Source: a virus
Strand: one strand, 5' to 3'
IMG/VR virus record: IMGVR_UViG_3300026367_000102
Location: 1 to 36,899 of that record
DNA: 36,899 nt
The translations under genes were made by a program, and so were the position numbers. The notes beneath the pieces are model-generated. The model was not told the DNA's origin. It was given only the letters and a program-made list of their open reading frames with translations, and ran no database searches. This document shows, piece after piece, positions 1-36,899 of this stretch (positions are counted from its first letter, which is position 1; the number at the start of each line of letters is the position of its first letter).

Positions 1-1167
1 ATGCTGACGGATTTGAAAATCAGGGCGTTAAAGCCAAAAGAAAAGCCTTATAAGATCTTGGATGGTGACCGTTTATACATGCAGGTCATGGCGAGTGGTA
101 AAAAGTTCTGGCGGATGCGGTATAAATTAAAAGGCAAAGACAGTTTTTTTACCATTGGTGAATATCCGATGGTGAGTCTTTACCACGCGCGGCGTGAACG
201 AGACAAAGCAGCTGAGAAAGTGGCAATGGGGCTTGATCCAAACATAGAAAAAAAAGCCGATGAAATGCGACAAAAACGTGAAGACTCAAGTACATTTTTC
301 GCAGTCAGTGAGCAGTTTTTTTTGAAGAAAAAAGACGACCTGAGCGACAACTATGCCAAACAGTTTGAAGTGATTATGGAGAAGGACGTTTATCCAGCCA
401 TTGGTGATATGCCTATTTCTCGAATAACCGCCCCTTATCTTTTAAAAATACTAGAATCCATAGAAGGCAGGGGTGCACCGACCATCGCCATATTAGCGAG
501 GCTTTTTATTAGCCAGGTGTTTAGGTATGCAGGGGCTCGCCTAATGGTTGAGGCTGATCCAACCATATTTTTGGCGGGTGTGATCAAGCGTCCTAAAGTT
601 CGCCATAACCCACCACTTGAAAAGCCACAACTTGTAGAGTTCTTTGAAAAGCTGGCTCAGTATAGCGGCTTTCCTACCACATTAATTGCCATCAAAATAA
701 TGGCTCATACTTTCATGCGAACTAAAGAATTGCGTTTTTTAAAATGGGAATACATTGAAGGCGATACGATCATAATTCCTGAGTCCATCATGAAAATGTC
801 CACAAAGCATGTGGTTCCATTGTCTAATCCTGTTATAAAGTTGATTGAAGAGTTAAGAAAGTACAACGGTGGTCATGACTTGATGTTCCCTAATGCGCGT
901 GACTCGTCACGTCCGATGAGTTCAACCACGATAAACCGAGTAATAGAGCGACTAGGTTACCAAGGTGATTTTAGTGGGCATGGGTTTAGGAGCACCGCTT
1001 CCACTATGCTTAATGAAATGGGCTATCGAGAAGACATAATCGAAAGGCAGCTTTCGCACATGGAAAGAAAAGGTCAGCGCCGCGCCTATAATCACGCCGA
1101 ATACATGCCAGAGCGTAGGAAAATGATGCAAGATTGGTCAGATTTTTTGGAGGAATTAGGCGTGTGA
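1..1167 (+). CDS. Tyrosine integrase, P4-type (DUF4102 N-terminal domain)
   Basis: Site-specific tyrosine recombinase that would integrate and excise the prophage. Residues 1-90 form the DUF4102 arm-binding domain (DGDRLYMQV, FFTIGEYP, HARRERD motifs). Residues about 95-200 are the core-binding SAM-like domain, and the catalytic domain follows. The active-site set is complete: R240 in HTFMRTKELR, K269/H270 region, H327-x-x-R330, H353 and nucleophile Y363 in RRAYNHAEY. The 388-residue length is normal for P4-type integrases. The class differs from the shorter integrases of P2, HP1 and K139, so the integration module appears exchanged. Its promoter and the left att site are outside the window. 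Confidence 0.95.
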   Translation: MLTDLKIRALKPKEKPYKILDGDRLYMQVMASGKKFWRMRYKLKGKDSFFTIGEYPMVSLYHARRERDKAAEKVAMGLDPNIEKKADEMRQKREDSSTFFAVSEQFFLKKKDDLSDNYAKQFEVIMEKDVYPAIGDMPISRITAPYLLKILESIEGRGAPTIAILARLFISQVFRYAGARLMVEADPTIFLAGVIKRPKVRHNPPLEKPQLVEFFEKLAQYSGFPTTLIAIKIMAHTFMRTKELRFLKWEYIEGDTIIIPESIMKMSTKHVVPLSNPVIKLIEELRKYNGGHDLMFPNARDSSRPMSSTTINRVIERLGYQGDFSGHGFRSTASTMLNEMGYREDIIERQLSHMERKGQRRAYNHAEYMPERRKMMQDWSDFLEELGV

Positions 1168-1258
1168 GTCGTTGATTTTTTGTTAGATGACATTGTTTGC
1201 AAAAAAGCAAAGATTGTGAGACAAACAAAGATAAATAGAGACAAATAGTACATTTAAA

Positions 1259-1291
1259 TTGCATATGATTTGCAACTAAAATATAGTTGCA
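1259..1291 (+). promoter_or_regulatory. Promoter and overlapping operator of the hicAB-chaperone cassette
   Basis: A -35 TTGCAT (1259-1264), a 17-bp spacer and a -10 TATAGT (1282-1287) lie upstream of hicA. A perfect inverted repeat, TGCAACTA (1271-1278) and TAGTTGCA (1284-1291) with a 5-bp spacer, covers the -10. A second, shorter dyad TTGCA/TGCAA (1259-1275) covers the -35. This is the expected layout for autorepression by an RHH antitoxin. That HicB is the binder is inferred. Confidence 0.65.
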
Positions 1292-1317
1292 CTCACAAAA
1301 AGGAAGTAGAACTTGCT

Positions 1318-1569
1318 ATGGGGAAGCATGATAAGACGAGAGAACAGATAAACCAGAAGCCAACATCTTCAAAGCTTAAATGGACAAGTTTTAGAAACTA
1401 TATGTTATCGCTAGGGTTTATAGAGATTCAAGGGAATGGGTCAAGAGTGAAGTTTTTTAATAAAGAAAGGGATGCGCTTGCTCACTTCCATCGGCCGCAT
1501 CCAGAACCAGAAATGGATAAAGCAGCCGTTGATGATGCTAGAGAGTTTTTAATAGCGCATGGCTTGTAA
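1318..1569 (+). CDS. hicA: HicA-family mRNA interferase toxin
   Basis: Small (83 residues) dsRBD-fold toxin of the HicA family, which cleaves mRNA and blocks translation unless bound by HicB. Visible family features are KWTSFRNYMLSLGF, the G-x-GSRVKF strand pair and the FHRPHP motif that carries the candidate catalytic histidines, followed by the C-terminal helix AVDDAREFLIAHGL. The GSR in place of GSH occurs in this longer HicA subtype, so I do not regard it as inactive. ATG at 1318 is preferred over an in-frame upstream TTG because AGGAAG lies at 1300-1305 and the predicted -10 is at 1282. It is the first gene of a three-gene cassette. Confidence 0.88.
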   Translation: MGKHDKTREQINQKPTSSKLKWTSFRNYMLSLGFIEIQGNGSRVKFFNKERDALAHFHRPHPEPEMDKAAVDDAREFLIAHGL

Positions 1570-1584
1570 TAAAAGGAGTATCAA

Positions 1585-2076
1585 ATGTCCAATAAATTAC
1601 TAAATTACAGAGATTATTTTGGTAGTGCAAAATTTAGTCTGGATGATGGCATTTTACACGGAAAGATAGAGTTCATTAATGACTTAGTGACTTATCAATC
1701 TGACTCTATACCAGCGTTGGAAAAATCATTTCATGAAGCTGTAGATGATTATATAGAAACTTGCGCAACATTAGGTCGTGAGCCTCAGAAGTCAATGTCT
1801 GGTTCCTTCAATGTTAGAGTTGGTGGGGAAATACATAAGAAAATTGCAGTAAAAGCTTTGCAAGAAGGCGTTTCTCTTAATGACTATGTGAAGAGTGCTC
1901 TAGAAAAAAGTGTGCATAGTGAGGAGAAAGAGACTCACCACCATGTTCATTATCATAATGCTACTGATTCAGAAGTTCATAAAACTGTTTCAATAACAAG
2001 AGATGTTGCTCATTGGGAACAGAGAGGTAATAAAGACTTTTCGCCATTTATGCCAGCATTAAGAGTGGTAAACTAA
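1585..2076 (+). CDS. hicB: HicB-family antitoxin with RHH domain and long C-terminal tail
   Basis: Antitoxin partner of the preceding HicA. Residues 1-65 are the partial RNase H-like HicB domain (FSLDDGILHGKIEFINDLVTYQS, FHEAVDDYIETC). Residues 73-110 form a ribbon-helix-helix DNA-binding domain (GSFNVRV, EIHKKIAVKALQEG, SLNDYVKSALEKSV). In many homologues the protein ends here. This one continues for about 53 residues, with a His-rich stretch (HHHVHYH) and an aromatic end (W144, F152, F155, M156). The next gene is a SecB-like chaperone, so this tail is a candidate chaperone-addiction segment. RBS AAAAGGAG precedes the ATG. Confidence 0.88.
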   Translation: MSNKLLNYRDYFGSAKFSLDDGILHGKIEFINDLVTYQSDSIPALEKSFHEAVDDYIETCATLGREPQKSMSGSFNVRVGGEIHKKIAVKALQEGVSLNDYVKSALEKSVHSEEKETHHHVHYHNATDSEVHKTVSITRDVAHWEQRGNKDFSPFMPALRVVN

Positions 2077-2495
2077 TGAGTATGATTGAAAATGTAAGGT
2101 ACCTAGGAATTGAAATTAAAAAATCTAGCTTTGAACGATTTGAGGTTGCATCTGAAGGTGGAACTTATGGACTTGAAGCAACCACAGCTACTGTAGTTAT
2201 TCATTCTGCAGAAGAAGGTAGTGATGAAAGTGTTACTTTTTTTTCAATACCAGTAAATTCAAAAGTTTGGGGTGAAGATAAGCAAACAAAAGAAAAAGTT
2301 TTTGTTTGCGACGCTTATTTTGAAGTAGATTTTGCCCTTGAAGAAAGAGATGAACTAGCTGAAGATGCTATTGCTAGTATGCTTAATTCAAATGAGTGGT
2401 ATTTTAGAAACTTTGTTGCTATATCTGTAAAAACTGCGCTTGAGTCTGTATTGAAAAACACCTCGTTCAGTAGTCTCGAAATACCATTGAAATAG
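2076..2495 (+). CDS. SecB-like chaperone of a toxin-antitoxin-chaperone (TAC) cassette
   Basis: A 139-residue acidic protein with a SecB-like architecture: N-terminal beta strands (NVRYLGIEIKKSSFERFEV), a long strand pair, then VFVCDAYFEVDF resembling the SecB strand before its helices, and a C-terminal part NEWYFRNFVAISVKTALESVLKNTSF-SLEIPL matching the SecB pattern in which a Pf/Rf motif precedes the last helix and a short L-x-P end. Its start overlaps the hicB stop (TAATG), so translation is coupled. Known TAC systems (M. tuberculosis HigBA with Rv1957) use SecB-like chaperones to protect an unstable antitoxin. The assignment is by pattern and context, not by a search. Confidence 0.68.
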   Translation: MSMIENVRYLGIEIKKSSFERFEVASEGGTYGLEATTATVVIHSAEEGSDESVTFFSIPVNSKVWGEDKQTKEKVFVCDAYFEVDFALEERDELAEDAIASMLNSNEWYFRNFVAISVKTALESVLKNTSFSSLEIPLK

Positions 2496-2520
2496 AAAAG
2501 ACTTAGCGTTTACGTTGATA

Positions 2521-2547
2521 AAAAAACCGCCCAAATGGCGGTTTTTT
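2521..2547 (+). terminator. Rho-independent terminator after the TAC cassette
   Basis: CCGCC (2527-2531), loop CAAAT, GGCGG (2537-2541), followed by a T run, with an A run on the 5' side that extends the stem. It separates the hicAB-chaperone cassette from the membrane-protein pair. The A run may make it work in both directions. Confidence 0.85.
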
Positions 2548-2608
2548 TATGGCTAATTTTTGTTACTTGGGTATGTTGTAGAAAGTCATTTATCTTGGAA
2601 GTGTATGC

Positions 2609-3247
2609 ATGGAAAAAAAATCAGTATTAGGTGATATGTCAGAGGGATTGTTAAGGCAAAGGCGAAATTTGATATCGGTGTCGTGTATCTTGATTTTTTT
2701 GAAGTTCGCTGGTGTTGAGATCAGCAAGTTAAGTTTTCTGGGTATCGATTTTGGGGGGATGAAAAATCCATCAGCTCTATATTTTGGGGTCTGGATCGTG
2801 TTCTTCTATTTTTTGTTTCGCTATTATCAATATTTTAAGCAGGATGGAGAGAGTAGATTAATCTCATTCTATAAGTTTGAGCTTTCAGAGCGAGTGTATA
2901 AAAGAACCAGAGCTATATCAAAAAAGGATACTAGATACGGTGTTTGGAGCGATAATGGGTTATCTGACTCGTTTCAGTCATTGAAGAAAAATGATTGGCG
3001 TTTTTACCCTCTTTACAGTCAGGATGGGAGTGCTTTTAAGGCCGAGCCTGTAGAGAAAAAGTTTGGTCTCTTAGAGCGTATAAAGTGTAGGTGTAGTACG
3101 TCAATATTTTTGATTCTTAATACAAGTGCAATAACTGATTACATCTTGCCTTTTGTACTTGCAATTCTAACACTAGCTTATTGTTTTTATGGCTCAAATT
3201 CCAGTTTGTTTGAATCTATATCTCACAGTTTTGGAGCTGCTTCATGA
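2609..3247 (+). CDS. Unknown membrane protein, first of an overlapping pair
   Basis: A 212-residue protein I cannot assign to a named family. Hydrophobic stretches at about residues 19-38 (NLISVSCILIFLKFAGV), 57-74 (LYFGVWIVFFYFLF) and 166-192 (IFLILNTSAITDYILPFVLAILTLAY) look like membrane segments. Between the second and third lies a charged, probably cytoplasmic domain of about 90 residues. Start chosen for GGAA at 2597-2600. It overlaps the next gene by 4 bp (ATGA), so the two are probably co-translated and may act as a complex. It lies in AT-rich cargo between two terminators, typical of an accessory (moron) gene. A role in phage exclusion is possible but only a guess from position. Confidence 0.8.
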   Translation: MEKKSVLGDMSEGLLRQRRNLISVSCILIFLKFAGVEISKLSFLGIDFGGMKNPSALYFGVWIVFFYFLFRYYQYFKQDGESRLISFYKFELSERVYKRTRAISKKDTRYGVWSDNGLSDSFQSLKKNDWRFYPLYSQDGSAFKAEPVEKKFGLLERIKCRCSTSIFLILNTSAITDYILPFVLAILTLAYCFYGSNSSLFESISHSFGAAS

Positions 3248-3981
3248 GTAATGGAAAATACCAGGCACTACTTGGTCTGGTTTTAGCTGTGTTGGTCGGT
3301 ATATTTATTGGCTTTGCTATTATTGATCAGGGCGGGCTACTTACTTTGATGGGTGATGAGAATAGCTTGCTTTTAAAGTGTTTTACGGTGGCGGTTGGTG
3401 GTTTTATCGGCGCATACTCTGCATTTTGGTTAAAGAGCTATGAAGAGAATAATAAAGTAAAAAATAAAGAGATAGCTGCTTTAAACTCTGCGATCTTCTT
3501 ATTAGTTCGCCAAAGAAATACAATTCGGATATTAAAGAAGCATCTAGACCAGTATAAAACAGATGTGGACAGAGGTTTCAACTTACCAGCTATGACTCCA
3601 CCTGATTACTTTGGGGTAAGGCAAAATATAGAAAAATTAGAGTTTTTATTTAAAAATAATCCACAAATGCTTTTTGATTTATCTATTGAGCAAGAAAGGT
3701 TTGAGCAAGCGATGGCGGCGGTAAGTATTCGAAATAGCTTTTATGTTGATGAAATACTAACAGCAATTAGTAAGCTTCGCATGAATGGTAAGCTTGAGAC
3801 GTTAACCGGTTTAGAAAGTAAATTAGGGGAGCGGTTATACAAAGGAGCAATATTTCACGCTCAATACATGTATGAACATGTTTATAAAGCCGAAGTGACT
3901 TTAGAGCAGACTTGCGATAAATTGCATGAAGTGGCTAAGGATATGTATCCAGAAGAAAAGTTTATAGCGTGGGTTTCGTGA
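3244..3981 (+). CDS. Unknown membrane-anchored coiled-coil protein, second of the pair
   Basis: A 245-residue protein. Two N-terminal membrane segments are visible at about residues 7-28 (ALLGLVLAVLVGIFIGFAII) and 42-64 (LLLKCFTVAVGGFIGAYSAFWL), followed by about 180 soluble, mostly helical and charged residues (NNKVKNKEIAALNSAIFLL onward). Both termini are probably cytoplasmic. It has no recognised catalytic motif. The 4-bp overlap with the upstream membrane gene and the terminator directly after its stop mark a two-gene unit. Base composition is AT-rich compared with the structural genes, which fits separate acquisition. Confidence 0.8.
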   Translation: MSNGKYQALLGLVLAVLVGIFIGFAIIDQGGLLTLMGDENSLLLKCFTVAVGGFIGAYSAFWLKSYEENNKVKNKEIAALNSAIFLLVRQRNTIRILKKHLDQYKTDVDRGFNLPAMTPPDYFGVRQNIEKLEFLFKNNPQMLFDLSIEQERFEQAMAAVSIRNSFYVDEILTAISKLRMNGKLETLTGLESKLGERLYKGAIFHAQYMYEHVYKAEVTLEQTCDKLHEVAKDMYPEEKFIAWVS

Positions 3982-3984
3982 GAC

Positions 3985-4016
3985 ACAAAAAAAGCCGCGT
4001 AATTGTGGCTTTTTTG
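3985..4016. terminator. Bidirectional terminator between cargo and leftward operon
   Basis: An A run, GCCGC (3994-3998), loop GTAATT, GTGGC (4005-4009) and a T run form a stem with one G-T pair. It has a T tract on either strand, so it can end both the + strand membrane-protein pair and the leftward operon that finishes at 4036. Confidence 0.8.
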
Positions 4017-4035
4017 TATCTGGGATTTGAAGTAA

Positions 4036-4548
4036 TTATTGCATCATAAATAGTGATTGTTTCAGTTGCATGGCTGGTTTTATAAAAACCATTGGGCGTG
4101 TACCTGCTGTATTTCGTAACTGTTCTTGCTGTTCTGGCGTGTGTGATTTGGAAAAGTACTTTTCTATGTATTGGTCAACGTGGGATTGTTCTTTTGCTTC
4201 CTTGATGATTGATTTAAAACCATGCTCTGTGAAACGTTGAACAAGTGCTTCGCTTATTTTTTTTAATGTCTCTTTTGAGGCGAAAATTCCTATTTCGAGT
4301 TTTGGGTTGTCGTATTTTTTACCGAGGGTGATTCGGCGATAGCCTTGAATTTCCAAGCCGTTACATTTGCAGTAGACGCGAAAGCTAGCCCAAGCTTTCT
4401 GTATTTCTTCAATGATAACTTTGTTAGGTTTGATTGCTTGTTCTGTCGATACAAACCAGCCAAACACCCATTCGTGGTTCGCGTTTTCTGGTCGTGATTC
4501 CATTTCTTTTATGCGTGTTGCTATCGATTCGTTGTGTTGTGTAGTCAT
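4036..4548 (-). CDS. Unknown phage protein, last gene of leftward operon
   Basis: A 170-residue soluble protein with no family I recognise. The ATG at 4548 is chosen because GGAG lies 8-10 bases upstream (on the minus strand) and because residues N-terminal to it in the longer frame are low-complexity Thr/Ala/Arg. It is mixed alpha/beta with a central VIIEEIQKAWASFRVYCKCNG helix region, a Cys pair (CKC) and a charged C-terminal half. It is distal in the CI-controlled leftward operon and separated from the previous gene by a hairpin (4575-4599). It is probably an early accessory protein. Confidence 0.72.
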   Translation of the reverse strand: MTTQHNESIATRIKEMESRPENANHEWVFGWFVSTEQAIKPNKVIIEEIQKAWASFRVYCKCNGLEIQGYRRITLGKKYDNPKLEIGIFASKETLKKISEALVQRFTEHGFKSIIKEAKEQSHVDQYIEKYFSKSHTPEQQEQLRNTAGTRPMVFIKPAMQLKQSLFMMQ

Positions 4549-4574
4549 AGTATTTACTCCCCAATATTTTAAAT

Positions 4575-4599
4575 AAAGCCGCCATTCAGCGGCTTTTTT
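4575..4599 (+). terminator. Terminator-like hairpin, + strand polarity, inside a leftward operon
   Basis: AAAGCCGC (4575-4582), loop CATTCA, GCGGCTTT (4589-4596) and a T run to 4599. The T tract follows the stem on the + strand. On the minus strand, which carries the genes here, the stem is followed by ATTTAAAA, a weaker signal. It lies between two leftward genes. Confidence 0.6.
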
Positions 4600-4610
4600 G
4601 TGTCTGAAAT

Positions 4611-4958
4611 TTAACGTTGTGGTTGGTTGCCCCAACTTCCGTAGCTTTGTGGCTGTGGCGCGGGTGATTGCTGTGGTTGCGGTGCGGGTGCTTGTTGGTT
4701 TTGGGTTGGGTCGTCCCAAAAGACCATCAATTTGATTGATCCCGTTGAGCCGATTGGTAAGGAATCAAGGTCGATACTAACTTGTGGCGGCAAGTGCGGT
4801 TGCTCGTTCGGCCAAAGCGTGGCTTTGCCAAGTGTTGCATGGCGCGCTTTCATCTTCGGGCGGTTTTGTGCGTCACGCTCGTTCGTTGGGTAATGTTCTG
4901 CGGCATAAACGACGCGGCCTTTGGCTAACGGTTGGTTGTTCTGTTGATATTGAGACAT
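4611..4958 (-). CDS. Unknown small beta-rich protein with Pro/Gln-rich tail
   Basis: A 115-residue protein. Residues 1-80 look beta-rich and basic (KGRVVYAAEHYPTNER, KARHATLGKATLWP), with the sequence SIKLMVFWDD near residue 75. Residues 85-115 are low-complexity Pro/Gln/Ala and end in SYGSWGNQPQR. A compact beta domain with a disordered Q/P/G tail is reminiscent of phage single-stranded-DNA-binding proteins, but I see no clear OB-fold signature and the acidic SSB tip is absent, so this is only a suggestion. RBS AGAGGAA precedes the ATG on the minus strand. It lies within the leftward operon. Confidence 0.78.
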   Translation of the reverse strand: MSQYQQNNQPLAKGRVVYAAEHYPTNERDAQNRPKMKARHATLGKATLWPNEQPHLPPQVSIDLDSLPIGSTGSIKLMVFWDDPTQNQQAPAPQPQQSPAPQPQSYGSWGNQPQR

Positions 4959-4980
4959 TGAATTTTCCTCTGTTGGGTTA

Positions 4981-5355
4981 TTATTTAGCTAGGTCTGGCC
5001 AGCGTTTTTTGAGATCGTTAAAAAGGGCGTCACCGTTTTGGATGACGTTGTGTGGTTCTTCAAATACAAACTTTCGGCCTTTGATGGCTGTTAGTGCTGC
5101 GTCGAAATTGTAGGCATCGAGTAAGCCGAAATTCGCAACCGGTACTTGGTATGTGGTGCTGTTGTACAAAGACAGTAAGACTTGCGCGGCCAATTCGCCC
5201 GCGCCGTTGTTGCTTTGAGATAATTTGAGCAGGGTTAAAATCGAATCTTTGTATTCCCGTTCGCCCACTGAGTTTTTATTAACGGCGGCTTGATATTCCA
5301 GTTCTTGCGTGGCGGCAAGGGCGCGGATTTCTTCTGTTGTTAGTCTAGGTTTCAT
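4981..5355 (-). CDS. Conserved small phage protein of unknown function
   Basis: A 124-residue, mostly helical protein. A conserved-looking C-terminal half (AAQVLLSLYNSTTYQVPVANFGLLDAYNFDAALTAIKG, then EEPHNVIQNGDALFNDLKKRWPDL) resembles small proteins of unknown function found in proteobacterial prophages and integrative elements (I believe the DUF7673 type, unverified). There are no catalytic motifs or membrane segments. RBS GGAA lies upstream of the minus-strand ATG. It is separated by 9 bp from the upstream 45-codon gene and so is co-transcribed with it. Confidence 0.78.
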   Translation of the reverse strand: MKPRLTTEEIRALAATQELEYQAAVNKNSVGEREYKDSILTLLKLSQSNNGAGELAAQVLLSLYNSTTYQVPVANFGLLDAYNFDAALTAIKGRKFVFEEPHNVIQNGDALFNDLKKRWPDLAK

Positions 5356-5364
5356 AACGATTCC

Positions 5365-5502
5365 TTAATGAACAAGTTTAAGAAGGGCGGTTTTTACACA
5401 CGCGGGGCAGGTTGCCAGGTATCGCCTTTGCAGGTCGGGTGATAGGTTCGAAAAACCGCTTAACGTGGTGCGCTGGATGACGTTATAATCTTGCTTAGAC
5501 AT
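5365..5502 (-). CDS. 45-residue basic peptide with CPAC motif
   Basis: A small gene of 45 codons. It has AAAGGA seven bases before its ATG and lies in line with its neighbours in the leftward operon. The longer in-frame reading has no ribosome site at its own start. The product is basic, with TCPACVKTALLKLVH at the end. The single Cys pair cannot complete a zinc site alone, although a dimer could. Function unknown. Confidence 0.55.
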   Translation of the reverse strand: MSKQDYNVIQRTTLSGFSNLSPDLQRRYLATCPACVKTALLKLVH

Positions 5503-5534
5503 ATTGATTCCTTTGAAATGATTGGTTTGTCTCG

Positions 5535-5570
5535 GCCGGTTGGGAAGTTGCATTTCCTACCGGCTTTTTT
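5535..5570 (+). terminator. Second + strand terminator-like hairpin inside the leftward operon
   Basis: GCCGGT-T-GGGAA (5535-5546) pairs with TTTCC-T-ACCGGC (5552-5563), with one T-T mismatch and one G-T pair. The loop is GTTGC, and six or more T follow on the + strand. On the minus strand the stem is followed by CGAGACAAA, with no T tract. It sits in the gap between the AlpA-like gene and the 45-codon gene. Confidence 0.6.
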
Positions 5571-5571
5571 G

Positions 5572-5823
5572 TTAATGCGTTTTCTTTCTGGCGGCGTTGG
5601 CTGCTTGTTCTGCGGCAAGTTGTACTTGCTCGTCTGTGGCTGGTGCTAGATCGTTTAGCCATTGCTCCACTTCTTTGCGTTTCCAATAAGAGCCTGCTCC
5701 AACTTTAGATTGGCGTGGAAACTCTCCTTTACCAATCAGCTTGTACACCGTGTTGCGGCTGAACGTCGTGATTTCCATGACGGATTTAATGTTGATGAGT
5801 TCGCTTTTTACTTGCTGTGTCAT
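5572..5823 (-). CDS. AlpA-like helix-turn-helix regulator / candidate excisionase
   Basis: An 83-residue protein of the AlpA/excisionase (MerR-like winged helix) group. INIKSVMEITTFSRNTVYKLIGKGEFPRQ is the helix-turn-helix with the typical fP wing, followed by SYWKRKEVEQWLNDL. The ATG at 5823 has AAGGA at the right distance on the minus strand; the longer frame has none. AlpA proteins regulate excision of elements that use P4-type integrases, and the integrase here is of that class. Placed second in a CI-repressed operon, it is the best candidate for the recombination directionality factor. The DNA-binding class is clear; the excision role is inference. Confidence 0.87.
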   Translation of the reverse strand: MTQQVKSELINIKSVMEITTFSRNTVYKLIGKGEFPRQSKVGAGSYWKRKEVEQWLNDLAPATDEQVQLAAEQAANAARKKTH

Positions 5824-5833
5824 GGTGTTTTCC

Positions 5834-6178
5834 TTATGCGGCAAATTGGCTGATAGCAATTTCGTGTTGTTCGGTGATGAGTTTTTTAAGCGCGTCGGTT
5901 TCCCATGCTTGGCGGCAACCGTTGTCGAACGCCATGTCCATTTTGAAGCCGTACGGTTCAAAGCCTGTCATGTAGGAAACGAAAAAGCGCCAGATGCAAA
6001 TGAGGTGTTGTTCAGAAATAGCGGCCAAATGATCCGCCGCATTGGTGTGGTGGTACTCGGTGAAAAAGGCTTCGCAAGCCGATTCTAAGCGGCCGTTTTT
6101 GTCGTGAGATTCAACGAAGTCCATAAAGTCTACGTTGTTCATTGCGCGGATAATGGTGGTGTTGTCTTTAGTAGTCAT
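5834..6178 (-). CDS. Unknown early protein, first gene of the leftward operon
   Basis: A 114-residue acidic, helical protein with several aromatic and His residues (FFTEYHHTNAADHLAAISEQHLICIWRFFVSYMTG). I do not recognise a family. GGGGA lies upstream of its ATG on the minus strand. It is the first gene after the CI-controlled leftward promoter at 6218-6246 and ends 10 bp before the AlpA-like gene, so it should be expressed only upon derepression. Confidence 0.78.
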   Translation of the reverse strand: MTTKDNTTIIRAMNNVDFMDFVESHDKNGRLESACEAFFTEYHHTNAADHLAAISEQHLICIWRFFVSYMTGFEPYGFKMDMAFDNGCRQAWETDALKKLITEQHEIAISQFAA

Positions 6179-6201
6179 TGGTTGTCCCCTGCTGTCATCG
6201 C

Positions 6202-6259
6202 TTGTCTGTATAAACAGACAATAGGGGTATTAAAAACACTTGTCAATAAAAACAGACAG
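6202..6259 (-). promoter_or_regulatory. Leftward early promoter with two CI operators
   Basis: On the minus strand a -35 TTGACA (6246-6241), 17-bp spacer and -10 TATTGT (6223-6218) precede the leftward operon. Operator 1, TTGTCTGTATAAACAGACAA (6202-6221), has two perfect 8-bp arms around ATAA and overlaps the -10. Operator 2 (6240-6259; TTGTCAAT and ACAGACAG around AAAA) overlaps the -35. The same operator occurs at 7001-7020, so CI is the probable binder. Confidence 0.75.
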
Positions 6260-6278
6260 TGCTTTTGACTTTTTTATA

Positions 6279-6932
6279 TTAGAGTTTGAATTTTGCTTCT
6301 ATTACAACGCCAAGAATTTGACAGTTACCATTGATGGAAATGGTGGGATAAGTGGTGTTAAGAGGTCTTAAGGATTTCATACCAGCATCAATGACAAATT
6401 TTTTAAAGGTGGCTTCGTCTGTGTTATCTAGTTTCGCGACTACTAATTTACCGTTTTCGGGCGCTATGTCTGGATCCACCAGTATCAACATGCCTTCAGG
6501 GATGCTTATTCCAATCGGTGACGTCATGCTGTCGCCAACAACGCGAAGCCAGAATGAGTTATCGCTTGCTCTGGTGGGGGCGTCTTCCCACTCTATATCA
6601 TCACCAAGTGATCTGTAATCGATGGCTTCCATCCAGCCGCCCGCTTGAACGTGGCTTAAAACAGGAAGAGATTTTGTATTGTATTGGGCAGGTGCTTCGG
6701 CAACGTTGCTAGCTGTTGAAGTGTTTGCTGTGTAGTCCTTGCCATTAAGTAACCATGTTGGTGTAGTTTTAAAAGCCTTGGCAAGATTATTTAGGTTTTT
6801 GCCATTGGGTTGAGTTCTATTGTTTTCCCATTGAGAGACTGTGGCGGGTGATGCCTCTACCAACTTGGCTAAAGCTCTTACTGTTAATTTCATTTCCATG
6901 CGCTTTCTAAGAATTCTTTCGCCTATATCCAT
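6279..6932 (-). CDS. CI-type repressor, HTH-XRE plus S24 (LexA-like) peptidase
   Basis: Prophage repressor of 217 residues. Residues 5-65 are an XRE helix-turn-helix (RKRMEMKLTVRALAKLVEASPATVSQWENNRTQPNG). Residues 88-217 are the S24 self-cleaving domain, with an Ala97-Gly98 scissile bond in VQAGGW, nucleophile S135 in VGDSM and general base K167 in VVAKLD. ATG at 6932 is chosen because it starts the XRE domain; the longer frame reads through the operator region. With cleavage bond and dyad intact, RecA-stimulated SOS induction is expected, unlike P2 C repressor, which is not SOS-sensitive. It is transcribed leftward, between the two operator clusters it probably controls. Confidence 0.93.
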   Translation of the reverse strand: MDIGERILRKRMEMKLTVRALAKLVEASPATVSQWENNRTQPNGKNLNNLAKAFKTTPTWLLNGKDYTANTSTASNVAEAPAQYNTKSLPVLSHVQAGGWMEAIDYRSLGDDIEWEDAPTRASDNSFWLRVVGDSMTSPIGISIPEGMLILVDPDIAPENGKLVVAKLDNTDEATFKKFVIDAGMKSLRPLNTTYPTISINGNCQILGVVIEAKFKL

Positions 6933-6941
6933 CTTTAAAGC

Positions 6942-7020
6942 CTGTCTGTAAATCAAAACAATATGGTAAAGGAAGTTGACAACGTTTTTTTTAACATTTA
7001 TTGTCTGTATAAACATACAA
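6942..7020 (+). promoter_or_regulatory. Rightward early promoter with CI operators
   Basis: A -35 TTGACA (6976-6981), 17-bp spacer and -10 TATTGT (6999-7004) face the cro-like gene. A near-perfect operator (7001-7020, TTGTCTGT and ACATACAA around ATAA) overlaps the -10 just as in the leftward promoter. A half-site CTGTCTGT at 6942-6949 lies directly upstream of the cI start and may serve autoregulation. Confidence 0.75.
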
Positions 7021-7034
7021 ACAGGGTGTGAGAA

Positions 7035-7244
7035 ATGCTTAAAGAAAAGGTGATCGCGTTTTTTCAGGCGAAAAATCAAAACCAGAGCGACATCGCGCGG
7101 CAGCTTGATGTTTCAAGGCAGACAGTTTCCTGCTGGGGCGACGTTATTCCAGAGTTACAGGCCATGAAGTTAGAGCGCCTCACTGAAGGGGTGTTGGAAT
7201 ACGACCCTTCACTTTATGAGTCCAAGCATAAGCAATCCGCTTAG
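7035..7244 (+). CDS. Cro-like small DNA-binding protein
   Basis: A 69-residue helix-turn-helix protein. FFQAKNQNQSDIARQLDVSRQTVSCWGDVIPELQAMKLERLT matches the Cro/Cox-like pattern in which the HTH is followed by a short dimerisation end. It is divergent from cI, directly downstream of the rightward operator-promoter, and the first gene of the early operon. It should counter CI at the shared operators and commit to lytic growth. Start ATG at 7035 with a weak GTGAG upstream. Confidence 0.85.
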   Translation: MLKEKVIAFFQAKNQNQSDIARQLDVSRQTVSCWGDVIPELQAMKLERLTEGVLEYDPSLYESKHKQSA

Positions 7245-7281
7245 TTTCAAAAACATTTCATTGACTGGGGAGTAAATGAAC

Positions 7282-7740
7282 ATGACACAAGAAGAAAGAG
7301 CGGGTGAATCGCTCAACCATTTCAAACAATCCATTTATGACTTGGTGCATAAATCGGAAAAAAGCTGTACCGAGATTGCCGAAATATTGGGCATGCATCG
7401 TCAAATCTTGATCAACAAGGCTAATCCGAACAACGCGAAAAACTGGATGACGGTAAACGAGCTCCACGCCATTCAACTGATCACGGGTAACGACGTGGTG
7501 TTACGCGCCATGCAATCCGAGCTTGTTTTGCACACGTTGAAAGACGCGCCCGTTTCTATTCTCGAAGCCATGATTAGCAACGGCAAAGAATGCGGCGACG
7601 TATTTGCCGTCGTGCAAAACGCATTAGCAGATAACCGACTTACCGAGCGCGAACGTTCCGACATATTACGCGAACTCAACGAAGCCAAAGAATCGTTAAC
7701 CAGAACCGAGCTTGCCGTTATTGCACATGGCCGTTTTTAA
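7282..7740 (+). CDS. Phage regulatory CII-like protein (P2/HP1-type)
   Basis: A 152-residue protein resembling the phage regulatory CII family of P2-like phages. The N-terminal helix-turn-helix-like part (SEKSCTEIAEILGMHRQILINKANPNN, then LTVNEL-like MTVNELHAIQLITGN) is followed by a helical C-terminal part (ECGDVFAVVQNALADNRLTERERSDILRELNEAKESLTRTE). ATG at 7282 is preferred to the ATG at 7276 because GGGGAG at 7267-7272 is 9 bases away from it. It lies between cro and the replication genes, the usual position, and probably regulates early transcription or lysogeny. Confidence 0.8.
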   Translation: MTQEERAGESLNHFKQSIYDLVHKSEKSCTEIAEILGMHRQILINKANPNNAKNWMTVNELHAIQLITGNDVVLRAMQSELVLHTLKDAPVSILEAMISNGKECGDVFAVVQNALADNRLTERERSDILRELNEAKESLTRTELAVIAHGRF

Positions 7741-7761
7741 CACTAATAAAGCGAGGTTTTT

Positions 7762-8043
7762 ATGATGTCAGCAAAGATAAATCACCAGGCGCGTGAAGCG
7801 CAAATTCAGCAATTGGAAGCCATTAACAAAGACGGCGCCATGCCTTACGACTGCATTGATTGTGGTTGGAAAGGAACCAAAAGCCAGCTTGGTGGCTGGT
7901 TAGGTTTTCTGGGTGCTAAGGAGTTTTGCCCTAGTTGCGGCCATTCTGAATTCTTAGTCAGTGGCGACGAATTAGACGCTATGAACCGCGAGGATGACAC
8001 ATGCAAATTATCACACCCCTTGAGCTGTCATACGAACAGCTAA
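7762..8043 (+). CDS. Small zinc-ribbon protein
   Basis: A 93-residue early protein with two Cys pairs, YDCIDCGW (residues 30-36) and FCPSCGH (residues 56-62), which together would bind one zinc. The spacing of about 23 residues is usual for a zinc ribbon. The N-terminal 25 residues are helical and charged. The C-terminus after residue 80 reads into the next gene's start, so it may be less constrained. GAGG at 7753-7756 supports the ATG at 7762 or the adjacent one at 7765. The role is unknown; such ribbons in early operons may bind DNA or RNA polymerase. Confidence 0.75.
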   Translation: MMSAKINHQAREAQIQQLEAINKDGAMPYDCIDCGWKGTKSQLGGWLGFLGAKEFCPSCGHSEFLVSGDELDAMNREDDTCKLSHPLSCHTNS

Positions 8044-8228
8044 AAGCCTTTATTCGTAAGCGTCCGCCAAGGCCAATACGAGAAGCAATTAATAAATCTT
8101 GGGTATCTGAAAAGAAAGCGAAAGAGGAGCGAGAACATGACCGCACAACCAAAAGCATTACAGAAAGTTCAGTCCATTTTGTTCACGTTCACGGTGGTGG
8201 AATTAAACGTATTGCGTTTGATCGGTAA
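8001..8228 (+). CDS. Possible small basic protein overlapping both neighbours
   Basis: A 75-codon frame with GAGG upstream of its ATG. It begins inside the zinc-ribbon gene (43-bp overlap) and ends inside the next gene (92-bp overlap). The first 45 residues look like a genuine basic helical protein (LELSYEQLKAFIRKRPPRPIREAINKSWVSEKKAKEERE). The last 30 residues lie fully under the following gene. It fills an otherwise empty 93-bp gap with a sensible start. Function unknown. Confidence 0.5.
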   Translation: MQIITPLELSYEQLKAFIRKRPPRPIREAINKSWVSEKKAKEEREHDRTTKSITESSVHFVHVHGGGIKRIAFDR

Positions 8229-8706
8229 TCACTGGTCGAAAATGTTTGTCTGTCACGAGATAGACCGAGGCGGCATTGCGGGTGAATCCTTTATGCGTAT
8301 TTGGTCGCCAGAATACACGCTGATGAAGTTGCGCGACCAGCCTTCTTTTTTATCCAGTTCAGTCGAGAAAACGCCGTATCTGTTTGATGGTTTTTTTAAT
8401 CAGATACAGCACCCGCTTTGTTGTTTTGAGTTGGATATGTTGATGCGCATGGTAAGGGCGGCGATAACGGGCGAATTGGATAAATTCTTATTGCTGGAAA
8501 AAGGCGTGATGCGCGACGTGATAGGAACGCACTTTACCCAGTCTTGGACGGTGAACGGTGCTGCTCATGACCTGGCAAACAAGATGATTATTTTAGAGCG
8601 GGTCGCGGGTTTGTTCGATGGTCATTCAGGGCATGAGATTGTTATGCGCGATATTGCGCAAAGTTTCCGTGCATTGGATGGTGTGGAGGTGGTGAATAAT
8701 GTTTGA
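8137..8706 (+). CDS. Unknown early protein upstream of the replication endonuclease
   Basis: A 189-residue protein of no family I recognise. It is mostly helical with several aromatic residues (FVCHEIDRGGIAGESFMRIWSPEY, then VEKTPYLFDGFFNQIQHPLCCFELDMLMRMVRAAITGELDKFL). AGAGGAG precedes its ATG. It ends 8 bp inside the gpA-like gene, so its translation is likely coupled to replication-protein synthesis, which suggests a function in replication or its control. There are no membrane segments or catalytic motifs. Confidence 0.78.
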   Translation: MTAQPKALQKVQSILFTFTVVELNVLRLIGNHWSKMFVCHEIDRGGIAGESFMRIWSPEYTLMKLRDQPSFLSSSVEKTPYLFDGFFNQIQHPLCCFELDMLMRMVRAAITGELDKFLLLEKGVMRDVIGTHFTQSWTVNGAAHDLANKMIILERVAGLFDGHSGHEIVMRDIAQSFRALDGVEVVNNV

Positions 8707-10483
8707 GACAAATCCAACTCCACAATGTCTTGTTTGGCGCGAGGAGTTATTAACGGGTGTAAGTCGTGAGGACGCTACCGTTTTGCAAAAGCGTCTTGAC
8801 GAGTTAGACCCAGAAAAAGGCTATGTCGCCGCAAACGGTTGGTTGCGTGGCGTTATTGAGCGCTTTGAGTTATTGGCGAAAGTGTCGGTAATGCGGGGCG
8901 TTGTCGGTAAAGAGTGTGATCGTTTGTATGAATTAGAGGTGAGGAAAAGGGCGCCAAAAGGAACTGCCATGGTGTGGTTGCGTAGTGTGGTTAAGCGCCT
9001 TCACTTTTGCGACAAGATGATCACAGAGTTAGACGGCGAGCAATTGCAGCAGTGGGCGTGGAAAAAGAGCAATTACTTCGAAACCGAAATGATGGGTATT
9101 TACCTAGAAAGCGGCATTGAAGGGGTAAAGGGTTTTATTCATGCCCAGCTTGTTGATGTGGGTATTCAGTTTGACGCTTGGGACGATGATGCCAGAGTGT
9201 TGGGTTTTATGGCTCGCATGATCACCACGGAGTGGTGGGTAAGGCAGGCTAAAAAGCAATGGGTCATCGTCGAAGATATATTGAGAGAGTGTGGCGAAGT
9301 AGAGCGTTATAAATCGCCGTATGTGTCTAATTGGGCGCTGAAGAAAGCAGAAAGACAAGCGGAAAATAACAAAGCCTTTTTAGAAAGTTGGGAGGCGGTT
9401 AACGAATTGGGGCAGTCTTTCACGCTGGCCCAATTGTCTGAAAAGTGCGTATCCAATCCTGATAATCGATTTTCTGAATTGGTGGTTCGTGCCAAGGGCT
9501 TGGAGGAACTAGCGGAAGAAGAGGGGCACGAGGGCTACTTTCTTACCCTTACGGCGCCGTCTAAATATCATCCGATTACATCCATTGAAAAAGGCGGGAA
9601 ACATTTCAGTGTCAGAAATAGAAAGTTTTGGCGCGCTGAGTGCCCAAATGTTCGCGGGGCTCATGCCCACTTAAACGGCGTTTGGCGTCGTTTTCGTTCG
9701 TACTGCAATCGCCATGGCATAACGTTTTATGGTTTGCGAACGGTAGAGCCGCATCATGATGGCAGTCCGCATTGGCATTTGATGCTATGGGTGGAGCCGA
9801 ATAGGGCAGAGGAATTTTTACAGGCGTTTTCCGATTACGCGTTGGCAGAAGATGGCAACGAAGCGGGCGCGAAAAAGTACCGCGTTAAAGTCGAAAAGAT
9901 TGACCCAGAAAAAGGCTCTGCCGTGGGTTACATCGTCAAATACATTTCTAAAAACATCCATGGTAAACACGTCGATACCGACCTAGAAACTGGCCGAAGC
10001 GGGTCTGATGCGGCCAAAAGAATTGTTGCGTGGGCGCGTTTAAATCATATCCGTCAGTTTCAATTCGTTGGGGGTGCGTCCGTCACTGTGTGGCGTGAAC
10101 TGCGTAAGTTCGGCAAAGACAATGCACCAGAGTTTTTCAAAGACATTTATCACGCGGCAAACCGTGCTGATTATGGTGGGTTCATCAAACTCATGGGCGG
10201 CGTGTTTGCTGGTCGTGATCAGGCGCTAAAAATTCATTATGGCGAAGCGGTTGAGAACCAATATGGCGAAATGGTTAGGGCGGTAAAAGGCGTGGCTGAT
10301 GAAATTAGTGTGTTAGTGACTCGCCTTCACGAGTGGACTGTACGTAAAAAAGGGTCTTCTTCTTTAGAGGACGGCGAAGCCGTCCCTTGGACTCGTGTCA
10401 ATAACTGTACGGGGCCGAGTTTCGGCCTCGGAAATCAGCGAACCGGAAGCGGTGGAGGTGGCGCAAATGTCAGTACGGGTTAA
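8699..10483 (+). CDS. Rolling-circle replication endonuclease, P2 gpA family
   Basis: Initiator of phage rolling-circle replication: a HUH nuclease that nicks the origin and attaches covalently to the 5' end. The 594-residue protein has the gpA-family arrangement of a long helical N-terminal half, motif 1 FLTLT (residues 281-285), the HUH motif H358-W-H360 in GSPHWHLMLWVEP, and the two-tyrosine motif Y411-x-x-x-Y415 followed by K418 in GYIVKYISKNIHGK. Length is close to P2 gpA. In P2 the origin lies inside this gene, and the same may be true here. It overlaps its upstream neighbour by 8 bp and the Ogr-like gene by 17 bp. Confidence 0.94.
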   Translation: MFETNPTPQCLVWREELLTGVSREDATVLQKRLDELDPEKGYVAANGWLRGVIERFELLAKVSVMRGVVGKECDRLYELEVRKRAPKGTAMVWLRSVVKRLHFCDKMITELDGEQLQQWAWKKSNYFETEMMGIYLESGIEGVKGFIHAQLVDVGIQFDAWDDDARVLGFMARMITTEWWVRQAKKQWVIVEDILRECGEVERYKSPYVSNWALKKAERQAENNKAFLESWEAVNELGQSFTLAQLSEKCVSNPDNRFSELVVRAKGLEELAEEEGHEGYFLTLTAPSKYHPITSIEKGGKHFSVRNRKFWRAECPNVRGAHAHLNGVWRRFRSYCNRHGITFYGLRTVEPHHDGSPHWHLMLWVEPNRAEEFLQAFSDYALAEDGNEAGAKKYRVKVEKIDPEKGSAVGYIVKYISKNIHGKHVDTDLETGRSGSDAAKRIVAWARLNHIRQFQFVGGASVTVWRELRKFGKDNAPEFFKDIYHAANRADYGGFIKLMGGVFAGRDQALKIHYGEAVENQYGEMVRAVKGVADEISVLVTRLHEWTVRKKGSSSLEDGEAVPWTRVNNCTGPSFGLGNQRTGSGGGGANVSTG

Positions 10484-10718
10484 ATGTCCACGGTGTAAAG
10501 GCAAGGCGATTATCACGAACAGCAACGATTTAGCAAAAGACATAAAAGACGTGTTTTACAAAGAACTTTACGTGCAGTGCGTAGAGAAGGACGGGTGCGG
10601 CGCGCGCGCGGTTTTTGGTATGGAATTCAAGCACTACATCAACCCGCCACAATCCGACGTCTACGACATGGCCCGCGCATTGGTTAACCAACAAAATGAA
10701 TTGGACTTGAAGAGGTGA
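10467..10718 (+). CDS. Ogr/Delta-like zinc-finger late transcription activator
   Basis: An 83-residue protein with CPRC near its start, a spacer of about 35 residues containing DVFYKELYVQC, then CVEKDGCGARAVFGMEFKHYINPP. This matches the P2 Ogr / P4 Delta zinc-finger pattern (CxxC, then C-x4/5-C, F at the strand, final hydrophobic Y-I-x-P-P). Ogr proteins bind upstream of late promoters and contact RNA polymerase alpha to start morphogenesis genes. ATG at 10467 has GGAGG upstream. It sits directly behind the replication gene, unlike P2, where ogr is at the att end, so late expression may be tied to replication-gene transcription. Confidence 0.85.
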   Translation: MSVRVKCPRCKGKAIITNSNDLAKDIKDVFYKELYVQCVEKDGCGARAVFGMEFKHYINPPQSDVYDMARALVNQQNELDLKR

Positions 10719-10720
10719 GC

Positions 10721-12103
10721 ATGAAACGGGAAATCATAGTCGACAATTTTGCGGGCGGTGGTGGTGCGAGCACTGGCATTGAACTGGGTTTAAATCGCCA
10801 TGTTGATATTGCTATCAATCACGACCAAGCGGCCATCGATATGCACAAAATGAATCATCCAGAAACGCGCCATTACTGCGAATCGGTATGGGACGTTGAT
10901 CCGGTAGAGGCGTGCAATGGTCATCCCGTTGGGTTGGCTTGGTTTTCACCAGACTGCAAACATTTTTCAAAAGCCAAAGGCGCCACGCCAGTAAACAATA
11001 ATATTCGTGGCTTGGCGTGGGTGGCCGTTCGTTGGGCCGCGTCGGTGCCTGTTCGTATGTTCATGCTTGAAAACGTAGAAGAGTTTTTGACGTGGGGCCC
11101 TGTAGTGGATGGCAAGCCGTGCAAAAAGCGAAAAGGCGAAACATTCAAAGCGTTCATATCCGCACTGACAACGGGGCTTGCTTTAAATCATCCAAGCACT
11201 GAAGACGTAAAACACGCGCTAGGTGAGGAATTCGACTTATCAAAAATCGAACGCGGTTTGGGTTACCAGGTGGAATGGCGAGTGATGAAAGCGTGTGATT
11301 ATGGCGTACCCACAACGCGAAGCCGTTTATTTTTGATTGCCCGCAAAGACGGTGAACCAATCATATGGCCGGAACCAACGCACGGAGAAGGGCTGCAGCC
11401 ATACAAAACAGCGGCGGAAATTATCGATTGGAATTTACCTGTGAAATCGATCTTCGGAAGAAAAAAGCCTTTGGCTGAAAACTCATTGAAACGGATCGCC
11501 AAGGGGTTGGAAAAGTTTGCTTTTACGGAAGCGCCGTTTCTTGCGCCTGATCCAACCAAGATAAGTTTTATTACCGAATACGCGAATGCAAGCCATCAAA
11601 GAAATATGGCGATAGACGAACCATTACGCACGATTTGCGCGCAAGTTAAAGGCGGTCATTTTGCTTTGGTCACTAGCCACATCGTGAAGTTTCGCGGTGA
11701 CAACATAGGCCACGGCACCAACGAGCCTTTGCACACTATTTCAGCCGGCGGTTTTCATCTTGGCGAAGTGCGCGCGTTTCTTATCGAGTACTACGGAACG
11801 GGTGGCGCTCAAGAGATAGATAAACCTTTGCACACCATTACCACGCGGGATCGTTTCGGATTGGTCATGGTGAAGGGGACGGCTTACCAAATTATTGATA
11901 TTGGCTTGCGCATGCTGGAGCCATACGAGCTTTTCAAAGGTATGGGCTTTCCAGCGGATTACAAAATAAGTCATGACAGCCAAGGCAAGAAATTAACAAA
12001 GGCAAACCAAGTGGCGCGCTGTGGCAATGCCGTTTGCCCGCCATTAGCACAAGCATTGGCAGCGTCTAACTATAAACCATTGCGCGTCGAGATAGCGGCA
12101 TGA
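10721..12103 (+). CDS. DNA (cytosine-5) methyltransferase, phage type
   Basis: SAM-dependent C5-methyltransferase of 460 residues. Motif I is FAGGGGASTG (10-19). The catalytic cysteine C79 is in SPDCKHFS, the variant of the PC motif usual in this phage family. ENV (117-119) is motif VI, and GVPTTRSRLFLIARKDG is motif VIII. The conserved GNAVCPP end is motif X. Between VIII and X the recognition region holds three related units, EPLRTI, EPLHTI and KPLHTI. ATG at 10721 is preferred to GTG at 10715 because AGAGG lies 5 bases upstream. No cognate restriction gene is visible, so it probably protects phage DNA against host restriction. Confidence 0.92.
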   Translation: MKREIIVDNFAGGGGASTGIELGLNRHVDIAINHDQAAIDMHKMNHPETRHYCESVWDVDPVEACNGHPVGLAWFSPDCKHFSKAKGATPVNNNIRGLAWVAVRWAASVPVRMFMLENVEEFLTWGPVVDGKPCKKRKGETFKAFISALTTGLALNHPSTEDVKHALGEEFDLSKIERGLGYQVEWRVMKACDYGVPTTRSRLFLIARKDGEPIIWPEPTHGEGLQPYKTAAEIIDWNLPVKSIFGRKKPLAENSLKRIAKGLEKFAFTEAPFLAPDPTKISFITEYANASHQRNMAIDEPLRTICAQVKGGHFALVTSHIVKFRGDNIGHGTNEPLHTISAGGFHLGEVRAFLIEYYGTGGAQEIDKPLHTITTRDRFGLVMVKGTAYQIIDIGLRMLEPYELFKGMGFPADYKISHDSQGKKLTKANQVARCGNAVCPPLAQALAASNYKPLRVEIAA

Positions 12104-12486
12104 AAAACAACGACCAAGCCAAAGCCGACCAAAAGCGCCAGCAAGACAAAGAGCGCCAGCGCGCCAAGCGTGCACGAGACGCTGAAAAAAAATCGGAACT
12201 CGGTATTCATGAATACCGAGTTCCATTATCACAAACCGAGTCCGAAACACTGGCCGAGCTGTGCGCTTATCGCGGCGGTGCTGAACCATACGAGGCCAAC
12301 GAATACATAGCCACACTGATCCGCCGCGACAAGGAGAGGATGGAAGCGGAAAAGCAGCATTTAGGACAATGCGACTTTTGTGGCGAGCCCTTACCGATGG
12401 GCTGCAAAAATGGCCTTGGCCTGCCAAGGCTAAAAGGCGTGGCGGAATGCTGGTACACGCGAGAAGAAAAGAAACTGAGATTATAA
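12100..12486 (+). CDS. Unknown charged early protein with Cys motif, carries a 30-bp palindrome
   Basis: A 128-residue protein that overlaps the methyltransferase stop by 4 bp. The first 32 residues are almost entirely Lys, Arg, Gln, Asp and Ala. The middle (HEYRVPLSQTESETLAELCAYRGGAEPYEANEYIATLIRRDKERM) looks like a short strand followed by two helices, reminiscent of small RHH-like phage proteins. The C-terminal part has CDFCGEPLPMGC, a possible zinc site. A perfect inverted repeat (12195-12224) encodes residues ELGIHEYRVP. Function unknown; a nucleic-acid-binding role is plausible from charge and Cys spacing. Confidence 0.75.
   Translation: MKNNDQAKADQKRQQDKERQRAKRARDAEKKSELGIHEYRVPLSQTESETLAELCAYRGGAEPYEANEYIATLIRRDKERMEAEKQHLGQCDFCGEPLPMGCKNGLGLPRLKGVAECWYTREEKKLRL
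12195..12224. repeat. Perfect 30-bp palindrome within a coding gene
   Basis: Arm GGAACTCGGTATTCA (12195-12209) is followed with no spacer by its exact reverse complement (12210-12224). Both strands read through it in an open frame giving ELGIHEYRVP. A perfect 30-bp palindrome is not expected by chance in a 37-kb window. There is no T run after it. Confidence 0.9.
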
Positions 12487-12488
12487 AT

Positions 12489-12511
12489 AGCGTGACACGT
12501 CACGTTTTTAA
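12489..12511 (+). promoter_or_regulatory. Palindromic upstream element, copy 1
   Basis: AGCGTGACACGTCACGTTTTTAA, of which the core CGTGAC-AC-GTCACG (12491-12504) is an inverted repeat. An identical 23-bp copy lies at 15097-15119. This copy is 35 bp upstream of the exonuclease gene, with TGTAAAGT (12522-12529) downstream as a possible -10. It is a candidate binding site for a phage regulator and is probably not only a terminator, because copy 2 has no gene ending before it. Confidence 0.55.
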
Positions 12512-12546
12512 TTTTTAACACTGTAAAGTAAACAGGAAAACACATT

Positions 12547-13215
12547 ATGAAAGTCATCGTTACAGACATTGAAACAAAAGACACACTACAAACAGCGGTT
12601 ATTCTGTCGATTGGTGCCGTGGTCGTAGATACCGACACGCTAACTATTGGGGAAACGTTTAATTGCGTTATGGGTCAAAATCAGCCAGGACGAACGGTAA
12701 GCGAATCAACAATGGCGTGGTGGGAAAAGCAGAGAAATGAAAATTTTGAAGCTTGGGAAGAGGTGTTTAAGCCTTTCAATGATGGAGCGTTAAAAGACGG
12801 TTTAGAATTGTTTGGGGAATGGATAGAGCAGACGGGCATCAAGCGCCCCCAAGTGTTCGGCAATGGTCCTGAATTCGACAACACGATTTTAGAACACGCC
12901 TTCAAAACAGAGCTAGGACGATCCGCGCCGTGGGATTTTGGTTCGAATCAATCCATACGCACCGCTGTGTTATTTGGCCGTATGTTGTTGGATATCGATC
13001 CAAAGAAAGACCTACCGTTCGAGGGCGTTCAACACAGGGCGCTAGACGACGCGAGACACGAAGCGAAAATACTCATTGAAGTGCTAAAGCAATTCAAAGG
13101 GGCGTTGGCATTAAGTGAAGATATAAAAACGGCAGAGCAAGAGATAAAGAAAGTGGCGGTAACAAGCAGAGGTAAAGTGGTGGGTTGGGTTGATGCTGAA
13201 AAGGAAGAGGAGTAA
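12547..13215 (+). CDS. DEDD-family 3'-5' exonuclease (Rv2179c-like)
   Basis: A 222-residue RNase H-fold exonuclease. The first acidic pair is in VTDIETKDTLQTAVILSIGAVVVD (D7, E9). EFDNTIL gives a second acid, and the C-terminal RALDDARHEAKIL supplies the last Asp/His group (DEDDh order H-x-A-x-D-D-A). Between them is the SESTMAWWEKQ segment typical of the 3'-5' exoribonuclease Rv2179c-like family found in phages near recombination genes. It probably degrades RNA or DNA during replication or nucleotide scavenging. AGGA lies 9 bases before the ATG. It begins a transcription segment behind the palindromic element. Confidence 0.85.
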   Translation: MKVIVTDIETKDTLQTAVILSIGAVVVDTDTLTIGETFNCVMGQNQPGRTVSESTMAWWEKQRNENFEAWEEVFKPFNDGALKDGLELFGEWIEQTGIKRPQVFGNGPEFDNTILEHAFKTELGRSAPWDFGSNQSIRTAVLFGRMLLDIDPKKDLPFEGVQHRALDDARHEAKILIEVLKQFKGALALSEDIKTAEQEIKKVAVTSRGKVVGWVDAEKEEE

Positions 13216-13220
13216 GCAGA

Positions 13221-13781
13221 ATGAGCAACAACCTAGAAACCACCATCGAACACGCCAAGAAAATCACCCTCGGACAGATAGATAACGGAACGCTCGCCAC
13301 GGCAGTAAATTGTGCTGATATCATTGCTATTGCCCGTCATGGACGTGTAGAGAGCTACGTGATACCAAAGCACTTGATAGACGAACTACTTTTGAAAGTG
13401 GCCGTCGTGGAGTGCGACAACAAACGGCTACTAGGCGAACGCGTCGCGGAATCTATACCCGTGCCGAAAAGCCACTTTTTTAACCATGATTTCAAGATCG
13501 ATATGAACGCGGTAACGTCATGTGATATGCCAGCAGGCCGTTACTTTCATGATTTTAGGCATGATAGAAAGGCAATCGATAAGGCTATTGATAAAATAGG
13601 AAGGGCCGCAGCAAGGATGAGCAAACCAGAACAAACACCCTATTGCCGATACTGCTTAGATCCAAATTGTCAGCGTGACGAACATTGCTTGTTTGATCGT
13701 CATTTGGCTAGGGCTAGGAACGCAGTGATTATGGGTGCACGGCGTATGCCTGTTAAAAACCATGACAGGTCGAAACTTTGA
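13221..13781 (+). CDS. Unknown protein with Cys/His-rich segment
   Basis: A 186-residue protein. The N-terminal half is helical (LETTIEHAKKITLGQIDNGTLATAV, then KHLIDELLLKVAVVECDNKRLLGERV, coiled-coil-like). The C-terminal third has a dense metal-binding-like cluster, CRYCLDPNCQRDEHCLFDRH (residues 143-162), and a basic end. I do not recognise the family. It follows the exonuclease by 5 bp and is probably co-expressed with it. A nucleic-acid-binding role is suggested by the Cys cluster and basic tail but not shown. Confidence 0.75.
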   Translation: MSNNLETTIEHAKKITLGQIDNGTLATAVNCADIIAIARHGRVESYVIPKHLIDELLLKVAVVECDNKRLLGERVAESIPVPKSHFFNHDFKIDMNAVTSCDMPAGRYFHDFRHDRKAIDKAIDKIGRAAARMSKPEQTPYCRYCLDPNCQRDEHCLFDRHLARARNAVIMGARRMPVKNHDRSKL

Positions 13782-13828
13782 TGCATAATGATTTGATCGC
13801 ACAAATGAAAAAAATGGGTGGCTTATGA
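13781..13828 (+). CDS. Possible 15-codon coupling ORF
   Basis: A 15-codon frame (MHNDLIAQMKKMGGL). Its ATG overlaps the previous stop (TGATG) and its TGA overlaps the next start (TTATGAGG). It is either a tiny translationally coupled peptide, a remnant of a decayed gene, or a chance frame in the spacer. Weakly supported. Confidence 0.22.
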   Translation: MHNDLIAQMKKMGGL

Positions 13829-14286
13829 GGCAGAAACTAATATGCATAGATCATGGCTTTAGAAAAGGGCTTGGTGGTCTATATGAGATTGAAAAATGCA
13901 TGCATTGCCAGTTTAAAAAAGGCGAGATTGAAAAAGAGGATTTTATAAAAATCCCTAAACTGTTTGACGGTAAATTTCACGGCCAAGGTAAAAGCGAATT
14001 TAATTTCTTTGAAGTGCATGACTCTCACAAAAGTGTGATGTTAGAAAGAAAAGAAAGGGTTTTGGTTAGTCGGCATAATGAGCCGGCTTTACGGTACACA
14101 AAAGATGATGAAAATGTGGGCCTGTATAGACCGGAATATTTTCTGTTTTACGGCTATGGCTTTCGCGTGCTGGTGAGTAGCCAGGGCGAAAATAAGCGCT
14201 GTGACGAAAACGGTATACCGATAAAAGAGGAAATGGACGAATTTATAATGGACTTCTTTGGGCTGAAATATGCGGGCGATTTATGA
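13825..14286 (+). CDS. Unknown early protein
   Basis: A 153-residue protein without a recognised family. A Cys pair near the start (KCMHCQFKKGEIE) is not matched by a second pair. The middle is beta-rich (NFFEVHDSHKSVMLERKERVLVSRHNEPALRYTKDDENVGLYRPEYFLFYGYGFRVLV), and the C-terminal part is acidic (KEEMDEFIMDFFGLKYAGDL). GGTGG precedes the ATG. It overlaps the next gene by 4 bp (ATGA), placing it firmly in the early operon. Confidence 0.75.
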   Translation: MRQKLICIDHGFRKGLGGLYEIEKCMHCQFKKGEIEKEDFIKIPKLFDGKFHGQGKSEFNFFEVHDSHKSVMLERKERVLVSRHNEPALRYTKDDENVGLYRPEYFLFYGYGFRVLVSSQGENKRCDENGIPIKEEMDEFIMDFFGLKYAGDL

Positions 14287-14471
14287 AACAAGAAAATGAA
14301 AGTGTTTTGGAGTTGTGCCATCAATGCATGCTGAAAAATGGTTATAAGCGAAAAGACCAAGGTGCACATACCGCGACATTAAAAGACTGCCCAAGCTGCG
14401 GCGAGCGAAAACCGATATTATCAAATCGGCATTGGGTTGTTGGTGACAAGGATAAGAAAACGCCCCAATGA
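14283..14471 (+). CDS. 62-residue zinc-ribbon protein, last gene of the early operon
   Basis: A short protein with two Cys pairs, LCHQCML and DCPSCGERKP, spaced like a zinc ribbon, and a basic C-terminus. Its start overlaps the preceding stop (ATGA), and its own stop lies inside the loop of the terminator at 14457-14482. Function unknown; probably nucleic-acid or protein binding. Confidence 0.72.
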   Translation: MKQENESVLELCHQCMLKNGYKRKDQGAHTATLKDCPSCGERKPILSNRHWVVGDKDKKTPQ

Positions 14472-14482
14472 TGGGGCGTTTT
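14457..14482. terminator. Strong bidirectional terminator, end of early operon
   Basis: AAAACGCCCC (14457-14466), loop AATGAT, GGGGCGTTTT (14473-14482): a 10-bp perfect stem with A and T runs on the two sides. It ends the rightward early operon and the convergent PH-SHOCT gene. Confidence 0.88.
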
Positions 14483-14484
14483 GG

Positions 14485-15039
14485 TTAGGAGAGGATCTTT
14501 TTCTTTTCAGCATTAAATTCTTCTTCGGAAATAATGCCTTTGTCTCTTAGTCCTGCGAGCTTTTCCAGTTTTTCGTATGGATCGGCGGCTTGTTCTTTTT
14601 GTGGCGGTTGTTGGTGCGATTGTACGCGGTGGGCTTCGATTGCATCTTGAGCTTTATTTGTGAAATTCTTTACCGTTTTCTTTAAAACCTGCTTTATCGT
14701 GCTTGTCGTCGAGCCATCGGTAATCAGAATGGTGCCAAATAGCATGCCTGTTTCGCCTGATATAGCATTTATCTTGTCTAGGTTTGTGGAGGATTGTCTT
14801 AGGCCATAGAGCATACCTTTGTCTAAGAAAATAATTCGACGGTCAGTCAGAGTAATTAACCAAGTATTGTTATCCATCATGCCGGAAGTGAAACCAAGTA
14901 CTTGCTCGTTGTTCATTAATACTTCAGGGAGGTAATAGAGCTCTTTCTTAGTGAAAAACTGATCGTCTCCCATTTCGTGAGCAATCGTCTTGAATTGATT
15001 TTTTAACTGGTCTTTAGAAGCATTTTTATAATCGAACAT
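14485..15039 (-). CDS. PH-like domain plus SHOCT domain protein (accessory gene)
   Basis: A 184-residue protein. Residues 35-135 resemble a bacterial PH (YokE/bPH-like) domain (NEQVLGFTSGMMDNNTWLITLTDRRIIFLDKGMLYG). Residues 154-183 are a SHOCT module (YEKLEKLAGLRDKGIISEEEFNAEKKKIL). A Pro/Gln-rich linker joins them. AAGGA precedes the minus-strand ATG. It is transcribed against the early operon and divergently from the secreted nuclease, in the place that in P2 carries accessory genes such as tin and old. It therefore looks like a lysogenic-conversion gene expressed from the prophage. The cellular target is unknown. Confidence 0.85.
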   Translation of the reverse strand: MFDYKNASKDQLKNQFKTIAHEMGDDQFFTKKELYYLPEVLMNNEQVLGFTSGMMDNNTWLITLTDRRIIFLDKGMLYGLRQSSTNLDKINAISGETGMLFGTILITDGSTTSTIKQVLKKTVKNFTNKAQDAIEAHRVQSHQQPPQKEQAADPYEKLEKLAGLRDKGIISEEEFNAEKKKILS

Positions 15040-15096
15040 CGTTCCTTATCCTTAAGTTTACATAATGTGAAAAGGGCACTATAAACAATTTCGCCA

Positions 15097-15119
15097 AGCG
15101 TGACACGTCACGTTTTTAA
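15097..15119 (+). promoter_or_regulatory. Palindromic upstream element, copy 2
   Basis: Identical over 23 bp to 12489-12511, with core inverted repeat 15099-15112. It lies 26 bp before the nuclease start, in the divergent gap between the PH-SHOCT and nuclease genes. TTATAAGG (15130-15137) downstream could be a -10 or part of the ribosome site. The shared position upstream of two separate genes points to common regulation. Confidence 0.55.
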
Positions 15120-15145
15120 GTTTTAACCGTTATAAGGTTTGTTCC

Positions 15146-15646
15146 ATGATGAAGATATGGTGTGTTTTTTGTCTATTTGTGTCGTTGTTGCTGGCGGGTA
15201 ATGCGCTTGCGGACGGGGCGAAATACAAACGAAGTGAGTTTGGTAGCGGCTGGGCAGATATTGACCGAGATTGTCAGAACACACGACAAGAGCTTCTTAT
15301 TTCATTATCAACAGCACCTGTTCGTTTTAATACCGACAAGCAGTGCCGTGTAGTCTTTGGTCGTTGGATTTCTATGTATTCCGGTGAAGTAATATTTGAT
15401 GCGTCAAAGATAGACATAGACCACATAGTGCCACTGAAATGGGCATGGGATCATGGCGCGGATAAATGGAGCAAGGAAAAGCGAAAACAGTTTGCTAACG
15501 ACCCAATAAACCTCGTCGCCGTCGAAGCCAGGTTAAACAGACAAAAAGGTGCAAAAGGCTTAGATGAATGGCTACCGCCTAAAAATCAAGAACAGTACAA
15601 AGCGCGGTTTAAAAGAATATTAGTGAGATATGGAATGAAGGAATGA
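15146..15646 (+). CDS. Secreted HNH/GmrSD-C-like nuclease
   Basis: A 166-residue protein with a Sec signal peptide: a short basic start, a hydrophobic core WCVFCLFVSLLLAG and a cleavage site ALA-DG after A22. The mature part matches the DUF1524 / secreted HNH family: EFGSGWADIDRDCQNTRQELL, then C67 (paired with C43), the beta-beta-alpha metal motif DIDHIVPL with D92-H93, AND-x-INL (N122) and LNRQKG (N131), and the WLPP signature. It should act in the periplasm or outside the cell on DNA. It is expressed apart from structural genes, behind the palindromic element, and is probably an accessory gene of the lysogen. Confidence 0.88.
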   Translation: MMKIWCVFCLFVSLLLAGNALADGAKYKRSEFGSGWADIDRDCQNTRQELLISLSTAPVRFNTDKQCRVVFGRWISMYSGEVIFDASKIDIDHIVPLKWAWDHGADKWSKEKRKQFANDPINLVAVEARLNRQKGAKGLDEWLPPKNQEQYKARFKRILVRYGMKE

Positions 15647-15657
15647 GTTTCTTATCT

Positions 15658-16374
15658 TTAAAGCCCAAAATCCTCAACCCCAAAATCATCGACTAATACT
15701 TGGCTAAGTTCTGGTCCTGCAAGCTGTACCAAAAACGGTCTTACACACGGATCATTGATCAATGCTTCCACTTGAAACGATTTCGCCATTTGCATGTGCG
15801 TGGCGTACATGTTCTGGACCATGGCCACTTCGTTGGCAATCATTCCCAACATGGCCACCACGTTGTTACCCAGTTCGGCGGTGACTCTATCAAGCAAGTC
15901 TTCAAAATCTGGTTTTTCCATTGTGCCCGCATCAAACGCGGTAATGCCTGCGTCTAGTTCGTTCAAAATATCGGTTGTGGCATCCAGAATACTGTCCGTT
16001 GCGCCCGCCATGGTGCCCGCAATCGTATTGATGTTCGCACAACTAGATGCGTCGTTAATGTAACCGTCTATCTCTTTTACAGCGCTGGCCACTTGCATAT
16101 CGTCCATGAACGACGCAAGGCGCGTTTGCACATGGGCGTTTAAATTGTTCGCACCTAGTCCGTAGTTTAGTAGCGCCGCTTGGCAATTCATTACTTTCAC
16201 AGAATCTGGCAAAGTGGGATCGACAACTACCGCGCCCTCCACGGGTAACAGCGTATCGAGCCGCAAGCGTAATTGCGCGGACTGAGTATTCGTGGCCGTC
16301 GCCTTGCCCGTTGTTGGGCTAGATAGCACACTGCTAGAACCAAACGCATTAAACAGGTTTTTATTAAAATTCAT
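15658..16374 (-). CDS. Unknown protein distal to the portal gene
   Basis: A 238-residue, largely helical, acidic protein (NAHVQTRLASFMDDMQVASAVKEIDGYIND, ATDSILDATTDILNELDAGITAFDAG, VVAMLGMIANEVAMVQNMYATHMQMAKSFQ). No family is recognised with certainty; similar genes follow the portal in K139-like phages as far as I recall. It starts 8 bp behind the portal stop, so it belongs to the leftward late transcript with portal and terminase. A virion or packaging accessory role is likely. The P2 cos site lies beyond the portal end, so cos may be close to this gene. Confidence 0.75.
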   Translation of the reverse strand: MNFNKNLFNAFGSSSVLSSPTTGKATATNTQSAQLRLRLDTLLPVEGAVVVDPTLPDSVKVMNCQAALLNYGLGANNLNAHVQTRLASFMDDMQVASAVKEIDGYINDASSCANINTIAGTMAGATDSILDATTDILNELDAGITAFDAGTMEKPDFEDLLDRVTAELGNNVVAMLGMIANEVAMVQNMYATHMQMAKSFQVEALINDPCVRPFLVQLAGPELSQVLVDDFGVEDFGL

Positions 16375-16381
16375 ACGGCAC

Positions 16382-17467
16382 CTATTGTGTTGTTTGAGTT
16401 AACCAGCGCGGCTCGTTAAAATCGATTTTCGCGCGGCCTAGCAACTGGTCATTAATTTGCTTCCAAATCGCTTGTTTGGGCACGGTTTCGCAGTCGTAAT
16501 ACACTTCGCGCACGTTTTTTAAATCCCCGTGGCCTGCTGCATTGTTTGCCATGATTGATGCTAAGCCAGCGGGCACGCGGTGCATGTTCAGAATGTCTTG
16601 TTGAGTGACTTCTTTGATCTTGTCGTATTCGTCTTTATTACCAAAGTCACCAACAGGAATGATTTGAACACGGTCTTTCGTGTAGCCAGGTTTGCCGCCG
16701 ATGGTCGATTGCATGTTCAAATACATGCTGCGGTGGTTACCTGGTCCTTTTGTTTGCTTCATCGCGTCTTCTAGTACGTCGGCTTGGGCGTCTTCTAGGT
16801 CAAACGTCACCATGACATACCCAGAGTGGGCGCCGTTCAAGTAGTATTTACGTCTAAATAATGTAGCGGCTTCACCCAATAAAATACTCTGAATGCCGCT
16901 AAAATAGGTCGGTACGCCATACAGCGCTTGGCGAATATCGCCGCCGTTCAAATGGACAATATCCGACGCCGCGTATTCTGTGAAACTGCCATCTGATTGA
17001 AGTAAAAAATAATTGTTATCTGTGCCGACGCGCACATTAATGGCGGGCAACCACACATAACGATTAATGCCGCCCAAGAAGTTACGAATTGCGAGAAAAT
17101 ACGCATTGTCGAACACCTCGAAATCTTTAAACGCCGCGTGGGCTTCTTTCGCTTGAATCATGGGATTGTCTTTCCAGCTCGCAAGAAGCTGATTTTGTTT
17201 AAACTCCAACACGCTGGCATGGGTACCGTTGGCATACATAGTTTTTGCCAAGCCCGGTAAACTCACGGGCGGAACATACCAAAGGCTATTCGAATCCGCG
17301 AACACGCCCAAATAATCACTCATGTGGCTAGCCAATACCGGTTCAGGGTCGCCAAACGTAAACGCCCGTGGATTGCTTTTGCGCGGCGGATCAGCGGGCA
17401 TGAGCACGCCGGACGCCGTACTGGTGTATGAACTGTCTAATCGTTGACGGGGTTTTGTTGCGCTCAT
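16382..17467 (-). CDS. Portal protein (P2 gpQ family)
   Basis: A 361-residue portal of the PBSX/P2 Q type. It forms the dodecameric channel of the capsid vertex through which DNA is packaged. Family features include ESN-like start (FTFGDPEPVLASHMSDYLGVF), YVPPVSLPGLAKTMYANGTHASVLEFKQN, the core LAIRNFLGGINRYVWLPAINVRVG, and near the end HRVPAGLASIMANNAAGHGDLKNV. Length is close to P2 Q (344). AAGGACAG precedes the ATG on the minus strand. It is paired with the terminase in a leftward unit divergent from the capsid genes, as in P2. Confidence 0.94.
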   Translation of the reverse strand: MSATKPRQRLDSSYTSTASGVLMPADPPRKSNPRAFTFGDPEPVLASHMSDYLGVFADSNSLWYVPPVSLPGLAKTMYANGTHASVLEFKQNQLLASWKDNPMIQAKEAHAAFKDFEVFDNAYFLAIRNFLGGINRYVWLPAINVRVGTDNNYFLLQSDGSFTEYAASDIVHLNGGDIRQALYGVPTYFSGIQSILLGEAATLFRRKYYLNGAHSGYVMVTFDLEDAQADVLEDAMKQTKGPGNHRSMYLNMQSTIGGKPGYTKDRVQIIPVGDFGNKDEYDKIKEVTQQDILNMHRVPAGLASIMANNAAGHGDLKNVREVYYDCETVPKQAIWKQINDQLLGRAKIDFNEPRWLTQTTQ

Positions 17468-17480
17468 AATTTACTGTCCT

Positions 17481-19298
17481 TTATCCAATCGTTAGGCGGG
17501 TCTTGCTCGCCCCTGTTTGTGGTTTTTTGGATTTTTCGTATTGTCGTTCCGCTTGCATCGCGTGGAATGCTGCCCACGCCAAATCCGCGTGGCCTGTTTC
17601 GCCGCTACGGGCTGCGCCGTAGGTGATTGATCCGTTCGGGGTGGTAATTTGGTGAATCATCATTAGCGACTGAGAAAGTTCTTTATTGCCCATGTCGTAT
17701 TCAAAGCGTCCGCCGTCAATTAGGCGTTTGGCTCGTGTTACCAAGTCGGTTTTTTCAGTAACAGAATAATGAATAGGAACGAGGTTTCTGAGTTGCAGCG
17801 CTAGACAGCAATCAAAAGTGTCGTGGCCGATGCCAGTCACATCGATGCCGCACCATTTCACATCAAAACGTTGATAAATCTCGGCAATGCGCGCCGCTTG
17901 ATAGTCAGACGTGATCCCCTTGAATTGATGGGTTTCAATGACGCGCCATTTTTGTGCCAGCGTTGGCGGAATTTCCAACACCACCAACGCGGCGTTGTCT
18001 CGGATTCGTGAAGGATCGTACCCAATCGCCACGGGTCTATTGCGGGTTGGGTTATCACTGTCAAAATCAACATCTGTCCATTTACTAAACGCGTCGACCA
18101 TGCATTTTTGCAGTGTGCTAAACGGAAACACGCTTTCGTTATCGTCAACAAATTTACAACCAAAGAGGTTTTCGTAATCCGCTTTGCTGTATTCCGCTTT
18201 GAGCTCTGCAATGTCAAACAGTGTGCAACCGGCTTTTTCGGCGTCTTCCACGGTAACTAAATGACGCCATATTTTGTCCCCGCCCAATGCGCCTTGTTTA
18301 AGCACCTTGTCGGTTAAATCAATATCGACTTTGCGGGATCGGTTCTTATTGAATTTCGCACCGCTCCAATGTTCGTAAGCAGGGTGTTGTAAACTGGACG
18401 GCGTAGAAAAGTAGGTACGACGCCATTTTTTATGTGCAGCCATACCGGATGCCAATTTTTGTAACTTGGCGTAACCGTGAATCCAAAACACTTCGTCCAC
18501 ATACAAATGACCGTGGTAGCCCTGCGCCGTGCTTGAGTTGGTCGATAAGAAATACAGAGTCGCCCATGATTTGCCGTCTTTCGTTAGCTCAATGCTGTCG
18601 GCGCCTTTTAATTCAATATCAAACTGATTGCGGGCGAATGCTTGAATATAACCTTTGAATATTCGCGCCTGGTCTTTTGATGCGGATAGGAATACTTGGT
18701 TTTCGCCATTCTTCACCGCGTCTTCAAACGCTTCAAAGGCGAAATAATACGTCGCGCCAATCTGGCGGCTTTTCAATATAAAACGGTTTCGGCAAAGGTC
18801 TGGATCGTGCGCGACTTGGCGCCACAGTAATTGGTATTCAAAAAGATTTTCGTGTGCCCACGAGTCAAACTTGGATACATCAATATCACTGATGTCGTTT
18901 TTCGCCTTGGCTTTCTTCTTACTGTTGCTTCGTCTATTACCGCGACTGATGGCGCCTTCTACCGCGTCAGATTTACCATCGGCGATGGCTTTGGCTTCCG
19001 CCATGATCTTTTCGGCTTTCGCTAGATCCTGTCTTAACCCACCAAAAATACGACACAGTGAGGCGAGTTCTTGCACTTCGTCTTTCGTCTTGTTCTCGCG
19101 ATTCGTTAGCGTGCTAATGCGCCGACTGACTTCTATTTCTGCCGTATCAAACGCCAGCAATTCCTTCCAGTTGAAACGTTCAATCCAATTAAAAACGGTG
19201 CGCTCTGAAACATTTAGGCGTGTTGATATTTCCGACGGTTTAAAAGCGCGGATATAGAGTAATCGTGCGTGATCAATAATGTCTTGAGAATGTGCCAT
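17481..19298 (-). CDS. Terminase large subunit (P2 gpP family)
   Basis: A 605-residue packaging ATPase/nuclease. Residues 10-50 are a helix-turn-helix (FKPSEISTRLNVSERTVFNWIERFNW). The atypical P2-class Walker A is FILKSRQIGATYYFA (173-187) and Walker B is LYVDEVFW (265-272). The C-terminal RNase H-like nuclease contains AIGYDPSRIRDNAALVVLE and CGIDVTGIGHD. Length is near P2 P (590). It is the first gene of the leftward late block, and its start faces the scaffold gene across a 176-bp gap that should hold the divergent, Ogr-dependent late promoters. Confidence 0.95.
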   Translation of the reverse strand: MAHSQDIIDHARLLYIRAFKPSEISTRLNVSERTVFNWIERFNWKELLAFDTAEIEVSRRISTLTNRENKTKDEVQELASLCRIFGGLRQDLAKAEKIMAEAKAIADGKSDAVEGAISRGNRRSNSKKKAKAKNDISDIDVSKFDSWAHENLFEYQLLWRQVAHDPDLCRNRFILKSRQIGATYYFAFEAFEDAVKNGENQVFLSASKDQARIFKGYIQAFARNQFDIELKGADSIELTKDGKSWATLYFLSTNSSTAQGYHGHLYVDEVFWIHGYAKLQKLASGMAAHKKWRRTYFSTPSSLQHPAYEHWSGAKFNKNRSRKVDIDLTDKVLKQGALGGDKIWRHLVTVEDAEKAGCTLFDIAELKAEYSKADYENLFGCKFVDDNESVFPFSTLQKCMVDAFSKWTDVDFDSDNPTRNRPVAIGYDPSRIRDNAALVVLEIPPTLAQKWRVIETHQFKGITSDYQAARIAEIYQRFDVKWCGIDVTGIGHDTFDCCLALQLRNLVPIHYSVTEKTDLVTRAKRLIDGGRFEYDMGNKELSQSLMMIHQITTPNGSITYGAARSGETGHADLAWAAFHAMQAERQYEKSKKPQTGASKTRLTIG

Positions 19299-19347
19299 GC
19301 CGCCATATTAGCTGCCACGACAACAACTAATAACGTCAGTAAATACA

Positions 19348-19452
19348 ATGACTTGTGATTATTTGATTATCGCAATTCTGTGGATTTTACCCGCTGGAAT
19401 CGTCGCTGTTTGGCGCTTATCTTTGCCCTATCAAGTGTTTAAAACGAATTGA
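19348..19452 (+). CDS. Possible 34-residue membrane peptide in the divergent late-promoter gap
   Basis: A 34-codon frame in the terminase/scaffold gap with one strongly hydrophobic segment (YLIIAILWILPAGIVAVW). No clear ribosome site precedes its ATG, and it lies where the late promoters should be. It may be an accident of AT-rich promoter DNA. Recorded as weak. Confidence 0.2.
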   Translation: MTCDYLIIAILWILPAGIVAVWRLSLPYQVFKTN

Positions 19453-19474
19453 CGAAAGCGAAAAAGGGCACGAA

Positions 19475-20362
19475 ATGGCGGATAAGGTGAAAGAGTCGAA
19501 ATGGTTCAAGGTGGCAACGTCTGGCCCTACTGTCGATGGTCGCGAGATCAAAGAGCAGTGGGTTAAAGACATGGCCGAAACCTACGACATGGACGAATAC
19601 ACCGCCAGTATTTTTGAAGACCATGCTGAGTGGAAAGGAAACTATGGGCAAGTAACTGCTGTGAAGGTGGAAAAAGACACCAAAGGGCGTTGGTGCTTGT
19701 TTAACAAGTTGAAGCCAAACGTACTTTTGTTAGAAAAAAACAAGGGTGGTCAGAAGCTGTTTACCAGTATTCGCGTGATTGAAGATTTTGCGAACACAGG
19801 GAAAGCCTACTTAATGCACCTCGCTATAACCGATACGCCCGCCAGTCTTGGCACCGAGCAACTTTCCTTTAGCCAAAGCGGCAAGCACAACGAAATTTTT
19901 ATCAACGAAGACGGCATAGAGCTGGAATTCGAAACAACCCAAACAGACGAAGAATTGGCTGATGAAATCAAAAAACGCCCTAATTTTTTGCAACGTTTTT
20001 TTAGCAAGCAAACCTCCCCAAAGGAAGACGATCCCATGACTGATGAAGAAAAAGCAGCGTTCAAAAAACTGCAAGACGAATTGGCTGATTTTAAAACCAA
20101 GCTTGAAACGCTAACGCCAAAAGACAAGCCAGAAGGCGACGAAGCGCCGCGCGAATTCGCGGCGGAAATCACCGCGCTAAAAGAAAAAATCACGGCACTT
20201 GAAGACGAAAAGAAAACCTTTTCTGAGCAAGCTGACACGCTCAAAACGCTAACGGAAAACTTCGCAACTCTGCAAGGCAACTTTACCGAAGCGATGAAAG
20301 AAAAAACCGAGCAACCGCCAAAAAGTAAAGGCGAAGCGGAAACCACTTTCGAAATAGTTTAG
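19475..20362 (+). CDS. Capsid scaffolding protein/protease (P2 gpO family)
   Basis: A 295-residue scaffold-protease. The N-terminal half (residues 1-140) is the GpO serine protease domain (KWFKVATSGPTVDGREI, the candidate catalytic His in FEDHAEWKGNYGQV, and ITDTPASLGTEQL with its conserved S). The C-terminal half is a long charged coiled coil that acts as the internal scaffold (LQDELADFKTKLETL, ITALKEKITALEDEKKTFSEQADTLKTL). An in-frame ATG at 20036 could give a shorter scaffold-only product. It is the first gene of the rightward late block and precedes the capsid gene, as in P2. Confidence 0.93.
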   Translation: MADKVKESKWFKVATSGPTVDGREIKEQWVKDMAETYDMDEYTASIFEDHAEWKGNYGQVTAVKVEKDTKGRWCLFNKLKPNVLLLEKNKGGQKLFTSIRVIEDFANTGKAYLMHLAITDTPASLGTEQLSFSQSGKHNEIFINEDGIELEFETTQTDEELADEIKKRPNFLQRFFSKQTSPKEDDPMTDEEKAAFKKLQDELADFKTKLETLTPKDKPEGDEAPREFAAEITALKEKITALEDEKKTFSEQADTLKTLTENFATLQGNFTEAMKEKTEQPPKSKGEAETTFEIV

Positions 20363-20426
20363 GTCCGGGTTACACGTAAAGCGTCTGGGGAGCCGCTTAA
20401 AAAAGAATATTAGATAGGAAAAGAAG

Positions 20427-21455
20427 ATGGCTAAAAAATCGTTATCAGTACAGGGCAGAACGCAATTAAAAGCGTATCTGAATACCGTTTATGCAGCGGT
20501 GGGCGCTTCCCTTGGCGAACAATTCGACGTGACGCCGTCTGTGCAGCAACGCTTGTACGAAAAAGCGGTTGAGCATGGCGCGTGGTTCCTAGGCATGATC
20601 AATGTTGCCGTGGTTGACGAGATCAAGGGCGAGAAAGTTGGCCTGATGGTGTCGGGTTTAGTCACTAAACGAACCAATACCAACAACACAGACCGTCAGA
20701 CGTCTAGCGTTGTTAGTGAAGATTCAAAAGGATATGAATGCCAGTTCACTGAAACCGATGTGCATATTGGCTATGCAAAATTGGATCAGTGGCGCAACCG
20801 TACGCCACAGCAATACGGTGATTTTTATTCGGCTTTATATCGTAAAGCCATGGTCGATGATCGCGTGCGAATTGGTTGGCATGGTGTGTCCATTGCAGCC
20901 ACAACCAACAAAGCGACAAATCCGAATGGCGAAGACGTCAATAAAGGTTGGATTCAAAAAGTACGTGAAGAAGCGCCAGCGCAAATTGACGAAGACGGTT
21001 TGACCTTCGGCCATGTTGATGCGGATGTGCGCAACTTAGACGTAGTTGTTGAAAGTGCTAAGCAAATGATCCCTGAACATTTGCGCGACGATTCCGAGTT
21101 GGTCGCGTTCATTTCGTCCGACTTAATGAGCGATTACCGCCTTGAAAGTTTGGCCGCTAATGGTGACAAAGCAACGGAAAAAACACAGGTAAACGATAAC
21201 CGTGTAACCGGTATTTTTGCTGGCCTTAAAGCCATTACACCGCCGTTTTTCCCGTCTGGCACTGTGATTGTGACTTACCCAGAAAACTTGTCTATCTATC
21301 TGCAAGAAGGGTCGTTGCGTCGCCACATCAAAGACGAGCCGAAGCGTTCACGCGTGGAAGACTATAACTCTGAAAACGTGGATTACATCGTCGAAGAAAC
21401 CGACGCAATCGGCATCATCAAAGGCATTACGAAATTCGTACCGCCTGTTGAATAA
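20427..21455 (+). CDS. Major capsid protein (P2 gpN family)
   Basis: A 342-residue HK97-fold capsid protein of the P2 N type. The start KSLSVQGRTQLKAYLNTVYAAVGAS is the N-terminal arm removed by the gpO protease in P2. FDVTPSVQQRLYEKAVEHGAWFLGMINVAVVDEIKGEKVGL is the characteristic early core, and IAGLKAI-like IFAGLKAITPPFFPSGTVIVTYPENLSIY plus RVEDYNSENVDYIVEE are the C-terminal signature. P2 N is 357 residues. AGGAAAAG precedes the ATG. It is expected to be the most abundant late product. Confidence 0.95.
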   Translation: MAKKSLSVQGRTQLKAYLNTVYAAVGASLGEQFDVTPSVQQRLYEKAVEHGAWFLGMINVAVVDEIKGEKVGLMVSGLVTKRTNTNNTDRQTSSVVSEDSKGYECQFTETDVHIGYAKLDQWRNRTPQQYGDFYSALYRKAMVDDRVRIGWHGVSIAATTNKATNPNGEDVNKGWIQKVREEAPAQIDEDGLTFGHVDADVRNLDVVVESAKQMIPEHLRDDSELVAFISSDLMSDYRLESLAANGDKATEKTQVNDNRVTGIFAGLKAITPPFFPSGTVIVTYPENLSIYLQEGSLRRHIKDEPKRSRVEDYNSENVDYIVEETDAIGIIKGITKFVPPVE

Positions 21456-21529
21456 ACCTATCTAGGTTTAACAAATGGCATTCGTTAGTGCGAGTGTCAT
21501 TGATTAAACCCATATAAATGGAACAAGAC

Positions 21530-22564
21530 ATGAACCTAATACAGCAGCGACGCCTTGCAAAAATAGCAAAGCAAAACGCACAAAAAGAAGCGGCCAAACC
21601 AGCCAATAAAGACGACAAAGGCAATAAGCCGGTTGTTTCGAAAATGCGCCAAAAGCTGCAAGAACAAAAAGCAGCGTCGGAGACGCGAGCGGCTGAAAAA
21701 TTGGTGGCTAAGGATGCGGCTGAAAAACTAAAAAGCGAAAAAACAGACGACTTAGAAAACCAAGTCGATGGCGTGGAAGGGTCGGTTGATGAACTAAAAA
21801 CAGACTTGGAAAAGCAAGGCGAAAAAACCGATGAGCTGGCTGGAACCGTTGACGAATTAAGTAACGATTTGGACAACGTAAAGGACGACGTTAGCGACCT
21901 AGACGGCCGCTTAGATTGGGTCGAAAACGACGTTCAAAAAATCAAAGAAAAGTTGCAAGACGATAGCGAATACATCGGCAACCCAGAGCTTGAAACGCAT
22001 AAAGTCACTATGGCGAATGCCATTGATGAAATGAAAAAACTAGAAGACCTTGAAGATCGTGCGTCATACAAGGCCGAGGCTATTAAGCGGGCTGAAGACT
22101 TTGTGATTGGTTATGTGCAGAGCGCTGCAAAGTATCCAAACATCGTGGCGGTCTGGATGATGATCTTCCTTTTCGACTTGGGTGATATTGCGAAGGCTGT
22201 GCCATTGGCGTTGCACCTCGCCAAGCAAAAAACTCACCGTATGCCGACACGTTTTAATTCCAGCATTTACCAATTCATTGGTGATTATGTTTACGACTGG
22301 GCGGCAAAGCAGCTTGAAGCGAACAAAAGCGCTGGGCCGTATTTAGAACAGGTTATTGACGCGATTGAGTCAGACAAATGGCAATTGTCCGACATTGTTC
22401 ACGGAAAAATGTACGCGATACACGGCAAGCATTTGGAAGCATTAGGCGAAGACGAAGCGGCATTAAATGCCTTTGAAAGGGCTATGACATTGAACGAACG
22501 TGCAGGCGTGAAAAAGAAAATAGAAAGACTAACGGCAAGGTTAGCAAAACAGGTTAAAGAATAG
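21530..22564 (+). CDS. Terminase small subunit (P2 gpM family) with enlarged coiled coil
   Basis: DNA-recognition subunit of the packaging enzyme. The C-terminal 190 residues match gpM (EDFVIGYVQSAAKYPNIVAVWMMIFLFDLGDIAKAVPLALHLAKQ, then RFNSSIYQFIGDYVYDWA). At about 345 residues the protein is roughly 100 longer than P2 M. The extra length is a heptad-repeat region near residues 60-140 (VDELKTDLEKQGEKTDELAGTVDELSNDLDNV), with a Lys/Ala-rich start before it. ATG at 21530 is chosen over 21518 because GGA lies 7 bases upstream of it; 21518 has no ribosome site. It is placed between capsid and head completion, as in P2. Confidence 0.9.
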   Translation: MNLIQQRRLAKIAKQNAQKEAAKPANKDDKGNKPVVSKMRQKLQEQKAASETRAAEKLVAKDAAEKLKSEKTDDLENQVDGVEGSVDELKTDLEKQGEKTDELAGTVDELSNDLDNVKDDVSDLDGRLDWVENDVQKIKEKLQDDSEYIGNPELETHKVTMANAIDEMKKLEDLEDRASYKAEAIKRAEDFVIGYVQSAAKYPNIVAVWMMIFLFDLGDIAKAVPLALHLAKQKTHRMPTRFNSSIYQFIGDYVYDWAAKQLEANKSAGPYLEQVIDAIESDKWQLSDIVHGKMYAIHGKHLEALGEDEAALNAFERAMTLNERAGVKKKIERLTARLAKQVKE

Positions 22565-22583
22565 TAACGGGCTCCCCAAGCGG

Positions 22584-22643
22584 CACACGCAACGGCTTTG
22601 GCGTAGTCATTTTATGGCGATGACCAAAACCGCTTGCGATGTG
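22584..22643. other. Long imperfect hairpin between gpM and gpL genes
   Basis: Arm CACACGCAACGGCTTTGG (22584-22601) pairs with CCAAAACCGCTTGCGATGTG (22624-22643), giving about 17 pairs with one C-A mismatch and two bulges. The loop is 22 bases and can add TCA/TGA pairs. It has no T run, so it is not a standard terminator. It fills most of the 108-bp gap before the head-completion gene. Confidence 0.55.
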
Positions 22644-22672
22644 TTCCACAACAAATAGCAGGAGTAAAAAAC

Positions 22673-23179
22673 GTGAGTTTAAACGGCATGACATACCCAG
22701 AACAAAGCACGGAAACCGTCATTAAAAACAGCCGTCCGTTTTTTCCTGATATTGAACTGCAAGCGTTTAAAGACATTTATCGTTTGCCAGGTGAATACGA
22801 AGAAGCGCCGCTTATTTACGAATTAAAAGGCGCGTTGCGGCACGTTAATGAAGAACTGATAGACGGCGTATTGATATTACAAAGCGTGATTGTCGCGGAA
22901 ACATTGGAAGCGTTTCAGGCCGAATTAGTGGACGTTTATCAGCGTGCTGTCATGAGTTGGGCGCGGTCTGGATTGATCAAGTTTTTCGAAACCATCAATC
23001 GTAAAGCCGCCGCCGAAATACAGGGCGAGCGCGGTGATGTGTTAGTGGATGAATTTAAAGGGTCAGCTTACAAAGCCATTGATCAGCTAAACAACCGCAT
23101 TATGAAAGTGGCCGAACAGAATGGCGCGTTACCAGCGGGTTCAAAATTTGCGAACGGTTTTAGGGCGTCGATCATATGA
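22673..23179 (+). CDS. Head completion protein (P2 gpL family)
   Basis: A 168-residue head completion/connector protein that closes the filled capsid. The gpL pattern is visible: PDIELQAFKDIYRLPGEYEEAPLIYELKGALRHVNEEL (P2 L: fp.l....fr...R....v...rl..al..A...vn.eL) and LYQRAV-like VDVYQRAVMSWARSGLI, YRDFD-type end AAAEIQGERGDVLVDEF. GTG at 22673 is taken as start because GGAG lies at 22661-22664, 8 bases away; the ATG at 22688 lacks one. It overlaps the next gene by 4 bp. Confidence 0.88.
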   Translation: MSLNGMTYPEQSTETVIKNSRPFFPDIELQAFKDIYRLPGEYEEAPLIYELKGALRHVNEELIDGVLILQSVIVAETLEAFQAELVDVYQRAVMSWARSGLIKFFETINRKAAAEIQGERGDVLVDEFKGSAYKAIDQLNNRIMKVAEQNGALPAGSKFANGFRASII

Positions 23180-23634
23180 AAAAGATGGGCGCGTTGCGGT
23201 CTTTTTTGGTCGGTTGTCACATGTTCCATCATGAAAAACTCGATGTATGGGCAGAGAATTTAAGTTTGCAAATGCGCGGAAAAATGGAAGGCAATCGCGT
23301 CTCTCTGCATCGCATGACTTATCGCGCCGTGTTCTCGATTGAGCATTACGAATACCAAAAAAACTCGATTGATTTGCTAAGCGCACGACTAATAACGTGG
23401 CTAGACAACGACAAACGCAGCGACATGAGCGAAGGCGATAGAACGCCAGAAATAAACGTCGATGTGTGGGACAAGCACACAGCGGACGTAGAAATAACGC
23501 TGACGTTTGAAGAAGACGTGTACATAGTCGAAGACGAGAGCGGAGGCATTGAATACGCGGGCAGGCGTTGGAAACTGGAAAAACCAGAGCACGATATTGC
23601 CGAATCGTTTGACCTAATTAATCAGAATGAGTAG
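23176..23634 (+). CDS. Tail completion protein (P2 gpR family)
   Basis: A 152-residue tail terminator-type protein. The gpR family end is visible: VDVWDKHTADVEITLTFEEDVYIVEDESGGIEYAGRRWKLE, preceded by SIEHYEYQKNSIDLLSARLITWLDN, as in P2 R. It completes the tail so that it can join heads. Its start overlaps the gpL stop (ATGA), and it is followed after 5 bp by the gpS-like gene, the R-S pair being conserved in P2-like phages. Confidence 0.87.
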   Translation: MKKMGALRSFLVGCHMFHHEKLDVWAENLSLQMRGKMEGNRVSLHRMTYRAVFSIEHYEYQKNSIDLLSARLITWLDNDKRSDMSEGDRTPEINVDVWDKHTADVEITLTFEEDVYIVEDESGGIEYAGRRWKLEKPEHDIAESFDLINQNE

Positions 23635-23639
23635 CCAGA

Positions 23640-24317
23640 ATGAACAGCGCCAGCGGTGTACGCGCGTTTTGGCGCGGTGAAACGGCACTCAATGCAGAAT
23701 TAGAACTGTTCATGTTGCCAAAAGAACGCCGAAAACGAGCGCTTGGGCAAATGGGCAGAGAGATAAAAAAACAGGCTCGTAAGAACGTAAAGAACCAGCG
23801 CAACGTGAAGGGCGAATCGTTCAAAGAGCGTCGGAAAAAACGAACTAAAAAAGGCGACATGTTAAGCGGCTTCGTAAAGGGCCGGAACATTCGACAAAGA
23901 ACAAAAGGGCTTTCTGTCACGGTTGATTTTAGAAACGCGCCAATGGGAAAGATGGCGCGGGCGCATCAAGAAGGCCAAACGCAAAACATGAAAGCCAGAG
24001 AAATGACGAGCCAACAGAAAAGCGATTGGCGAGACGAGCCAGCAACACAGGCGCAAGCCAACGCCATATTAAGGCTAGGGTGGGCGTCATCAAGAAGACG
24101 AGACGGTAAGCGTAAAAAAATAAGCCGTAAATACATTATGGAGAATTTAACAAAGCTCCAAGCGCTGGGCATGTTGTACAAATTAAAGGGTAATCGAAAG
24201 GGCAAACAGAGCTGGCAAGTCAAATTACCTGCCCGTGAATTCTTCCCTAACGACACGCAATGGGTAAAACAAATGGCTCATGACGTAGTGATTAACGAAT
24301 TGAAAAAAGGCAGGTAA
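23640..24317 (+). CDS. Phage virion morphogenesis protein (P2 gpS family)
   Basis: A 225-residue strongly basic protein of the tail completion/virion morphogenesis (GpS) family. Signatures are LPKERRKRALGQMGREIKKQARKNVKNQRNVKGESFKERRKKR near residues 25-70, VTVDFRNAPMGKMARAHQEGQ, and LPAREFF at the end (P2 S: i..lp.R.flg.s). It is longer than P2 S (150) by an insertion around residues 115-185, including RRRDGKRKKISRKYI. It helps complete or join the tail. Confidence 0.87.
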   Translation: MNSASGVRAFWRGETALNAELELFMLPKERRKRALGQMGREIKKQARKNVKNQRNVKGESFKERRKKRTKKGDMLSGFVKGRNIRQRTKGLSVTVDFRNAPMGKMARAHQEGQTQNMKAREMTSQQKSDWRDEPATQAQANAILRLGWASSRRRDGKRKKISRKYIMENLTKLQALGMLYKLKGNRKGKQSWQVKLPAREFFPNDTQWVKQMAHDVVINELKKGR

Positions 24318-24320
24318 CAC

Positions 24321-25421
24321 ATGGCATTAGGAAAGGTAAGCGTCAGCAGCAAAGACACCGGAAGCGGTGATTTCACCCGCGCTGAAAACCAGTTTTTATT
24401 CATTGGGCAGGGCGGTAAAAACGCGGGAACCATTCAAGACATTGACCAAACGACAGATTTGGACGAGGTATTGGGAGTGCCTGTCAGCAAACTAAAAACC
24501 ACAATCCAGTGGGCGCGACAAAACGCGGGCCCAAACTGGACGTGTATTGCCATGCCGCAAGCGGCGGCGGGGACATGGTCGCCCGCGTTCGATACGGCGA
24601 TGGCGCAAAACTTAGTGTGCGAAATGGTGGTGGTAACAGACCCCGTAGCAACCACGGCGGAACTAGATGCCATGAATGTGGCAATCGTGGGCGCTGAAAA
24701 CGAATTTGGTCGTTACATGCACATGATCGCAGTGACAGCGGTGATTGATTTGGCAACAGAGGAGTGGGGTGATTTCATCACCGATTTTGAAGCTATTCAA
24801 GACGGTGTTGCGGCGCCTTTATTGTCGCTCGTTCCGCAAGTGTTCGCGGGTTGGCTCGGTACGTATTGCGGCCGTTTATGTCATGAAGCACGTTCTATTG
24901 CGGACACGCCGATGCGCGTGGCGTCGGGTGCCATTGTGGGCTTATCTACATTACCCGTGGATAAAGACGGTATTACTTTCAACATGGGCCACGCAAAAGC
25001 GCTAAACGACGCACGCGGCACAGTGCCGCAGGTTTACGCGGGACAAGATGGAATTTATTGCAGTGACGGAATGACGCTGGCGGTGGAAGCCAGTGACTTT
25101 GCCGTGATTGAAAATTGTCGCGTGGTTAACGCGGTGAAAAGTGAAGTACTGGTATTGGCCATCAAAAAGATTGGTGACCGCTCAATGAATAGTACGCCAG
25201 CTTCGGTTGAAGCGCACAAAACCTACTTTATGCGCCCGATGATTAATCGAAGTGTCAGTGTAGGCGAACAGCCAGGCACAGTAAAAAAACCACAAGACGG
25301 TGATGTTGATGTGGTGTGGACAACGCGAACTAACGTTGCCATTCCGCTGTTAATTCGCCCATACAACTGCCCAAAAGCCATCGCGGCCACCGTGGCATTA
25401 GTACTAAGTAACGAGGTGTAA
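24321..25421 (+). CDS. Tail sheath protein (DUF2586 family)
   Basis: A 366-residue contractile sheath protein of the K139/HP1 type. GKVSVSSKDTGSGDFTRAENQFLFIGQG is the family N-terminus. IDQTTDLDEVLGVPVSKLKTTIQWARQNAG, AMPQAAAGTW and SKVGDRSMN-like KKIGDRSMNSTPASVEAHKTYFMRPM follow. The C-terminal interlocking strand (VVWTTRTNVAIPLLIRPYNCPKAI) is visible. It surrounds the tube and contracts upon infection. It is placed directly before the tube gene, as in all contractile phages of this group. The family differs from P2 FI and supports the HP1/K139 affiliation. Confidence 0.9.
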   Translation: MALGKVSVSSKDTGSGDFTRAENQFLFIGQGGKNAGTIQDIDQTTDLDEVLGVPVSKLKTTIQWARQNAGPNWTCIAMPQAAAGTWSPAFDTAMAQNLVCEMVVVTDPVATTAELDAMNVAIVGAENEFGRYMHMIAVTAVIDLATEEWGDFITDFEAIQDGVAAPLLSLVPQVFAGWLGTYCGRLCHEARSIADTPMRVASGAIVGLSTLPVDKDGITFNMGHAKALNDARGTVPQVYAGQDGIYCSDGMTLAVEASDFAVIENCRVVNAVKSEVLVLAIKKIGDRSMNSTPASVEAHKTYFMRPMINRSVSVGEQPGTVKKPQDGDVDVVWTTRTNVAIPLLIRPYNCPKAIAATVALVLSNEV

Positions 25422-25423
25422 AA

Positions 25424-25876
25424 ATGCCACAGCATATATCTGGTGCAGACGTAAACATTGGTTTGGGTACGGCACTAATCAACGTCAAGCAGTACACGCT
25501 AAACGTCGAAGACGGCGTCAAAGCAACGAGTACACGCGGTGTGCCAGACGGCCACGTACGTGGTGCAGTTGGGGCAAGCGGTGAAATTACCGTGGATACC
25601 GCTAATTTCAATTTGATTGTTGAACAGGGACGCAAGGCAGGATCAATTCAGCAAATGCCCGTGTTCGACATTATCGCGATAGGTAAAACAGTAGATCAAT
25701 CGTTCAAAACAGCGGCCTACGGCTGCAAATTGTCGATAACGAAAATACTGGATGCAGCGGCAGAAGGCGGCGACAAAATGGAGCACACCCTTCCGTATGT
25801 CGTCACAGATTCGCGCTTTGTTGAAATCAACGGTGTGCCGTATCTCGATCAGCAATTTTTAGACACGCTGGGGTAA
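25424..25876 (+). CDS. Tail tube protein (DUF2597 family)
   Basis: A 150-residue beta-rich tube protein. ISGADVNIGLGTALINVKQYTLNVEDGVKATSTRGVPDGHVRGAVGASGEITVDTANFNLIVEQGRKAGS is the family core, and the C-terminal SITKILDAAAEGGDKMEHTLPYVVTDSRFVEINGVPYL closes the barrel. It polymerises inside the sheath. It lies 2 bp after the sheath stop with GAGG upstream, equivalent to the FI-FII pair of P2. Confidence 0.9.
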   Translation: MPQHISGADVNIGLGTALINVKQYTLNVEDGVKATSTRGVPDGHVRGAVGASGEITVDTANFNLIVEQGRKAGSIQQMPVFDIIAIGKTVDQSFKTAAYGCKLSITKILDAAAEGGDKMEHTLPYVVTDSRFVEINGVPYLDQQFLDTLG

Positions 25877-25879
25877 TTT

Positions 25880-26281
25880 ATGAACATTAAATACCTAGTG
25901 GTTCACTGTTCTGACACGCCCAATGGGCGAGAAACAACGGCGGCGGATATTCATCGTTGGCATTTGGAGCGCGGTTGGGATGGGATCGGATACCACGCGG
26001 TAATCAAGTTGGACGGAAATATTGAAGCGGGTCGCCCTATGTATTGGCAAGGTGCCCACGCTGATCCATACAATCATGAATCACTGGGTGTTTGTTTGGT
26101 CGGAAAAGACAAATTCACGGATGAGCAAATGCGTTCATTAGAAGGCTTATTTTTGGCGCTACACGCTGAGTATCCAGACGCGCAAATAGTCGGCCATTGC
26201 GATTTGAACACACACAAAACGTGCCCAAATTTCGACGTAAAAACGTGGTGGGCAGACGTGCAAAAACGGAGCATTGATTGA
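25880..26281 (+). CDS. Endolysin, N-acetylmuramoyl-L-alanine amidase (T7 lysozyme-like)
   Basis: A 133-residue zinc amidase (amidase_2 / PGRP fold) that cuts the bond between muramic acid and the stem peptide. The visible zinc ligands are H9 in VVHCSDT, H106 in GHCDLN and C115 in HKTCPNF. The catalytic Y38 (GIGYH) and K113 occupy the places of T7 lysozyme Y46 and K128. GAHADPYNHESLGVCLVG is the family's central strand pair. It has no signal peptide, so it needs a holin; two holin-like genes follow at once. Confidence 0.93.
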   Translation: MNIKYLVVHCSDTPNGRETTAADIHRWHLERGWDGIGYHAVIKLDGNIEAGRPMYWQGAHADPYNHESLGVCLVGKDKFTDEQMRSLEGLFLALHAEYPDAQIVGHCDLNTHKTCPNFDVKTWWADVQKRSID

Positions 26282-26841
26282 TGAGTATTAAATCTTTTCT
26301 AAGTGGCGCTTTAGATGTGGTTGGTGCTTTTGTTCCAGGTGTAGCGGCGGCGGCAAAAACAGTGAACGCGCTTTTGCCAGAAGATAAAAAATTAGATCTT
26401 AAAACCGCCACGGGGAAAGATGTTTTAAACGCTTATAACGGTTTAGACGACAATCAGCGTGCAGCGATTGAAAAGCAGTTTGATGTTGAAATAGCAGAAA
26501 TAAACGGGTCAGTAGATAAGTTGCAAGCGATGGTTTCGGCAGAGACGCCAACGGCTAATATGCGCCCTAAAATTGCCTACATGATGGCTTGGACTGTGGT
26601 TATTGCTGTAATCGGAATGATGGTCATATGGGCTATAGCGGTGTGTTTAAAAAACGGTGAAATGCTGAAACAGATCGCAGAAAGTTGGGAGTTAGTATTG
26701 GTTTTGCTGGGCACGCCCACCGCGCTTTTACGAGCCTATTTCGGTATGCGAACAAAAGAAAAACATGCAAGGTACGCCGCCGCGACGGGTCAGCCTATCG
26801 CGGGTGCGATGGGTGGCATTATGCAGATGTTTAAAAAGTAA
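26281..26841 (+). CDS. Holin-like protein (3TM/GTA-type)
   Basis: A 186-residue protein with a soluble N-terminal domain (SIKSFLSGALDVVGAFVPGVAAAAKTVNALLPED, acid-rich helices to residue 90). Clear membrane segments lie at about residues 103-127 (MMAWTVVIAVIGMMVIWAIAVCL) and 138-158 (WELVLVLLGTPTALLRAYFGM), and the tail is basic. This pattern, including RPKIAYMM before the first membrane helix, resembles the 3-TM holin family. ATG at 26281 shares one base with the amidase stop. It is probably the main holin or a pinholin partner for the endolysin. Confidence 0.82.
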   Translation: MSIKSFLSGALDVVGAFVPGVAAAAKTVNALLPEDKKLDLKTATGKDVLNAYNGLDDNQRAAIEKQFDVEIAEINGSVDKLQAMVSAETPTANMRPKIAYMMAWTVVIAVIGMMVIWAIAVCLKNGEMLKQIAESWELVLVLLGTPTALLRAYFGMRTKEKHARYAAATGQPIAGAMGGIMQMFKK

Positions 26842-26856
26842 AAGGATAGATAGGTG

Positions 26857-27042
26857 ATGGAAAAATCGACGGTTGCCACGGCGTACTGGGCGTCATTAAT
26901 CACGACAGTAAACGGCCTATCCATTAATGAATGGGTGGCAATCGGTGGTTTGATGATCGGTGTTGCGACGTTTTTAACGAATTTATGGTTCAAGCGCGAG
27001 CATCTAAAGATAGCGCGTCAAAATATACTTTTAGGGGAATAA
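26857..27042 (+). CDS. HP1-family phage holin
   Basis: A 61-residue protein with two hydrophobic parts, a weak one near residues 6-20 and a strong one at 24-46 (INEWVAIGGLMIGVATFLTNLWF), followed by a basic end (KREHLKIARQN). This matches the small HP1-type holins. GTG at 26854 would add one residue; ATG at 26857 is taken, with AAAGGA at 26841-26846. It is the third lysis gene in a row and precedes the tail chaperone gene. Confidence 0.82.
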   Translation: MEKSTVATAYWASLITTVNGLSINEWVAIGGLMIGVATFLTNLWFKREHLKIARQNILLGE

Positions 27043-27044
27043 GA

Positions 27045-27371
27045 ATGGCTAAATTAGTTTTAATCACCGCGGGTTCCGTGGATTTCGGCTTTACCGTAGA
27101 CGACAAAATGTACAACAAATTCGTGGACGGGATGACGAAAGGCGGCGCGGTTCTGCCAGCTTATAACATGCTATCGAATGCTGTAGAACAAGAGCAGCAC
27201 GCGAAATTTGTGAGTACATTTTCCGATGGGCAAAATAACCCGCGCGCGACATTAGTGCTAGAGGCGGTAGGCATGATCGCGGAAGAGTTCACCAGTGATT
27301 TGCCAAAATTGGTAAAGACGCCAGCGAGTTCCGCGACTTCATCGAAAGAAATGGCTTCGAGCAACTCGTAA
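27045..27371 (+). CDS. Tail assembly chaperone (0-frame product)
   Basis: A 108-residue acidic protein of the phage tail assembly chaperone type (LITAGSVDFGFTVDDKMYNKFVDGMTKGGAVLPAYNMLSNAVEQEQHAKF). GGGGA lies before the ATG at 27045. It lies directly upstream of the tape measure gene, where lambda G and P2 E are found. The last 17 residues (TPASSATSSKEMASSNS) are Ser/Thr-rich and look non-conserved, while the -1 frame over the same bases reads as good protein. A translational frameshift near 27311-27317 is therefore likely. Confidence 0.85.
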   Translation: MAKLVLITAGSVDFGFTVDDKMYNKFVDGMTKGGAVLPAYNMLSNAVEQEQHAKFVSTFSDGQNNPRATLVLEAVGMIAEEFTSDLPKLVKTPASSATSSKEMASSNS

Positions 27372-27508
27372 CATTACGTATGCGTCATCTACCGAATGAA
27401 GACAACTCGTCCGAAAATCTAGGGCGGGCGTTGTGGTTAGAAGGGCGCGAGTTAGAAAGACAAACCGCTGCTATTGCTAATGGCATTAGTAAGGCATTTT
27501 CGGGATAA
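27317..27508 (+). CDS. -1 frame extension of the tail assembly chaperone
   Basis: From 27299 to 27508 the -1 frame relative to the chaperone is open and reads DASEFRDFIERNGFEQL, VTLRMRHLPNED and EGRELERQTAAIANGISKAF, well-formed protein without its own ribosome site. GGTAAAG at 27311-27317 (0-frame codons GTA AAG) differs by one base from the lambda slippery site GGGAAAG. Slipping there would give a product of 91 + 63 residues. This is the gpG-GT / P2 E-E' arrangement, in which the minor long product binds the tape measure protein. The in-frame ATG at 27380 could alternatively start a 42-codon gene. Confidence 0.65.
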   Translation, partial: DASEFRDFIERNGFEQLVTLRMRHLPNEDNSSENLGRALWLEGRELERQTAAIANGISKAFSG

Positions 27509-27520
27509 AAAGGTATCAGC

Positions 27521-29575
27521 ATGGCCGGATCACTAGACAAACTAATGTTAACGGTTGGTCTGTTGGACAAAATTACGGGGCCAATGAAAGGTATTCAAAA
27601 AACAATCCAGCAAGTGACGAATAACTCTCGAAAAGCCTTTATGAACACGGCGGCGGGGGTGGCGGCATTAATCGCTGCCAGCGGTACATTTGCTGCCACG
27701 GTCAACCCTGCCAACGACATGAACATGGCGTTGGGCGAAGTGAAATCATTAGAAGTAGCCGACAATACTTTGGCTGCGCTGAATCAAGCCGGTCTTAAAT
27801 ATTCCATAGAATTTGGTGACCAGGCGTCCAATTACGTGCGCTCTGCTTACGACATTCAATCTGCTATCGATGGTCTAGTAGATAACGACTTGCCGCGCTT
27901 TACGACGGCGGCGGGCACGTTAGCGAAAGCCACTAAAGCTAATGTGACCGATATAACGTCCTATTTCGGCACCATGTACGGCATATTCAAAAGCCAAGCC
28001 AACGAAATGGGCAAAGGCACGTGGGTGGAAATGCTCGCGGGTCAAACCGCTACCGCCGTGCAAATGTTTAAAACGACGGGGCCAGAAATGTCCGCCGCGT
28101 TTGGTTCGATTGGTGCTGACGCCACAACAATGGGCGTAAAACTCAATGAACAAATGGCCGTATTGGGCACGTTGCAATCGACTATGAGCGGGTCCGAGGC
28201 AGGAACGAAATATAGGGCGTTTTTAGGCGGGCTATCGGGCGCGGGCGGAAAATTGGGCTTAGATTTTGAGGACGAAAGTGGCGCATTGCTACCCGTAGTC
28301 GAAATTTTAGACATGATAAAAACCAAAACAAATGGCCTTAGCGCATTACAAATGAACGACGTGTTAAGCGATTCGTTTGGGTCTGATGAAGCGGTGGGAT
28401 TTATCAAGTTAATGTCAAACGACGTAGGTAAATTAGCGGGCGATATAGACAAGCTTGGTCAAGTCAAAGGCATGGATAAGGCCACATGGATGGCCAAGCA
28501 AATGCAGAATAATTTTACACGATTGACATCTGCCGTTACGGCGGTATCGATTGCGATTTGGCAAAAAGCCCTGCCATCCATTGAGCCATACATAAACATG
28601 ATGACCGACGCCGCGTCGATCATTGTCGAATGGGCAGATAAATACCCGCATCTAACAAAAATGATTGGCTTAGCGATTACCGCGTTTATTGCCTTTGTTG
28701 CCATTGCGGGCGTGATGAACATTGCCATCGGCATGGCACGGTTCGCCATGGTCGGTTTTACTATGCGCTTTATCATCGTTAGGCCCATTATTTGGGCGGT
28801 TCGTCTTGCTGTAGTGGCTTATACCGCTGTGATTTGGTTGCTAAAAACAGCGCTGCTTGCCTTCGTATTGTACGGCCCTGCCGTGTCCGCGTTTTTTGTA
28901 ACAATGAAAGCCGGAATACTAAGTAGCTTACCGGCTATCTGGGCATTTACCGCCGCATTGCTTGCCAACCCACTAACGTGGATTGTGGTTGGCGTAGTCG
29001 CATTGATCGCGGCATTAGTTGCCTTGGTGGTTTATTGGGATGAAGTGAGTGCGGCAGTTAGTCGATTTTTCTCAAGCATTGGCAGCTTTATTGACGTCTC
29101 TCTATTCGAGCCGATCAAACAGTGGTGGGGTGACTTCCAAGTGTGGATTAGCGGTCTTTCACTCATGCCAACGTGGGAGTTAAATATTGATGCATTTGAA
29201 TCGATCAAACAGTGGTGGACGGATTTTAAAGGCTGGCTGTCTGCGCTTGATCCGTTCGCGTTTCTTGGCGAAAAAGTCGACTGGCTGAAAAACAAACTGT
29301 CTTGGTTGCCGGGTATCGATACCAGCACAACCGAAACACAAGAAGTAATAAGCAAAGCGGAATCCCAAAACGAAACCATTAATAAAATGGTGTCGTTACC
29401 GGGTGCGGAATCAAGCCAAAGCGGTGGCGAATCGGGCGGATTATTCCAGACCATTAGCAACATGTTTGGTGGCAATAAAAAATCATTGCACGTCGAGAAA
29501 ATGGAAGTGAACAACCACGGCCAAGGCGTGCGCGGCGATGACTTAATGTATCAACTCGAAATGGAGGCGGGCTAA
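27521..29575 (+). CDS. Tail tape measure protein
   Basis: A 684-residue tail length determinant. The N-terminal part has the TP901-type core (DKITGPMKGIQKTIQQV, NPANDMNMALGEVKSLEV, EFGDQASNYVRSAYDIQSAIDGL, LAGQTATAVQMFKTTGPEMSAAFGSIGADATTMGVKLNEQMAVLGTLQSTMSG). Membrane-spanning hydrophobic stretches lie at about residues 385-510, and a soluble C-terminal part ends in a Gly/Ser-rich tail. It follows the frameshifted chaperone. P2 T is 815 residues, so a somewhat shorter tail is expected. Confidence 0.94.
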   Translation: MAGSLDKLMLTVGLLDKITGPMKGIQKTIQQVTNNSRKAFMNTAAGVAALIAASGTFAATVNPANDMNMALGEVKSLEVADNTLAALNQAGLKYSIEFGDQASNYVRSAYDIQSAIDGLVDNDLPRFTTAAGTLAKATKANVTDITSYFGTMYGIFKSQANEMGKGTWVEMLAGQTATAVQMFKTTGPEMSAAFGSIGADATTMGVKLNEQMAVLGTLQSTMSGSEAGTKYRAFLGGLSGAGGKLGLDFEDESGALLPVVEILDMIKTKTNGLSALQMNDVLSDSFGSDEAVGFIKLMSNDVGKLAGDIDKLGQVKGMDKATWMAKQMQNNFTRLTSAVTAVSIAIWQKALPSIEPYINMMTDAASIIVEWADKYPHLTKMIGLAITAFIAFVAIAGVMNIAIGMARFAMVGFTMRFIIVRPIIWAVRLAVVAYTAVIWLLKTALLAFVLYGPAVSAFFVTMKAGILSSLPAIWAFTAALLANPLTWIVVGVVALIAALVALVVYWDEVSAAVSRFFSSIGSFIDVSLFEPIKQWWGDFQVWISGLSLMPTWELNIDAFESIKQWWTDFKGWLSALDPFAFLGEKVDWLKNKLSWLPGIDTSTTETQEVISKAESQNETINKMVSLPGAESSQSGGESGGLFQTISNMFGGNKKSLHVEKMEVNNHGQGVRGDDLMYQLEMEAG

Positions 29576-29886
29576 TGCCAAGTATTGATTTACTCATTGA
29601 AAATGATGACATCGTACTGTCCAGCATCGGTGAACCATTGCTAGTTGAGGGCGTGAACTGTGTCGCACAAGACATACGCCACATGATCATCGAAAAAGGC
29701 TACGCGTGGCGAATGATTGGCGAGCGCAACCCAGTAAAAATAGCCGCTATTTGCAAAGAAATTGAAATCGAAATGGAAAATGACGAACGCATTTACCCAG
29801 GTACGGCAGATGTGTATTTGGACGGTGAAAGCCTGATTTGCGAAGCACAAACAATCGCGGGCGAAAAAATAACGGTGATTGTATGA
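29575..29886 (+). CDS. Baseplate-associated protein (DUF2590-like)
   Basis: A 103-residue protein, SIDLLIENDDIVLSSIGEPLLVEGVNCVAQDIRHMIIEKGYAWRMIGERNP, resembling the DUF2590 family of K139-like phages. The pattern of a short beta start, a D-I-x-H helix and a C-terminal strand pair resembles gp25/W-type baseplate wedge proteins, and it precedes the gpJ gene, as W does in P2. It overlaps the tape measure stop by 1 bp and the J gene by 4 bp. The wedge role is inferred from position. Confidence 0.82.
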   Translation: MPSIDLLIENDDIVLSSIGEPLLVEGVNCVAQDIRHMIIEKGYAWRMIGERNPVKIAAICKEIEIEMENDERIYPGTADVYLDGESLICEAQTIAGEKITVIV

Positions 29887-31034
29887 ATGATTTTGAAGGC
29901 GTTTTAAAAGACAACGGCGTACCAACCACAGAAGCGGAAATTACAGAAAAGTTTCGTGAAGTGTTGGCAGAGTCTGGTTCGACTATTGCCAATGATTCCA
30001 ACTATTCACCGTTCTGGCGTTTGATCTCTGCTATCGCGACTAAGCCCGTTCTGTGGCTCGTACAACTGCTAATAAAAAACGTGATGCCACAGTTTTTCTT
30101 AAAAACCGTCGGCGAATCATTTATTGAATTATGGGGTGATAGTTACAACTGCCCACGCAAACAAAGCCAGTTTCTGAAAGGCCGTGTTGTATTCACAAGA
30201 GCCAATACAGCGGGAGCTTTCACCGTGCCAGCGGGCGCCGTTGTGTATACGGATTTGATCAACAACACCGTATACAAAGTGATTACCGATATTGACGCCA
30301 TTTTTCAGGATGGCGAAGCGGGGTTGATTGTCTCTGTCACGTCAGAAAAAGCCGCCACGGCTTATAACTTAGAAGCGAGCTACTTTAGCAAGTGCGATTT
30401 AGACGGTGTAAGCGTTACCAATCCAAACGATTGGATAGACCGAGTGGGCGCGGATATTGAAGAAATTGAAGCGTATCGCGCGCGAATTCGTAATGCATTC
30501 AATACGCTAAGCCATTATCACACCGACGGCGTTTATAAATATTTGATTTCGTCATGGGTCGGTGTTCAGTCGGACAAGATATGGTTTCAGCATGATGCAC
30601 CCCGTGGACCAGGTACAGCAAACGCCTATATTTTATTTGATCTAAACGCACCGGCGCAAAGTTACCTAGAAACCATTAACCGCCAAATTTCGACGGAAGG
30701 GTACCACGGCCATGGCGATGATGTAGTGGCCTATAACATGCCAGAAACAGAGCACGATTTAACCGTGACTTTGTACTTTTCAGACACATTATTGAGTGAA
30801 GAAAAAGAAGCGAAAAAGACACAGGTTTACAACGCTATTTACTCAGCGTTTCGCGGTAATGCCGCGTATGAAATGACAAAGACAGCACCGTTTTCCCGTT
30901 TCTCGTTTACTAATTTAGCGGGTGAGTTGTACGACTTGTTTGATGGTATTGATGATATTGAATTCAACTTAAGCAGCATTGTTTCTGACATGTCAATTCC
31001 AGTTCTTTCCTCGTTAAACATTGTGGAGGGTTAG
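29883..31034 (+). CDS. Baseplate J-like protein (P2 gpJ / T4 gp6 type)
   Basis: A 383-residue wedge protein linking baseplate to tail fibres. Family features are WRLISAIATKPVLWLVQLLIKNVMPQFFLKTVGESFIELWGDSYNCPRKQ, the domain VVFTRANTAGAFTVPAGAVVYTD, and the conserved WIDRVGADIEEIEAYRARIRNAF with the following GPGTANAYILFDLNAP. Start at ATG 29883 because it overlaps the previous stop (ATGA) and begins the conserved region. It is followed directly by the gpI-like gene, as in P2. Confidence 0.92.
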   Translation: MNDFEGVLKDNGVPTTEAEITEKFREVLAESGSTIANDSNYSPFWRLISAIATKPVLWLVQLLIKNVMPQFFLKTVGESFIELWGDSYNCPRKQSQFLKGRVVFTRANTAGAFTVPAGAVVYTDLINNTVYKVITDIDAIFQDGEAGLIVSVTSEKAATAYNLEASYFSKCDLDGVSVTNPNDWIDRVGADIEEIEAYRARIRNAFNTLSHYHTDGVYKYLISSWVGVQSDKIWFQHDAPRGPGTANAYILFDLNAPAQSYLETINRQISTEGYHGHGDDVVAYNMPETEHDLTVTLYFSDTLLSEEKEAKKTQVYNAIYSAFRGNAAYEMTKTAPFSRFSFTNLAGELYDLFDGIDDIEFNLSSIVSDMSIPVLSSLNIVEG

Positions 31035-31036
31035 GC

Positions 31037-31648
31037 ATGGCAGGCCGTTACCCATTACCGGTTTGGCTAAAAAGCGGTGAGAAAGTAGGTAGCTTAAAAA
31101 GCGCGTTTGGTAACTGGTGGGACCAAGTCGAAGACTGGATAAAAACACCGCTTAATCAAATGAATGCGGAAAAATGCAGTGCTGCATTATTGAAGTATCA
31201 CGCTTATCAAAAAGACGTAACACGCTTTAACGATGAACCAGACGAGCTATTCAGAAAACGCGTTAAATACGCCGAACAAAACGCCATGGAAGCGGGTTCA
31301 AAAACGGGATTCATCCAGATATTTGAGCGTCTAGGAATCGGCTATTTAGAGATCGTAGAACGAGAAGACGAAGTGAATTGGGACGTAGTTTCCTTGCGGC
31401 TTTCCGATTCGCAAGTGGCGTCTAATACCGAACTATTAAGCTACATCGTTCAGCAGTATGGGCGTACATGCCGACGTTATGAATTGACCGTATTAACAGC
31501 CGTTGAAATGAATGTCAGTGTGGTTGAATTTGGTCATTTAAGTTTCTTCGATGTCGCGAAGGAGTCAACGGGGCCGTGGGGTATTGTCGCGACAATGCGA
31601 AATGATGCCGTCGGCCATTCGTGGAATTTGGACGTAGCAACCCTTTAA
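31037..31648 (+). CDS. Tail protein I-like baseplate component (P2 gpI)
   Basis: A 203-residue protein occupying the gpI position between J and the fibre gene. Features are YPLPVWLKSGEKVGSLKSAFGNWWDQVEDWIKTPLNQM, FNDEPDELFRKRVKYAEQNAMEAGSKTGF (like the P2 I segment on correctly sized insertions) and a C-terminal beta part. GGAGGG precedes the ATG. It probably connects the baseplate wedge to the tail fibre. The assignment rests on order plus weak sequence pattern. Confidence 0.82.
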   Translation: MAGRYPLPVWLKSGEKVGSLKSAFGNWWDQVEDWIKTPLNQMNAEKCSAALLKYHAYQKDVTRFNDEPDELFRKRVKYAEQNAMEAGSKTGFIQIFERLGIGYLEIVEREDEVNWDVVSLRLSDSQVASNTELLSYIVQQYGRTCRRYELTVLTAVEMNVSVVEFGHLSFFDVAKESTGPWGIVATMRNDAVGHSWNLDVATL

Positions 31649-31673
31649 AAATTCATCATAAGAGAGATGATTT

Positions 31674-33332
31674 ATGCCGTTTATTACCATTGCTGGACAG
31701 CAGCAAATTGCAAAAAAACAAGGCGACAACGCCACGCTAAACATTACCCAATTTATCTTGGCGAACGTGCCAGATTTGGGCGGCGAGCCAGCCACACGAA
31801 TAGAATCTATTCCATCGGCCGGTTATATCGTCGATCAATTGAGTGTCACTAAATCGGGCTATGTAAACACCAACCAAGTGGTTTACTCGTTGGTCATGGG
31901 GTCGAACATTGGTAACTATCAATTCAATTGGGTTGGGTTAGTCGATGATGAAGGTGTTTTGATCGCTGTGACATACGTGCCATTAACCGAGAAAAATAAA
32001 AACGATGGCGCTGTAGCGGGTAATACCATTACGCGTAATTTCTTAATTTCCTACTCGGGTATTCAGCAAGCCACATCAATCAACGTATCAGCGGAAACAT
32101 GGCAAATTGATTTTAATGCGCGGCTTAGTGGTATTGATGAGCGCGAGCGGTTAGCGAATCTTGATATTTACGGCCATGAAGGCTTTTTAAGTGATGGCTG
32201 GAAAGTCACCGGATCGGCGGGAACGTACAGTGTGGCAGCTGGCATCGGTTATGTTGGCGGTATTCGTGTCAAAAATGCCACTGAACAGCAAATCACGACA
32301 AACGTTTTCCCGAATGAAATTTGGTTAAACGTCAGCCTGCAGGGTGATATTTCAGACGTCACCGCTTTTGCTGAATTCGTCATAGATACAGGGCCGTTTG
32401 CCGATTATGTCGATGGGAATGGAATTGAACATTATCTAACGAAAATAGCGGAACTAGACGCATCGGGTGCGGTAATCGAAACGCGCGAAATGTCGTATCT
32501 AAAAGACATTAAATCGTCAAACAGTAAAAATTTATTTGATGTCAGCGGTGATGAAAACGATATCGTCTTAACGTCGAAAGCTGGAACGACAAAGATTACA
32601 GAATTAAATGACTACGACGAGTTTTCGTTTATCGTTGCTGCAACAAACACCGGCGTTGTCACGATTAAAATAGATGGCTTAGCGGACACTCCGCTAGCTG
32701 GCGTCGTATCTGATACGCAGATATTCGAAACAGCATTGCTGACAGTGCGTTATGCGGGTGGCGCGTTTTACATTGCGAGTCAGGTGAATCCTAAAACAGG
32801 AAATGGCGTTTTAGATATCGGAAAGCTGTACACAGATACAGTTGATATATCTCGATCAGGCGAGTACGCATTAGATGGTGCATCGTACAGTCGTGAAGCT
32901 CACTCGATTGCATTTGCAATCGTCAGCGCATCCAGCAACTACATCGATCAAGTAACTAAAGACTCAAGCCCTATCGAGTACGGTGGTTACTATGGCTCTG
33001 GCGATGGTAGTACTACGTTCACGTTGCCGATGGTTGGTGGTGAATTTATACGAATGTTCGACGATGGTCGCGGAATTGATAATGGGCGTGTGTTTGGTAG
33101 TTGGCAAGAGGATGCGATTAGAAATATTACTGGTACTGTTTCGGGTACTCATGCTCCGTTTCGTGCACCGGAAGGTGCTTTTAGTGTTAGCGGTACAAAC
33201 CCATACTCTGTTTCTGGTCAGGCTGGCTCGCTTTATTCCGAAAATTTAGGTTTTGATGCATCTAAAGTAGTACCTACTGCTGACCAAAATCGCCCAAGAT
33301 CCATCGCTTACTTCGGCAAAACAAGACTTTAG
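31674..33332 (+). CDS. Tail fibre protein (tail-collar fibre, P2 gpH position)
   Basis: A 552-residue receptor-binding fibre. Residues 1-150 are the DUF3751-type tail-collar fibre attachment domain (FITIAGQQQIAKKQGDNATLNITQFILANVPDL, FNWVGLVDDEGVLIAVTYVPLTEKNKN). The middle (150-420) is beta-rich with no collagen-like repeats. Residues 440-552 form a collar-type tip (GSGDGSTTFTLPMVGGEFIRMFDDGRGIDNGRVFGSWQEDA), as in T4 gp12-like short fibres. The tip is the likely receptor-binding and variable region. Confidence 0.9.
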   Translation: MPFITIAGQQQIAKKQGDNATLNITQFILANVPDLGGEPATRIESIPSAGYIVDQLSVTKSGYVNTNQVVYSLVMGSNIGNYQFNWVGLVDDEGVLIAVTYVPLTEKNKNDGAVAGNTITRNFLISYSGIQQATSINVSAETWQIDFNARLSGIDERERLANLDIYGHEGFLSDGWKVTGSAGTYSVAAGIGYVGGIRVKNATEQQITTNVFPNEIWLNVSLQGDISDVTAFAEFVIDTGPFADYVDGNGIEHYLTKIAELDASGAVIETREMSYLKDIKSSNSKNLFDVSGDENDIVLTSKAGTTKITELNDYDEFSFIVAATNTGVVTIKIDGLADTPLAGVVSDTQIFETALLTVRYAGGAFYIASQVNPKTGNGVLDIGKLYTDTVDISRSGEYALDGASYSREAHSIAFAIVSASSNYIDQVTKDSSPIEYGGYYGSGDGSTTFTLPMVGGEFIRMFDDGRGIDNGRVFGSWQEDAIRNITGTVSGTHAPFRAPEGAFSVSGTNPYSVSGQAGSLYSENLGFDASKVVPTADQNRPRSIAYFGKTRL

Positions 33333-33343
33333 GAGTCATTTAA

Positions 33344-33883
33344 ATGAAAGCGAATAGGTTCAAACTAGGCTCAAAGTTTCAAGTGTTTACGGGGTTGATC
33401 AGTGTCAGAAAAGATCCAGTTACGGACGAATATCCGATACCTGCTTATGCTACTGATGTTGAATTAATCGCTGAAAAAGATGGCTTTCAGCGATATTTCA
33501 GAGACGATGCATGGCGCTACGTTATAGATAACGTCGGCACAGAGTACTGGGATGAAGACGGAACAAAACACACGATCAAAGAAATAGGCGAAGAAGTACC
33601 CGAAGGCGCTTTACTTGAAGCACCAATTATCCCGCCAACTTTGGAAGAACAAACACTATTAGCAAAATCACAATGTACAAAGCGCATCAATTTACACTGG
33701 AATCAAATAGGCCAAATCAACGCGTCTTTAGGTGTTTATGGTGAGTTAGATACGGCGAATTGTTCAGCGTGGATTTCCTCTAATCGTACAGCGTTGATTG
33801 CACTATTAACGCGTGAAGACTTGCTAGAAATCGATGTAACTGACGACCAATATTGGCCAGTTTTTGAAGATTCAAGCGAATGA
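33344..33883 (+). CDS. Putative tail fibre assembly protein
   Basis: A 179-residue protein directly downstream of the fibre gene. The central EVPEGALLEAPIIPPTLEEQTLLAKSQCTKRINLHWNQIGQINASLG and end DQYWPVFEDSSE resemble the C-terminal part of phage tail fibre assembly/chaperone proteins (gpG, Tfa-like), whose N-termini are beta-rich like this one. A direct match to the classical Caudo_TAP motif is not evident, so the function rests on position. AGGAG lies before the ATG. It overlaps the next gene by 4 bp. Confidence 0.7.
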   Translation: MKANRFKLGSKFQVFTGLISVRKDPVTDEYPIPAYATDVELIAEKDGFQRYFRDDAWRYVIDNVGTEYWDEDGTKHTIKEIGEEVPEGALLEAPIIPPTLEEQTLLAKSQCTKRINLHWNQIGQINASLGVYGELDTANCSAWISSNRTALIALLTREDLLEIDVTDDQYWPVFEDSSE

Positions 33884-34434
33884 TCATCCTCGTTCTTGGC
33901 GACACTCAAATAAACGGCTACGGGCATAAGGTGAACTGTAAGTTCAGTTTGCCGGAGTCTGATTTGTCCGGCAAAAGCTCGTCTACTGCAACAGCGGAAG
34001 AGGGCGAAAAAGCGTGTCGATTGCGCGTTACGCTAAATATTAAATACGAAGATCCTGATTTTCTAAAGATCATCAAGCGCCTAAGCACAGCAAAAGACGA
34101 CAAAGGGAAAAGGGTTGTCTACAACATTAATAATCAAACCGCCAAAGCGTTTGGTGTTCGGCAAGTGCGTTTTACAGATGAAGTGAGCGCGCAAGAGTTG
34201 GACGACTCACAAGCATGGTCTGTGAGCTTTACGCTTATTGAACATCTTTCAATACCGGAAAAAATCGAAGAAAAGAAGATCAAGTCAGAAGAGCCCGCCG
34301 CCGCGCCAGCGGATGAAAAAGTAATATCCGAAGTATCGGTGGCGGAAAGTCTGCCGGCCGGATGGTTCGAAAAGGGTTTGGCGTATTTCGATAAAAAATT
34401 GGCAGCAGAAGAAGGTAAGGCGGATGAAGTATGA
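33880..34434 (+). CDS. Baseplate complex protein (HP1/K139 type)
   Basis: A 184-residue protein. Residues 1-130 are a beta-rich domain (IILVLGDTQINGYGHKVNCKFSLPESDLSG, then DPDFLKIIKRLSTAKDDKGKRVVYNINNQTAKAFGVRQVRFTDEVSAQ) resembling the baseplate/gpU-type protein found before the hub gene in K139-like phages. Residues 130-184 are a charged Lys/Glu/Ala/Pro linker. It is linked by overlapping starts to both neighbours, so stoichiometry is probably set by coupled translation. Confidence 0.75.
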   Translation: MIILVLGDTQINGYGHKVNCKFSLPESDLSGKSSSTATAEEGEKACRLRVTLNIKYEDPDFLKIIKRLSTAKDDKGKRVVYNINNQTAKAFGVRQVRFTDEVSAQELDDSQAWSVSFTLIEHLSIPEKIEEKKIKSEEPAAAPADEKVISEVSVAESLPAGWFEKGLAYFDKKLAAEEGKADEV

Positions 34435-35107
34435 CTACACGCTTAAAATTAATGGTGAACGGGTAGCGCTGGTTTCTCATGATGTGGCATTGAATACAGG
34501 GATGCCAGGTCGAGCGACCTTCTTAATAAAAAGCGCGGTTTCACTAAGTGGGACCGCGTTTTTTTCGTTCGGGGTTGATGGTGGGCAACAACAAGGCCAT
34601 TTCTATGGATACGTCGAACGATCAACGACGGCAGGAAACGACGTACAAACCATCTTTTGTCGCGAGAAGTCGAACATGTTAGAAATGCCGGTGCCGTTGG
34701 CATTGCGTAACGTCACATTGAAAGACGTATTGACCGAAGTTAAGCGATTAACTGGATTAGGCTTTGCGCTGCCAGCGGCGGATTACGTCACCAAGAAAGT
34801 CCCTTATTTTATTAATACAGGTAATGGTTTTCATCTTATTAAGGCTTTGGCCGACGTGTTCGAAATCAGTGGCTATTTGTGGCAGCAACGCCGCGATGGA
34901 TTAATTTATGTTGGATCGTGGAAAGACGGGCATTGGCCTGACACACCAATCAACATACCAGCGGCCGTGTTAGACAAACAGTTGGCCACGCAAAGTGCGG
35001 AAGTTATGGCCATACCAGGTCTACGCCCCAACTATCTATTAAACGACAACCGGCTGACAAGTGTTCGCATGATTGATTCAAAAATGGTGGTGTCATGGAA
35101 GCGATAA
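34424..35107 (+). CDS. Baseplate hub protein (P2 gpD-like)
   Basis: A 227-residue hub component. The first strand set YTLKINGERVALVSHDVALNTGMPGRATFLIKS, the FYGYVERSTTAGNDVQTIFCREKSNML segment and the helix-strand VPLALRNVTLKDVLTEVKRLTGLGFALP plus LADVFEISGYLWQQRRDGLIYVGSW follow the gpD/T4 gp27 pattern. It overlaps the upstream gene by 11 bp and the spike gene by 13 bp. It would mount the spike on the end of the tail tube. Confidence 0.82.
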   Translation: MKYDYTLKINGERVALVSHDVALNTGMPGRATFLIKSAVSLSGTAFFSFGVDGGQQQGHFYGYVERSTTAGNDVQTIFCREKSNMLEMPVPLALRNVTLKDVLTEVKRLTGLGFALPAADYVTKKVPYFINTGNGFHLIKALADVFEISGYLWQQRRDGLIYVGSWKDGHWPDTPINIPAAVLDKQLATQSAEVMAIPGLRPNYLLNDNRLTSVRMIDSKMVVSWKR

Positions 35108-35835
35108 TTGAACGCGTACTCATGCGAAAGTATCCAGAGTTAAAAAGTGGTTGGCACTTACCTATGTGGGCCAAAGTAACCGACATACTCACGCCATTGG
35201 CGGGCGAGGTGATCACGGAAGAAACGCCCGTGTATTCCGTGTCGGTTCAACTGCTAAAAGCTAACGGAGAAGAAGACAAAGATGTGCCAGTAATGGAGGA
35301 TGTCTTATTGCCGGTTCCCGCTGGCGGCGAACAGCGTGGCTTTTGGTCAAAACCAAGCATTGGTACTATCGTTGAATTGGCATTCGCATACGGATCGCCA
35401 GCACATCCGTTTATTCGTTCCATACTGCCACACGGTTTGAAGCTGCCCAACATGGCAGAAACGTCACAACGTTGGCAGCAATCCGAGAAAGCCTACACGC
35501 AAGTAAACAAAGAGAATGAATGGGAAACCAAAGGCAAGAACAGCACAACAGAAATAGAAAAAGACTTACGCATCAAAGCGGGTGAGCTTAGCGAAATCAT
35601 CGCAGCAAAGCACCACGTCGGTGACGACGCAACCAACATTTATAGTCTGCTTCATGACCTAATGAACACCGTTGCAGACCTCGCAAAAGTTGCAGGAACA
35701 CACAACCACTCAATAACATGGAGAGATCCGGCGGGCGCGGGTACAACATCGCCGCCAATTCAGACGTCCAGCTACACACAAAAAGGCGCGGAAGCCACGG
35801 AACAAGCGGGTAAGCTGCAGCCGTTACTAAAATAA
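35095..35835 (+). CDS. Baseplate spike protein (P2 gpV-like)
   Basis: A 246-residue protein. The N-terminal OB-fold-like part (WAKVTDILTPLAGEVITEETPVYSVSVQLLKANGEEDKDVPVMEDVLLPVPAGGEQRGFWSKPSIGTIVELAFAYGSPAHPFIRSILPHG) is the gpV/gp5 spike base. Residues about 135-190 (KNSTTEIEKDLRIKAGELSEIIAAKHHVGDDATNI) suggest a beta-helix needle. The end has HNHSI, a His pair that could bind the metal at the tip as in P2 V, but it is followed by about 35 more residues. It is the last gene of the late operon. Confidence 0.83.
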   Translation: MEAIIERVLMRKYPELKSGWHLPMWAKVTDILTPLAGEVITEETPVYSVSVQLLKANGEEDKDVPVMEDVLLPVPAGGEQRGFWSKPSIGTIVELAFAYGSPAHPFIRSILPHGLKLPNMAETSQRWQQSEKAYTQVNKENEWETKGKNSTTEIEKDLRIKAGELSEIIAAKHHVGDDATNIYSLLHDLMNTVADLAKVAGTHNHSITWRDPAGAGTTSPPIQTSSYTQKGAEATEQAGKLQPLLK

Positions 35836-35856
35836 ATAACACGCCAAACAACAACC

Positions 35857-35881
35857 AAAGGGCGCATAAAGCGCCCTTTTT
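35857..35881 (+). terminator. Rho-independent terminator of the late operon
   Basis: AAAGGGCGC (35857-35865), loop ATAAA, GCGCCCTTT (35871-35879), then T to 35881: a 9-bp perfect stem. It ends the rightward late block 22 bp after the spike gene. Confidence 0.9.
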
Positions 35882-36320
35882 CATGTCCACAGCCAGCCCG
35901 CGTACCGCTTCCACGACCCCCAAAAAGCACTCCTCCCCACGCCCGCGCGCTTTACGAGAAAATATCTCACCGCAACTTTAAAAGCGCAATAGTAACGCCC
36001 CACAGCCCGTGCGCGCTGTGTTTTGTAGAAATACAGTATTGCAGTGGGGTGTAATAAAGTGCAGTTCTAAAGCGCTTAAAATCGATACGAAAAAACGCTG
36101 TAAGCCATATAGATTCCGTGGTGCACTGTTTTTGCTATAAAAAATACTGCAGAAAAAAACAAGGCGAGAAAATAAACGGGTTTTGATAGAATCCATGCAC
36201 CGTTTTTATTGTTATCTCTGTTGTTTTTCTCTATTGAATTTAAGTAAAGGGGTAATATCAGGGGTAATATGTAGTGGTTGCTTTAAATTTAACTAATAAA
36301 ATCAAGGGCTTAGTTGCTTT
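35882..36320. other. Non-coding right end of the prophage and trpG upstream region
   Basis: About 440 bp without a convincing gene or tRNA. It contains a small dyad CACAGC/GCTGTG (36001-36020), several GCAGT/ACTGC-related words around 36035-36155, and the direct repeats at 36248-36270. It must contain the right attachment site and the trpG leader. The exact crossover cannot be located without the left end. Confidence 0.6.
36248..36270. repeat. Direct repeats, candidate integrase arm-binding sites
   Basis: AGGGGTAATAT occurs at 36248-36258 and again at 36260-36270, a 12-bp period. A related TGGGGTGTAATA lies at 36045-36056. Short tandem G-rich direct repeats near att sites are typical arm sites of DUF4102 integrases, but binding is not shown here. 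Confidence 0.4.
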
Positions 36321-36899
36321 ATGCTGTTGATGATCGATAATTACGACTCTTTTACCTATAACCTTGTGCAGTATTTTCGTGAATTAGGCGCGGATGTGCG
36401 GGTCTTTCGTAACGATGAAATTAGTGTTGAAGATATTGGGCGTCTTGCGCCATCGCATTTGGTTATTTCACCAGGGCCATGTACACCGAATGAAGCGGGT
36501 GTTTCTATGGCGGCGATTGCCGCGTTTGCAGGGAAAATCCCTATACTCGGTATTTGCTTAGGCCATCAAAGTATTGGTCAAGTCTTTGGTGGCGAGGTGA
36601 TTCGTGCTAAAAATGTCATGCATGGTAAAACTTCGCTGATTTATCACCAAAATACCTCGGTATTTTTAGGGTTGCCAAACCCGCAAACAGCGACTCGTTA
36701 TCATTCTTTAGTGGTATCGGCGGACTCTTTGCCTGACTGCCTTGAAGTGACCGCGTGGAGTAAAAATTCAGTGGGTGAAAACGAGGAAATTATGGGAATT
36801 CGACATAAAACGCTTGCGGTTGAAGGGGTGCAGTTTCATCCTGAGTCGATTCTTACCGAGGAAGGTCATGCTTTATTGGCCAATTTCTTAACACGATAG
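36321..36899 (+). CDS. trpG: Anthranilate synthase component II (glutamine amidotransferase)
   Basis: A host gene: the 192-residue glutaminase subunit that supplies ammonia to TrpE for anthranilate synthesis, the first step of tryptophan formation; related PabA serves folate. [19 protein letters not shown] is the TrpG/PabA start. [11 protein letters not shown], the catalytic cysteine in [22 protein letters not shown] and the His-Glu pair in [17 protein letters not shown] complete a class I amidotransferase triad. The full reading frame ends with TAG at the window edge. The sequence is closer to Pseudomonas-type TrpG than to enteric TrpG. Phage DNA lies directly upstream, so its expression may depend on a promoter near the att site. 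Confidence 0.95.

Follow-up and report, generated by a model that had tools for sequence, protein, structure and literature searches.

A probable HicAB-type toxin-antitoxin-chaperone operon with a predicted SecB-fold chaperone in a P2-like temperate phage

Introduction

Does a HicAB pair carried by a temperate phage depend on a chaperone encoded by the gene directly behind it and, if so, what would such an arrangement do for the phage? This question is raised by three genes, hicA, hicB and a third gene here called hicC, that lie head to tail between an integrase gene and a terminator (coding region 1318-2495) in a 36,899-base virus record (IMG/VR IMGVR_UViG_3300026367_000102), referred to below at its full length as the window. 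A preliminary description of this DNA had proposed a toxin-antitoxin-chaperone (TAC) cassette on a P2-like phage, with the HicB antitoxin made dependent on a SecB-like protein by a C-terminal tail and with titration of host SecB as one way of releasing the toxin. Here, we examine the individual proteins, the association of tail and chaperone gene across phage loci, the regulatory sites and the genomic context of the operon.

Results

Organization of the operon and its toxin

The operon has the following parts:

1318-1569, plus strand: hicA, toxin, 83 aa (PF07927, phrog_8887)
1585-2076, plus strand: hicB, antitoxin, 163 aa (PF05534, phrog_9151)
1918-2073, plus strand: HicB C-terminal tail, residues 112-163, predicted ChAD segment (from the tail/chaperone association)
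2076-2495, plus strand: hicC, predicted SecB-fold chaperone, 139 aa (AlphaFold2 model; homologue of the coliphage "HicC chaperone")
2518-2550, plus strand: intrinsic terminator closing the operon, a 14-pair stem with a T run

The third gene starts within the hicB stop codon with a one-base overlap (taATG), in agreement with the three coupled genes of the preliminary description; an alternative hicC start codon is present at 2082 (ATG). A PADLOC scan returned neither a chaperone match nor a HicB match in the operon.

The match of the first gene product to Pfam HicA_toxin (PF07927) is marginal, with 26.7 bits where the cut-off is 27 (E 6e-6), while its match to the PHROG "toxin" family phrog_8887 is clear (E 3.4e-24). 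The protein carries an HRPHP motif that includes H58 and H61, and has GSRVKF where some other HicA proteins have GSH. The absence of the GSH histidine and the score below the Pfam cut-off could indicate that the module has decayed and lost its activity. However, all three reading frames are intact and are accompanied by an operator and a terminator, and the relatives compared share the GSG/GSR form while the H.PHP residues are invariant among them (G41, S42, F46, H58, P60, H61 and P62 are invariant across seven relatives). We therefore regard decay as highly improbable.

HicB has a C-terminal tail that two-gene relatives lack

The second protein belongs to the HicB family, matching Pfam HicB (PF05534) over residues 56-106 (nt 1750-1902) with 75.1 bits, above the cut-off of 21 (E 3.9e-21), and phrog_9151 with E 5e-43. 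Because HicB relatives that lack a chaperone gene have a length of 108-119 aa, the 163-aa protein encoded here has about 52 additional residues, close to the 53 or so that had been proposed. This C-terminal extension, which is absent from the two-gene relatives, contains KETHHH as well as the aromatic residues W144, F152 and F155 to which the preliminary description had drawn attention.

HicC is predicted to have a SecB fold

By sequence, searches with HicC gave no match to SecB in Pfam or among PDB sequences, whether with the single protein or with a profile, and there was no match to the SecB family profile PF02556 at E<=10. Similarly, hhalign against a small set of SecB proteins gave a probability of only 1.7%, and the path through intermediates gave 49% from the HicC family to a group of third-gene products represented by L063 and 62% from that group to SecB. 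The third-gene products of L063, L071 and L072, which fall outside the HicC profile, look closer to classical SecB by eye and have an FPYLRN stretch.

The case for a SecB-like protein thus rests on the fold. An AlphaFold2 model made with 35 relatives (pLDDT 89.7, pTM 0.82) has four main strands and then two helices and, in a structure search of the PDB with this model, all 19 matches at E<=0.001 were SecB or Rv1957. The best match was 5mtw (E 5e-5), i.e. M. tuberculosis Rv1957 with the antitoxin ChAD peptide. For this predicted monomer, the TM-scores are moderate at 0.46-0.62 by query length and up to 0.65 by target length, with E. coli SecB reaching up to 0.65. A fold from the single sequence (pLDDT 50) gave meaningless structure matches and was set aside. 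Because the TM-scores are moderate and the profile-profile result is weak, the model supports a SecB fold for HicC but not membership of the SecB sequence family; accordingly, the earlier description of the third protein as SecB-like holds for its fold but not for its sequence and, because HicC does not reach the PF02556 cut-off, we refer to it as SecB-fold or SecB-like rather than as SecB. The failure of PF02556 is no argument against a TAC system because established TAC chaperones likewise differ strongly from one another, with only 17% identity between those of M. tuberculosis and Methylomonas methanica (PMC5105189).

A profile built from ten HicC members recruited many more phage relatives. 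Scans with the protein alone found no relatives in viral and genome contigs, and a scan of genome contigs with the alignment found none either; the set used for comparison is therefore mainly one of phage contigs. A search of the open-access literature gave no paper describing a phage HicC.

A long HicB tail goes together with a SecB-sized downstream gene

To compare tails and downstream genes, we collapsed 80 HicB loci from viral contigs to 51 non-redundant loci, counting a HicB of at least 135 aa as long and a frame of 120-180 aa that begins at the hicB stop as a downstream SecB-sized gene. Such a gene is present in 35 of the 42 loci with a long HicB and in 0 of the 9 with a short one (Fisher p 3.8e-6); one open reading frame beside a short HicB (L094) was left out by eye as spurious, and p is 8e-5 if it is counted. 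Six or seven tailed HicB loci are exceptions without a SecB-sized neighbor: L083, one of the seven, has a SecB-like frame whose start codon was missed by the script. Such a coupling is expected if the tail is a chaperone-addiction segment.

An alternative reading is a two-gene HicAB system in which the tail is only a spacer or a DNA-binding extra, while the downstream SecB-fold gene is unrelated and serves the phage itself, e.g. in the folding of virion proteins. SecB-like proteins are indeed found among other phage proteins, and the tail sequences differ widely from locus to locus. We nevertheless consider an unrelated SecB-fold gene very unlikely because a chaperone-sized gene is found beside most tailed HicB proteins and beside none of the tail-less ones, the one-base overlap between hicB and the third gene recurs among loci, and the terminator comes after the third gene. 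In loci with a HicC-family gene, 23/26 HicB tails contain a tryptophan, most often as residue eleven counted from the C-terminus, and 18/26 have an E.H.H-type motif; in these loci, tryptophan and histidine are rare in the body of HicB.

A conserved palindrome precedes the operon

Two regulatory features lie upstream of hicA:

1253-1282, plus strand: promoter-like hexamers TTTAAA (1253-1258) and TAAAAT (1277-1282), separated by 18 nt (consensus match)
1271-1291, no strand assigned: palindromic operator TGCAACTA-AAATA-TAGTTGCA, predicted site of HicB autoregulation (palindrome, conservation)

The promoter call is weak on its own because it is a consensus match only, with two matches compared to an average of 4.4 among shuffled sequences; its -10 hexamer falls within the conserved operator. 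The perfect palindrome TGCAACTA-AAATA-TAGTTGCA is present once in the window and in none of 100 shuffles. Its core, GCAACT-N-AGTTGC, is found 5' of hicB in 31/48 non-redundant loci, at a distance of about 280-330 nt upstream of hicB in all of them but one, and does not occur in 82 kb of downstream background. Coliphage mEp234 has it too, as do gut-phage HicAB loci of the two-gene type. GCAACT-N-AGTTGC is most simply explained as the predicted HicB operator. The element is common to proteobacterial- and gut-phage HicAB loci, with or without a chaperone gene (e.g. L006:1681-1700).

The operon lies in an exchangeable cargo site

The gene content of the window, with genes for the gpA replication protein and for portal, terminase, scaffold, major head protein (capsid) and tail sheath, bears out the assignment to a P2-like phage, and we conclude from these genes and the integrase gene at the left end of the window that the phage is P2-like and temperate. 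Next to the integrase gene is a region of distinct composition:

1168-4010, no strand assigned: integrase-proximal cargo region with hicABC and two more genes (GC content; relatives L108 and L109)

The GC content of this region is 36.1% compared to 46.2% in the rest of the window. In the nearest relative of the phage (L108, integrase 93% identical), the equivalent site (1603-2977) lacks hicABC and has a HigB-like toxin together with a 360-aa, antitoxin-like protein with HTH plus Peptidase_M78, while a second relative (L109, integrase 76% identical) has almost nothing there. Because the cargo differs or is missing in these relatives, we infer that this is a cargo spot and that modules of the TA type replace one another there.

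The two further genes in the spot, 2609-3247 and 3244-3981, overlap. Their products, with two hydrophobic segments and with one at its start, respectively, had no confident match in Pfam, PHROG, NCBIfam or PADLOC; the first has one relative with 28% identity, encoded on a Pseudoalteromonas plasmid. The pair may form another module for defence or exclusion. Elsewhere in the window, a gene for a GmrSD C-terminal/HNH nuclease-like protein (15146-15646; Pfam E 1e-14) is flanked by the replication genes and the portal gene.

Discussion

Based on the data reported here, the best explanation for the operon, with a probability of about 0.87, is that it is a TAC system whose TA pair is HicAB and which forms part of the exchangeable cargo of a P2-like temperate phage. 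In favor of this reading are the predicted SecB fold, for which Rv1957-ChAD is the best structural match, the association of tail and chaperone gene, the shared motifs in the tails of the HicC family, the conservation of the operator, and the existence of a proven HicAB-type TAC (PMC5105189). Points against it are the moderate TM-scores of a monomer model, the lack of a chaperone or HicB match in PADLOC and the tailed HicB loci that have no SecB-sized neighbor. In that system, Mmet-TAC of Methylomonas methanica MC09, a HicAB pair is likewise combined with a SecB-like chaperone; HicB is about 159 aa with the ChAD at residues 119-159, the need for the chaperone has been shown experimentally, and residues 119-159 transfer this need to another antitoxin (PMC5105189). 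Mmet-TAC differs from the operon described here in belonging to a cellular genome as cited, and its likeness to our operon is based on the published description.

The closest counterparts in gene order are found in the lambdoid coliphages mEp234, mEp506 and HK106 (PV340542, PV340539, JQ182732). They have hicA, hicB and a "HicC chaperone" gene, annotated as such in the mEp234 and mEp506 records, and share with the window the one-base hicB/hicC overlap and a long, tryptophan-containing HicB tail; in mEp234, the operator is identical in its core to that of the window. However, HicC is only 29% and HicB (residues 3-120) 49% identical to the proteins described here, the phages are of a different type, and the lambdoid module adjoins cI whereas that of the window adjoins the integrase gene. 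M. tuberculosis HigB1-HigA1-Rv1957 (5mtw; PMC6377645) similarly combines an antitoxin tail with a SecB-fold chaperone, but is a HigBA rather than a HicAB system, with about 15% identity and with tail motifs that are unlike beyond a tryptophan. Thus, with the Methylomonas system proven and the lambdoid phages annotated, a HicAB-type TAC is already known and the operon is less novel than the preliminary description implied. Our data add a divergent HicABC member in a P2-like phage, to which the HicAB-type TAC is now extended, and fold evidence where profiles fail. They also indicate that the module, whose chaperone has diverged beyond the reach of SecB profiles, is found again in many contigs of temperate phages, and that the tail/chaperone rule across these contigs together with the conserved operator can serve as simple markers for finding such modules.

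In the model that we suggest, operator-bound HicB would repress the operon, and HicC would hold the HicB tail, allowing HicB to fold and to escape proteolysis. HicB chaperoned in this way would neutralize HicA, an RNase. If HicC were drawn away or missing, HicB would be lost and free HicA would stop translation. As expected for a growth-arrest switch of this known kind, HicB probably works only with its chaperone. By contrast, host SecB titration, the trigger that had been envisaged, is unlikely; E. coli SecB, even when overexpressed, has no effect on Mmet-TAC (PMC5105189) and the operon encodes its own chaperone, both of which argue against host SecB as the hub.

In a lysogen, competition for HicC by a virion protein of another phage could set off abortive defence by the module; alternatively, the module could serve addiction and so maintain the prophage. 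E. coli CmdTAC, MqsRAC and HigBAC (PMC11618068, PMC9519451, PMC12593503) follow the same TAC logic with unrelated toxins and antitoxins. The CmdTAC chaperone has been shown to sense a phage capsid protein (PMC11618068), MqsRAC restricts T2 (PMC9519451), and HigBAC restricts phage with a chaperone that is reported to sense the tail protein lambda gpV (Mets et al. 2024, as cited in PMC12593503). By analogy with these three systems, phage sensing by HicABC, and with it a role in phage defence, is plausible. If this is correct, HicA would join HigB, MqsR and CmdT among the toxins of phage-restricting TAC systems. It is also possible, although we do not favor it, that the TAC is kept mainly for prophage maintenance or in a stress response and has no anti-phage role: the operon adjoins the integrase gene of a temperate phage, and a prophage HicAB has been shown to stabilize a plasmid (review PMC11594946). 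On the other hand, CmdTAC, MqsRAC and HigBAC all restrict phages, and the integrase-adjacent site holds exchangeable cargo. It is likewise possible, if less likely than not, that the HicB tail and HicC together make up a chaperone-addiction code of their own that is traded among phages, consisting in most members of E-x-H-x-H and of a tryptophan some ten residues before the C-terminus, with HicC sensing incoming virion proteins and thereby giving rise to HicA-based abortive defence between phages.

In five contigs (L066, L077 (=L119), L079 (=L118), L120 and L121:2462-2725), the gene behind a tailed HicB is not SecB-sized and instead encodes one of a set of homologous proteins of 86-109 aa with the motif ..LLVKHYGLNEGLYDLAVEF..GAVGP..PGVMLGV..IGL... 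These proteins had no Pfam match in the two members scanned and no plasmid relative. The late tryptophan is present in four of the five HicB tails ahead of them, L079 having none, and the 86-109-aa protein may be a second, non-SecB partner of a chaperone-dependent HicB.
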